Shown here in pieces: positions 1 to 49,992 of a stretch of 49,992 nt of DNA; position 1 is the first letter of the stretch; each line of letters opens with the position of its first letter. The position numbers and the translations under genes were made by a program. This DNA is from Syntrophomonadaceae bacterium. Lineage in GTDB: Bacteria > Bacillota > Dethiobacteria > DTU022. The stretch covers positions 1 to 49,992 of the forward strand of contig PUKV01000252.1 of assembly GCA_003550645.1 (NCBI GenBank). Direction: 5' to 3'. The notes beneath the pieces are model-generated. The model ran no database searches. It saw nothing but the letters and a program-made list of their open reading frames with translations, and was not told where the DNA came from.

Positions 1-785
1 GGGATGACCCCGACTTCGGTCATAATCCTGGGAACTAGATCAATTGCTGTTTCCAGGTCTTCAAATAAAACCATCATATCGGTCTTAGCCCTGGGCAATG
101 GAATTAACTTGACGATAATTTTGGTGAAAATACCCAGGGTTCCCTCTGATCCCACCATCAGCTGGACCATGTTGTAACCGGTAACATCTTTAACCCGTTT
201 GCCTCCATAAAAGGCAATTTCCCCTGAAGGCAGGACCACTTCCAACCCGAGGATATAACGGTTGGTAACACCGTACTTGATAGCCTTCCCGCCGCCGGCA
301 TTTTCAGCGACATTGCCGCCCAGATAGCAGGTTAAAAGGCTCATGGGATAACCGGCAAAAAAGAGCCCTTCTTTTTCCACGGCAGCGCTGAAATCGTTGG
401 TAATGATCCCCGGCTCCGCAATCGCCATCATGTTGGCCCTGTCAATTTCCAGGATCCGGTTCATCCGTTCCACGGAAAGAAGGATGCCGCCCATTACGGG
501 CACCCCGCCCCCGGAAAGTCCGCTTTTAGCACCCTGGGGAGTCACCGGAATTTTTTCCCGGTTGGCCAGCTTCATGATTGCCGCTATTTCTTCTGTGCTG
601 TTCGGCTTAACCACCACTTCCGGCAAACCGTGGTACATTTCTTCCGCCACTTCGTCATGGGAGTAGTCTTTTAGCTGTTCCTCGTCATCAACCAGGACAT
701 ACTTTTCACCGACAATACTTTTAAGTTCTTCCACCACTGCAGACGAGACAGGCCGGTAACCTGCCGCCTTTTGATCTTCAGACAT
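1..785 (-). CDS. glcD: FAD-binding oxidase, GlcD/lactate dehydrogenase type (C-terminus cut by window edge)
   Basis: The N-terminal 261 residues of a PCMH-type FAD oxidase are visible, and the rest lies off the left edge. The FAD-binding stretch is recognisable: PQGAKSGLSGGGVPV at about residues 90-105, then GGNVAENAGG and RYILGLEVVLPSGE, typical of glycolate/D-lactate dehydrogenase GlcD. Family members oxidise 2-hydroxy acids to 2-oxo acids and pass electrons to a quinone, an Fe-S subunit or an electron-transfer flavoprotein. The ATG at 785 follows an AGGAGG-like ribosome site (taggaggttattgtATG). The gene lies downstream of a GntR/FadR regulator and a TGGTCAGACCA palindrome, so regulation by that protein is inferred. 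The exact substrate (glycolate, lactate or another hydroxy acid) cannot be told from this fragment. Confidence 0.85.
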   Translation of the reverse strand, partial: MSEDQKAAGYRPVSSAVVEELKSIVGEKYVLVDDEEQLKDYSHDEVAEEMYHGLPEVVVKPNSTEEIAAIMKLANREKIPVTPQGAKSGLSGGGVPVMGGILLSVERMNRILEIDRANMMAIAEPGIITNDFSAAVEKEGLFFAGYPMSLLTCYLGGNVAENAGGGKAIKYGVTNRYILGLEVVLPSGEIAFYGGKRVKDVTGYNMVQLMVGSEGTLGIFTKIIVKLIPLPRAKTDMMVLFEDLETAIDLVPRIMTEVGVI

Positions 786-988
786 ACAATAACCTCCTAT
801 TCAATAATTTCTTTATCCTGCCAGATTTACTCAATCAACAATTACAAGGTTGCTGAAAAACTCGGCTTATACCTCGCTCCTGTTTAAGTTATAGCCATAA
901 ACTGCTGCAATAGAAGAACACCTTGCCCTGGTGGAATTTTCTGGTATAATGTTGATGTGGTTATCTGGCATGATGGTCGGCTGTATGA

Positions 989-999
989 TGGTCAGACCA
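989..999. promoter_or_regulatory. FadR-family operator-like palindrome TGGTCAGACCA
   Basis: An 11-bp perfect palindrome, TGGTCAGACCA, sits about 200 bp upstream of the glcD-like start and about 100 bp downstream of the FadR-type regulator gene. Operators with TGGTC/GACCA half-sites are established for FadR-subfamily GntR regulators of organic-acid genes (LldR, PdhR, GlcC). A further half-site, ATGATGGTC, is directly repeated at 970-978 and 985-993. It is inferred to be the binding site of the regulator encoded at 1099-1800. The remainder of the 313-bp gap from 786 to 1098 shows no gene. Confidence 0.55.
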
Positions 1000-1098
1000 C
1001 TTTAGATATACTAATACGACATTAAGTCGAGATATCCTTCTTTAAAAATTATTTTTTTGTTACAGCAGATCTTTAAAACTGGTATTTCAGGATTTACT

Positions 1099-1800
1099 CT
1101 ACTCCCGGGCAGTTTCCTGCCAAACAAATTCCAGGTGCCTGTGGATGGCATTGCGGGCCTCTTCTGGATTTCTTTCCTCTACCGCTTTATATATATCACG
1201 GTGCTGCTGCTGCAGGATCTGGCGGTGTTCGGGCTTGGAGAACATTTTCTCGCGGCTTTCTCGCATCGTTTTTATAAGCAGGTCGGAGACCTTGCTCATT
1301 AAGTTTTGAAGGACCCGGTTACCGGTAGCTTCGCTCAATGCTACATGAAAAGAAGCATCTGCTTCTTCCCCCAGGTAGCCTCTTTGATAATCCTCTTCCA
1401 TCATGGACAAATACTCTTTCATTCTTTCAATTTGTCCCTCGGAAGCTCTTCCAGCAGCCAGGTATGCAGCTTCACCTTCCAAGATCCTTCTCACTTCAAG
1501 TAATTCAAAGGAAGTACCCTTTTCCATCAACAGCATCATGGTTAGCGGCTGGATTGCTTCCGCCGATCCGGAAACTGAACTTATAAAAGTTCCTTCACCG
1601 CTCTTGCTTTCCAGGATTCCCATCAATTCCAGGGCCAGGAAAGCTTCCCGTACTGAAGAACGGCTGACCTGGAGTTTTTCAGCCATTTCACGTTCCGACA
1701 TCAATTTATCGCCGGGCTTTAATTCGCCTTTCTCGATTAATTCCCGCAGCTGTTCGATAATTTCCGTATAAACCCGCTTACGTTTAATTGGTTGAAACAT
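1099..1800 (-). CDS. FadR/GntR-family transcriptional regulator
   Basis: A 233-residue repressor or activator. It has an N-terminal winged helix-turn-helix at about residues 8-72 (KLMSEREMAEKLQVSRSSVRE, then GILESKSGEGTFI) and a C-terminal all-helical FCD effector domain (FHVALSEATGNRVL, then HRDIYKAVEERNPEEAR). The FCD acidic and histidine residues usually bind a metal and a carboxylate ligand. The ORF track begins 24 codons earlier, but that extension is read from the inverted repeat just upstream (EYLEPSPIF). I therefore start at ATG 1800 (MFQPIKRKRVY), which has GGAGAG upstream at a rather long spacing. The neighbouring glcD-like gene and TGGTCAGACCA site suggest control of hydroxy-acid oxidation, possibly LldR-like. 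The ligand is unknown. Confidence 0.88.
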   Translation of the reverse strand: MFQPIKRKRVYTEIIEQLRELIEKGELKPGDKLMSEREMAEKLQVSRSSVREAFLALELMGILESKSGEGTFISSVSGSAEAIQPLTMMLLMEKGTSFELLEVRRILEGEAAYLAAGRASEGQIERMKEYLSMMEEDYQRGYLGEEADASFHVALSEATGNRVLQNLMSKVSDLLIKTMRESREKMFSKPEHRQILQQQHRDIYKAVEERNPEEARNAIHRHLEFVWQETARE

Positions 1801-1820
1801 CTTGGTTAAACTCACTCTCC

Positions 1821-1909
1821 GGAATATTGGGGACGGTTCTAAATATTCCACCTTACCGCTCAGCAGAACCAATCGGGTCCGGAATATTTAGAACCGTCCC
1901 CAATATTCC
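1821..1909. repeat. REP-like inverted repeat element with GAACCGTCCCC core
   Basis: Two 29-bp arms, at 1821-1849 and 1881-1909, are perfect reverse complements separated by 31 bp. Each arm is itself an imperfect hairpin, with GGAATATT and AATATTCC ends around a core reading TAGAACCGTCCCC on one strand. The element starts immediately after the rho stop codon and ends 20 bp before the regulator's ATG, so it fills almost the whole intergenic space. It could serve as a bidirectional hairpin or terminator, or be a mobile REP/MITE-like sequence. A copy with different arms but the same core lies at 44985. Confidence 0.85.
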
Positions 1910-3154
1910 TTACATGGTGTGCATGTTGCTTAGGAATTCCTCGTTTGATTTAGTCTTTCTGAGCCGGTCCATCAGCTTCTCCAAGAATTCGATGCTGGTG
2001 CTGCTGCCCATGGCCCGGCGCAGGGCCCACATCAGTTCAATCTTGTGTTCATCAAGAAGCAGCTCTTCGCGGCGGGTCCCTGAGCGGGAAATATCGATAG
2101 CCGGGAAGATCCGGCGATCCGCGATGCGGCGATCCAGGTGCAGCTCCATGTTGCCCGTTCCCTTGAATTCTTCATATACGACATCGTCCATCCTGCTGCC
2201 GGTATCAACAATCGTCGTGGCCAGCACGGTAAGGCTGCCCCCCTGATCAATATTCCTGGCGGCCCCAAAGAAGCGTTTTGGTTTATAGAAAGCGCTGGGA
2301 TCTATCCCGCCGGACAGGGTCCTGCCACTCGGCGGTATAACCAGGTTGTAGGCCCGGGTGAGCCTCGTAATACTATCAATCAAGACGGCAACATCCCGGC
2401 CCTGTTCCACCAGGCGCTGGGATCTTTCAAGCACCAGCTCGGCCAGGCGGATGTGGTTCTCCGGCTTTTGGTCGAATGTTGAACTGACCACGTCGGCATC
2501 AACACTGCGTTCCATATCGGTAACTTCTTCCGGGCGCTCGTCGATCAGCAGTATAATCAGCTTGATTTCCGGCTGGTTGGATGAAATACTGTTGGCGAGC
2601 TGCTTCAAAAGCATAGTTTTCCCTGCTTTCGGCGGAGAGACGATCAAGCCGCGCTGTCCCCTGCCGATCGGAATCAGCAGGTCGATGATCCGGGTGGACA
2701 TGATATGAGACTGGGTTTCCATTTTAATCTGCTCATCGGGGTGGATGGGCACCAGTGAGGAAAAGGGCGGGCGACTGGACAACTTTTCCGGATCCTCTCC
2801 ATTGATCTCTTCCACCTGGAGAAGGGCATAGTAGCGTTCATTGTCTTTAGGCGGCCGGATCCGGCCGGAAATAATGTCCCCCGTCCTCATGTTGAAGCGG
2901 CGAATCTGGGATGCCGAAATATAAATATCATCTTCTGAAAAATGGTACTGCTTCCGCCGTAAAAAACCGAATCCATCCGGCATAATTTCCAGCATCCCTG
3001 AAGCGGTATGCTGTTCGCCGTTTTCAGAGAATAGCCTGGTAAGAGAGTCAATCAATTCCTGCTTGCGCATTGTTGACTGCCCTTTAATTTCATGTTCTTT
3101 TGCCAAACGATGCAGTTCATGTAATTTCATCGTTTGCAGGTTCTTTGTATCCAA
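1910..3154 (-). CDS. rho: Transcription termination factor Rho
   Basis: A hexameric RNA helicase that ends transcription at Rho-dependent sites. Domains in order are a Rho_N SAP-like segment (LHELHRLAKEHEIKG), an RNA-binding cold-shock fold (DGFGFLRRKQYHFSEDDIYIS, about residues 50-110), and a RecA-like ATPase with Walker A PPKAGKTMLLKQ and Walker B LIILLIDERPEEVTDM. The Q-loop/R-loop region (IPPSGRTLSGGIDPSA) is intact. The ORF track starts at 3208, but a TTG at 3154 has a good ribosome site (aaggtgg, 9-nt spacing) and gives 414 residues, close to the family's usual 420. The stop codon abuts the inverted repeat at 1821-1909. rpmE, a common neighbour, is absent. Confidence 0.95.
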   Translation of the reverse strand: MDTKNLQTMKLHELHRLAKEHEIKGQSTMRKQELIDSLTRLFSENGEQHTASGMLEIMPDGFGFLRRKQYHFSEDDIYISASQIRRFNMRTGDIISGRIRPPKDNERYYALLQVEEINGEDPEKLSSRPPFSSLVPIHPDEQIKMETQSHIMSTRIIDLLIPIGRGQRGLIVSPPKAGKTMLLKQLANSISSNQPEIKLIILLIDERPEEVTDMERSVDADVVSSTFDQKPENHIRLAELVLERSQRLVEQGRDVAVLIDSITRLTRAYNLVIPPSGRTLSGGIDPSAFYKPKRFFGAARNIDQGGSLTVLATTIVDTGSRMDDVVYEEFKGTGNMELHLDRRIADRRIFPAIDISRSGTRREELLLDEHKIELMWALRRAMGSSTSIEFLEKLMDRLRKTKSNEEFLSNMHTM

Positions 3155-3208
3155 TTCAAAACACCACCTTTTTAAATTGCCACTACCTTTAATACTAAAG
3201 CGAAACAT

Positions 3209-3966
3209 ATGTCGTCAATTAGAACTCGCTGAGCCGCGGAGACAGTTCCATCGTTTTCCCTTCGACCTGCACTGCTCTTTGGAATGCTCGAGCTGACCCC
3301 CTGGCATCGCATGTAAGCTGGTATACCCATGTCATCGGAGCTTGTACTGACGGCCAGGAAAACTGGTCTGAAATAGCTATGCTAAAAAGCGGTTAAAGCT
3401 GCAATCCGATCTATAGCCCCGGCAAGCATTGTTCCAGCACCTACCAATAATACTGCAGCAGCAACAAACCGGAACACGACGGCACCAGTAACTTATCTAT
3501 CCCGCTTCTCCTTAAATATTTCTAATGGTTCTAGCTGGGTTATGTACTTGCGTTCATATCAGAAGACCAGCCGGCTGCTCATAGTATTTGCAACAGCAAT
3601 TCATTAAATCTCAGCCCCTATCCAGCCGACTGGAAACGGAGTTATACCAGGCCTGGCATGGATCATAGAAATTATGCATAGCATTCCCTGGAAGTTGAGC
3701 TGGCATTATAATTGCCTTAATCGCAATTAACAGCCGGGCGAAACAAGCTCTTATTCCTTTATGAGGGGACAGTATATTATCGCTTTATGTCATTATATCA
3801 GGTAAGCCTTCCTGGAATTGAGAAGTATTAAAAATACACCAATCATAACTTTCATATATGTTTCCGAGTTAATTCTCTATTGTTTGAAATAATCCTGCTG
3901 AAATCATAAAAAATATCATTATTTTTTTGCAAGAGCTAAAAAAAATATCTAAACGCGCCTTTTTCT
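3209..3966. other. Gene-poor intergenic stretch, nothing recognised
   Basis: About 760 bp between rho and the MBL hydrolase contain no ORF with coding character on either strand and no RNA gene that I recognise. A short AGGGGACAGTATATTAT motif at about 3764-3780 resembles repeat fragments but is not resolved into an element. The right end (3885-3960) is AT-rich. It may hold a decayed gene or an unrecognised RNA. Confidence 0.6.
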
Positions 3967-4584
3967 TTATGCTTTTTTAATAAAAGGGTTGTCTTCAATT
4001 TCTTCACCAATTGTTGTAGCCGGTCCATGGCCCGGATATACGATCGTCTGTCCCGGCAATTTTACCAGGCGCTCATGAATGCTTCTCATTAAGCTGGAAT
4101 ATGATCCACCGGCGAGGTCGGTCCTTCCAATCGAGCCGGCAAAGAGAGTATCACCACAAAATACAACTTTCTCGTCATACAGGCATAATCCTCCGGGCGT
4201 ATGGCCCGGCGTTTCCATGATCTGCAAGGAGCATCGCCCAAAGTCAACACTGTCGCCTTCTTTGACAAACTGGTCCGGTTCGGGCTGTTTCCCAAGGACG
4301 ATCCGCAGTCCAAAGCCTGGATTTTTATATATTTCATAATCTTTCTCAGACAACAGGATCGGAACCGTTAATTCTTCCTTTAACTTTCCATTGGCTCCAA
4401 TATGATCTACATGGCCATGCGTGTTGACAATACAGGTAATTTCAAGGTCCATTCCTTTTACTATCTCCAGGATTCCTTTACCATCCGAGCCGGGATCAAT
4501 AACAATCCCTTTGCCGGTTTCCGGACATGAAACCAGGTAGCAGTTTGTAGCAAACATTCCAACTGTGATCTTTTTAACTTCCAT
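3967..4584 (-). CDS. MBL-fold metallo-hydrolase, glyoxalase II-like (YqgX type)
   Basis: A 205-residue metallo-beta-lactamase-fold hydrolase. The metal-binding motifs are complete: THGHVDH at about residues 54-60, PGHTPGG in the middle, GDTLFAGSIGRTD, and the late PGHGPATTIGEE. These match the small hydroxyacylglutathione-hydrolase-like family typified by B. subtilis YqgX, whose substrate is probably a thioester, though bacillithiol or glutathione conjugates are unproven here. I use ATG 4584 (MEVKKITVGMF), where family homology begins. The 37 extra residues of the ORF track are basic and low in family character. It lies 58 bp downstream of the phosphomutase-like gene and is probably co-transcribed with it and htrA. 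Confidence 0.85.
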   Translation of the reverse strand: MEVKKITVGMFATNCYLVSCPETGKGIVIDPGSDGKGILEIVKGMDLEITCIVNTHGHVDHIGANGKLKEELTVPILLSEKDYEIYKNPGFGLRIVLGKQPEPDQFVKEGDSVDFGRCSLQIMETPGHTPGGLCLYDEKVVFCGDTLFAGSIGRTDLAGGSYSSLMRSIHERLVKLPGQTIVYPGHGPATTIGEEIEDNPFIKKA

Positions 4585-4642
4585 CGTCCTGGATTTAAGC
4601 TCCTTTATGCTGCGATTTTTCTTTCTTCTCCAGCTATGCTTT

Positions 4643-5599
4643 TCATCTGTTACAGATCCTTCTGATCGGTTTTTTTTGGTTCCCCCCTTCTGCAAGCAGT
4701 TCTTTTACCAGGGGTAGCAGGTCGGTCAAATCATTGAGATGGCGGCCCCGACCGCGCCGCAGGTATTCATCGCCAATCATCAACAGGGGAACCCGGTTTA
4801 AATTGTGATCCCGCCTTTTAACATCCTCCAGGTTACCATGATCGCTGGTCACAATTACCATCTCTTGATCTGGATCTATCTGTTCAGCCAGGCTGCCGAT
4901 AAATTGATCAAGCCTGGTTACCACCTGGCCGGCCTCATTACTGTCAGCCAAATGACCGGCCAGATCGCTCAAGAAGTATTCAAAAAGGCAGAAATCAAAT
5001 TTCCTGCTGATATTTAGAAGCTGTTGTGCGCCCTGTTCGGGAGTCAGCAGGGGCACATCGAACTGCATTCGCTGCAATACTTCATTGGTTATATCCATGT
5101 ATAACGCCCGGCCGGACTTAATATCTTCAAGGCTGTAAAAGGGAAGCCCACCATAATAAGTGGTCAGCGTCGAACAGGAGTAGCGGCACCCGGGAAGACC
5201 CCGGCGCAGTAGTTCAAAAAAGGGCGGCCTGTAGGCATTGGCAAAAGTGACCCTGTAACCGATCTGCTTTAACTGCTTGAATAGAGAGTTTTCAGCAATT
5301 AATTGCCGGAGCGAATTATTAGGAAAGCCGCGCAGGTGCCGGCCCAGGAAAGCAGCAGCGTTTACACCGGTAAATATTGAAGCCTGCCCGGTTGCGCTTT
5401 GCGGCAAGCCGTCAACTCCCAGGGTAGCATCGAGGCTGAAAAGCGAAGCTTTTAAGCTCTCATGATTAACTGCTTTACTTGTAAGGCGCTTCCCGTCAAG
5501 CAGCCTGGCAAGGCCGGGTGTCTCTGTATAGACAAAGGGATTACCGGCCTCCTGCTCACCAAGGCCAACACCATCGATGAAAATAAAGATCAGGCGCAA
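4643..5599 (-). CDS. Alkaline-phosphatase-superfamily metalloenzyme, phosphoglycerate-mutase-like
   Basis: A 318-residue enzyme of the alkaline phosphatase/iPGM superfamily. Visible metal-site elements are FIDGVGLGE near the N-terminus, the nucleophile region LPQSATGQASIFTG at about residues 60-75, and the C-terminal VTSDHGNLED. It is much shorter than true cofactor-independent phosphoglycerate mutase (about 510 residues) and lacks the inserted transferase domain, so the mutase reaction itself should not be assumed. I chose a TTG start at 5599 because a perfect GGAGG lies 7 nt upstream. The ORF-track ATG at 5650 overlaps the htrA stop (TAATG), so translational coupling is a possible alternative. 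The substrate is unknown. Confidence 0.75.
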   Translation of the reverse strand: MRLIFIFIDGVGLGEQEAGNPFVYTETPGLARLLDGKRLTSKAVNHESLKASLFSLDATLGVDGLPQSATGQASIFTGVNAAAFLGRHLRGFPNNSLRQLIAENSLFKQLKQIGYRVTFANAYRPPFFELLRRGLPGCRYSCSTLTTYYGGLPFYSLEDIKSGRALYMDITNEVLQRMQFDVPLLTPEQGAQQLLNISRKFDFCLFEYFLSDLAGHLADSNEAGQVVTRLDQFIGSLAEQIDPDQEMVIVTSDHGNLEDVKRRDHNLNRVPLLMIGDEYLRRGRGRHLNDLTDLLPLVKELLAEGGNQKKPIRRICNR

Positions 5600-5649
5600 C
5601 TTTCGGCCTCCATTTATTCTTACCTGTTTCATTTTGCCTGGTTTTTTCA

Positions 5650-6813
5650 TTATTCCGGCAGCAGCGGTTCCTCGTTTAAATCACCGGGCCGTTCTTCAAA
5701 AGTGAGGGCCGTCTCTTTTTGCTCTCCATCCCGGTAGAAAACTATGTTAACCGTATCATCGGGATAGTAGTAGAGCATAATATCAAACAGCTGGGCCAGG
5801 AACTCGATGCCCTGGTCATCAATAGCGACGATAACATCTCCGGGTTCCAAGCCGGCTTCGTCGGCAGGGCTGTCGGGAACTACTTCAACCAGGTGCACAC
5901 CCATGTCAGGTTCCGGATCATCATAATCAAGCCAATCTTCGATCAGGACCCCCATATGGGGCCGCTGTACTTTACCATATTCCAGAAAGTCCCGGGCCAC
6001 ACGGTCCACGGTGTTACTGGGAACGGAAAACCCAATCCCTTCCACCCCGGGAAGGGCAATCTTAGCTGTATTGATGCCCACAACTTCACCATCAAGATTA
6101 ACCAGGGGACCGCCGCTGTTCCCGGGGTTTACAACCGCATCGGTTTGAATAAAAGTGTAAGCATAATCTGTACCTGGAATCATTACCTGGCGCTCAACTG
6201 CACTGATAATACCGGCAGTCACGCTTTGTTGGAGCCCCAGCGGATTACCGATGGCCAGGACGGTTTCCCCAACCCGACTTTGCCCGGAATCGGCAAGCGG
6301 TATATAGGTCAGGTCACTTTCATCGATATGCAGCAGGGCCAGGTCGGTCATAGTATCTGACCCCACCAGTTCGGCTTCAAAGATCCCCTTCTCCGGCATC
6401 ATGACCTGGATTTGCTCGGCGTTTTCAATTACATGGTGGTTGGTAATAATATAGCCATCGGCAGAGACTACCACTCCTGAACCCGATTCCTCTTGCTCAA
6501 ACTGCTGACCGCCAAAAGAGGCAACATCAAAACGGCTGCTAACCCCAACTACAGCGGGCATAACCTGTTCAACCACTGCGACAATTTCTTGATCCCTTTC
6601 CGGTGCCGGCAGGGGATCTTCTTCCGGCGGCTCGGTTTCCACTATTTCGGGAACAGCCTCTTCATTGGTAACAGGCACCAGGTAAAAGAAAAATAACCCG
6701 TAAACCAGGGCTGCGCCCAGTATAATGCCCAGGATACCAAAGGAAATATACCCGATGACAGTCCAGGCTCCTCCACGACTGGACCGGTTATTATAACCAT
6801 GGTAATGACTCAT
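5650..6813 (-). CDS. htrA: HtrA/DegP-family membrane-anchored serine protease with PDZ domain
   Basis: A 387-residue S1C protease for surface protein quality control. It has a cytoplasmic N-terminus, one membrane segment at about residues 20-48 (GYISFGILGIILGAALVYGLFFFYLV), an acidic linker, a trypsin-like domain and a C-terminal PDZ domain (about 295-370, SPADEAGLEPGDVIVAID). The catalytic triad is visible as His in TNHHVIENA, Asp in MTDLALLHID and Ser in NPGNSGGPLV. B. subtilis also carries an htrA-type gene (htrC) at the end of the walRK operon, and here the gene follows murA and yycI/yycH by a gap of about 200 bp. No separate promoter was identified. Confidence 0.93.
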   Translation of the reverse strand: MSHYHGYNNRSSRGGAWTVIGYISFGILGIILGAALVYGLFFFYLVPVTNEEAVPEIVETEPPEEDPLPAPERDQEIVAVVEQVMPAVVGVSSRFDVASFGGQQFEQEESGSGVVVSADGYIITNHHVIENAEQIQVMMPEKGIFEAELVGSDTMTDLALLHIDESDLTYIPLADSGQSRVGETVLAIGNPLGLQQSVTAGIISAVERQVMIPGTDYAYTFIQTDAVVNPGNSGGPLVNLDGEVVGINTAKIALPGVEGIGFSVPSNTVDRVARDFLEYGKVQRPHMGVLIEDWLDYDDPEPDMGVHLVEVVPDSPADEAGLEPGDVIVAIDDQGIEFLAQLFDIMLYYYPDDTVNIVFYRDGEQKETALTFEERPGDLNEEPLLPE

Positions 6814-7016
6814 GTAAATACATCCCTCCTGTTATTATCAGGCCGAATTAACAAAGATGATCAGCTTTCTGTATTAGTGCTGGATCATGGCTTTATTGCA
6901 GTAGAATAATTGCTGGCAATATTTCGGCTGAATACGCTTCCTGTAGCAGCCTGTAAAAGATAGTTTATAATAATTCGCTGGGATCGTAAAGAGGATAGTA
7001 GCTGCAGCAGCAGCTG

Positions 7017-8306
7017 TCAGTCAAGGCTGGTAGAGGAGCTGTCCAGGTTTTTTTCGCTCACCCGATGTATCGACGCTCCCAGACCGATCAGTTTTTTTTC
7101 AAAGTTTTCATAACCGCGGTCGATGTGTTCAACAGCACTAATTTGGCTTTTCCCTTCGGCAATCAAAGCCGCTATGATTAAGGCCGCTCCCGATCGAAGG
7201 TCATGGGCTGTAACAGGTGCTCCAGAAAGACGGCCGCCCCCTTCAATCAGCGCTGTACGGCCCTCTACTTTAATCCTGGCGCCCATCCTTTTTAGCTCAT
7301 CAACCTGGTTATAACGCCCGTCAAAAACGTTTTCAGTGATAACACTGAGGCCTCTGGCAGCAGTTAACATGACCATTCCGGGCGGCTGAAGATCTGTTGG
7401 AAACCCGGGATATGGAAATGTTTTCAAGTCTGAGGCACAAAGAGAGCCGGTAGACTCAACTTTAATCATTTCGGGTTCAACCTCCACACCGGCTCCTGCT
7501 TCCCGCAGCTTGGCGGTTATGGCTTCAAGGTGTTTGGGGATAACCTCTTCCACTTTGATGCTGCCGCCGGTGGCTGCAGCGGCAAGCATGAAAGTTCCGG
7601 CCTCAATCCTGTCCGGTATTACCGTATGGGAGGCCCCGTGCAATTCTTTCACCCCGTCAATCCTGATCACATCAGTCCCGGCCCCTCTTATCCTACCCCC
7701 CATAGCATTTAAAAAGTTGGCCAGATCAACAATTTCCGGTTCTTTGGCCACGTTCTCAAGTACAGTCCTGCCTTCAGCGGAAGAAGCGGCAAGCATCAGG
7801 TTTACAGTGGCACCAATACTCACTACGTCCAGGTAAATGTGAGCCCCTACCAGCTTTTCTGCAGAAAGGTTAATCATGCCATGTTCGATGTTGATATCTG
7901 CACCCAGGGCAGAAAACCCTTTCAGGTGCTGGTCAATGGGGCGCGGACCGAGATCACAACCACCGGGAATGGGGACTTCAGCCCGCCCAAAGCGGGCCAA
8001 AAGGCTGCCCATAAAATAATAGGATGCTCTCATCCTTTTAACCAGCTCATAAGAGGGGGCAACCCTTGCCAGGTTACCAGGGGTTAAATCCAGGGCATTT
8101 CGGCCGCGCCTGCGAATAGAAACCCCCAGGTTTTCCAGGATTTCAACCATTGTGCGAACGTCAGTTATATCAGGCAAGTTTTCCAGGTGGACATTATCTT
8201 TAGTTAAAACTACAGCCGGAAGGATTGCTACGGCGGCATTTTTAGAACCGCTTATTTTAACATTGCCTGATAAACTGGTATCGCCTTTTACAATAATACT
8301 TTCCAT
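7017..8306 (-). CDS. murA: UDP-N-acetylglucosamine 1-carboxyvinyltransferase MurA
   Basis: This 429-residue enzyme transfers enolpyruvate from PEP to UDP-GlcNAc, the first committed step of peptidoglycan synthesis. It shows the EPSP-synthase-like inside-out barrel: GSKNAAVAILPA at the N-terminus (the KN pair binds substrate), MRASYYFMGSLLARFG, the active-site cysteine loop PIPGGCDLGPRPIDQH, FPTDLQPPGMV, and DLRSGAALIIAALIA. The catalytic Cys is present, so fosfomycin sensitivity is expected on family grounds. The gene follows yycI by 58 bp, placing wall synthesis directly downstream of the WalRK regulators. Firmicutes often carry two MurA paralogues, and which one this is cannot be decided here. 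Confidence 0.95.
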   Translation of the reverse strand: MESIIVKGDTSLSGNVKISGSKNAAVAILPAVVLTKDNVHLENLPDITDVRTMVEILENLGVSIRRRGRNALDLTPGNLARVAPSYELVKRMRASYYFMGSLLARFGRAEVPIPGGCDLGPRPIDQHLKGFSALGADINIEHGMINLSAEKLVGAHIYLDVVSIGATVNLMLAASSAEGRTVLENVAKEPEIVDLANFLNAMGGRIRGAGTDVIRIDGVKELHGASHTVIPDRIEAGTFMLAAAATGGSIKVEEVIPKHLEAITAKLREAGAGVEVEPEMIKVESTGSLCASDLKTFPYPGFPTDLQPPGMVMLTAARGLSVITENVFDGRYNQVDELKRMGARIKVEGRTALIEGGGRLSGAPVTAHDLRSGAALIIAALIAEGKSQISAVEHIDRGYENFEKKLIGLGASIHRVSEKNLDSSSTSLD

Positions 8307-8364
8307 AGTAACTTCAGTCGCCTCCGCTTCAATTATATCATTAAAACTACAGCCGGAATAGTAA

Positions 8365-9249
8365 TTAAAGCTGATCCGGAATTACTGCATCTTTTTCCAG
8401 GTTGCCGGTAAAAGCATTGACATAATAGTACTGATTATTGTCCAGCACGATCCGCCAGACCGGGGGGATCTCCCACTTTTCGGCATCATATTCCCCGCTA
8501 TAGTAACCAAGCTCAATTTGCTTAATAACTCTTTCCTCGCCACTGGGGCCAAGCTCTGAAACCAGGTTTTTCAACGCTTCTGCAGGTGAAATAACTTCCA
8601 TCTCCCGATGAGGACTCCGTTCAGCAGGTTCAAGCCAGTATATCTCGACAGCCTGAATATGATCATCTTTTAAGATTACCTTTAAATTTCCGGAAAATAC
8701 AGGAAGATCGCCCAACAGCTGATAATAATTGAGGGTCATACTGCCATCTTCCTTCTCTTCGAGGTAATTAAAATTAATCCCTTCGGGCAGCAACCCTTCT
8801 TCTTCCAGGAACACTTCTACCATTTCCTTTAATTCTCCCTGCTCAAGGGCGGATGCAGGCTCCTCCAGAGTTTCCCCTGCAGTGAAAAAAACCTGGAGCA
8901 AGCCGCTGCTATGAATAATTACCCGCATCTCTTCTGTCCTGTAATACGTTATATGTTCTGTTTTTTCAATTTGAACGCCGGTCTTTATCAGTTTGTATAG
9001 AAGATCATGTTTAATTTTCCAATCCGGGAATACGGTTATAAAATCACTGGTCCGGGTAGATCTATCAAATGAAGCATCAAGAGAATAATTGTTTGCAGCA
9101 AGCTTTTGCTCGGCCTCCCTGAGATCTTCGGCAGTAACGGCAACTTCCGTCAAACGCCCAAAATCGGGCCAAAAAAGTTGATAGCCCAAAAAGAAGTTTA
9201 ACCCGGTGAATGCAATAATGAGAATTAACTTGGCCCGGCCGAGGTTCAA
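8365..9249 (-). CDS. yycI: YycI-like regulatory protein of the WalRK system
   Basis: A 294-residue membrane-anchored extracytoplasmic protein. An N-terminal signal anchor (LILIIAFTGLNFFLGYQLFW, about residues 8-27) is followed by an extracellular YycI fold. In B. subtilis YycH and YycI bind WalK within the membrane and restrain its kinase activity. The assignment rests on position (walR-walK-yycH-yycI order), size, topology and the LGYQLFWPDFGRL-type anchor boundary. Overall sequence similarity is low, as is usual for this family. The start overlaps the yycH stop by 4 nt (ATGA), indicating translational coupling. Confidence 0.8.
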   Translation of the reverse strand: MNLGRAKLILIIAFTGLNFFLGYQLFWPDFGRLTEVAVTAEDLREAEQKLAANNYSLDASFDRSTRTSDFITVFPDWKIKHDLLYKLIKTGVQIEKTEHITYYRTEEMRVIIHSSGLLQVFFTAGETLEEPASALEQGELKEMVEVFLEEEGLLPEGINFNYLEEKEDGSMTLNYYQLLGDLPVFSGNLKVILKDDHIQAVEIYWLEPAERSPHREMEVISPAEALKNLVSELGPSGEERVIKQIELGYYSGEYDAEKWEIPPVWRIVLDNNQYYYVNAFTGNLEKDAVIPDQL

Positions 9250-10703
9250 ATTAAATCCTCCTCGTTGATGACTTCAAGTTTATCTGCTTTTAAGATGATT
9301 TCTTCGCCATTGATTTTAACCACCCAGACCGGTGTCCCCCTGGGAGATGCCTTCGACCCGGTAACAGCATAACTTAAATGCATGTCCTCCAGCCGCATCC
9401 TGGTAAGAAACCCTTCTGAGCGCTCCTTTAATTCTTCCACAGCCTTCGATAAGGCCTCGGACCAGTCAGCAACAATAATTTTCTCCTTATCAGCCCCTAG
9501 AATAAGCTCATCGGCTGCTGCTTCAGCTGCCCCTGCCGGCTTGAAAAGGAACCGGGTAAAATGAAACAGCCCCAGATCATTAAACATAATCCTGGTTGGC
9601 TGCCCGCTAATAAGGGGGTAACCATTAAGATAAATTTTCCACTCAGCTTCGTAAAAGAATTTACCCCCCCGGCTTTCCAGGCCAACACTCTCCAGGCGCA
9701 GGTTATCAGGCCAACCGCCGTGATAGCTGATCAAACTGCTGCTGCTGCGCAGCGCTTCACTATACGATACTGCTGTTTGTCCTTCCTCCAGCCGGGGATA
9801 AGAATATTCAAAACCGAGATCACTCAGGCGAAGTCCCTTTTCACCATCGGTATAAAGCCGACCACCATCCCTTTCTTCAATGACACGGGCCAGGTTATAA
9901 TCTACAAAAAAGGTCTTCAACAATAACTCTTGATCGAGGTTTTCTGCCTCCAGGCTTACTCTTTTCATCACCCTCTCATCGCGGGGCACATAAATTGGAT
10001 TTACAATATCTAGATCCAATTCCAGTTCATCCAAAACAGACCCTGGATCAAAATAACCGGGATCGCGATCATTGTCTTCAGTTGCTTCCTCCTCTGCTTC
10101 CTCTTCCTTTTCTTGCAAAACAGATTCCGGACCAAGATAACCGTAAGCAGGCTCACTACCTGCAGTTAATTCTTCCATAACACCTGTTAACTTACCCACT
10201 CTTTCTTCTCCAACAGGTAAATATTTTTTACCCTCGTCAACCGGGCTTACAACCAACCAGTATGAATCTTCCAGGCAGTATAAGTCCAATCCTTCAATGC
10301 CGCTACCTGAAAGCCCTGATAACCAGGGCATTTCAATACCGGTAGGAAGGGGGGGGTCAAAATTTGCGCTCATGCACATAATCGCTTCCTCGGGCGGCGC
10401 ATTTTGAGAGTCGGTAGAAAAATTATTATCTATATTTTGCAGCAGGGCGGATAACTTATCCCAAATCTTCTCATAACCAGGAGCACCTTTTCTATATAAA
10501 TGAGCACCCTCTTCACAAGAGATTACAATGCGCCCGGGAACAATGACATCTTCAAGCGGCCTGGGTGCTTCCACTTCTACCTGTTCATAAACATCATCAG
10601 CAACCAGTTCGGCCGGCTTTTGTCCGTACCATAGCTGATAAGTCAAAAACAGGCTCAACCCGATCAAGACAAGCAGCAGAAGAGTTTTAAACTGCTCAAC
10701 CAT
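9246..10703 (-). CDS. yycH: YycH-like regulatory protein of the WalRK system
   Basis: A 485-residue protein with one N-terminal transmembrane anchor (LLLLVLIGLSLFLTYQLWYGQKP, about residues 8-30) and a large extracytoplasmic domain. It is the second WalK-restraining partner. The ATG directly follows the walK stop codon (TAGATG), and its own stop overlaps yycI. An acidic insertion rich in Glu/Asp (EKEEEAEEEATEDNDRD, about residues 197-213) separates two folded lobes and looks like a flexible linker, which is unusual relative to the Bacillus proteins as I know them. The identification is mostly by context plus topology. Confidence 0.8.
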   Translation of the reverse strand: MVEQFKTLLLLVLIGLSLFLTYQLWYGQKPAELVADDVYEQVEVEAPRPLEDVIVPGRIVISCEEGAHLYRKGAPGYEKIWDKLSALLQNIDNNFSTDSQNAPPEEAIMCMSANFDPPLPTGIEMPWLSGLSGSGIEGLDLYCLEDSYWLVVSPVDEGKKYLPVGEERVGKLTGVMEELTAGSEPAYGYLGPESVLQEKEEEAEEEATEDNDRDPGYFDPGSVLDELELDLDIVNPIYVPRDERVMKRVSLEAENLDQELLLKTFFVDYNLARVIEERDGGRLYTDGEKGLRLSDLGFEYSYPRLEEGQTAVSYSEALRSSSSLISYHGGWPDNLRLESVGLESRGGKFFYEAEWKIYLNGYPLISGQPTRIMFNDLGLFHFTRFLFKPAGAAEAAADELILGADKEKIIVADWSEALSKAVEELKERSEGFLTRMRLEDMHLSYAVTGSKASPRGTPVWVVKINGEEIILKADKLEVINEEDLI

Positions 10704-12494
10704 CTAATTTCCCTCCTCCAAAGCTGCAGCAGGCAGGGTAAAAGATACCGTGGTTCCTTCACCGGCTGAGCTTTCAATCCATATTTTCCCTTCATGGGCT
10801 TCAATTATTTTACGGGCTATGGACAAACCCAGGCCGGTTCCACCGTAATCACGGCTGCGGGTTTTTTCAACCCGGTAAAACCTTTCAAAAATCCGGGGCA
10901 GCTCTTCTTCACTAATCCCGCTGCCGGTATCCTCTATGACCACTTTGACCTGGTGATCCTCTTTTTCGGCTTTAACAAGGACTTCCCCATCAGGCGGGGT
11001 ATATTTAAGAGCATTATTCAAAAGGTTGGCCAGAACCCGCATTACTTTATCCCTATCAGCTAAAGCCCTGGGAAAATCGGGTTCAATCAGTACATATACC
11101 GGGGGCAGTTCTTCTTTCAGCTTTTGCCTGGCCTGCCCGATCGCTTCTAGTGCCATGTTCCTTAAATCAACCTCGGTTTTTTTCCAGTCCACCCGGTTGG
11201 AATCCATCTGGGATAAAACCAGCAGGTCTTTCACCATGCTGACCATTCTTTCTGTTTCCCTGGCCAGAACATTCAAAAAGCGGGTGCGCGCTTCCGGTTC
11301 TTCTGCCGCTCCATCAAGCAAGGTTTCTACATAACTTTTTACTGTGGCCAGGGGCGTCCTCAATTCGTGGGACACATCGGCAACAAATTCCTCCTGGCGG
11401 CGGGTCAGTTCTCTTTCCCTGGTGATATCATGCAGAACAATCAAAGTTCCGTCAAGCTTACCCTTGTCCACCTTAAACGGCGCGATTTTTACCAGCATTG
11501 TACAATCCGGATCCTGGCTGGAGATTTCCGCGGTTAAAGGTTCCTGCTTGCGGACAAAACGACGGGTAGCTTCCGAGCCAATCAGGCTCCTCAACAGCCC
11601 AAAACCGGAACGGTTATATGCCGGAACTTTCAAGGTTAGGTTTTTAAGCAGGCGGCGGGCGGAGGGATTGATCTGGATTAAGTGACCCTTCCCGTTAAGT
11701 GCGGCCACACCGTCGCTCATATTGTTGATTATGGCTTCAACCTTGTTTTTTTCTGTAGACATTTCATTAATGGTATGGCTAAGGCGTTCTGCAAGGTAGT
11801 TAAATGTTTCTCCCAGCCGACCAATTTCATCGGAAGCCTGGACTTCTATTTTGCGGGAGAAATCACCTCCGGCCATCTCGTGGGCCTGGCCGGTAACTTC
11901 CTTGATCGGCAGTGTAATGGTCCTGGTTAAAACAATCCCCAGCAAAAAACTGACTGCCAGGGCCAAACCTACCCCGCTGAGCAGGAGAGTCTTCACCTCA
12001 CCAAGGGTATCGTCTACTGATTTTAATGATCCGCTTAAATAAATCACCCCGATTATCCTCTGGTTATTTTCAATCGGGTAGGCCATATAGTAACGGCGCT
12101 CTTCATTGACCGGGTCATAGCGCATGTTGTCGCTGAGATTTCCGGCCAGGGCCCTGGTGATCTCATCGCGAATCAGGCGATGCCCCACATTGGCCTGGCT
12201 GCCTGAAGTCCCCACGATCTGGGCATAGTTATCCAGGACAATTATTTCCATTTCATGCAGGTCCCTGAACTCTCTTGCCAGCCGGACAGTATCTTCAGCC
12301 CACTCTTCCCCTTCGCCAAAGCCCGGCTTAATAAAAGCTGAAAGCAACCGGGCCTGGTTTTCAAGATTTTCCTTGTAATTGCTGAGATAATACTGCTCCA
12401 AAGACTGGACCAGGTAAACACTGATCAGTTGTAAGGAGAACAGGATCAGCATCAGGTAGATAAAAATAATTTTCCACTGGAGGCTGTTAAAAAT
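10704..12494 (-). CDS. walK: Sensor histidine kinase WalK (probable AUU start)
   Basis: A 596-residue kinase if started at ATT 12494. Domains are TM1 (QWKIIFIYLMLILFSLQLISVYLV), an extracellular PAS-like domain, TM2 (LLLSGVGLALAVSFLLGIVLTR), HAMP, a cytoplasmic PAS, HisKA with phospho-acceptor His in FVADVSHELRTPLATV, and HATPase_c with NLLNNALKYTPPDG, VEDTGSGISEEELPRIFERFYR and GGTGLGLSIARKI. The ORF track begins at ATG 12452, inside TM1. Family-conserved residues (FNSLQWKIIFIYL) continue in frame upstream with no ATG, GTG or TTG before a stop. A candidate AUU lies 1 nt after the walR stop. WalK phosphorylates WalR to control essential autolysins. Confidence 0.93.
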   Translation of the reverse strand: MFNSLQWKIIFIYLMLILFSLQLISVYLVQSLEQYYLSNYKENLENQARLLSAFIKPGFGEGEEWAEDTVRLAREFRDLHEMEIIVLDNYAQIVGTSGSQANVGHRLIRDEITRALAGNLSDNMRYDPVNEERRYYMAYPIENNQRIIGVIYLSGSLKSVDDTLGEVKTLLLSGVGLALAVSFLLGIVLTRTITLPIKEVTGQAHEMAGGDFSRKIEVQASDEIGRLGETFNYLAERLSHTINEMSTEKNKVEAIINNMSDGVAALNGKGHLIQINPSARRLLKNLTLKVPAYNRSGFGLLRSLIGSEATRRFVRKQEPLTAEISSQDPDCTMLVKIAPFKVDKGKLDGTLIVLHDITRERELTRRQEEFVADVSHELRTPLATVKSYVETLLDGAAEEPEARTRFLNVLARETERMVSMVKDLLVLSQMDSNRVDWKKTEVDLRNMALEAIGQARQKLKEELPPVYVLIEPDFPRALADRDKVMRVLANLLNNALKYTPPDGEVLVKAEKEDHQVKVVIEDTGSGISEEELPRIFERFYRVEKTRSRDYGGTGLGLSIARKIIEAHEGKIWIESSAGEGTTVSFTLPAAALEEGN

Positions 12495-12495
12495 A

Positions 12496-13191
12496 TTAAA
12501 GCGACCTAAAATAGTAACCGACGCCCCTTTTTGTTTTTATATACTCAGGTTGGGCGGGATCTTGCTCCAGTTTTTCGCGAAGCCTCCTGATGGTTACATC
12601 AACGGTCCGATCATCTCCAATGTAATCGTAACCCCAGACCTGGTCTAAAAGCTGTTCCCGGCTGAAAACAAATCCAGGCTTCGTGATCATGTAAACTAAA
12701 AGGGTGTACTCGCGCAGGGTTAAATCAATCGCTTTCCCTAGATTATAAACCTGCATTTCGTTTTGATCTACAGTAATGGTGCCAACCATGATCTCATTTT
12801 TGGTGCCATCAGGTTGAAGTTGTTCTGATGTACTGCGCCTTAGAAGCGCTTTGACCCGGGCAGACACTTCACGAGCGCTAAAGGGTTTTGTAACGTAATC
12901 GTCCGCACCCAGTTCCAATCCCAGGACTTTGTCCATTTCCATCTCCTTTGCTGTTAACATAATTATGGGAATATCCGATTGGGAACGAATTTCACGGCAC
13001 ACAGTAAACCCGTCCTTCTGGGGGAGCATTATATCTAAAACTATTAAGCTGGGCTGTTCGGTATTGACAATTTTAAGGGCTTCTTCGCCATCAAAAGCAG
13101 TTATGACATTATAACCTTCCTTTTCAAGATTATATTGCAGTATTTCCACTATTGGCCTTTCATCATCCACTACCAGGATCGTTGCAGGCAT
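12496..13191 (-). CDS. walR: Response regulator WalR (YycF)
   Basis: A 231-residue OmpR/PhoB-family regulator. The receiver domain (about 1-115) carries the acidic pair VVDDE, the phospho-acceptor Asp in LIVLDIMLPQKDG, the conserved Thr in IIMLTAKEME, and the Lys in DDYVTKPFSAREV. The C-terminal winged-helix DNA-binding domain ends with REQLLDQVWGYDYIGDDRTVDVTIRRLREKLE and TKRGVGYYF, characteristic of WalR. I prefer ATG 13191 over the GTG at 13200 because GGGGTGG then sits 5 nt upstream. WalR is normally essential and controls cell-wall hydrolases. It heads the walR-walK-yycH-yycI-murA cluster. Confidence 0.95.
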   Translation of the reverse strand: MPATILVVDDERPIVEILQYNLEKEGYNVITAFDGEEALKIVNTEQPSLIVLDIMLPQKDGFTVCREIRSQSDIPIIMLTAKEMEMDKVLGLELGADDYVTKPFSAREVSARVKALLRRSTSEQLQPDGTKNEIMVGTITVDQNEMQVYNLGKAIDLTLREYTLLVYMITKPGFVFSREQLLDQVWGYDYIGDDRTVDVTIRRLREKLEQDPAQPEYIKTKRGVGYYFRSL

Positions 13192-13324
13192 ATTGACCAC
13201 CCCATCTTTTTAGTAAACATAAAACTTCGCTTTTTAGCAAATAAATCCTTCATAAGATCGCCTAAAAAAAGCCGGACCTTAGAATAATCGTCATATTATT
13301 GAACATTTAAGGAAGAAAAACTAA

Positions 13325-14803
13325 TCAAGGTCTAAAAAAGCGCAGGGGATCTACCGGTTTATGTTGATAGTAGGCTCGCCATTCTCCGCTTCCATCATCA
13401 CGCCTGACTTCAAAATGCAGGTGCGGTCCGGTTGAACGACCCGTGGAGCCAACCCTGGCAATGACATCACCCTGCTTAACTGTTGCTCCTTTTTTAACCA
13501 GATTAACCTGGTTATGTAAGTAAAGGGTCCAGTAATTGCCATGGTAGACAATAATATAATTACCCTGCGAACCGCCAAAACCGGAATACCAGACAACTCC
13601 GCTATCGGCAGCAAGGATGTTGGTGCCGGGCTTGGCGTCGATATCAATCCCGGTATGCCATGAACTGAATCCCCTGCCTGGAGTTACCTCACCACCGCCC
13701 TCAACCGGCCAAATAAACTGTCCGGTGCCCCTGGAAGGCACCTGTGCCGTCCCCTGGATTTCTAACTGGGTAACAGGCTCCCTGATCATCCTTTCGCTTA
13801 CTGCGACCCTGTCTACCTCATTACCATTTATCCGGGTCAAATGATATACTGTTTCTTTCCTGCCATCCTGGCCGGGAGTGGCAACCCTGGTTTGAACTAC
13901 CCACATCTCCTCGTCATATTCAATTTCTAGATCATGATGAACTATTTCTGTAACGACAAGCTCTTCAACAGTCTTTACATTAACACCGGCACTGATTAAT
14001 TCATAGTCGAGACCATAGCCCTGGCTGCCGCCAGGGAAGTTTGGTATATTTGAACCGGGAGTGACGTAAACGGATGGCTGATGGTGGCCGGCAAAACTAA
14101 ACGTATTAGCCTGGGACCAGATGTCAGTGGCAATATTTCGATCGGTCTCATTATTGACGAGCAGAGCAATGACCTCTTCACTGCCAAACAAATCCCTGGG
14201 AGCTGCCTCACAGGTCCTGAGAGACAAATCTTCAACCACAGAAACATCGATAATCCTGTTCATCCTGCTTTCATTTAAGTAGGCATTCTCAAAATATTCA
14301 AGCACATCTTCCAACACTTTCTTGGACGCAACCGGAACCAGGGGCTTATCGTCGATCATGAGCAGGTATGCGTCGGTTAAAAAAGTGATCTCCTGCCTGA
14401 TTGTTTCCTCGACGGAGCGGGGATCTGGAATTGTTTCAGGCCGGTAATCTTTCACCAGCCTAATTCTATTCTCGGGCGCCACTACCATACCATAATAATC
14501 ATAAAACCGCCCGGTTAATTCATCAATCAGGTTTTCTACCTGTTTAACATCCCTGACAGCCCCGATTTCCCTTCCATCAAATATAACTATATATACATAA
14601 TTGCTGAAATAACCATGCAAGACCAGGGCCGCAATCAGGATAAAAGATGAGGCAGCAATGAAAGATGAAGCTCTAATCCCCTTTTTTTTAATCAAGGAAA
14701 TAATGTTCTTGATATTACAGATTACTAATTGAAGAAAACCTTTCTGGTTTTTCAGTTTCGGCTTTTTGCCTGCAGGGACAGTTGGGACTGACCAGGATTT
14801 CAT
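13325..14803 (-). CDS. Membrane-anchored M23 peptidase with G5 domain
   Basis: A 492-residue cell-wall endopeptidase. An N-terminal basic region precedes a transmembrane anchor at about residues 45-67 (SSFIAASSFILIAALVLHGYF). A central region is followed by a G5 domain (about 285-360, VVTEIVHHDLEIEYDEE to VTQLEIQGT) and a C-terminal LytM/M23 domain (about 370-490). The zinc motif is complete: HTGIDID and GPHLHFEVR. It probably cleaves peptide cross-bridges of peptidoglycan, a plausible WalR target by analogy, since the walRK operon lies immediately downstream. GAGAGG 7 nt before ATG 14803 supports the start. Confidence 0.9.
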   Translation of the reverse strand: MKSWSVPTVPAGKKPKLKNQKGFLQLVICNIKNIISLIKKKGIRASSFIAASSFILIAALVLHGYFSNYVYIVIFDGREIGAVRDVKQVENLIDELTGRFYDYYGMVVAPENRIRLVKDYRPETIPDPRSVEETIRQEITFLTDAYLLMIDDKPLVPVASKKVLEDVLEYFENAYLNESRMNRIIDVSVVEDLSLRTCEAAPRDLFGSEEVIALLVNNETDRNIATDIWSQANTFSFAGHHQPSVYVTPGSNIPNFPGGSQGYGLDYELISAGVNVKTVEELVVTEIVHHDLEIEYDEEMWVVQTRVATPGQDGRKETVYHLTRINGNEVDRVAVSERMIREPVTQLEIQGTAQVPSRGTGQFIWPVEGGGEVTPGRGFSSWHTGIDIDAKPGTNILAADSGVVWYSGFGGSQGNYIIVYHGNYWTLYLHNQVNLVKKGATVKQGDVIARVGSTGRSTGPHLHFEVRRDDGSGEWRAYYQHKPVDPLRFFRP

Positions 14804-14911
14804 TTGATTGTTCCTCTCTGCAATGCCGACGCTATGATGCCCAGGCCTGTTAATAACTACCTACATGTAACTACTAAAGTCTAGCCCGCTGGTTAACAGA
14901 AGGCGTTTCCT

Positions 14912-14990
14912 CACGAACCGATCCCACAGCGCCGCTTATCATTAAATAACAAGGGCAAAACAGGGGCAACAGGCTGAGTAGTTACACATA
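14912..14990. repeat. Degenerate dispersed repeat (copy A)
   Basis: This intergenic segment shares a gapped match with 41079-41140: CGAACCG, then CGCCGCTTA.CATT, AACAAGG, AAAACAGG and CTGA.TAGTT. The match was made by eye. Copy A has extra bases (GGGCAACA) before CTGA. It lies in the 282-bp gap upstream of the M23/G5 peptidase and downstream of the FAD oxidoreductase. It has no coding potential. It may be a decayed mobile or REP-type element. Confidence 0.5.
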
Positions 14991-15085
14991 CGTTAACATT
15001 TGAACACACCACATAAAAGCAACAACCGGGTAAATAATTCGCCATTTATTTCAATTCTCCTGCTCCCTGTACTTACAAGCTCCGG

Positions 15086-16483
15086 TCATTGCCCGGCGTT
15101 CAACCGGCTAACTATTTCCTTTGCTGCCAGCATACCTGTTGCAGAAGATTGAATCAGACCCCTGGTGATACCGGCTCCGTCTCCAACGGCGAAAAGATTA
15201 TCAATACCGGTTTCAAGAACGCTGCTCAAGCACAGTCTGAATGAATAGAACTTAACCTCCACTCCATACAAAAGGGTGTGCCTGGAGTTTACACCGGGGG
15301 CCACTTTATCCAGGGCCTCCAGCATCTCAATTATTGCGAGGAGATAGCGGTAGGGAAGGACCAGACTCAAATCCCCGGGTGTGGCTTCTTTCAGGGTGGG
15401 CTGGACAAGGCCTCGCTTAATCCGCTCCGGGGTAGACCTCCGCCCCTTGAGCAAGTCACCGAGGCGCTGAATAATTACACCGTCTCCGAGCATGTTGGCC
15501 AGGCTGGCAATGTAGCGTCCATAACGAATCGGTTCGGAAAATGGCTCTGTGAAAGTCTTGCTGACCAGCAGCGCAAAGTTGGTATTTTCAGTTTTGCTTG
15601 TGGAAAAACTGTGCCCGTTCACCGTCAGCAAGCCATCATTATTTTCAGTAACCACCACCCCGTAGGGATTCATACAGAAAGTGCGGATCCGATCATCAAA
15701 CTGGCTGGTAAAATATACAAGCTTGGATTCATAGATTTTAGCGGTAACCTCCTCCATAATCACCGCCGGGATCTCAACCCGCACCCCGATATCAACAGGG
15801 TTGTTGAATCCCTTTAAGCCCAGTTTATTAGCCTGCCCGTAAATCCATTCGGCACCGACCCTCCCGGGTCCGCAAACTACATAATTTGCTTTAATATCTT
15901 CACCGGATGCAAGCCTAACCCCTACAATACGGCCATCCCGGTGTAGAAGCTCTTCAACAGTTGTGTTCATCATAATATCAACCCTGCTTTTAAGGGCTTC
16001 CTGCATCTTCTCAAGGATACCGTAACAATTTTCAGTTCCCAGGTGCCTGATTTTTGCCGGTATTAAACTGAGGCCGGCAGCTGCTGAAAGGCGCTCCATT
16101 TTCTTAATCGCTTCAGTGTCCGTTCCAAAAACTGCATCAGGAGCTCCAAAGGAAAGGTAGGTCCGGTCAACCTCATCAATCATTTCCTCAACCACGCTGC
16201 GCTCGACATATTCATCCAGCAAACCACCAAAAGCCGGGGTCAGGGTCAGTTTGCCATCGCTGAATGCACCGGCGCCACCCCAACCGCAGGTAATAGCGCA
16301 GGGATCGCAGCGCAGGCACCGGCCATATTCTTTCTGGGTTTTACAGTTGCGCTTTTCCAGGGGTGCGCCTTTATCGATCATCAATACCCGGACCCTGCTT
16401 TTAGCAGTTAATTCCATGGCCGCGAAGATGCCGGCCGGACCGGCTCCAACTATAATGACATCATAACTGCGGTTTGAATGCAT
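15086..16483 (-). CDS. FAD-dependent oxidoreductase (COG2509-like dehydrogenase)
   Basis: A 465-residue flavoprotein. The N-terminal Rossmann FAD motif VIIVGAGPAGIFAAMEL is followed by a cysteine-rich segment RCLRCDPCAITCGWGGAGAFSDGK, which marks the uncharacterised NAD(P)/FAD-dependent dehydrogenase group COG2509. A second FAD contact, NLFAVGDGAGITRGL, lies near the C-terminus. The substrate is unknown, and the clustered cysteines could be redox-active or bind a cofactor. ATG 16483 is chosen over the ORF-track start because AAGGGTGAG precedes it closely. It follows dnaB by 41 bp and is probably the last gene of the rplI-dnaB transcript. Confidence 0.82.
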   Translation of the reverse strand: MHSNRSYDVIIVGAGPAGIFAAMELTAKSRVRVLMIDKGAPLEKRNCKTQKEYGRCLRCDPCAITCGWGGAGAFSDGKLTLTPAFGGLLDEYVERSVVEEMIDEVDRTYLSFGAPDAVFGTDTEAIKKMERLSAAAGLSLIPAKIRHLGTENCYGILEKMQEALKSRVDIMMNTTVEELLHRDGRIVGVRLASGEDIKANYVVCGPGRVGAEWIYGQANKLGLKGFNNPVDIGVRVEIPAVIMEEVTAKIYESKLVYFTSQFDDRIRTFCMNPYGVVVTENNDGLLTVNGHSFSTSKTENTNFALLVSKTFTEPFSEPIRYGRYIASLANMLGDGVIIQRLGDLLKGRRSTPERIKRGLVQPTLKEATPGDLSLVLPYRYLLAIIEMLEALDKVAPGVNSRHTLLYGVEVKFYSFRLCLSSVLETGIDNLFAVGDGAGITRGLIQSSATGMLAAKEIVSRLNAGQ

Positions 16484-16524
16484 TGTCTCACCCTTCATTA
16501 TCCGATGGCTCTGTTGCGATTGTC

Positions 16525-17871
16525 TCAACCTTCTTGACCGGATGGCTCTCTTGTGATGTTGGCAAACTTTGTATAGCGATCAAGAAAATATAGTTCAACC
16601 AGGCCTGTCGGCCCATTACGCTTCTTGGCAATACTGATTTCGGCAATGTTGCCCTTATCAGATTCTTTGTGATAGTACGCTTCCCGGTAGATAAACATAA
16701 CCACGTCTGCATTAGCCTCTATACCGCCCGATTCCATTAAGTCACTGAGGATAGGCCGCCGGTCGGGCCTTTTTTCTACGGCCCGGCTGAGCTGAGACAG
16801 GGCCAGGACCGGGACATTAAGTTCCTTGGCCAGAGCTTTCAGGGCCCGGGAGATCTCAGAAAGTTCCTGCTGGCGGCTTTCTGAACGGCTAAAACCGCGC
16901 ATTAGCTGCAGGTAGTCAACAAATATTGCACTGAGTCCTTTTTCCGCCTTCAGCCTTCTTGCCTTGGCCCTGACTTCCATTACGGAGAGGGAAGCGCTGT
17001 CATCAATAAAAAGCGGTGAATCACTAAGCGGTCCCACCGCCCTGGTCAATTTTTGCCATTCCGCCTGTGATAAAAAGCCGCGGCGCATATTCTGGGCATC
17101 TATCTGCGCTTCAGCACACAGCAGCCGCTGGGCTAACTGTTCCCTGGACATTTCCATGCTGAAAAAAGCAGTTGGCATTTTGTCATTAACCGCAACCTGC
17201 TGGGCAATGTTCAAGGCAAATGTGGTTTTCCCCATACTGGGGCGGGCGGCAACAATAATCAGGTCTGAGTTCTGGAGTCCGAAACACATCCGGTCAAGAT
17301 CAGCAAACCCGGTCGGGAGACCTGTCACACCTTTTTTCTCATCATATAGTTTTTCAATGCGGTCAAAAGTCTGAACCAGTACATCTTTTAAAGGGGCAAA
17401 GCTTTGATGCTTGCCCCGGGTCCCTATTTCAAAGATCAGCCTTTCCGCTTCATCTAAGAATTCATCTACATTGTGCGGGGCTTCAAAGCTGCGGGTAACA
17501 ATTTCTGTAGCAGCCTGGATCAAAGAGCGCAGGATAGATTTCTCCCTGACAATCTGTGAATGATACTGAACATTTGCCGCAGTAGGAACTGAATTGGCTA
17601 GAGTAACCAGATAAGAGCGTCCGCCAATATCTTCCAGGCACTGGTTGCGTTGCAGCTCTTCTGACAGGGTGACCAGGTCGACAGGCTCGCCCTTTTCACT
17701 CAATGAAAGAATGGCAGAAAAAATTTTTTGATGGGCAGTGCTATAAAAGTCCTGGTCTGACAGAACCTCTGCGGCTGAGAAAATCGCCTCCTTATCAAGC
17801 ATCATCGAGCCGAGTACAGATTGTTCGGCCTCTTTGCTTTGGGGCGGAACCCTATCGCTGATTACAGCCAA
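16525..17871 (-). CDS. dnaB: Replicative DNA helicase DnaB (B. subtilis DnaC)
   Basis: This 448-residue hexameric 5'-3' helicase unwinds the replication fork. It has a DnaB N-terminal helical domain (PPQSKEAEQSVLGSMMLDKEA) and a RecA-like C-terminal domain with Walker A RPSMGKTTFALN, Walker B LSAIFVDYLQLMRG, and the arginine-finger region DLMESGGIEANADVVMFIYREAYY. Its length is normal for the family. No intein is present. It lies 27 bp after rplI, the order seen in many Firmicutes. Confidence 0.96.
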   Translation of the reverse strand: MAVISDRVPPQSKEAEQSVLGSMMLDKEAIFSAAEVLSDQDFYSTAHQKIFSAILSLSEKGEPVDLVTLSEELQRNQCLEDIGGRSYLVTLANSVPTAANVQYHSQIVREKSILRSLIQAATEIVTRSFEAPHNVDEFLDEAERLIFEIGTRGKHQSFAPLKDVLVQTFDRIEKLYDEKKGVTGLPTGFADLDRMCFGLQNSDLIIVAARPSMGKTTFALNIAQQVAVNDKMPTAFFSMEMSREQLAQRLLCAEAQIDAQNMRRGFLSQAEWQKLTRAVGPLSDSPLFIDDSASLSVMEVRAKARRLKAEKGLSAIFVDYLQLMRGFSRSESRQQELSEISRALKALAKELNVPVLALSQLSRAVEKRPDRRPILSDLMESGGIEANADVVMFIYREAYYHKESDKGNIAEISIAKKRNGPTGLVELYFLDRYTKFANITREPSGQEG

Positions 17872-17898
17872 TTTAAACTGCCTCCTTTCAGTAGAAAA

Positions 17899-18345
17899 CT
17901 AGGCCTCCTGCTCAACACTGATGGAAACTTCGGCTTTAATACCGGGGTGCAGCTTAACGGATACGGTATGGCTGCCTAAACTTTTAATGGGTCCGTCAAT
18001 TTCGATATCCTTTTTATCAACTTGAAAACCTTTTTCAGATAACTTATCGGCTATATCGGCCGGAGTAACCGAACCAAATAACCGCCCGCCTTCACCGGCG
18101 GGCATGGCGATTACCAGTTCCACGGCCTTCAATTTTTCTGCCTGATCACGAGCTTGCTCTTCCAACTGTTTGTTAAGCATCTCCTCTTTTTCCTGCCGCT
18201 TTTTCCACTCGCGCAGTCTCTGCGGAGTTGCTTCTACAGCCATACCCTTGGGTATAAGGAGGTTCCGGGCATAACCCGGAGCTACATCCTTGAGTTCACC
18301 TTTTTTACCTAAATTTTCAACATCCTGCTGCAGAATGATCTGCAT
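17899..18345 (-). CDS. rplI: 50S ribosomal protein L9
   Basis: 148 residues, the typical length. It has the N-terminal L9 signature (MQIILQQDVENLGKKGELKDVAPGYARNLLIPKG), a long connecting helix (RQEKEEMLNKQLEEQARDQAEKL) and the C-terminal rRNA-binding domain (GRLFGSVTPADIADKL). AAAGGAGTGACTGACA immediately precedes the ATG. In many Firmicutes the c-di-AMP phosphodiesterase gene gdpP (yybT) lies directly upstream. Here that place is a 364-bp gap with a terminator, so rplI-dnaB probably has its own promoter. Confidence 0.96.
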   Translation of the reverse strand: MQIILQQDVENLGKKGELKDVAPGYARNLLIPKGMAVEATPQRLREWKKRQEKEEMLNKQLEEQARDQAEKLKAVELVIAMPAGEGGRLFGSVTPADIADKLSEKGFQVDKKDIEIDGPIKSLGSHTVSVKLHPGIKAEVSISVEQEA

Positions 18346-18709
18346 TGTCAGTCACTCCTTTCAACCACCACGATATAGTGTTTCTATACCTGCTTAACCT
18401 CACCTGCGTTTCCATGCCTGCATTTTATGCTCGCTTCTGTTTTCCTAAACCGGCCGGGCAGTAGCAGGCAAAGTAGACTAAAAAAATATATATTACAAAA
18501 ATGATTTGTCTAAAAATCAGCTGGTCCAGCCACCAGTTTCATGCCGGGGCGAAAATAACCCGCCTCGAACGCTGTCCTTTTATACGCATAATATTCATGA
18601 TAATTAATTCTCCTCTGACCCGGCTACTCCTGCATCATGATCCAGGAAATAAAAATGACGGTGCCCGGGTAGATCTCCCGGCACCGTCTTAAAAGCGGTT
18701 ATCAAAAAC
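18346..18709. other. Intergenic gap between rpsR and rplI (no gdpP)
   Basis: This 364-bp gap contains the rpsR terminator at its right end and presumably the rplI-dnaB promoter. No gene is visible. It occupies the position where gdpP/yybT is often found. Confidence 0.6.
18648..18688 (-). terminator. Rho-independent terminator after rpsR
   Basis: On the minus strand, the arms GACGGTGCC and GGCACCGTC, extended by GGG/CCC with one bulged C, form a stem of about 12 bp around a short AT-containing loop. It is followed by ATTTTTATT. It lies about 20 bp past the rpsR stop codon and would close the rpsF-ssb-rpsR transcript. Confidence 0.85.
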
Positions 18710-18940
18710 CTATTCTGTAGTATAGGGGAGCAAGGCCATAATGCGAGCCCTTTTTATTGCCCGGGTCAACTGCCGCTGGTGCCTGGCACAGTTTCCAGAA
18801 ATTCGGCGCGGAAGCACTTTCCCTCGTTCGGTCAAGAACCGCTTTAATTTATCATACTGTTTGTAATCTATACTATCGATTTTATCTACACAAAAGCTGC
18901 AGATCTTTTTTTTCGGCTTTCTTCCTCGATCCCGCCTCAT
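18710..18940 (-). CDS. rpsR: 30S ribosomal protein S18
   Basis: A 76-residue small-subunit protein that pairs with S6 on the platform. The family signature is clear: [57 protein letters not shown]. Cys residues in CSFC and CARH are those that bind zinc in C+ forms of S18. The gene follows ssb by 18 bp and is the last gene before the terminator at 18648-18688. Confidence 0.97.
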
Positions 18941-18958
18941 CTAATCACCCTCCTTCCG

Positions 18959-19366
18959 CTAAAAGGGAACATCGTCTCCACTAATATCAATATTATCAAC
19001 GTCTCCACCAGGAGCTTCATCCATGCCCGACTCATCAGAGCCGCGGGGACGGTCCAGGAATTGTACATCGCCGGCAACAACTTCAGCCACTTTCCGCCTT
19101 ACTCCCTGGCTGTCATCGAAAGAACGAATCTGCAAACGGCCACTGACTGCACATAGCCTGCCTTTCTTGAGGTAGTTGGCACAATTTTCAGCCTGCTTGC
19201 GCCAGGTTACTATTTTTATAAAATCTGCTTCCCGCTCCCCCTGCTGGTTGGTAAAAGGGCGGTCAACGGCAATCGAAAAAGTAGCAACCGGCACCCCGCT
19301 GCCGGCAGTATATCGCAATTCAGGATCATGGGTTAAGCGACCGATCAACACAACCTGGTTTAACAT
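18959..19366 (-). CDS. ssb: Single-stranded DNA-binding protein
   Basis: A 135-residue SSB. The OB fold occupies residues 1-105 ([42 protein letters not shown]). A short linker leads to the acidic protein-interaction tip DISGDDVPF, the conserved C-terminal hook for replication and repair partners. The linker is short, as the whole protein is shorter than the roughly 170 residues of B. subtilis SsbA. It sits between rpsF and rpsR, the standard arrangement. Confidence 0.96.
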
Positions 19367-19386
19367 GTTAGACAGACCTCCCGGTT

Positions 19387-19890
19387 TTACTCTTTATCCG
19401 TTTCTTCAGACGGCTGTTCTTCCGCAGCGCTTTCGCCTTCTGCCGACTCTGCCGGCTCTGCAGCACTTTCTTCATCACCCGCTTCCTGCCCGGCCTCCTG
19501 GCCGGAATCAACAGCAGCTGCCGCTACTTCCTCTTCCTCAGCCTCTTCCGGCGCAGCCGGTTCTTCGATCTCCGGCTCTTCCGCAGCAGCGGTTTCATAA
19601 TAATCTTCTTCAACACGGACAACTAAAAAGCGAAGAACTGCATCATTGACTTTAAAGAAGTGTTCCAATTCAGGAATTATGGTGCCCTGGCCTTTGAAGT
19701 AAACCAGGTAATAGTGGCCTTCTGTGTGCTTTTCGATTTCGTAAGCAAGCCGGCGCTTGCGCCAGTCAACCAACTTGTCGACTGTGCCATCATTACCGGT
19801 GATGGTGTTTTTTATCCCGTTCAATACTTCCTCATGTTCTTCCGTCTCCAGATCCGGACGGATAATGAACATTACCTCATAAAGTCCCAT
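19387..19890 (-). CDS. rpsF: 30S ribosomal protein S6 with long acidic C-terminal tail
   Basis: The first 95 or so residues are a normal S6 ([44 protein letters not shown]). The remaining 70 or so residues are a low-complexity Glu/Ala tail ([20 protein letters not shown], ending SEETDKE), so the protein is 167 residues rather than the usual 95-100. E. coli S6 carries a post-translational poly-glutamate tail, and here an acidic tail is genetically encoded. The frame is open and continuous to the stop, and ssb begins 20 bp later. The tail's function is unknown. Confidence 0.95.
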
Positions 19891-20105
19891 CTTATATCAC
19901 CTCCCTCTGGACTTACGGCCCCTATCGGAGCAGGGATATGCCTGGAACATAATAGCACAAGTGGCCGGGCAAGGCAAGCTAGCGCAGATGCTTTTTTTGT
20001 CTTACTTGATGCCTGCTTTAGTCCTGTTATTTCTGCTGGTCCTGATCACATTAAACTATTCCCACCTGCACAAGCAGCCTGCTGACAGCCAACTTTTTTA
20101 CATCA

Positions 20106-21155
20106 TTAACGCTGTGCTTCTTCCCGGTAAGCTGGACCCCGCTTGATGATCTCCAGGATCCCCCTGGCTGAACCAGCCAGCGGAACTGCAAGGACCATGC
20201 CCAGCAGGCCGGCCAGGCTTCCTCCAACTAGAATCGAAACAATAATTGTGATGGGGCGCAGCTTAATGATCCTGCCCAAAACAACGGGGGCCAGGAACAT
20301 ACCGTCAACTACCTGGATCCCGACATAAACAAGAATAATTAGAAACGGAGAAGGAGTCAGCGGAGAAAAGCTTAACAGGAGGGCAGGCACTGCCGCAATA
20401 TAAGGGCCAATATAAAGGATAAAATTGAAAACACCGGCAATTAGTCCCAGGAGCATGGCATAAGGCATACCGAGAATGAGCAGGACAATACTGGTTATCA
20501 CCCCGACTGCAAAACAACGAATCAAAGATCCCCTGATGAAAATTCCAACATTTGCATCCAGAACCCCGATTAACTCTTTAGCCAGGGCCCTGTGTTTAAC
20601 AGGAACAAGATCAACAAACTGGTCCCTGACCAGATGAAAATCGTAGAGCAAATAAAAAACCAGGAACAATATCAGAAAGAAATCAACTGCCCCCACGATA
20701 AGATGCAGTGAAGCTTCTGCAAGGTATTCAATCCCCTGGTGAATATTATCACTGAGGCCAACCAGGTAACTTCTGACTTCTTCTTCTACTTCAAAAATTA
20801 TGATCTGCTGCGATAGCCAGGAAATGTAGTCCTGAAAGCGAGCCAGGTAATGGGGAAAACTTTCGATCAGTTCGGTTGCTTCAAAGTAGATAATCGGGAC
20901 AATCAAACTGACAATAAGCGCACAGGTAAGGAGGAACACAAGAAAAACCAGGCCCGTTGCCAGGCCGTGCTGCATGTTAAAGCGTTTTTTTAAAAGTGTG
21001 AGCAGGGGGGAAAAAATATAGACAATCAGGGTGCTGACCAGGAGCAGTCCCACAACCCAGGAAATGCTGTAGAGCAGCAAAGCAGCTCCACCCAGCACTA
21101 CGATAAGGGTGATCAACCTGACAGTAAAAGCCCATTGTTTGTCCACAGGATTCAA
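20106..21155 (-). CDS. AI-2E family transporter / PerM-like permease
   Basis: A 349-residue polytopic membrane protein. Hydrophobic helices cluster at about residues 12-60, 62-90, 150-175 and 210-330, with the GMPYAMLLGLIAGVFNFILYIGPYIAAVPALLL block diagnostic of the AI-2E exporter (UPF0118/PerM) family. Some members export ions (Na+/H+ antiport) rather than autoinducer-2, so the substrate is open. The start is TTG 21155 in the ORF track, 21 bp after ychF. The ribosome site is weak and the start is uncertain by a few codons. Confidence 0.85.
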   Translation of the reverse strand: MNPVDKQWAFTVRLITLIVVLGGAALLLYSISWVVGLLLVSTLIVYIFSPLLTLLKKRFNMQHGLATGLVFLVFLLTCALIVSLIVPIIYFEATELIESFPHYLARFQDYISWLSQQIIIFEVEEEVRSYLVGLSDNIHQGIEYLAEASLHLIVGAVDFFLILFLVFYLLYDFHLVRDQFVDLVPVKHRALAKELIGVLDANVGIFIRGSLIRCFAVGVITSIVLLILGMPYAMLLGLIAGVFNFILYIGPYIAAVPALLLSFSPLTPSPFLIILVYVGIQVVDGMFLAPVVLGRIIKLRPITIIVSILVGGSLAGLLGMVLAVPLAGSARGILEIIKRGPAYREEAQR

Positions 21156-21176
21156 TTATTAATCAATCCGCCCTTC

Positions 21177-22238
21177 TTACTGGCGAAACCTGAAAAACAA
21201 GACTTCACCATCTTTTACAGGGTAGTCACGCCCTTCAACCCTGGCCAGGCCTTTTTCGCGGGACCTGGCCAGGCTTCCTTCCGTAAAAAGGTTATCCCAG
21301 GCTATAACTTCAGCGTTGATAAACCCGCGCTCCATATCTGTATGTACTTTTCCGGCCGCCTCGATGGCACGGATCCCGGCCGGCACTACCCAGGCCCTGG
21401 CTTCGTCGCCCTTAACCGTATAAAAAGTAGATAATCCCAGGTGATCATAGCACTTCTTCAACAGCACTTCAGTCCGGCTTTCACTCATACCGTATGCTTC
21501 TAAAAAAGTCTTTCTTTCTTCTGCCTGCAGTTCAGTAAGTTCAGCCTCCAGCCCGGCACAGACAGGGACTACCGGGGTTTCTGGCGGGAAAAAAGACAAA
21601 TCGGGATCTAAAAAATATTCTTCATCCAGGTTATAGACATAAATCATTTCTTTAAGGGTTAGTAAAGATAGCTGATCGACAACAGCCTGTACTTCTTTAG
21701 AAAAATCAAGGTATCGTAAGAATACCCCCTGGTTTAAATGCTCTTCCAGGGCATTGAGGGCTTCCAGCTCCTGTTGCGCTGTTTTTTCGCCGCTTTTTAA
21801 CTTGGGTTCGACTTTTTGCTTCCTCCTGGCCACAACTTCAAGATCAGCCAGGCATAATTCCAGGTTGACCGTCTCCAGCCTTGTAAGCGGGGTTTCTTTG
21901 TCCACCGGCTGCAAATCAAAGCCCCCTACAACATGAATAAGAAGATCAACATCCCTGAGATGCCCCAGGAACTGGTTGCCAAGACCTTCGCCCCTGCTGG
22001 CCCCTTTCACCAGGCCGGCCACATCGAATATTTCGATGGTAGCCGGGGTAACTTTTTCAGAATTGAATACTTCAGCCAGGGCGCTTAACCTTTGATCGGG
22101 CAAAGGCACTACGGCTTTGTTGGAATCAATGGTAGAAAACGGGTAATTTTCTATAGTGACATCGAGCGCCGTTAGAGCTTTAAATAACGTGGATTTGCCG
22201 GCATTAGGCAACCCGACAATACCGCAGCTCCAGGCCAT
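21177..22238 (-). CDS. ychF: Redox-regulated GTPase/ATPase YchF (OLA1 family)
   Basis: This 353-residue P-loop NTPase binds ribosomes and prefers ATP. G1 is GLPNAGKSTLFKAL, G3 is FDVAGLVKGASRGEGLGNQFLGHLRDVD. A coiled insertion is followed by a C-terminal TGS domain with LSTFYTVKGDEARAWVVPAG and GFINAEVIAWDNL. The NxxE replacement of the G4 NKxD motif, YVYNLDEEYF, is as expected for this ATP-preferring family. GGGGAGG precedes ATG 22238. It lies just downstream of the DUF951 gene, probably in one transcript. Confidence 0.95.
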   Translation of the reverse strand: MAWSCGIVGLPNAGKSTLFKALTALDVTIENYPFSTIDSNKAVVPLPDQRLSALAEVFNSEKVTPATIEIFDVAGLVKGASRGEGLGNQFLGHLRDVDLLIHVVGGFDLQPVDKETPLTRLETVNLELCLADLEVVARRKQKVEPKLKSGEKTAQQELEALNALEEHLNQGVFLRYLDFSKEVQAVVDQLSLLTLKEMIYVYNLDEEYFLDPDLSFFPPETPVVPVCAGLEAELTELQAEERKTFLEAYGMSESRTEVLLKKCYDHLGLSTFYTVKGDEARAWVVPAGIRAIEAAGKVHTDMERGFINAEVIAWDNLFTEGSLARSREKGLARVEGRDYPVKDGEVLFFRFRQ

Positions 22239-22255
22239 AACAATTCCTCCCCTGC

Positions 22256-22462
22256 CTAAACAGTGTCCGAATCATCGCCGGGTTCGGGATAAAAACCCTT
22301 TACACGGCGCTCAAAACGAGAACGGGGCATTAATACGCTGCGCCCGCAATTAACACATTTGATACGAAAATCCATACCGACCCTGATAATCCGCCAGCAG
22401 TTAGAACCACAGGGATGCCCTTTTTTCATCTGGACTAACTGACCCACACGGAAATCAACCAT
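22256..22462 (-). CDS. DUF951 domain protein
   Basis: A 68-residue small protein with the pattern VGQLVQMKKGHPCGSNCWRI then IKCVNCGRSVLMPRSRFE. These four cysteines probably bind zinc. DUF951 proteins are widespread in Firmicutes and Chloroflexi and commonly lie next to ychF, as here (17-bp gap). The molecular role is unknown. A basic patch suggests nucleic-acid or ribosome contact, but this is inference. Confidence 0.9.
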   Translation of the reverse strand: MVDFRVGQLVQMKKGHPCGSNCWRIIRVGMDFRIKCVNCGRSVLMPRSRFERRVKGFYPEPGDDSDTV

Positions 22463-22501
22463 TGCGAGTAACCACCGGTCTTTATAGTCCTTTCAGTATC
22501 T

Positions 22502-23149
22502 TTAAAGCTTTTCCAATGCACTGTTGATTTGATCAGAAACATCGTCAATATCCTGGTTGCCATCGATCTTTTCCAGGACACCCCGGCCTTCGTAAAACTC
22601 GACCAGGGGCTCTGTTTGGTTTTTATATACCTCCAGTCTTTCTGTAACAGTGGCCAGGGAATCATCGTCCCGTTGATAAAGATCTCCGCCGCATTGATCA
22701 CAAACATTGCGAACCCTGGGAGGTTTATATTTAACATGGAAGCTAGCGCCGCAATCGCCGCAAACCCTGCGACCCGTAAGGCGTTCGATCAGCTCATTTT
22801 CATCGACTTCGATCAATAAAACCCTGTCAACCTGCGTTTCTATATCCGGCAGCACCTGTTCCAGGAATACTGCCTGATCAACCGTCCGGGGAAACCCGTC
22901 CAAAAGAGCACCGTTAACACAATCCGGTTCCATTAACCTGTCCCTGACAATTTCCACAACCAGGTTATCGGGTACCAGCTGGCCCTGATCCATGTATTCA
23001 CGTGCTTTTCGGCCCAGGGTGGAGCCTTCTTTTACAGCCTTCCGTAAAATGTCGCCTGTAGCAATATAAACAAGGCTAAACTTTTCAACAATCTTTTCCG
23101 CCTGTGTGCCCTTACCTGCTCCTGGCGGCCCTAAAAGAATTATCAGCAT
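22502..23149 (-). CDS. adk: Adenylate kinase (zinc-LID form)
   Basis: This 215-residue enzyme interconverts ATP + AMP and 2 ADP. It has P-loop GPPGAGKGTQAEKI, AMP-binding LLDGFPRTVDQA, and a long LID containing a four-cysteine zinc site (CGDCGASFHVKY, CDQCGGDLYQRDDD). In most Firmicutes adk lies in the ribosomal spc operon beside secY and map. Here it stands near the origin between DUF951 and bactofilin, so it may be a relocated gene or a second copy. That cannot be decided from this window. Confidence 0.95.
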   Translation of the reverse strand: MLIILLGPPGAGKGTQAEKIVEKFSLVYIATGDILRKAVKEGSTLGRKAREYMDQGQLVPDNLVVEIVRDRLMEPDCVNGALLDGFPRTVDQAVFLEQVLPDIETQVDRVLLIEVDENELIERLTGRRVCGDCGASFHVKYKPPRVRNVCDQCGGDLYQRDDDSLATVTERLEVYKNQTEPLVEFYEGRGVLEKIDGNQDIDDVSDQINSALEKL

Positions 23150-23280
23150 GTCAATACCTCGCTTTTCAATTCTAAATTATTTAGATTCTTGCTTTAAAGA
23201 ATACAAATAACTAAATTTCTTCTTTTTATTTCTAATTCCTGCCGAAGATAAATAAAAACAGCCAAAAAGCTTTTTTAAAC

Positions 23281-23314
23281 AAGAAAACAGGAAGCAGAAT
23301 CACTTGCTTCCTGT
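23281..23314 (-). terminator. Hairpin terminator after bactofilin
   Basis: A perfect 10-bp stem, ACAGGAAGCA and TGCTTCCTGT, encloses an 8-nt loop. On the minus strand it is followed by TTTTCTTGTTT. It lies about 35 bp beyond the bactofilin stop codon. Confidence 0.8.
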
Positions 23315-23349
23315 GCCTGGTATTATTGTATTGGCGCTTTACCTGGCTA

Positions 23350-23826
23350 CTAAAGAGCTCTCTCGTGGGATGTGCTTTCACTTAAAGGGCTTTGGTACTT
23401 GCTTTTTTCTTCTGCCTCAGTGTCAACTGTACCATAAGCTTTGTCTTTCTTAACCTGGCTTTCTTCAGGCTCTTCCTCATGTTCCATTTCCATGGTCCCT
23501 GAAAGGACAGCACCTTCTTCAATCACCAGGGCATTGGCCTTAAAAGTCCCAACCGCAACACCTGTTCTTTTTAATTCCAGTTTCCCTTCCGCTTCCAGGG
23601 TTCCTTTAAAATTGCCGGCAATGGTGATGTTACGGGCTTTTACTTCCACCGAAACCCGGCCGCCTTCTCCAACTACAATATCGCCCTGGTTTATAATCGT
23701 GCCTTCTGCTTCTCCATCAATACGGATGAGCCCTTTGCCGTTGATGGTGCCGTTAAATACAGTATCCTTTCCGATAATGGTATTTACCTTGTCAGACGAA
23801 ACTTCCATATTATCTTTTTTAAACAA
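23350..23826 (-). CDS. Bactofilin family polymer-forming protein
   Basis: This 158-residue bactofilin has a beta-helical core at about residues 12-115 (NTIIGKDTVFNGTINGKGLIRIDGEAEGT, then VEVKARNITIAGNFKGTLEAEGKLELKRTGVAVGTFKANALVIEEGA) and a charged, disordered C-terminal tail. Bactofilins self-assemble into nucleotide-free filaments that scaffold envelope enzymes. The TTG start at 23826 has AGGAGG 8 nt upstream. It lies 50 bp downstream of an M23 peptidase gene, the classic bactofilin-LytM pairing, and ends at a strong terminator. Confidence 0.92.
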   Translation of the reverse strand: MFKKDNMEVSSDKVNTIIGKDTVFNGTINGKGLIRIDGEAEGTIINQGDIVVGEGGRVSVEVKARNITIAGNFKGTLEAEGKLELKRTGVAVGTFKANALVIEEGAVLSGTMEMEHEEEPEESQVKKDKAYGTVDTEAEEKSKYQSPLSESTSHERAL

Positions 23827-23876
23827 GCTTTTTTCCTCCTATCACTTAGTTTAATTATTATCTGGTCAAAGCCGGG

Positions 23877-24854
23877 CTACTCAAAGTACCTTTCCGGGTT
23901 TACAGGAGAACCTTCATTATGAACTTCATAGTGCAGGTGCACACCTGTGGTTCGTCCGGAAGCACCCATATAGCCTATAGTTTCTCCCCTCTCGACTTGA
24001 TCTCCTTTGTTTACAGCAAAGCCTGCCAGGTGGGCATAATAAGTTTCATAGCCATAACCATGGTCTATGATCAAAAGGTTTCCGAAACTGCCCCGGTAGC
24101 CGGAAAAAGTGACCTTGCCATCTGCGGTAGCCCAGATTGGCGATCCCCGGGAACCAATTATATCTACCCCGGTATGAAACTGGTAACCACCGCCATAGGG
24201 AATGGATCTCATCCCGAAGCCGGAAGAAACACGTCCCCTCGCCGGCCAGATAGAAGGTTTCGCCTTTGCTCTTTCGGCATATTCGCCAAGGAGATCTAAG
24301 GTTTCAGAGCGTTCCGGAACTATATTTTTCAGCACCTCAATATTGCCGGAGGTTCTTTCTAAAAGGTTGCCGCTGGATTGGGCTTGATCGTAAGGCCGTT
24401 CATAGGCCAGCGGTCCTGTCATTTCAAGCGAAGGGGATTTTGAATTGGAAGCATAGCCGTTGTATCTTGGAGTAGAAGAATTTGAATTGGAATCGGATTG
24501 GTTTTCCAGGGCTTCATCCACTTCTTCTTCTTCCAGTTCCAACTTTTCAGTAACAAACTTCACCAGCTCGTCAACATCACGCAGCTGATCCATCATTCTT
24601 TCAGTTTCTATGGCCAGGGAGTCGATTTCTTCCTGCTGGGCCCGGTTTAAATCTCTCAATGCCTGGGCCTCTCTGGCCTCAGCTGCCGCTTTCAGATAGG
24701 CATAACCGAGAGCACTGAATCCGGCTACCCCGAGGACCAGTATGCCAACAGCAACCTGGACCACAAACAGCGGCAGCCGCAGGCTGAAAGTAGCTTCCTC
24801 GGAATGGGGAACAATCATAATTGTAAAACAACGTTTTTCTTTCTTGGATGACAT
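23877..24854 (-). CDS. M23 peptidase with coiled coil, bactofilin partner
   Basis: A 325-residue membrane-anchored LytM-family endopeptidase. TM segment at about 25-50 (LPLFVVQVAVGILVLGVAGFSALGYAYL), periplasm-side coiled coil at about 52-120 (EAREAQALRDLNRAQQEEIDSLAIETERMMDQLRDVDELV), Ser/Asn-rich linker, then M23 domain at about 205-325. Zinc motifs HTGVDII and GVHLHYEVH are complete, so catalysis is expected. ATG 24854 is preferred; a TTG 9 bp upstream is the alternative. The neighbour downstream is bactofilin, which localises such peptidases in Helicobacter and Caulobacter. Confidence 0.9.
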   Translation of the reverse strand: MSSKKEKRCFTIMIVPHSEEATFSLRLPLFVVQVAVGILVLGVAGFSALGYAYLKAAAEAREAQALRDLNRAQQEEIDSLAIETERMMDQLRDVDELVKFVTEKLELEEEEVDEALENQSDSNSNSSTPRYNGYASNSKSPSLEMTGPLAYERPYDQAQSSGNLLERTSGNIEVLKNIVPERSETLDLLGEYAERAKAKPSIWPARGRVSSGFGMRSIPYGGGYQFHTGVDIIGSRGSPIWATADGKVTFSGYRGSFGNLLIIDHGYGYETYYAHLAGFAVNKGDQVERGETIGYMGASGRTTGVHLHYEVHNEGSPVNPERYFE

Positions 24855-25108
24855 AACCTGCAACTACTCCTTGATTAATTCTTCGACCTTGATAATGTGG
24901 TGTTAAATCTTTTCGTTAAAAAAATCGGGTTTTTAAAAACACCACTTCTGGTATTCTCCCCCGATATCATTTACTCGTCAATTATATCACAACAAATCCA
25001 GACCGAACAAATTCACAATCTTCTGCCGCCATAGATGGCTCTTGCATGCAGCAGCGGAATATCCAGCCTTTGTGTTTAACACTCCCTGGAATAAGCAGCA
25101 GTGAAATA

Positions 25109-25124
25109 TGTTTCACGTGAAACA
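25109..25124. promoter_or_regulatory. parS: parS centromere site
   Basis: The 16-bp palindrome TGTTTCACGTGAAACA matches the parS consensus exactly. It lies 5 bp beyond the parB stop codon. ParB binds here, spreads, and loads SMC condensin, and ParA segregates the complex. Confidence 0.97.
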
Positions 25125-25128
25125 TTTA

Positions 25129-25998
25129 CTAGAGCCCCTCTGGCAGCAGCTTTGATACAACCCGCTCCAGATCCTCGTCACCGTAATAATATATTTCAAT
25201 AGAACCTCCTTTTTTGCCCGGTTTTATCTTAACTTTTGTCCCAAGTGCTCTCTGCATTTGCAGCTGCAATTCTGCCTGCAGCGGATCCGGACCGCTGTTG
25301 CCGTCTAGCCCCTCTTCAGTTTTCTGCTCTTTAGTGCGATTCAGCTTTGCAACCATTCTCTCCGCTTCACGGGCAGAAAAGCCTTCTTTAGTTATTAAGC
25401 GGGCTGCTTCTATTTGTTTGTTCTGATCGGCAATTGACAGTAGCGGGCGAACCTGCCCCGCTGTCAACTCATTTTTGGCCAGCATATCCAGGATTTTATC
25501 AGGCAGGCCAAGAAGCCTGAGACTGTTGGCGACTGAAGGCCTGCTCCGGCCCAGTCGATGTGCCAGTTCTTCCTGGGTATAATTATGTTCCTGCATTAAC
25601 CGTTTATAGGCCATTGCTTCGTCAACAGGATTTAGATCTTCCCTCTGCAAGTTTTCGATGAGGGCAATTTCAAGCATCGTTTTTCTGTCTACCGGTTTTA
25701 CAATGGTCGGAATAGATCTTAAGCCGGCTTGCTTTGCCGCCCGGCAGCGCCTCTCACCTGCAACCAGGGTATAGCTTTTTCCGTCATCGTCCGGCGAAAC
25801 CACTACAGCCTGCAAAACACCGTGCTCCTTGATGGAAGCAGCAAGTTCTTTTAATTTTTCATCATCAAAATCGCGGCGCGGCTGATATGGATTGGGCTTA
25901 ATCAGGTCAAGAGAAATTTCATTTGTTTCAGCACCCTCATCCATTACTTCCGGGATTAATGCCCCCAGGCCCCTACCCAAGCGTCTCTTTTCTGGCAT
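25129..25998 (-). CDS. parB: Chromosome-partitioning protein ParB (Spo0J)
   Basis: A 289-residue CTP-dependent DNA clamp that binds parS. The N-terminal CTPase region has [32 protein letters not shown] (GERRxRA box) and [14 protein letters not shown]. The helix-turn-helix is [27 protein letters not shown], and a C-terminal dimerisation domain ends the protein. The N-terminus overlaps the parA end by 26 bp, indicating coupled translation. A consensus parS lies immediately downstream. Confidence 0.96.
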
Positions 25999-26752
25999 TC
26001 TCTAATACCTCCCGGGCTAAAGAAAGATGTAGTTTGGCCCCCTTACTGCGCGGATCATATTCAAGAATGTGCTGGCCATAACTGGGAGCTTCACTTAAAC
26101 GAATATTACGCGGTATCACCGTATTATAAACATAATGCTTAAAATAATTCCGGACCTCTTCTGCCACTTGTTCAGAAAGATTTGTACGTATATCATACAT
26201 GGTCAGGACCACACCTTCAATGGTTAAACTATCATTAAGGTGTTTTCGAACCAGGTGGATAGTGTTCATGAGCTGGCCCAGGCCTTCCAGCGCATAATAT
26301 TCGCACTGGATCGGGATCATGATCCCGTGCGCAGCATTCAGTGCATTAAGAGTAAGTAGTCCCAGTGAAGGAGGGCAATCAATTATAATAAAAGAATAGT
26401 CATCAAGTAGCTGTCCCATGGCCTTTTTTAGCTTATCCTCGCGTTCATTCATTGATACAAGCTCTATTTCTGCTCCTGCCAGCTGTATCGTCGCCGGTAC
26501 CAAGACCATGTTTTCCCACCGGGTTGGCATAATCACATTCTTTAAAGGCAAATCATCAATCAAAACATTATAGATACAAGTTTTCAGGTTCTCCCTGGCC
26601 AGCCCAACACCACTGGTAGCGTTCCCCTGTGGATCAATATCGATAAGCAGAACCTTTTCTCCCATTGTAGCCAGCGAAGCGCTGAGGTTTATGGCGGTAG
26701 TTGTTTTTCCTACACCACCTTTTTGATTTGCAATAGCAATTACCCTGGCCAT
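25973..26752 (-). CDS. parA: Chromosome-partitioning ATPase ParA (Soj)
   Basis: A 259-residue deviant-Walker ATPase. The Walker A box with signature lysine reads [13 protein letters not shown], the A' motif is [13 protein letters not shown], and Walker B is [20 protein letters not shown]. Non-specific DNA binding is expected from basic C-terminal residues. It moves ParB-parS complexes and in B. subtilis modulates DnaA. The order noc-parA-parB matches Bacillus, with a 13-bp gap from noc and overlap with parB. Confidence 0.96.
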
Positions 26753-26765
26753 ATTATATCTCTCC

Positions 26766-27653
26766 TCATGATGGCTTATTATTGTTCTTATTTGCTGCCT
26801 GTTCCTTTTTACTATGCTTATGCTGCAGCATTTCCCTGGTTAACCTGATATTTATCTCAATGTAATCCGGCTCCACAGTTTCATTTACTTCAGGATAAAA
26901 ACCGGAGCTCTTTATCACCTGGATCGCTTCCCTGATTGTATTTAAAACAATACGCATATCCCTGATGATTGGCTTAGAACCTTTGACCCTTTTTTGACTT
27001 TCTTTTTCACCGCTAATTCTTGCAATTCTATTTTCTGCCTGTTTTACTGTCAATCCACTCTGTCCTATTTCCTCAATCATTTTCAGCTGCTCTTCTTCAT
27101 TAACAAGCCTGAGCAGGGCCCGGGCATGTCTCTCTGAAAGATTATACTCCTGTAATTTTTCACGCACAGCCTCGGGCAATTTAAGCAGCCTTATTTTATT
27201 TGCTATTGTAGACTGGCTTTTCCCCAGTCTTTGGGCCAGGACTTCCTGGGTCAGGTTGAAGTTTTTCATCAGGCTTACATAACCATTGGCTTCTTCAATA
27301 ATATTTAAGTTTTCCCGCTGCAGGTTTTCAATCAAAGCAGTTGTGGCCATATCATTGTCGGTGAGGGTTTTGACTGCTGCCGAGATTTTTTTCCACCCCA
27401 GCTTTTTACAGGCAAGATATCGGCGTTCGCCAACTACCAGTTGATAACCGCTTCCAACCCTGCGCACAACAATAGGTTGAATTAATCCTGATGCTTTAAT
27501 TGACTGGGCCAGTTCGTCGATTTTTTCCTGGACTATTTCCCGCCTCGGTTGAAACGGGTTGGGTTTAATCCGATCAAGATCAATAGCCAGGACTTTATCT
27601 GTCGATGGTTCTATTTCTGCTGCCGTTAACTGTTGATGCATTTTTTCTGACAT
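26766..27653 (-). CDS. noc: ParB paralogue, nucleoid occlusion protein Noc
   Basis: A 295-residue ParB-family protein with [20 protein letters not shown], the nucleotide-binding [32 protein letters not shown], and the helix-turn-helix [27 protein letters not shown]. It is the second ParB here and lies between rsmG and parA, the position of Noc in Bacillus, so the Noc assignment is mainly positional. The first residues lack an obvious amphipathic membrane helix as in B. subtilis Noc, so membrane binding is uncertain. A parS-like palindrome lies about 50 bp upstream of the start. Confidence 0.82.
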
Positions 27654-27701
27654 TACCTCAACATCCTTTTCAAAGCTTTAATGGGGCAGGGTTTCTCAGC
27701 C

Positions 27702-27717
27702 TGTTTCACATGAAACC
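27702..27717. promoter_or_regulatory. parS-like palindrome upstream of noc
   Basis: TGTTTCACATGAAACC differs from the parS consensus at two positions. It lies about 50 bp upstream of the noc start. It could be a weaker ParB or Noc site, perhaps for autoregulation. This is inferred from sequence only. Confidence 0.6.
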
Positions 27718-27800
27718 CGGCAATTATATGTAGAGCCTGGAAGTGACTGATCAAAAAACTTATCACATCATTAAATTAGACAGTTCTTCGTTCTTTCCTT

Positions 27801-27848
27801 CAAATATATTTTTGTTCTTCCAAACATATTTTTGTTCTTCAAACATGA
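27801..27848. repeat. 20-bp tandem repeat, about 2.4 copies
   Basis: The unit CAAAYATATTTTTGTTCTTC occurs at 27801-27820 and 27821-27840 with one mismatch, followed by a partial third copy. It lies between rsmG and noc, within the probable noc leader or promoter region on the minus strand. Related TTCTTCGTTCTT bases precede it. Confidence 0.85.
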
Positions 27849-27878
27849 TCTTTTGAGAAGCGGGCCATTAGAACCCGT

Positions 27879-28610
27879 TTATTTCAAAGGCCTGCGGGCA
27901 GGGACACCCGCCCGGCGCGGGTATTTTAGGGGGGTTGCCCTGGTTTTCCTGATATTATAAAGCAGCCTCTGCTCACCGTCTTTCAATTCATAAGTCCACT
28001 CGGCTTCTAATACCCCACCGCATGCTGATAAAGCCTTAACAGCTTCCCGGGCTTCACCTTTCCCCTTCGGACCTTTATAAAATAGCGCCCGGCCGCCTTT
28101 TCTCAGCAGCGGCAGTGCCAGCTCCACCAGGACCGCCATTTCCGCTACAGCCTTACTCAAAACAAGGTCATACTGCTCCCGGTAGCCACTGCCCTGTCCG
28201 TATTCTTCCGCTCTTCCACACAGGACACATGCTTTTTCCAGGTTTAACTCATTGATCACATCACTCAAAAATGCAGCTTTCTTCCGGTTTGCATCCATCA
28301 AAAATAATTCTATTGAAGGCCTGCATATTTTAAGGGGTAAGCCAGGCAGCCCACCTCCACTGCCGAGGTCTACTATCTTTAAGCCGGGTTCGAGTGCAGT
28401 AACTTCCAAGATTTTGAGCGAATCATAAATCTGCTTCCATATAATCCCCTCCAAACTCTTTTCCCCGGTTAGCCTTAACTTGTTCAAGCCTTCATGCAGC
28501 AGCATGGCAAATTGAGCCACTTGCTTTTTCGTGATGGCATCAATAGTGCCTATGTTCAAATCCGTAAACATCTCTTCAATATGGGCTTGAACGCGTCCGG
28601 ACATAATCAC
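27879..28610 (-). CDS. rsmG: 16S rRNA (guanine527-N7)-methyltransferase RsmG
   Basis: A 243-residue SAM-dependent methyltransferase acting on G527 in the 530 loop of 16S rRNA. Loss confers low-level streptomycin resistance in other bacteria. Key motifs are the SAM site VDLGSGGGLPGLPLKI, FLMDANRKKAAFL, and VLSKAVAEMAVLVELALPLLRKGGRALFYKG. The ending KYPRRAGVPARRPL is typical of the family. The GTG start at 28610 has GGAG 5 nt upstream. It follows mnmE by 26 bp; mnmG (gidA), which usually lies between them, is absent. Confidence 0.95.
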   Translation of the reverse strand: MIMSGRVQAHIEEMFTDLNIGTIDAITKKQVAQFAMLLHEGLNKLRLTGEKSLEGIIWKQIYDSLKILEVTALEPGLKIVDLGSGGGLPGLPLKICRPSIELFLMDANRKKAAFLSDVINELNLEKACVLCGRAEEYGQGSGYREQYDLVLSKAVAEMAVLVELALPLLRKGGRALFYKGPKGKGEAREAVKALSACGGVLEAEWTYELKDGEQRLLYNIRKTRATPLKYPRRAGVPARRPLK

Positions 28611-28636
28611 TTAAGCTCCAATCATTTTAACACCGT

Positions 28637-30028
28637 TTATTTGCCCAGGCAAAATTCATTGAAAATCTTATCAAGTAAGTCTTCGTTAACCGTATCGCCT
28701 GTTATTTCTCCCAGCTTATACCAGGCATATTGCATTTCCAGGCTTACAATTTCCAGGGGCTGTTCCTTAACTGCCTGAATAGCCCTGTCTATATTCTCTA
28801 TTGCCTCACCAATAGCTTCTTCATGCCTGATTGACACCACAACGGGACTTTCACTAACCCATTCTTCCCCAAAGATGTGATCCAGTTCGGCAGTTACTGC
28901 TTCTTCAAGGTCATCTATACCGGCACCATGTACTGCAGATGTTTCAACAACTTTTACACCGGGATACCTGCTTTTTAAAGTATCCGGTTTTAATTTCTTT
29001 TTCAGATCGGTTTTATTAACCACTACAACCAGCCCCTGGCCTTCTTTTCTCATAGCAGCGATCTCTTCGTCCGCATTAGTCCAGTCTGCCGAACCGTCAA
29101 AGACCAGGATGACTAACCGCGCTTTTTCAGCTGCAGATCTGGATAAAAGAATCCCCTGCTTCTCAACCGGATCACAGGTGCCCTGGATGCCGGCGGTGTC
29201 TACCAGCCTGATGGGGTAACCACCCAGGTTCATATAGCCTTCCAGTATGTCCCGCGTTGTTCCGGGCACCTCATGAACTATTGCCCTTTGCTGCTGAAGC
29301 ATCGCATTTAACAATGACGATTTGCCCACATTCGGTTTTCCGATTATTGCTACAGAAACGCCTTCCTGGTAAGCCCTGTTTTTTTCCGCTCCACTAAGCA
29401 TTTTATTTAAGAATCCTTTTAACTCCCGCAACTGCTGTTTCAGTTCACTATAATCATATTCAGCCTCATCAAACTCATCCGGGTAATCAAATGATGCTTC
29501 CAGCGGCGCTCTTAGTGATATAATCTTATCCCTTGCTGTTTCCACATTATTCATCAGTTCACCTTGGAGACCCCTGGCCGCTATTTTTACCGCTTCTTCT
29601 GAACGGGCCCTGATCATATTTAATACTGCTTCAGCCTGGCTCAGATCAATTCTTCCATTCAGGAATGCTCTTTTAGTAAATTCCCCCGGCTCAGCCGTCC
29701 TCGCACCGGTTTCGAAAATCATATTTTGAACAGACCTTAAGGCAAAAATTCCACTATGGCAGTTCACTTCTACAATATCTTCTCTTGTATATGTTTTGGG
29801 GGCGGGCATAAATGAAACCAGCACTTCGTCAATGATATTATCCTGAAAATCTTTTATATGCCCGAAGTAAAGATGGCGAGGTTTTGGATAACCAGGCTCC
29901 TTTTTCCGGGGACAGGCAAATATCCTGTCAACTATTTTGAAGGCATCCGGTCCGCTGAGGCGGACTATACCTATCCCTCCCTCACCCAAAGGTGTGCTGA
30001 TTGCAACTATAGTATCATTTTCCCTCAC
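28637..30028 (-). CDS. mnmE: tRNA modification GTPase MnmE
   Basis: This 463-residue protein works with MnmG to add the carboxymethylaminomethyl group at U34 of tRNAs. It has an N-terminal tetrahydrofolate-binding domain (DTIVAISTPLGEGGIGIVRLSG), a helical domain, and an inserted G domain with GKPNVGKSSLLNAM, DTAGI and NKTDLKK. It ends with the catalytic C-terminal motif FNEFCLGK, whose Cys is conserved. I use GTG 30028, 6 nt after GGGGGA, rather than the TTG at 30049. Its partner MnmG is not in this window. Confidence 0.95.
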   Translation of the reverse strand: MRENDTIVAISTPLGEGGIGIVRLSGPDAFKIVDRIFACPRKKEPGYPKPRHLYFGHIKDFQDNIIDEVLVSFMPAPKTYTREDIVEVNCHSGIFALRSVQNMIFETGARTAEPGEFTKRAFLNGRIDLSQAEAVLNMIRARSEEAVKIAARGLQGELMNNVETARDKIISLRAPLEASFDYPDEFDEAEYDYSELKQQLRELKGFLNKMLSGAEKNRAYQEGVSVAIIGKPNVGKSSLLNAMLQQQRAIVHEVPGTTRDILEGYMNLGGYPIRLVDTAGIQGTCDPVEKQGILLSRSAAEKARLVILVFDGSADWTNADEEIAAMRKEGQGLVVVVNKTDLKKKLKPDTLKSRYPGVKVVETSAVHGAGIDDLEEAVTAELDHIFGEEWVSESPVVVSIRHEEAIGEAIENIDRAIQAVKEQPLEIVSLEMQYAWYKLGEITGDTVNEDLLDKIFNEFCLGK

Positions 30029-30060
30029 AAGGATTCCCCCATAAAGCAATTTGCTTCAAT

Positions 30061-30085
30061 AAAAAACCGCCCCGTGACGGGGCGG
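30061..30085 (-). terminator. Rho-independent terminator after jag
   Basis: A perfect 8-bp GC stem, CCGCCCCG/CGGGGCGG, with a TGA loop is followed on the minus strand by TTTTTT. It lies about 15 bp after the jag stop and separates the rpmH-rnpA-yidD-yidC-jag group from mnmE. Confidence 0.9.
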
Positions 30086-30100
30086 CGCCTGAAAAAATGT

Positions 30101-30721
30101 TTAACGTGGAACAATGACCACTTTCCGGTAAGGCTCTTCCCCGCTGCTGACCGTAGTTATCCCGGAATAATTCTGCAGGGCCAGGTGGATAACCCGTCTT
30201 TCCTGCGGTGTCATTGGTTCAAGCGCCTTTTCTGTTCCTTCTTCTTTTACTCTTCTGGCAACACTTTTAGCCAGCTGGACCAGGGTTTTTTCTCGCCTCT
30301 CCCTGTAATTTTCCACATCCAGGACAATCATCTTATTAAGCCCCAGAAACTGCCTCCGCAAAATTACGCCAACCAGGTACTGTATATCGCTGAGCGTTTT
30401 TCCCCGCCTGCCGATCAGGCTCCCAACATCTTCTCCATATACTGATACCTTCACTTTTTCTTCATCTTCTTCTACGATCACTTTGCCATCTATATTCATG
30501 TAAGATAGCATATCTTCCACATATTTCTTTACGTAATCTTCCGGCGTCTTTTCCGGCTTTACCAAAACACGCGCATCCTTGCTACCCAGCAAACCCAGCA
30601 ACCCCTGGTTTGGTTCCTCTTTAACTTCAATAACTGCATTATCCTTTTTTATACCAAGAGAAGCAAGGGCTTTATCAACAGCTTCATCGACGGTTTTCCC
30701 TGTTGCTTCAATCTCGCTCAT
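30101..30721 (-). CDS. jag: RNA-binding protein Jag/KhpB (SpoIIIJ-associated)
   Basis: 206 residues in three parts. These are a Jag_N domain (EIEATGKTVDEAVDKALASLGI), a type II KH domain (IGRRGKTLSDIQYLVGVILRR), and an R3H domain (REKTLVQLAKSVARRVKEEG, ending EPMTPQERRVIHLALQ). KhpB binds RNA with KhpA and affects cell elongation in Streptococcus. The start overlaps the yidC stop by 4 bp. A strong terminator follows. Confidence 0.94.
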   Translation of the reverse strand: MSEIEATGKTVDEAVDKALASLGIKKDNAVIEVKEEPNQGLLGLLGSKDARVLVKPEKTPEDYVKKYVEDMLSYMNIDGKVIVEEDEEKVKVSVYGEDVGSLIGRRGKTLSDIQYLVGVILRRQFLGLNKMIVLDVENYRERREKTLVQLAKSVARRVKEEGTEKALEPMTPQERRVIHLALQNYSGITTVSSGEEPYRKVVIVPR

Positions 30722-31659
30722 TTCTTACCCTTCCCTTTTTTCTTTTTTTTAGTTTTTCCATCCCTGTCCACGGCATTTCCGCCTTCTTTTCCTCCTGCTT
30801 CAGCTTTAATTTCATCCTCTTTATTTGAGCTCACCTTAAAAAAGTCTGCTTCCTTTTCTTTCTTTTCTTTCTTTACTTTCTTTTCTTTCTTTCCCTCGCC
30901 CTTTTCCTTCGATGCTTTTTTGGTTTCTGCTTCATTCTTGATGTCTTCATCTTTAACCCTGGCCTTTATTTCAATATCTTTTCCTTCTTTTTTGCTATCC
31001 AGGTAGTTGATAAATTGATGCTGACCGATTGAGAATAAATTGTTCATAGTCCAGTAGATCACCAGGCCCACCGGGAAGCCGAAGCTGAAAACGGTAATCA
31101 TGGCCGGCATCATATATACCATCATTTTCTGGCTGCTGTCTGCAGGCATTGACATCTTTGAATACAGGAATGTTGTGCCGCCTGCTATTAGAGGAAATAT
31201 ATAATAGATGCTGATCTGGCTGATGAAGTTATCAAACCCGATGTTAGGAACAGCCATCAAGTCAATAAACTCCGCACTCTGAAACAAATACCTGTTTATT
31301 TCTTCCATATTCAAAAAATGATCCGGTTCCCTCAGGATGCGGAAGATGCCAATCAAGATTGGGAATTGAACCAGCAGCGGCAAGCATCCGGCCAGGGGGT
31401 TCATTTTATTTTCCTTCATAAATTCACTCATGGCCTGGTTCTGTTTTTGCTTGTCATCCTTATATTTCTGCTGGATTTTTTTAATTTCAGGCTGGAGCTT
31501 CTGCATTCTTCTCGTGGTCTGGATTTGTTTGTTATTTAATGGAAAAGTAATCAGCTTTACAATCATGGTTAAGATTATAATTGCTGCTCCAAAATTTGGT
31601 ATAAATGCATATATAAAGGTTATGACTTCGCTGAATACTTCAGCTATGGCATCTATCAT
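30718..31659 (-). CDS. yidC: Membrane protein insertase YidC/OxaI (SpoIIIJ)
   Basis: A 313-residue five-TM insertase. The first TM carries FGAAIIILTMIVKLITFPLN, followed by the cytoplasmic coiled loop (QTTRRMQKLQPEIKKIQQKYKDD) and NPLAGCLPLLVQFPILIGIFRIL. Unlike B. subtilis SpoIIIJ there is no N-terminal lipoprotein signal with a cysteine. The cytoplasmic C-terminal tail (about residues 230-313) is very rich in Lys and Glu (GEGKKEKKVKKEKKEKEADF, ending KKKKKGKGKK), fitting a ribosome-binding tail. The gene lies in the rpmH-rnpA-yidD-yidC-jag order. Confidence 0.95.
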   Translation of the reverse strand: MIDAIAEVFSEVITFIYAFIPNFGAAIIILTMIVKLITFPLNNKQIQTTRRMQKLQPEIKKIQQKYKDDKQKQNQAMSEFMKENKMNPLAGCLPLLVQFPILIGIFRILREPDHFLNMEEINRYLFQSAEFIDLMAVPNIGFDNFISQISIYYIFPLIAGGTTFLYSKMSMPADSSQKMMVYMMPAMITVFSFGFPVGLVIYWTMNNLFSIGQHQFINYLDSKKEGKDIEIKARVKDEDIKNEAETKKASKEKGEGKKEKKVKKEKKEKEADFFKVSSNKEDEIKAEAGGKEGGNAVDRDGKTKKKKKGKGKK

Positions 31660-31682
31660 TAAACGTTCCTCCTTACCAAGGT

Positions 31683-31946
31683 TTATTCTACTGGATGATA
31701 ACCGCCAGGATTAAATGGGTGGCAGCTCAGTATTCTTTTTAAACCCATGAAAAGTCCCTTTAAAAATCCATATTTGCAGACAGCTTCGTAAGTATACTGT
31801 GAACAGGAGGGATAAAATCTGCATACCTGAGGTTTTATAGGAGAAATAAATAGCCTGTAAAACCTGATCAGTGCCAGGCACATTATGGTTACCGGGCGCT
31901 CGGCTGCTTTAAGTGTTTTTTCTGCAGCAATTTTCCTTTCCGGCAT
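31683..31946 (-). CDS. yidD: Membrane protein insertion efficiency factor YidD
   Basis: A small membrane-associated protein with the diagnostic [31 protein letters not shown] and [19 protein letters not shown]; the three Cys residues are conserved. It assists YidC insertion. The ORF-track start at 31946 (87 residues) has AAGGAG 11 nt upstream and overlaps rnpA by 58 bp in another frame. Family homology begins at M22 (ATG 31883, 66 residues), just after the rnpA stop. The longer form is kept because of its ribosome site, but the start is uncertain. Confidence 0.92.
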
Positions 31947-32242
31947 AGATTAAACAGCTCCTTGCACGCTTCATGAAACGTAACATCTACTGCCGGTTTT
32001 CGTGCGATCAAAATAAAATCATAGCCCTTTTTTAACTGATCTTCTACCTTATAGAAAGCTTCCCTGTAAATTCGCCTGATTCTATTTCTGACAACACTTT
32101 TACCAACTTTTTTACTGATTGAAAACCCTATACGATTAAAATCAATGCCATTTGGGCAGTAATATAGGACGATATTTCTTGATACCACCGTCCTGCCGTT
32201 ACGATACACCCATTTAAATTCCCAGTTTTTTTTAAGCCTCAA
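31889..32242 (-). CDS. rnpA: Ribonuclease P protein component
   Basis: A 117-residue basic protein that assists the RNase P RNA in removing tRNA 5' leaders. Signatures are the central RNR motif [17 protein letters not shown] and the first strand [26 protein letters not shown]. The start is TTG 32242 with AGGG 6 nt upstream. It follows rpmH by 17 bp and overlaps yidD. The RNase P RNA gene is not in this window. Confidence 0.95.
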
Positions 32243-32259
32243 AGATTACCCTGAACCTT

Positions 32260-32394
32260 TCAAGCACTTAATTGTTTCCTGTTCTTCTTCCTTCTTCTCC
32301 TGATAACCTGCCTACCGGCCTGTGTCCTCATTCTTTTAAGGAAGCCGTGGTTTCTTTTCCGTTTTCTTTTTTTCGGTTGATAAGTTCTTTTCAT
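32260..32394 (-). CDS. rpmH: 50S ribosomal protein L34 (absent from ORF track)
   Basis: A 44-residue highly basic protein, too short for the ORF track. Translation of the minus strand gives [20 protein letters not shown], then [20 protein letters not shown] and QLSA, an unmistakable L34. It sits immediately before rnpA, the universal bacterial order, and marks the left border of oriC. Its promoter probably lies in the AT-rich region to the right, divergent from dnaA. Confidence 0.97.
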
Positions 32395-32766
32395 GATTCA
32401 CAAACCCCTTCTATGTTCATTCTGAATCAAAGGAAATTATACAGTAATTAAAGCAAGGGTGTCAAGCAAACAAAATGCCTTTAAAGCTTACAATTTAGTT
32501 TCTTTAAGCAGTCTTCAAATATGCAGATAACTCAGGCTAAGGATTTACGTTATTTTTTGTTTACAAGGCTTTGCCTTACTAAAACAGCACTTTCCTTGTT
32601 CTTTTACCGGTAGATTTTCTTTGCAGTTGCTGTGGATATCTGTTAATATGTTTTTAAAAAGCAGAGATAATGTTAAATATAATTATAGTTATCCACAGGT
32701 TATGTTGATAACTAGCATTATTGTTAATAACTCGCCAATTTCTTGCTCCTGTAGGAGGGTTTTTTT
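32395..32766. other. oriC: oriC, left part: DnaA boxes between rpmH and dnaA
   Basis: This 372-bp AT-rich spacer separates divergent rpmH and dnaA. A perfect DnaA box TTATCCACA lies at 32689-32697, a near-perfect inverted box (TGTGGATAT) at 32631-32639, and TGTTGATAA (inverted TTATCAACA) at 32704-32712. It therefore matches the upstream box cluster of Bacillus-type bipartite origins, and probably also holds the dnaA promoter. All genes on either side point away from it. Confidence 0.9.
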
Positions 32767-34194
32767 ATGAACAGCCAATTACATGAAACCTGGCAATTAA
32801 TCCTTTCTGAACTGAGCAAGGAATTAAATAAGCCCAGCTTTGAAACCTGGTTCAACCTCTCCAGGCCTGTTTCACTGGAAAACAACCGCCTGGTAGTTGA
32901 AGTCCCCAACGACTTCACCAAGGAATGGTTTGAAACAAGATACCAAACCCAAATAGTTAATGCTTTAAAAGCAATTACCGGTGAAAACTATAGTGTCAAT
33001 TTTATTATTGCAGCCGACCTTGAAGATAAAGATGAATTTGAACTACTCGGTGATTTAAGCCAACCCCGGCAGGTTCTTAAGTCATCTTCGGATGCTCCAC
33101 AGCAGCTTGCCCAGAGCAGTCATAACAATCCCCACGATAGCAATGAAGTTCATTTAAAAAACAAATTCATATCCAGTTTTAACCCCCGCTATACCTTTGA
33201 TACTTTTGTGGTAGGTTCTTGTAACCGCCTCTCTCATGCTGCCTCACAGGCCGTTGCAGAGAGCCCGGCCCGTGCTTATAATCCCCTGTTTATTTACGGA
33301 GGAGTCGGTCTTGGCAAAACACACCTCCTGCATGCCATCGGTCAATACACTCTTATTAAGCATGGTTTCACCCGGGTGTTTTACTTTTCTTCTGAAAAAT
33401 TTACCAATGAGTTCATTAATTCAATCCGTGATAACAAAACCCTCGATTTCAGGAATAAATACCGGAACATGGATATCCTTTTGATTGACGATGTCCAGTT
33501 TTTAGCAGGTAAAGAACAAACCCAGGAAGAGTTTTTCCATACCTTTAATGCTCTCCATGATAACAACCGCCAGATTATTATTTCCAGCGACAGGCCCCCT
33601 AAAGAAATCCCCACCCTTGAAGACCGCCTACGTTCCCGGTTCGAATGGGGCTTAATTACCGATCTTCAACCCCCCGACCTTGAAACCAGGACGGCAATTT
33701 TAAAGAAAAAAGCCCTGTCCGACGGTATCGATATACCGGACCAGGTTATTCAATACATTGCTGAAAAAATTGTTACCAACATTCGTGAACTCGAGGGGGC
33801 TTTAATTCGCATTGTTGCCTATGCTTCACTTTCAGAGTCACCGGTAACCCTCGAATTGACCGAAGCGGCTTTACAGGATATCATCTTCCCCCGCCAGAAA
33901 AATATAACTATCAAAAACGTGATTCAAGCTACTGCAGATGGGTTCAATATCAAACCGGAAGAAATTAAATCGAAGAAAAGAACCCAAAATATTGCCCTCA
34001 CCAGGCAGGTTGCCATGTATCTTTGCCGCATGCTAACAGACCTTTCTCTTCCGAAAATTGGAGAAGAATTCGGCGGCCGGGATCACACCACGGTTTTGCA
34101 TGCGTTTAAAAAAATCGAGGAAATGATTGCCAACGACAGTGATTTTAAACACCGTATTGAATTAATCAAAAATAATATTCTTGATAATTCCTGA
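32767..34194 (+). CDS. dnaA: Chromosomal replication initiator DnaA
   Basis: 475 residues. Domain I (about 1-85) mediates oligomerisation. A variable linker follows. AAA+ domain III has Walker A GGVGLGKTHLLHAIG, Walker B ILLIDDVQFLAGKEQTQEEFFHTFN and sensor SSDRPPKEIPTLEDRLRSRFEWGLI. Domain IV ends with the DNA-binding signature GGRDHTTVLHAFKKIEE. GGAGGG precedes the ATG. It melts oriC and is probably autoregulated by the DnaA boxes upstream. It is followed by the second box cluster and dnaN. Confidence 0.97.
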   Translation: MNSQLHETWQLILSELSKELNKPSFETWFNLSRPVSLENNRLVVEVPNDFTKEWFETRYQTQIVNALKAITGENYSVNFIIAADLEDKDEFELLGDLSQPRQVLKSSSDAPQQLAQSSHNNPHDSNEVHLKNKFISSFNPRYTFDTFVVGSCNRLSHAASQAVAESPARAYNPLFIYGGVGLGKTHLLHAIGQYTLIKHGFTRVFYFSSEKFTNEFINSIRDNKTLDFRNKYRNMDILLIDDVQFLAGKEQTQEEFFHTFNALHDNNRQIIISSDRPPKEIPTLEDRLRSRFEWGLITDLQPPDLETRTAILKKKALSDGIDIPDQVIQYIAEKIVTNIRELEGALIRIVAYASLSESPVTLELTEAALQDIIFPRQKNITIKNVIQATADGFNIKPEEIKSKKRTQNIALTRQVAMYLCRMLTDLSLPKIGEEFGGRDHTTVLHAFKKIEEMIANDSDFKHRIELIKNNILDNS

Positions 34195-34464
34195 ACAACA
34201 TGTAGATAAGCTGTGTTTATCTAGTGTTCTTTATTTTATCACCATGCTTGACCTGATCTTTGAACAGCATTTTAATAGGTTGTCCACATTTTTTGTGTCG
34301 CCGCTTTTTTATTTTAAGCCTATTTCATTATCCTTTCGGTGTAAATAATATCTTATCAACAGAATACACATCTTTTACTACTGGTACTTGTTTTATATAT
34401 ATGTTTAATTAAAATCTATTTGTTAAGAAAAGATGTTAACAATTTTTTGAGGGAGGGTTCTTCT
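34195..34464. other. oriC: oriC, right part: DnaA boxes and AT-rich unwinding region
   Basis: This 270-bp spacer between dnaA and dnaN holds TGTAGATAA (34201-34209, inverted), TTGTCCACA (34280-34288) and TTATCAACA (34353-34361). Each differs from the DnaA consensus by one base. It is followed by a strongly AT-rich stretch (about 34385-34450, TTTTATATATATGTTTAATT). By analogy with B. subtilis this is the unwinding element where the fork opens. Confidence 0.85.
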
Positions 34465-35574
34465 ATGCAAATAACAACAAATTCTGGAGAGCTATACAAA
34501 TGCCTTGATACCGTAGAAAAAGCTTTACCGGTCCGTTCTACAGTCCCTATGATAAATAGTATTTTATTTGAGGTTCAACCGGACGCCCTGGTTTTTTCAT
34601 CTACCAACTTAGAAATGGCAATCAGAGTTAGCATCGATTATGCCGGCGATGACACCGGAAAAATACTTTTACCTCCCAAAATTGTAGATATTATGCGATA
34701 CTTTCCGGTTTCTGAGGTCAATTTACATATAAACTGGGATAACTACAGGGTTGATCTTACTGGTGGGACAGCTCACTTTAACCTCAACGGTGCTGATGCT
34801 TATGATTACCCTACCGCCGTATTCGGCCAACCGGATCCCGACAGCGGCTTTTCAATTGGGCAGCAGCGCTTTAAAAAGATTTTAAGGTCGGTTATTTTTG
34901 CCGCTTCTGCTGAAGAAACCCGCCCGGCGTTTAATGGTGTTCTATTTGCTTTCGATGGCCCAAAATTAACTTTAACTGCTTCAGATACATACCGCCTGGT
35001 TGTTAAAGAAATCCAGGACGATAGCTGGTCTTTTGAGGAAAGAAAGTGCCTGGTTCCAGCCCGGGTGATGCGGGAATTTTTGAGAATCGTTGAAGATAGT
35101 GAAAAGGAAGTTTTAATAGGTTTGGATAATAAAACGATTGCCTTCAATTTTGACAGCATTAATTTTACCTCCCGCCTGCTTGAGGAAAAATACCCGGATG
35201 TTAGCGGTGTTATACCAGGTTCATATAAAACCAGGGTTAAGATTGAACGAAAAGGATTTGAAGAGGTGATCAGCAGGGCCGCCTTGCTTGCGGAGGGTAA
35301 GAACCAGGCTGTTAACCTCATTTTAAATAATAACCAGCTGGAAGCAAAAGTTTCCGGGCAGGAAGGAAGTATGGAGGAATTAATACCGGTTGAACAGGAC
35401 GGTGAAAACATAGACCTGCATGTTAACACCCGTTTTGTGCTGGATATTTTAAAAATACTGGAGGAAAAAGAAGTACTGATTGATTTCCATGGAAACGACG
35501 GCCCCCTCATTTTTAGGCTGGTTGATGATCAGAGCTTTCTTTACCTGGTTCTACCGATCAAAAAAATTAACTGA
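34465..35574 (+). CDS. dnaN: DNA polymerase III beta subunit (sliding clamp)
   Basis: A 369-residue clamp of three repeated domains that dimerises around DNA and tethers polymerase. Recognisable segments are the N-terminal MQITTNSGELYKCLDTVEKA, VRSTVPMINSILFEV, the DTYRLVVKEI strand of domain 2, and the C-terminal FLYLVLPIKKIN that forms part of the partner-binding groove. The ORF track starts 15 codons early. ATG 34465 has GGGAGGG 7 nt upstream and matches the family start. Confidence 0.96.
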   Translation: MQITTNSGELYKCLDTVEKALPVRSTVPMINSILFEVQPDALVFSSTNLEMAIRVSIDYAGDDTGKILLPPKIVDIMRYFPVSEVNLHINWDNYRVDLTGGTAHFNLNGADAYDYPTAVFGQPDPDSGFSIGQQRFKKILRSVIFAASAEETRPAFNGVLFAFDGPKLTLTASDTYRLVVKEIQDDSWSFEERKCLVPARVMREFLRIVEDSEKEVLIGLDNKTIAFNFDSINFTSRLLEEKYPDVSGVIPGSYKTRVKIERKGFEEVISRAALLAEGKNQAVNLILNNNQLEAKVSGQEGSMEELIPVEQDGENIDLHVNTRFVLDILKILEEKEVLIDFHGNDGPLIFRLVDDQSFLYLVLPIKKIN

Positions 35575-35595
35575 ATCTTCTGCGGGGGTCTTTAA

Positions 35596-36729
35596 TTGTT
35601 CTACCTTAAGCACATCAACCTGGAAGCATTTAGAAATTACAGGCAACAGTATATTCAATTCCATCCCGGATTGAATATTATTACCGGTGATAATGGCCAG
35701 GGCAAGACCAATCTGCTGGAAGCCATTTTTTTTCTGTCTGTCAATCGTTCCTTTAGAACCAGGAAAGATCAAGAACTGCTCCATTTTGGTGAAAACTGCT
35801 TTAATGTAAAAGGTAGTTTCATCAGGGATGATTTTGACCATGTTGTTCACGTGGGCTACAGGCATAATCAGCGTTTAACAATAAAAGTGAATAATGACCA
35901 GGGCCACCGCTATAATCATATTAAAGATTATCCGGTCATAGTATTTTGTCCAGATGACCTGCAGATTATCAGCGAAGGCCCGTCTATCCGGCGCCGTTTT
36001 TTAAACCTGGAAGCTTCCAGGCTCGATCCCACTTATTTAAAAAATCTAAGGGATTACCAGCGCGTCCTGAACCAGCGCAACCGGATTTTGAAAGATTTTA
36101 AAAACAGAACCTTAATTAACGACTACCTGGTTTCCTGGGATCAGGCATTAGTGTCTCTCGGTGTAAGCTTGATCAGGGTAAGGACGGATCTGGTCAAAGC
36201 GCTGGAAAAAGAGGCCAGGTTATTTTTTGATGCTATGACCGGATCTAAAGAGGAACTGTCCCTGGAATACGCAAGTACAGTTAAAAGATGCCAGGATTCA
36301 AATGAAATGATAGCGCAATTCCACCACGATCTTCAGGAAAAAAGGGAACAAGAAATGAAGCGATGTTCGACATTGCTTGGTCCGCATCTTGATGATATGG
36401 TAATTATGATAAACGGTTACAATACCCGGCATTATTCATCACAGGGGCAAAAAAGGACGGCTGCCCTGGCTTTGAAAATGGGAGAAGCAAGTCTTGTCCA
36501 AAAAAAACAAGATCTATACCCGATTATCCTGTTAGATGACGTTTTTTCTGAATTTGACCAGGCCAGAAAGCAGCACCTGCTAAATTTTATTCGCAAAAAT
36601 GCCGGCCAGTGTTTTATTACTTCTGCCGTTGATTTGGGCGGAATGATTGAAGAATTAAAGCGAAGTTACAAGCAGATTAAGATAAACCGGGGGATAATTG
36701 TTGATGAAGAAGTTAGGGCCGGTGATTGA
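35596..36729 (+). CDS. recF: DNA replication and repair protein RecF
   Basis: A 377-residue SMC-like ATPase that loads RecA at gaps with RecO and RecR. Walker A is GDNGQGKTNLLEAIFF, the ABC signature is YSSQGQKRTAALALKMGE, and Walker B is YPIILLDDVFSEFD. The start is a TTG with GGGGG 8 nt upstream. The yaaA (S4-domain) gene that commonly lies between dnaN and recF is missing; only 21 bp separate them. The end overlaps the DUF721 gene. Confidence 0.95.
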   Translation: MFYLKHINLEAFRNYRQQYIQFHPGLNIITGDNGQGKTNLLEAIFFLSVNRSFRTRKDQELLHFGENCFNVKGSFIRDDFDHVVHVGYRHNQRLTIKVNNDQGHRYNHIKDYPVIVFCPDDLQIISEGPSIRRRFLNLEASRLDPTYLKNLRDYQRVLNQRNRILKDFKNRTLINDYLVSWDQALVSLGVSLIRVRTDLVKALEKEARLFFDAMTGSKEELSLEYASTVKRCQDSNEMIAQFHHDLQEKREQEMKRCSTLLGPHLDDMVIMINGYNTRHYSSQGQKRTAALALKMGEASLVQKKQDLYPIILLDDVFSEFDQARKQHLLNFIRKNAGQCFITSAVDLGGMIEELKRSYKQIKINRGIIVDEEVRAGD

Positions 36730-37009
36730 AAATATCCTGCGCCGTCATAACCTCTGGCATGGATACCAGCAGTACTTAATTGTTGAGCAGTGGCCTGAAA
36801 TTGTTGGTCCAGATCTGGCTGAAGTTACAAAGGCGGAAAGCATATCCAACGGTTTACTCCGGGTGCTGGTAAAAGATTCAGTATGGGCTTATCACCTTTC
36901 AATGATGAAACCCCGGTTGAAGACAAAAATAAATAACTTTGCCGGTGGAAAAGTAGTAACTGATATATTTTTTCAAATTGGTGACCTTGAAAAGCAGGAA
37001 AAAGAATAA
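36704..37009 (+). CDS. DUF721 (DciA-like) protein
   Basis: A 101-residue protein with LGPVIENILRRHNLWHGYQQYLIVEQWPEIVG and LLRVLVKDSVWAYHLSMMKPRLKTKIN, matching DUF721. DciA, an actinobacterial and proteobacterial DUF721 protein, loads the replicative helicase. Whether this shorter Firmicute form does so is untested. It overlaps recF by 26 bp in another frame. ATG 36704 is preferred because GGGGG lies at a workable spacing; a TTG at 36698 is the alternative. Confidence 0.88.
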   Translation: MKKLGPVIENILRRHNLWHGYQQYLIVEQWPEIVGPDLAEVTKAESISNGLLRVLVKDSVWAYHLSMMKPRLKTKINNFAGGKVVTDIFFQIGDLEKQEKE

Positions 37010-37112
37010 CTATATGTAAATAGTAACAGGTAGCTGATTCAGCCATGGAAAGGGACTCAACCTGAATTATGCCATTTAAATCTACTATTTTCTTACTGGC
37101 GGGAGGATATTG

Positions 37113-37352
37113 ATGTTTTTACACATTGGTAATTCCAAAATAGTGTTTAATGATGATCTGATCGGTATTTTCAACCTTGACCCCATGCCTGCTCAGGTGA
37201 ACAAGCAGTTGATCAAGTCTGCTTCTTTTGAAGCACTGTATGATCATACTAAAAAAGATCATCCCAGGTCTTTTATTGTTACTGAAAATGATATTTATAT
37301 GTCACCTATTTCCCCCCTCACTTTATTCCGACGGCATAATTCTTCCGGATGA
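37113..37352 (+). CDS. remB: DUF370 protein RemB (YaaB), extracellular-matrix regulator
   Basis: A 79-residue protein with MFLHIGNSKIVFNDDLIGIFNLD and SFIVTENDIYMSPISPLTLFRR. This matches the DUF370/RemB family found between recF and gyrB in Firmicutes. B. subtilis RemB helps activate biofilm-matrix genes with RemA, and DUF370 proteins bind DNA. ATG 37113 has GGGAGG 6 nt upstream. The TTG at 37110 is unlikely. Confidence 0.9.
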   Translation: MFLHIGNSKIVFNDDLIGIFNLDPMPAQVNKQLIKSASFEALYDHTKKDHPRSFIVTENDIYMSPISPLTLFRRHNSSG

Positions 37353-37422
37353 AATAACCCGTAAACTGCTTTCCTGAAACATGTTATAATTACATAGGCG
37401 TAAACAGTTTTTTAATGTTTAA

Positions 37423-39357
<1,935 letters not shown>

Positions 39358-39419
39358 CTGAGCTAAGCTTTAGTAGATTCTATGAAAAAGTAAAATATAA
39401 TAAACGAGGTGAGAATGTT

Positions 39420-40766
39420 TTGAAGCATTCCAATGTGTTTTATCGATCCCTGGAAAAAAAGTATCCTTTGCTTGACAGGGGTGAAGGTATTTTCGTATGG
39501 GATGACTGTGGCCGCAGGTACCTGGACGGCGCATCCGGTTGTGTTGTTACCAATATCGGTTACGGGGTGCAATCAGTAGCGGAAGCCCTTTACAAGGAAG
39601 CCCGGCAGACGGGCTTTTCTCATGGAACTACCTTTACCAACAGACCCCAGGAAGAACTGGCCCGCCTGGTAACCGAAGACGCTCCCCCGGGCATGGATTA
39701 TGTTTATTTTGTCTCCGGGGGCACGGAGGCAAATGAAACCGCTTTCAGCCTTGCCATCCAGTATCACCGTCAAAAAAGCAACCATAAAAAATGGAAAATA
39801 ATCGGCAGGCGCCTGAGTTATCACGGCAGTTCATTTGCCACCCTTTCAACTGCCGGTAATATAGAACGGCGCAGCCTTTATTCTCCGCTTGTGATGCCTT
39901 TCCCGCTCGTCCCGGCCCCGCACTGCTACCGCTGTTATTGCGGCGCTACTTATCCGGAATGCGGGATTAGTTGTGCCCGGGAACTGGAGAATACCATTCT
40001 TGCAGAAGGACCAGAAAATGTAGCGGCCTTTATCTTTGAGCCGATCATCGGTACCTCTGCTGCAGCCAGTGTTCCCCCGGCTGAATACTTTACCATGGTT
40101 CGTGACATTTGCGATCGTTACGATGTGCTGATGATTACCGATGAAGTGCTCTGCGGTTACGGCAGGAGCGGTCTTTACATGGCTATGGATCACTTTGGAG
40201 TCAGCGCCGACCTGGTTACTCTTGGCAAAGGGCTGGGTGGAGGATACGCTCCGCTGGGTGCAGTTTTAATGCAGGAAAAAGTGTATGAGATTTTTAACAA
40301 CAATACCCGCAATTTCATTCATGGTTATTCGTACCAGGGTAACCCGGTTAGCTGTGCCGCCGGGGTGGCTGTAAACCTGTATATAAAAGAGAACAACCTT
40401 TTCCAGCAAGTTGAAGAAAAAGGCCGGTACCTGAAAGGCAAGCTAAATGAAGTTGCTGCCGGCAGGCCAATCGTTGGCGATGTCCGGGGCATGGGTTTAC
40501 TCCTGGGACTGGAACTGGTCAAGGACAGGGAGACAAGGGAATCTTACCCGGCATCAATTGCCCTGGCTGAAAAGGTCCGTGCAATAGCCATGCATGAACT
40601 GGACGAAGGGTTGCTAGTATATACCGGGGTGGGCAGAACGGCCGATATTTTTCCTCGCGATTATCTGCTTGTTGCTCCACCGTTTGTAATCGAGAAAGCA
40701 GAAATGGACTTGCTGGTTGACCTGCTCGCTGGAGCAGTAGATAAAGCATGTGAAAGCCTTGCTTAA
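39420..40766 (+). CDS. Class III PLP-dependent aminotransferase
   Basis: A 448-residue fold-type I aminotransferase of the omega-amino acid/GABA group. PLP motifs are VSGGTEANETAFSLA (phosphate binding), FEPIIGTSAAASVPP, the PLP-nitrogen Asp in MITDEVLCGYGRSG, and the Schiff-base Lys in LVTLGKGLGGGYAPLGAV. A cysteine-rich loop, HCYRCYCGATYPECGISCAREL, is characteristic of one subgroup and might be structural or metal-binding. The TTG start at 39420 has GAGGTGAG 7 nt upstream. The substrate is unknown; a beta- or omega-amino acid fits. It begins the cassette between gyrB and gyrA. Confidence 0.85.
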   Translation: MKHSNVFYRSLEKKYPLLDRGEGIFVWDDCGRRYLDGASGCVVTNIGYGVQSVAEALYKEARQTGFSHGTTFTNRPQEELARLVTEDAPPGMDYVYFVSGGTEANETAFSLAIQYHRQKSNHKKWKIIGRRLSYHGSSFATLSTAGNIERRSLYSPLVMPFPLVPAPHCYRCYCGATYPECGISCARELENTILAEGPENVAAFIFEPIIGTSAAASVPPAEYFTMVRDICDRYDVLMITDEVLCGYGRSGLYMAMDHFGVSADLVTLGKGLGGGYAPLGAVLMQEKVYEIFNNNTRNFIHGYSYQGNPVSCAAGVAVNLYIKENNLFQQVEEKGRYLKGKLNEVAAGRPIVGDVRGMGLLLGLELVKDRETRESYPASIALAEKVRAIAMHELDEGLLVYTGVGRTADIFPRDYLLVAPPFVIEKAEMDLLVDLLAGAVDKACESLA

Positions 40767-41078
40767 TAATTATTCTAGCGAACCGGCCTGGTATTTAAAC
40801 CTGCTTTTCTTGAGGGTTACTCTAAAAAGCCGGGTGGTTTGCCTGCATTGTTGCTTTCCATGTTCCCTCCTGCTATTAATTTTTAAGATAATTTAACAAT
40901 TTTCATAGAGGGTATTTTGAGAAATAAACGAATAAGAAATAAGTGAATAGTACTAAAACTAAGATATAAAAAAATTAGCACTATCAAGATTTCAACTACC
41001 CAGGACTGGCCTGCTAAGCCACAGTAGACGGTTCCACCCTTTTCCTTTCGGCCCTGAAACTATGCTTTATGGGATATT

Positions 41079-41140
41079 CGAACCGTTTTCATGACGCCGC
41101 TTAGCATTTAACAAGGAAAACAGGCTGATTAGTTGCTCAA
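41079..41140. repeat. Degenerate dispersed repeat (copy B)
   Basis: It matches 14912-14990 in blocks: CGAACCG, CGCCGCTTAGCATT, AACAAGG, AAAACAGG, CTGATTAGTTGCTCA. This copy lacks the GGGCAACA-type insertion of copy A. The match was made by eye. Confidence 0.5.
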
Positions 41141-41210
41141 TATTTAGGCTTGCAGCACCTGGATTAATACTGGTTTTTGTAGCAATCTACTTCACTACGG
41201 GGGGTGAGTG

Positions 41211-41243
41211 ATGGGTTTTAAGCTGGGCCTGATTTCAAATTAA
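41211..41243 (+). CDS. Possible 10-codon leader ORF upstream of TAXI gene
   Basis: ATG 41211 is preceded by GGGGGGTGAG about 4 nt upstream and encodes MGFKLGLISN followed by TAA. The ORF ends 32 bp before the TAXI start. A ribosome site this strong before so short an ORF is unusual and could indicate a leader peptide or a coupling device. It may equally be chance. Nothing in the peptide resembles a known attenuator. Confidence 0.25.
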   Translation: MGFKLGLISN

Positions 41244-41275
41244 AAAAGATTAAATCGAGGAGGTTAAAGTAAAAA

Positions 41276-42319
41276 ATGAATATGAAAAAAGCTTTAAGCT
41301 TGATGCTGGTCGTGTTTTTTGTGGTAAGCTTGATGCTGGTCGTCGGTTGCGAACCTGCAGAGGAACCGGAGCCCGAGCCAGAGGAACCGGAAGAAGAAGT
41401 AGAAGAGCCGGAACCAGATGAAGAAGAAGAAGTAGGGCCGGTGCGCTGGACTATCGCTTCCGGCTGGGTAGCCGGGGTCTATTACCCCATCTCCGGGGCC
41501 ATGTCCCGGGTCGCTTATGAAAACATGGATAATATCAGCCTGACCGCTGAAGCTTCCGGCGCCTCGGTGGCCAACGCCCGCCTGATCGGGACAAAGGACG
41601 CCGAGCTGGCTATCCTGCAAAATGATATCGCCTATTATGCCTACAATGGCATAGAAATGTATGAAGATGAAGCTGTTCCCGAAATGAGAGGGTTTTTCAC
41701 CCTCTATCCCGAGCACTGCCAGATCGTAGCCAGCGCTGATGCCGGGATTGAAAACCCGGGCGACCTGGCCGGAAAAGATGTTGCCGTAGGGCCCCTGGGC
41801 AGCGGAACTGAAGCTAACGCGGTGCAGATCCTTGAAGCCTACGACCTGACTTTTGATGATCTTGGCTCTGTAGAACGTATTACTGCCAGTGAAGCGGCCG
41901 ACTTCTTAAGGGACGGCCGAATTGATGCAGCATTTTTCACTGTTGGTTTGGGTGCAGCCGCCATTGAGGAAGTTGCTATTGTAAAAGATGTAGAAATTGT
42001 AACCATTGACGATGATAAGATTGACTGGTTGATCGAAACCTACCCCTATTATTCTAAAGAGGTTATTCCGGCAGACACCTACAGTGGCGTTCCGGAATCC
42101 ACAACCGTAGCTGTTTTGGCCATGGTAGTGGGGCATGCCGATCTTTCTGAAGATCTGGCCTACGAATTTACCAGTAACATTTTTGAAAACATAGATACCA
42201 TTCACGGCGCCCATGAAAGAGGGACCCTGATTACCCTGGATACCGCTCTTGAAGGGATGCCGATTGAACTACATCCCGGTGCGGAAAGATACTTCCAGGA
42301 GCAGGGGCTAGTTGACTAA
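41276..42319 (+). CDS. TAXI-family TRAP transporter solute-binding lipoprotein
   Basis: A 347-residue extracytoplasmic binding protein. It has an N-terminal lipoprotein signal with lipobox LVVGC (cleavage before the Cys at about residue 25) and a Glu/Pro-rich linker (AEEPEPEPEEPEEEVEE). The TAXI fold shows IASGWVAGVYYPISGAMSRV, GASVANARLIG, ELAILQNDIAYYAYNG and GPLGSGTEANAVQIL. It captures an unknown, probably carboxylate-type ligand for the fused permease that follows. The signal peptide contains an in-frame duplication of SLMLVV encoded by a 19-bp direct repeat. GAGGAGG lies 12 nt before the ATG. Confidence 0.93.
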   Translation: MNMKKALSLMLVVFFVVSLMLVVGCEPAEEPEPEPEEPEEEVEEPEPDEEEEVGPVRWTIASGWVAGVYYPISGAMSRVAYENMDNISLTAEASGASVANARLIGTKDAELAILQNDIAYYAYNGIEMYEDEAVPEMRGFFTLYPEHCQIVASADAGIENPGDLAGKDVAVGPLGSGTEANAVQILEAYDLTFDDLGSVERITASEAADFLRDGRIDAAFFTVGLGAAAIEEVAIVKDVEIVTIDDDKIDWLIETYPYYSKEVIPADTYSGVPESTTVAVLAMVVGHADLSEDLAYEFTSNIFENIDTIHGAHERGTLITLDTALEGMPIELHPGAERYFQEQGLVD

Positions 42320-42337
42320 AGCAACCTTTTACAGCGG

Positions 42338-42366
42338 GGTGCAGGATCTTCAATAGGTCCTGCACC
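42338..42366 (+). promoter_or_regulatory. Intergenic hairpin between TAXI and permease genes
   Basis: A 9-bp perfect stem, GGTGCAGGA/TCCTGCACC, has an 11-nt loop and is followed by TTGTTC rather than a long T-tract. It lies 18 bp after the binding-protein stop and about 40 bp before the permease. Such hairpins between binding-protein and permease genes usually lower downstream expression or protect the upstream message from 3' decay. An outer AGCAACC/GGTTGCT pair can enclose it. Confidence 0.7.
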
Positions 42367-42404
42367 TTGTTCAAGATACCTGGTTGCTGGAGAGGTGGGT
42401 TTAT

Positions 42405-44432
42405 GTGCAAAAGGATGATCTATTTAAACTTCCGGATCTACCAGAAGAACTAGAAAAATTTACTGAAGAAGGCATGACCAGGCAATTGATCGGCAAGGCG
42501 GGCCTTATTGTTTTTATCATTGGAGCCCTGTGGGCTTTGTTTCACCTTTACACCGCCGGCGCAGGACAGCTGACGGCAAGCTTGCAGCGTTCGGCTCACC
42601 TGTCAGTGGCCCTGGTTCTTTGTTTTCTTTACTTTCCCTACACCAAAAAGAGAGAAGAGCTTTATAGGAAGCTGCCCTGGTACGATATTTTACTGGCCTT
42701 GGTGAGTTTTGTCTCGGTGTTTTATGTATTTGTCTTTTATGAAGATCTTGCCCTCAGGGTCGGGAGGCCACTGCTGATCGACTTGATCTTCGGAGGCGTG
42801 GCCGTTCTGATGGTCCTGGAATGCGCCCGGCGTGCCTTTGGGTTTGTGCTCCCGACGGTTACGGTGTTTTTTCTTTTCTACTCTTATTTTGGACCTTATT
42901 TTCCCGATCTTATCGCTCACCGGGGCTACAGCTTAAGGCGGATTATCGATCACCTCTACCTGACCGGTGAAGGAATGTTTGGCATCCCCGTCGGGGTGGC
43001 CGCCTCTTTCGTGTTTGCTTTTGTTATGTTCGGCTGCTTCTTCCAGGCCTCAGGGGCCGGTGGTTACCTGGTCAACCTGGCCAATGCCATGCTGGGCAGG
43101 ACCAGGGGGGGACCGGCCAAGGCTGCTGTCGTCGGCAGCGGCTTTATGGGCAGCATCGTCGGCAGTTCGGTGGCCAATACCGTGGTCACCGGTTCGATGA
43201 CCATCCCGATGATGAAAAGGGCCGGCTACAAGCCCGAAGTAGCCGGAGGAATTGAAACCGCCGCCTCTACCAATGGCCAGTTTTTGCCGCCGATCATGGG
43301 CGCGGCCGCTTTCATCATGGCTGAATTTACCGCCATCCCTTATTACCAGATCATCATCCACGCCGCCCTGCCTGCGGTAATTAGTTATGTAGCCTTATTG
43401 ATCATGGTCCACCTGGAAGCGGCAAAAATGGATATTAAAGCGCTGCCCAAAGAAGAAATACCCCCCTTTGTATCAACTTTTTTTGCCGGGATCCACTTTT
43501 GGATTCCGGTGGTGGTCCTGGTTTACTACCTGCTCGTTTTAAGGGTTACCCCGCTGACCGCGGGCTTTTACGGTATTTTAGCCATGCTCCTGGTCAGCCT
43601 GGCCGTTAAACTGCTGCAAGCATTCAAGGAGATCAGGGCAGGCAGCATAGAGGCCTGGCCTGCTGTTAGCGAGCAGCTTAAAGTTATGGGCAAAGAGTTT
43701 ATAGATGGCCTGGACAGCTCGGCCAAGAGTATGGCCGGCATTGGGGTAGCCTGCGGCTGTGCCGGCTTGATTGTCGGTGTGATCAGCCTGACCGGGCTGG
43801 GCTTGCGGATGACCATCTTTTTCTCGGTGCTCGCAGGAGACAGCCTGTTGCTGCTGCTGGTCATTGCGGCCGTGATGTCTATCGTGCTGGGCATGGGCCT
43901 GCCGACCACTGCAAAATATGTGATTATGGCTACCCTGGTGGCTCCGGCAGTGCTGTTTGTTGAGCCTGACCTGCCGGTAGTGGCCATCCATCTTTTCATT
44001 CTATATTATGCCATCCTGGCCGACGACACTCCGCCGGTCGGTGTGGCCGCTTATTCTGCCGCTGCCGTAGCCCGTTCGGAACCGATCAGGACCGGGATCC
44101 AGGGCTTTAAAGTTGACATGGCCGCATTCCTGCTGCCGTTCATGTTTATCTATAACACAGAATTCCTTTTAATTGATACGACCTGGCAGGGTGCCGTATT
44201 AATTTCAGCAACTTCACTTTTTGGGATGTATTGCTTTGCCGCTGTTGTCCAGCGCTGGTTATTTACAAAGTTACGTATTTATGAGCAGGCAATTTTGCTC
44301 GCTATTGCGATATCCATGATCTGGCCGACGATCCTGACGGATATTATCGGGGTTTCTGTCTTTGCGTTTATCTATATAATGCAGCGCAGGCGTAAAGCTT
44401 TTGAAGACACTAAAGGGGTAACACCTGCTTAG
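42405..44432 (+). CDS. TRAP transporter fused permease (DctQM type, TAXI-associated)
   Basis: A 675-residue polytopic membrane protein that combines the small (DctQ) and large (DctM) TRAP subunits. The first membrane block (about residues 35-175) precedes the DctM core with GGPAKAAVVGSGFMGSIVGSSVANTVVTGSMTIPMM, ETAASTNGQFLPPIMGAAAFIMAEF, and the second half LGMGLPTTAKYVIMATLVAPA and ADDTPPVGVAAYSAAAVA. These repeats form the Na+- or H+-coupled transport core. I use GTG 42405, after GAGAGGTGGG. The ORF-track TTG would lie within that ribosome site. Confidence 0.93.
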   Translation: MQKDDLFKLPDLPEELEKFTEEGMTRQLIGKAGLIVFIIGALWALFHLYTAGAGQLTASLQRSAHLSVALVLCFLYFPYTKKREELYRKLPWYDILLALVSFVSVFYVFVFYEDLALRVGRPLLIDLIFGGVAVLMVLECARRAFGFVLPTVTVFFLFYSYFGPYFPDLIAHRGYSLRRIIDHLYLTGEGMFGIPVGVAASFVFAFVMFGCFFQASGAGGYLVNLANAMLGRTRGGPAKAAVVGSGFMGSIVGSSVANTVVTGSMTIPMMKRAGYKPEVAGGIETAASTNGQFLPPIMGAAAFIMAEFTAIPYYQIIIHAALPAVISYVALLIMVHLEAAKMDIKALPKEEIPPFVSTFFAGIHFWIPVVVLVYYLLVLRVTPLTAGFYGILAMLLVSLAVKLLQAFKEIRAGSIEAWPAVSEQLKVMGKEFIDGLDSSAKSMAGIGVACGCAGLIVGVISLTGLGLRMTIFFSVLAGDSLLLLLVIAAVMSIVLGMGLPTTAKYVIMATLVAPAVLFVEPDLPVVAIHLFILYYAILADDTPPVGVAAYSAAAVARSEPIRTGIQGFKVDMAAFLLPFMFIYNTEFLLIDTTWQGAVLISATSLFGMYCFAAVVQRWLFTKLRIYEQAILLAIAISMIWPTILTDIIGVSVFAFIYIMQRRRKAFEDTKGVTPA

Positions 44433-44467
44433 GTCTAAGTGCCTGGCAAAACTGGCGGGTTACAGCG

Positions 44468-44986
44468 ATGTGCGTATTAACTAAAATGCAGGCATGTCCG
44501 GGAGCGAGAAAATATAGACCGCTATATTGTATTCTGCTCCTGGGTATGCTTGTTTTTATCTATTCCGGCATCATGCATATACATTCTCCGCAGCAGCACC
44601 TGGTTGTGGAAGCGCCCGGGGAAGAGCAGTATCTTTATTCCATACCTGCTAATAATAATGATGTTTTTGAAATGACCTATCTACATTCGGTGAGCAACCG
44701 GCTGGTACAGGGCCGTTTTGAAATCACCGGAGAAGGAGATATCAGGCCGCTCACTACAACTTTTGACTCTTTTGGCCCGGGTCTCCCTGAACTGGATGGT
44801 TCACTTGACTATGAAGTCCAAAACGGAAAATTTGTGGTTTACCATGATGAAGAGCCCAGGGAAAAGATTAGCCTGTTTGTTTCCCCGCTAACAGAGGACC
44901 GGCTATACTGGTATGGTCAGGAATACGACCTCGCCTCTCATTTTGAAAAACCGGTCTTGCTCAAGATTTATACCTCCACTAAATGA
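44468..44986 (+). CDS. DUF1850 domain protein, TAXI-TRAP accessory
   Basis: A 172-residue protein with one N-terminal membrane segment (YCILLLGMLVFIYSGIMHI) and an extracytoplasmic DUF1850 domain containing MTYLHSVSNRLVQGRFEI and TTTFDSFGPGLPELDG. DUF1850 genes characteristically follow TAXI TRAP permeases, which supports the assignment. The function is unknown. The ribosome site before ATG 44468 is weak, and M9 is another possible start. Its TGA stop lies inside the first arm of a REP-like element, so the last few codons may have been altered by that insertion. Confidence 0.83.
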   Translation: MCVLTKMQACPGARKYRPLYCILLLGMLVFIYSGIMHIHSPQQHLVVEAPGEEQYLYSIPANNNDVFEMTYLHSVSNRLVQGRFEITGEGDIRPLTTTFDSFGPGLPELDGSLDYEVQNGKFVVYHDEEPREKISLFVSPLTEDRLYWYGQEYDLASHFEKPVLLKIYTSTK

Positions 44987-45046
44987 AACGCGGAACCGTC
45001 CCCGTGTTTCGCCTGGAACCGTCCTCATGTTTCGCCCGTGTTTCGT
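44985..45046. repeat. REP-like element, second family member with GAACCGTCCCC core
   Basis: Unit 1 (44985-45010) has GAAAC and GTTTC ends around GCGGAACCGTCCCCGT. A second, degenerate core GGAACCGTCCTCATGTTTC (45015-45033) and a further CGTGTTTCG follow. The GAACCGTCCCC core is identical to that of the 1821-1909 element, but the pairing arms differ. The DUF1850 stop codon overlaps the first arm. The region continues into TTTTT, so the element may also terminate transcription. Confidence 0.8.
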
Positions 45047-45132
45047 TTTTATTCTCTTTTCTGTTCTGGCAATATATGATAGAATCTATTCATTATATTA
45101 CTTTCCGATCATATACACGTTAAGGAGACGAA

Positions 45133-47550
45133 ATGGCCGAGAGAGAAAATGTAGTGCCTGTAAATATTTATGACGAAGTCAAGGTGTCTTTTCTTGACTA
45201 TGCCATGAGCGTTATCGTCAGCAGGGCGCTTCCTGATGTCCGGGACGGCCTGAAGCCTGTTCACAGGCGGATCCTGTACGCCATGTCGGAAATGGGTTCG
45301 ACTCATGATAAACCTTACCGCAAGTCAGCCCGGATTGTCGGTGAAGTTCTTGGTAAATATCACCCGCACGGGGATGTAGCGCTTTATGATGCTTTAGTGC
45401 GGCTGGCCCAGGACTTTACCACCCGCTATCCCCTGGTTGATGGCCATGGCAACTTTGGTTCCCAGGATGGGGATTCCGCCGCGGCGATGCGCTATACGGA
45501 AGCACGACTTTCTGCCATTGCCGGTGAAATGTTGACTGATTTGCATAAAGAAACAGTTGACTTCAGGCCTAACTTTGATGAGAGCCTGGAAGAACCGGCT
45601 GTTTTGCCGTCAAGATTTCCCAACCTGCTGGCCAACGGTTCGGCCGGTATAGCCGTGGGCATGGCTACCAATATCCCTCCGCACAACCTTAACGAGTTAA
45701 GCGAGGCGATCAAGCACCTGATTGCCAACCCGGAGGCCTCTGTACGGGATTTGCTGCAGTTTGTCAGGGGGCCGGATTTTCCCACCGGCGGTATTATCGT
45801 TGGCCATGAGGGGATCCATTCCGCCTATACAACCGGGCGGGGTATTATCAAAATCAGGGGCCTGGTCCAGGTTGAAAAAAGAGATAAAGAGCGCAGCCAA
45901 ATCGTAATCAGCGAGCTGCCCTACCAGCAGAACAAGGCCAGGCTGGTTGAAAAAATTGCCGAAATTGTCAAAGAACGTAAGATGGAAGGCATTACAGACC
46001 TGCGTGATGAGTCCGACCGCTCCGGGGTCCGGATTGTTATTGAAGTTAAAAAAGATTATGAACCCCAGGTAATTATCAACCAGCTTTACCAGTACACTTC
46101 ACTCCAGCAGACTTATGGGATTATCATGCTGGCTCTTGTTGACGGACAGCCCCAGGTCCTTGACCTGAAGCAGATGCTGGTTTGCTACCTGGAACACCAG
46201 AAGGATGTCATCAGGCGCCGTTCCCGGTTTGATTTACGCAAAGCGGAAGAAAGGTTGCATATTGTTGAAGGCCTCCTGATTGCCCTGGACAGGCTTGATG
46301 AAGTTATTGCCCTGATCAGGGCCTCTAAGGATGTCGCCACAGCCCGCGAAGGCCTGATGGATATGCTAAGTATTACCGAGAAGCAGTCCCAGGCAATCCT
46401 GGATATGCGCTTGCAGCGCTTGACCCAGCTTGAAATATCCAAGCTGGCTGAAGAACAGCAGCAGCTCCATGAAAAGATCGCTTACCTGAAAAGGATCCTG
46501 GAAGACGATAACCTGGTCATGCAGATTATAGGTGATGAACTGGCTGTTATCCAGCAGAAGCACGGCGATGAAAGAAGGACTCAGATTGTAGCCGATGAAG
46601 GGGACGTAGTTTTGACCGATTTGATTTTCCAGGAAGATGTAGTTGTGACCCTGACCGACCGCGGCTACATCAAGCGGCTGCCCTTAACCACCTACCGCAG
46701 CCAGCACCGCGGTGGCAGAGGGGTTCTCGGCATGCAGACCCGGGAAAATGACCGCGTGGAACAGTGCCATGTGGCCTCCACCCATGATAAACTGCTTTGC
46801 TTCAGCAACCGGGGCAAGGTCTACCTGCTTCAGATCCACGAGATACCGGAGTCGGGCAGGCAGTCCCGCGGGACGGCCCTGGTAAACCTGCTGCCCCTGG
46901 AAGAAAATGAATATATTACTGCCACCCTGCCGATTGATGAATTCAGCGAAGACCGGTTCCTGCTCATGGTAACCGTGCGCGGCATGATCAAGAAAACTTC
47001 GCTTGGAGAGTATAAAAATACCCGCAAAAGCGGACTTACAGCCTTGAACCTTTCTCCAGAGGATGAGTTGATGGCCGTTAAACTGACCGATGGCAAAAAA
47101 GAGGTTTTGGTCGGAACCAGCGCCGGGTTGTTTGTCCGTTTTTCTGAAACCGAGGTCAGGCCGATGGGCAGGGCCGCCAGGGGCGTAAAAGCGGCCACAC
47201 TTGGCCCGGAAGACAAGGTGGTTGGGGCGGACCTGGTTACCGAAGATCACCAGGTATTAATAGCTTCAGCCAAAGGCTTCGGGAAACGGGTTCGTGTCAG
47301 CGAATTTACAGCCCGCAGGCGCGGAGGTAAGGGCATGATTGGTATGAAAATGACCAGGCGAAGCGGCCCCCTGGCTGTATTCATCGTTTTAACCGGCCAG
47401 GAAGAAGAGTTCATGATTGTTACTGCCCGGGGCGTGATTAACCGGCAGAAAATAGAAGAGGTTTCATTATTGGGAAGATATGCCAGGGGAGTAACCCTGA
47501 TCAGGCTGGATCAAGATGACAGGGTGGTCAACCTGATTGGCCTTGAGTAG
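45133..47550 (+). CDS. gyrA: DNA gyrase subunit A
   Basis: The 805-residue breakage-reunion subunit. The N-terminus shows [30 protein letters not shown]. The quinolone region is [16 protein letters not shown], and the catalytic Tyr lies in [12 protein letters not shown]. The C-terminal six-bladed pinwheel carries the GyrA box QHRGGRG, which identifies gyrase rather than topo IV. The residue equivalent to E. coli Ser83 is Val, while Asp87 is retained. AAGGAGACG precedes ATG 45133. It is separated from gyrB by an accessory cassette and followed 25 bp later by the carboxyltransferase gene. Confidence 0.96.
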
Positions 47551-47575
47551 CTATTTTAGAAAGGAAGTAACTAGA

Positions 47576-49078
47576 ATGGCAGAAGCAAGAAGAGTAAAAA
47601 TTACTGATACATCGCTGCGTGATGCGCACCAGTCGTTAATGGCCACGAGGATGCGTTTAGGCGAGATGCTGCCAATAATTGAGCAAATGGACCAGGTGGG
47701 TTACCATTCGGTAGAGATCTGGGGTGGGGCCACCTTCGATGCCTGCCTCAGGTATTTAAACGAAGACCCCTGGGAGCGGCTGAGGCAATTAAGCAAAGGC
47801 TTGAAAAAAACCAAAAAACAGATGCTCCTGAGAGGGCAAAACCTGGTAGGGTACCGCCACTATGCCGATGATGTACTGGAAGAATTTATTAAAAAATCGG
47901 TTTACAACGGGATCAATATCATCAGGATCTTTGATGCCCTCAATGATCTGCGCAATATGGAGAAAGCTATCCAGGTTGCAAAGCAAGAAGGGGTTCATGC
48001 CCAGGGGACGATTTGTTATACTACCAGTCCTTTTCATAACCTGGATCATTTCGTTGAACTGGGGTTGGAGCTTAAAAATGTGGGCTCTGATTCAATCTGC
48101 ATCAAGGATATGTCCGGCTTGATCGCCCCTTTCAAGGCTTATGAGCTGGTGGGCCGCCTCAAACAAGAAGTGGGCCTGCCCGTCCAGCTGCACTGCCACT
48201 ATTCCAGCGGAATGGCTTCCATGGCCTATCTCAAGGCAGCTGAGGCCGGTGCCGATGTTATTGATACTGCCTCTGCTCCCCTTTCAATGGGATCAAGCCA
48301 GCCCGCAACAGATACTATGGTAGCTGCTCTGAAAGAAACCCCTTATGATACCGGTTTGGATATGAATCAGTTAACTGAAGTAAGCCGGCACTTTAGAGAA
48401 ATTGTCCGTGATTATAAAATACCCAGGGATGTCATGGGTGTTGATACAAACGTGTTAATCTACCAGATTCCCGGGGGCATGATATCCAACCTTTCTTCAC
48501 AGCTTTCTGATCAAAACGCCACCGACCTGCTTAGAGACGTGCTTGATGAAGTTCCTTCTGTTCGCGCCGACCTTGGTTACCCGCCCCTGGTTACCCCCAC
48601 CAGCCAGATAGTCGGGACCCAGGCCATGTTTAACGTGTTGACCGGTGAGCGCTATAAAATGATCATTACCGAAGTTAAAAATTATCTGCGCGGCCTCTAC
48701 GGGAAACCTCCGGGAGATATTAACCATGCTTTGAAAGAACTTGTTCTCAAGGGTGAAGAACCGATCACCGGACGTCCGGCCGATAACTTAAAGCCCCAGT
48801 TGGAGGCAGCGAGAAAAGAAATAGAAGAATATATAGAACAGGAAGAAGATGTTTTATCTTATATAATTCTTCCCAATGTAGCCCTGGATTTCTTTAAGAG
48901 ACGAAAGGGCCTGTTACCGCCCCTGGAAACGGGCCATAAAACTGACGCTTCCAAAGACCACATGACTATAATTAACGTTAACGGCAGCAAACAAAGGCTC
49001 CATCTTGAAAACTTATCCAGCATTGATTACGACCTGGTTTGGAGCGACGGTTACAATGCAGTATACCCGGTTACTTAA
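47576..49078 (+). CDS. Pyruvate/oxaloacetate carboxyltransferase (PycB/OadA/transcarboxylase 5S type)
   Basis: A 500-residue TIM-barrel enzyme that moves a carboxyl group between biotin and pyruvate or oxaloacetate. Motifs are TDTSLRDAHQSLMATRM at the N-terminus, EIWGGATFDACLRYL, the Lys expected to be carbamylated in SICIKDMSGL, and the metal-binding HCHYSSGMA. A PYC_OADA-type C-terminal domain follows, but no biotin-attachment (AMKM) domain, so a separate biotinyl subunit is needed. It could serve in pyruvate carboxylase, oxaloacetate decarboxylase or methylmalonyl-CoA transcarboxylase; the sequence does not choose. ATG 47576 follows AAGGAAG. Confidence 0.88.
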   Translation: MAEARRVKITDTSLRDAHQSLMATRMRLGEMLPIIEQMDQVGYHSVEIWGGATFDACLRYLNEDPWERLRQLSKGLKKTKKQMLLRGQNLVGYRHYADDVLEEFIKKSVYNGINIIRIFDALNDLRNMEKAIQVAKQEGVHAQGTICYTTSPFHNLDHFVELGLELKNVGSDSICIKDMSGLIAPFKAYELVGRLKQEVGLPVQLHCHYSSGMASMAYLKAAEAGADVIDTASAPLSMGSSQPATDTMVAALKETPYDTGLDMNQLTEVSRHFREIVRDYKIPRDVMGVDTNVLIYQIPGGMISNLSSQLSDQNATDLLRDVLDEVPSVRADLGYPPLVTPTSQIVGTQAMFNVLTGERYKMIITEVKNYLRGLYGKPPGDINHALKELVLKGEEPITGRPADNLKPQLEAARKEIEEYIEQEEDVLSYIILPNVALDFFKRRKGLLPPLETGHKTDASKDHMTIINVNGSKQRLHLENLSSIDYDLVWSDGYNAVYPVT

Positions 49079-49161
49079 TTAACATTTTGATGAAAACCCG
49101 GCTGGTTTTAGCTGCATAGTTGAACTCATGTAATTATGCCGGCAGAAATAAGCTAAAATTG

Positions 49162-49190
49162 TTGACACCCTGCCGGCAGGGGGCTATAAT
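49162..49190 (+). promoter_or_regulatory. Sigma-A promoter with palindromic spacer, for T-box/ilvE
   Basis: A consensus -35 box TTGACA (49162-49167) and -10 box TATAAT (49185-49190) are separated by 17 bp. The spacer contains the perfect 14-bp palindrome CCCTGCCGGCAGGG (49168-49181). Its core TGCCGGCA recurs at 49137-49144, 34 bp upstream. The palindrome may be an operator for an unidentified repressor. Confidence 0.85.
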
Positions 49191-49213
49191 ATTAAACAAT
49201 CTTTTACTTTACA

Positions 49214-49457
49214 GGCGAAGAAAGACAGGAGTAGGCACAATTCTTTTTCAGAGAACCGGGGAGGCTGGAAACCGGTAAAGGGCTGTGCTGAACGTCGGTC
49301 CGGAGCCGTCCGGCTGAAACTGAAGTAGGCCGGACCGGGTTGATACCGTTACCACCATCACAAAGACTGGCTTTTGTAACCAGTACGGTTCTGGTTAGGT
49401 TAAAAAGGGTGGTACCGCGGAGGAAGCCCCTTCGCCCCTTTGGGCGAAGGGTTTTTT
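49214..49457 (+). ncRNA. T-box riboswitch, probable valine specifier (GTC)
   Basis: The leader contains the invariant T-box AGGGTGGTACCGCG (49406-49419) and a Stem I with GACAGGAGTA, AGAGA and GGCTGGAAACC elements. On the 3' side, GAAC is followed by GTC (49294-49296), the position where the specifier codon is expected, so valine is predicted. A terminator stem with a T-run follows the T-box. Uncharged tRNA binding would favour the antiterminator and switch on the downstream ilvE, which fits a branched-chain amino acid response. Confidence 0.92.
49428..49457 (+). terminator. Intrinsic terminator of the T-box leader
   Basis: A perfect 10-bp stem CCCTTCGCCC/GGGCGAAGGG with a CTTT loop is followed by TTTTTT. 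It directly follows the T-box sequence and is the regulated terminator of the riboswitch. Confidence 0.93.
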
Positions 49458-49495
49458 ATATTTATCCACACACTTTATAATAAGGGGCAATGCAT

Positions 49496-49992
49496 ATGAA
49501 CCGGATTATTTACATGAACGGTAGGATGGTTCCGGAAGAAGAAGCGGTAGTATCAGTTTTTGATCACGGTTTACTTTATGGAGACGGTGTTTTCGAAGGA
49601 ATCAGGGCTTATAGCGGCCGCATATTTAAGCTGGAGGAGCATATCCAGAGGCTGTTTGAATCGGCTCACTCGATCATGCTGAACCTTCCATATGATCACC
49701 ACCAGATGATCAGGGCGGTTGTTGACACGGTTAACGCCAACAACTTGCAGGATGCTTATATCAGGGTGGTCGTTTCCAGGGGAGTTGGTGATCTGGGGCT
49801 GGATCCTGAGAAATGCAAAAATCCCCAGGTAGTGATCATTGCTGACAAGATTAAATTGTTCCCGGAAGAGCTGTATGAAACAGGGTTAAGCGTTATCACA
49901 GTTGCCACCCGCCGCAACAATGCCGACGCCCTTGATCCCAAACTCAAATCCCTTAACTACCTCAACAACATCCTGGTCAAGCTGGAAGCCAA
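49496..49992 (+). CDS. ilvE: Branched-chain amino acid aminotransferase IlvE (C-terminus cut by window edge)
   Basis: The first 165 residues of a fold-type IV PLP aminotransferase, missing from the ORF track because it runs off the window. It shows MNRIIYMNGRMVPEEEAVVS, VFDHGLLYGDGVFEGIRAY, YIRVVVSRGVGDLGLDP and the catalytic Lys in LDPKLKSLNYLNNILVK. It transfers the amino group between glutamate and the keto acids of Val, Leu and Ile; D-amino acid aminotransferase is a related alternative. The T-box with a valine-type specifier favours IlvE. ATG 49496 has AAGGGG 8 nt upstream; ATG 49490 is too close to it. Confidence 0.9.
   Translation, partial: MNRIIYMNGRMVPEEEAVVSVFDHGLLYGDGVFEGIRAYSGRIFKLEEHIQRLFESAHSIMLNLPYDHHQMIRAVVDTVNANNLQDAYIRVVVSRGVGDLGLDPEKCKNPQVVIIADKIKLFPEELYETGLSVITVATRRNNADALDPKLKSLNYLNNILVKLEA

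Follow-up and report, generated by a model that had tools for sequence, protein, structure and literature searches.

The window, i.e. the whole 49,992-nt stretch of DNA analysed, carries a DUF1850 gene (PF08905; 44468..44986, plus strand) whose TGA stop codon (44984..44986, plus strand) is overlapped by the 5' arm of a single plus-strand hairpin (44985..45010). The 5' arm (GAAACGCGG, 44985-44993), starting with GAAAC (44985-44989), and the 3' arm (CCGTGTTTC, 45002-45010), ending with GTTTC (45006-45010), enclose the loop, and the exact core GAACCGTCCCC lies within the hairpin at 44993-45003 (plus strand). A truncated tandem remainder follows (45011..45046, plus strand), which contains a one-mismatch variant of the core (GAACCGTCCTC, 45016-45026) without a 5' arm of its own, and two extra GTTTC 3' arms (45029-45033 and 45040-45044). 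Inverted pairing of the REPIN type is absent here, the copy being one unit followed by a truncated direct repeat. In the nearest relative (L205) the DUF1850 gene stops at the same codon without the element, indicating that the element has left the end of the protein unchanged. An exact empty site was not found, since the DUF1850 relatives without the element share at most 64% protein identity and are too diverged. The window also contains a T-box leader (RF00230, 114.5 bits) at 49209-49442 on the plus strand.

The same core occurs twice more beside rho, in a REPIN-like inverted pair spanning 1821-1909. The first half (1821..1849, minus strand) is a hairpin unit in the standard register of the family (see below) and reads GGAATATT-TA-GAACCGTCCCC-AATATTCC; the second half (1881..1909, plus strand) ends directly before the rho stop codon (1910-1912, minus strand). 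The cores are located at 1829-1839 (minus strand) and 1891-1901 (plus strand). The two 29-nt arms are perfect inverted copies of each other and, as in REPINs, the two inverted units form one long hairpin, the single-stranded fold of 1819-1911 reaching z = -9.9 relative to shuffled sequences. A transposase locus from the same genus (L122) has the hairpin TGGAATAATTAGAACCGTCCCCAATATTCCA, with arms close to those of the pair, and we propose that the 1821-1909 pair belongs to a GGAATAWT-armed family, distinct from that of the 44985 copy, with its putative transposase in the congener. In another congeneric locus (L220, genome G004) an inverted pair with the same core lies directly after the rho stop codon, its arms pairing via G-T changes; the gene next after rho differs there, which could reflect either a conserved copy or an independent insertion at the same gene end.

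A sequence-only reading of this stretch had described one core within two different sets of arms, each element touching a stop codon, and this description holds. The core is exactly GAACCGTCCCC at all three sites, the arms are GAAAC/GTTTC at 44985 and GGAATATT/AATATTCC at 1821-1909, and the former element overlaps the DUF1850 TGA while the latter abuts the rho stop codon. Core matches with up to one mismatch number five in the window, against 0.65 expected, a count reached in none of 100 shuffles. The single-stranded fold of 44980-45015 pairs GAAACGCGG with CCGTGTTTC at -7.3 kcal/mol (z = -3.9) and was equalled by none of 200 shuffles. The pairing register of this copy is one base away from the family standard, and the 3' arm type TGTTTC after the core is confined to this locus within the genome and recurs in four further genera of the class. 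An off-by-one register and arms unique within the genome are what a chance palindrome around a core copy might produce; this is, however, most improbable given the fold score, the occurrence of GAAACA-type arms with the same core beside transposase genes in other genomes (e.g. L096, L293), and the tandem remainder of the 3' half, a feature that typifies the family. Judged from sequence, the most likely origin of the 44985 copy is a GAAAC-armed family, of which it would be a single, decayed unit; a one-base shift of register is to be expected of such a unit, and we infer the lineage of the copy.

In the genome of the window (2.16 Mb, 77.8% complete) exact GAACCGTCCCC occurs 29 times, against one occurrence of the reversed motif, and the 9-mer GAACCGTCC 52 times against nine. 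The core is present in 88 of the 98 genomes of the class, often in tens of copies and up to a maximum of 182, while the reversed motif mostly occurs zero to three times. The contexts of copies, taken from individual genomic stretches, reveal several self-complementary arm sets around the core in this genome (GGAATATT, GGAATAAT, AACACA/ACACAG and the GAAAC set of the window), together with a longer core-bearing element lacking the short stem. Many dispersed GAACCGTCCCC cores belong to a MITE-like element rather than to a short-stem hairpin. This MITE-like repeat (~150 bp, often ending GTAACTACTCAG...CTGAGTAGTTAC) has two inverted GAACCGTCCC cores and no short stem; it was seen in L174-L203 (genome G007), L009, L015, L024 and L254, and supplies most of the cores of G007.

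Two intact RAYT-like Y1 transposase genes are encoded in this genome. The stop codon of the first is overlapped by a downstream TGACAAGTGAAACGTCCCTTTGTCA, inverted relatives of which are located upstream, and the second is flanked by TGTGACAAAATTGCCCCGTCCCCAATGTCACA-type hairpins. A cognate transposase for the GAACC loops was not found in this 78%-complete genome. Relatives of the first transposase (P0001) occur in 66 of the 98 genomes of the class. The transposases are about 255 aa long, match the PF01797 profile above cut-off and have a conserved C-terminus of the SIRQ..R..G type; the catalytic residues N59, H60, H62, Y119 and N123 (HUH, Y-x3-N) are invariant in ten members, and the only solved structural relative is E. 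coli TnpA_REP (4ER8, E 4e-7).

The flanks of 173 transposase loci were compared, 90 of them from the class set and 83 from named Bacillota and three viral contigs. An inverted hairpin whose 11-nt loop has GTCCC at its end lies beside the transposase gene in 120 loci (both sides in 57), often directly 3' of its stop codon, as exemplified by ACAGAAGAACCGTCCCCCTGTGTT (L084), GGAAGCAAAAGAACCGTCCCCTTGCTTCC (L105) and GGGACAAGGGACCTGTCCCCTTGTCCC (L066); within the stretches and thresholds used, the other 53 have no such hairpin. Flanking hairpins are in the inverted sense in 177 cases, versus 15 in the opposite one. The same arm is found up- and downstream of one gene in 48 of the 57 loci, versus 3.7 after shuffling (21 of 27 versus 1.3 for GAACC loops only), a match that would also follow from simple inheritance of transposon ends. 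An alternative arrangement is seen in Halobacillus locisalis (L283), where the transposase stop codon is followed by GGGACGGTTCTCGTGTTTGG...CCAAACACGAGAACCGTCCC, i.e. inverted cores that enclose the pairing arms instead of being enclosed by them. In one genome an interrupted IS200-type transposase followed by an apparent tnpB start, and a truncated second Y1 gene, were observed (L030/L034 on C146, L032 on C86).

The three commonest placements among the strong hairpins of the class set (111 cases) correspond to one register, in which base i-7-n pairs with base i+5+n (i being the G of GTCCC), leaving an 11-nt loop. In the unselected class set, where the nearest GTCCC was taken irrespective of pairing, downstream pairs 3-6 are Watson-Crick in 72-85% of cases, versus 29-50% with the 3' arms swapped between loci; all four pair types occur at most outer positions, and the upstream set is concordant. 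A second data set, of Bacillota-wide loci, gives 63-82% versus 30-55% for pairs 3-7. In a 47-row alignment, thinned by hand from 72 rows by dropping near-duplicates and some hairpin-less rows, 79% of positions are paired versus 35-44% in slid registers, percentages that are optimistic because of the thinning and of which the class and Bacillota-wide sets are the unselected versions; its covariation score is 0.686, versus 0.205 when shuffled and at most 0.196 (~0.20) when slid. The arm covariation for which the sequence-only reading had proposed an alignment of flanks is thus present in both the class and the Bacillota-wide sets.

Across 164 aligned elements the information per position peaks in the loop, whose constant part GTCCC was also the search anchor, and at the tip of the stem (the apical pairs C-G and A-T, i.e. 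CA/TG); the outer stem is paired with little sequence information. A core that is the most conserved part of the element would also be expected if a double-stranded DNA-binding protein, such as the C-terminal HTH of the transposase, read it as a duplex, the arms being remnants of inverted ends, and HTH-like C-termini in subclass 2.1 (PMC6006769) and a weak, sub-cut-off match to HTH_19 in P0002 (none in P0001) point in the same direction. Recognition of a duplex, however, does not call for covariation, at one fixed register, between the halves of an individual unit, and we consider it improbable as compared with recognition of a folded single strand.

In 37 of 179 hairpins the 3' half (the core's end with its 3' arm) is repeated in tandem as truncated copies behind the hairpin, and lone extra 5' arms precede seven, several of which prove to be full copies. 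Besides 45011-45046 in the window, 3'-half repeats were seen at L101, L084, L050, L118 and other loci, often opening with CGTCCC or with the second C of GTCCC. They may be due to a directional process, such as nicking on the 3' side or repeated insertion at the end.

Within the loop GTCCC is constant and the five preceding bases vary (GAACC, ACCCC, GACCT, GAAAC, GGTAC). These five bases track the transposase tree (14 changes versus 34.6 shuffled), as do the arms (37 changes versus about 56, and 21 versus 29.5 within GAACC loops), permutation values that serve as guides rather than as probabilities since the sequences compared are related. Where two proteins share 60-80% identity, their loops agree in 75-96% of cases and their arms are identical in only 40-56%, so that the arms evolve faster than the loop, and they do so in matched pairs. 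Changed arms still pair, e.g. in L099/L101 and L281/L300; the former have proteins 75% identical, the same loop, and arms GAAGCA.. and GCAACA.. with full compensation.

Swapped arms around the same loop in transposases 75% identical, and several arm types around one core in one genome, are also what would be seen if one transposase served all arm types in trans, the arms being free except for the requirement to pair. Against this, the arms beside a given gene agree with one another and track the protein tree, and the apical pairs are conserved, which leaves the trans alternative rather unlikely, albeit one that merits consideration. The tree, arm-match and information patterns together suggest that the loop and the tip of the stem are read as sequence, and that the outer stem is a lineage tag read mainly by its shape. 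Since the arms would be lineage tags, the two arm types of the window most likely reflect two transposase lineages and not one arm-indifferent protein. The claim of the sequence-only reading that a protein recognises the core and that the arms need only pair therefore stands in part. Arms that differ and yet covary, in a fixed register and with many types per core, agree with it; the notion that they need only pair is too permissive, given that the arms are lineage-specific (the match in 48 of 57 loci, the tracking of the tree and the conserved apical pairs). Likewise, the constancy ascribed to the core applies to the invariant GTCCC and not to the five bases before it, which shift with the transposase tree.

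Element sites are intergenic in 82 of 87 cases in four genomes, as against ~20-24% for random positions drawn from those stretches. The share of true hairpins at most 40 nt from a stop codon is 100% in this genome, 44% in G093 and 50% in G057, versus 12-18% of random positions, figures that refer to cases with a neighbouring stop, rely on a home-made gene caller and small numbers, and give paired units two chances. Among 80 downstream hairpins, 17 have a 5' arm that starts at, or within, the stop codon of the transposase gene itself, and elements are also present between divergent genes. The bias is absent in G007 alone (a stop codon at most 40 nt away in 8% versus 17% at random), because most of its cores belong to the different, MITE-like element. 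The insertion preference for gene ends suggested by the sequence-only reading is consequently real as regards placement, G007 excepted, and may lie in insertion or only in survival.

Intergenic sites, often near stop codons, and stems that fold are equally features of RNA signals at gene ends, such as terminators or mRNA-stabilising structures, to which the link with the transposase would be incidental. Yet no T run follows the stem in the 164 aligned elements, where the information 3' of the stem is near zero, a terminator-like match exists at 44985 only for the opposite strand, and the 44985 element corresponds to no Rfam family. Together with the strict inverted flanking of transposase genes and the elements between divergent genes, this makes RNA signalling as the main role very improbable.

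Transposases with flanking terminal inverted repeats, many of which share the motif GGGGWSAS, have been described as 'TIRYT' by Di Nocera et al. 2013 (PMC3733652). Some of these TIRs form repeat families elsewhere in the genome; they are mostly unrelated to REPs and some are partly self-complementary, and the accessible part of that text names neither Firmicutes nor Clostridia. Quentin et al. (PMC6006769) place TIRYT in subclass 2.1, i.e. RAYT group 1 (the largest published RAYT group, with 292 sequences as cited there), whose proteins have HTH-like C-termini, and found no REP-like sequences nearby by automatic and manual searches. The loci analysed here resemble the TIRtron/TIRYT in having a Y1 gene flanked by inverted repeats and moderately abundant repeat families elsewhere in the genome; the class is one with a C-terminal HTH, for which the proteins here offer the SIRQ..R..G-type C-terminus and the sub-cut-off HTH_19 match of P0002. 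As for the motif, ACCT loops here read GGGGACAG, an exact fit to GGGGWSAS, and the main GAACC loops read GGGGACGG, one base off. Unlike the TIRs as described, each end here is a hairpin, with the motif in its loop and with covarying arms. These features and the motif suggest that the window-type hairpins are the terminal hairpins of RAYT group 1 (TnpA_Y1 subclass 2.1, TIRYT). Text searches, which cover neither figures nor supplements, retrieved no relevant paper with the core by sequence string or name, and no description of the hairpin form, fixed loop and compensated arms of group-1 ends.

The elements share with the GTAG REPs and REPINs of RAYT groups 2 and 3 (PMC2817692, PMC3116915, PMC8266576) the short single-stranded hairpins, the inverted pairs, the position flanking a RAYT, the co-evolution with the transposase, the location at gene ends and the stop codons supplied by the repeat. 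They differ in that the conserved tag of the GTAG REPs is at the foot of the stem and the tag here is in the loop. A GTAG REP was rejected, as five GTAG and three GTGG within 12 nt of 164 stem feet represent chance level. For groups 2 and 3, the importance of positions in the loop and at mismatches, in addition to GTAG, has been shown (PMC8266576), which makes reading of the loop plausible. The CGTC-tagged REPs (PMC3733652) likewise contain CGTC, are palindromic and form dimers, but theirs is an unpaired end tag, with a loop of 4-5 nt and no known transposase, whereas the present elements are transposase-linked; this family was rejected given that CGTC sits within the 11-nt loop here and not outside the stem. 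Imperfect hairpins on one strand are also recognised by the HUH/Y1 transposases at the ends of IS200/IS605 elements, although the loci here reveal no mobile unit of the IS type with its subterminal hairpins and guide sequences.

Overall, we regard it as very probable that these are dispersed hairpins cognate to a group-1 RAYT, with a shared loop and tip, and with stems acting as lineage tags. The single strand would fold into a stem of ~6-12 bp with an 11-nt loop composed of N, GAACC or a variant, and GTCCC. The common recognition feature would consist of the loop together with the two apical pairs (C-G, A-T), and the outer stem, which would have to pair, would be a lineage tag that a transposase gene shares with its dispersed copies. 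This enzyme would presumably bind the folded single strand, e.g. on the lagging strand, and might nick and join it by analogy with E. coli TnpA_REP, and copies thus seeded would survive between genes and at stop codons. We infer protein binding, strand cleavage and mobilisation of the hairpins from sequence comparison.

In broader terms, it is reasonably probable that group-1 RAYTs across Bacillota have an 'inside-out' REP, with a loop motif half constant (GTCCC) and half set by the lineage, and a stem that serves as a lineage tag and drifts through compensated changes; the motif would then rank, in these genomes, among the short repeats that are most widespread. The data propose a hairpin substrate for RAYT group 1, previously without an assigned one, and its fixed geometry suits an oligonucleotide cleavage assay. 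The covariation is in effect a natural experiment that separates the reading of sequence by a Y1 enzyme (loop and apical pairs) from that of shape (outer stem). The core, recurring up to about 180 times, is usable as a mask or marker for Bacillota genomes. Relatives of the transposase were also detected on three IMG/VR viral contigs (L352, L353 and L354), two of which have the same hairpins, pointing to either phage carriage or misbinned host DNA.
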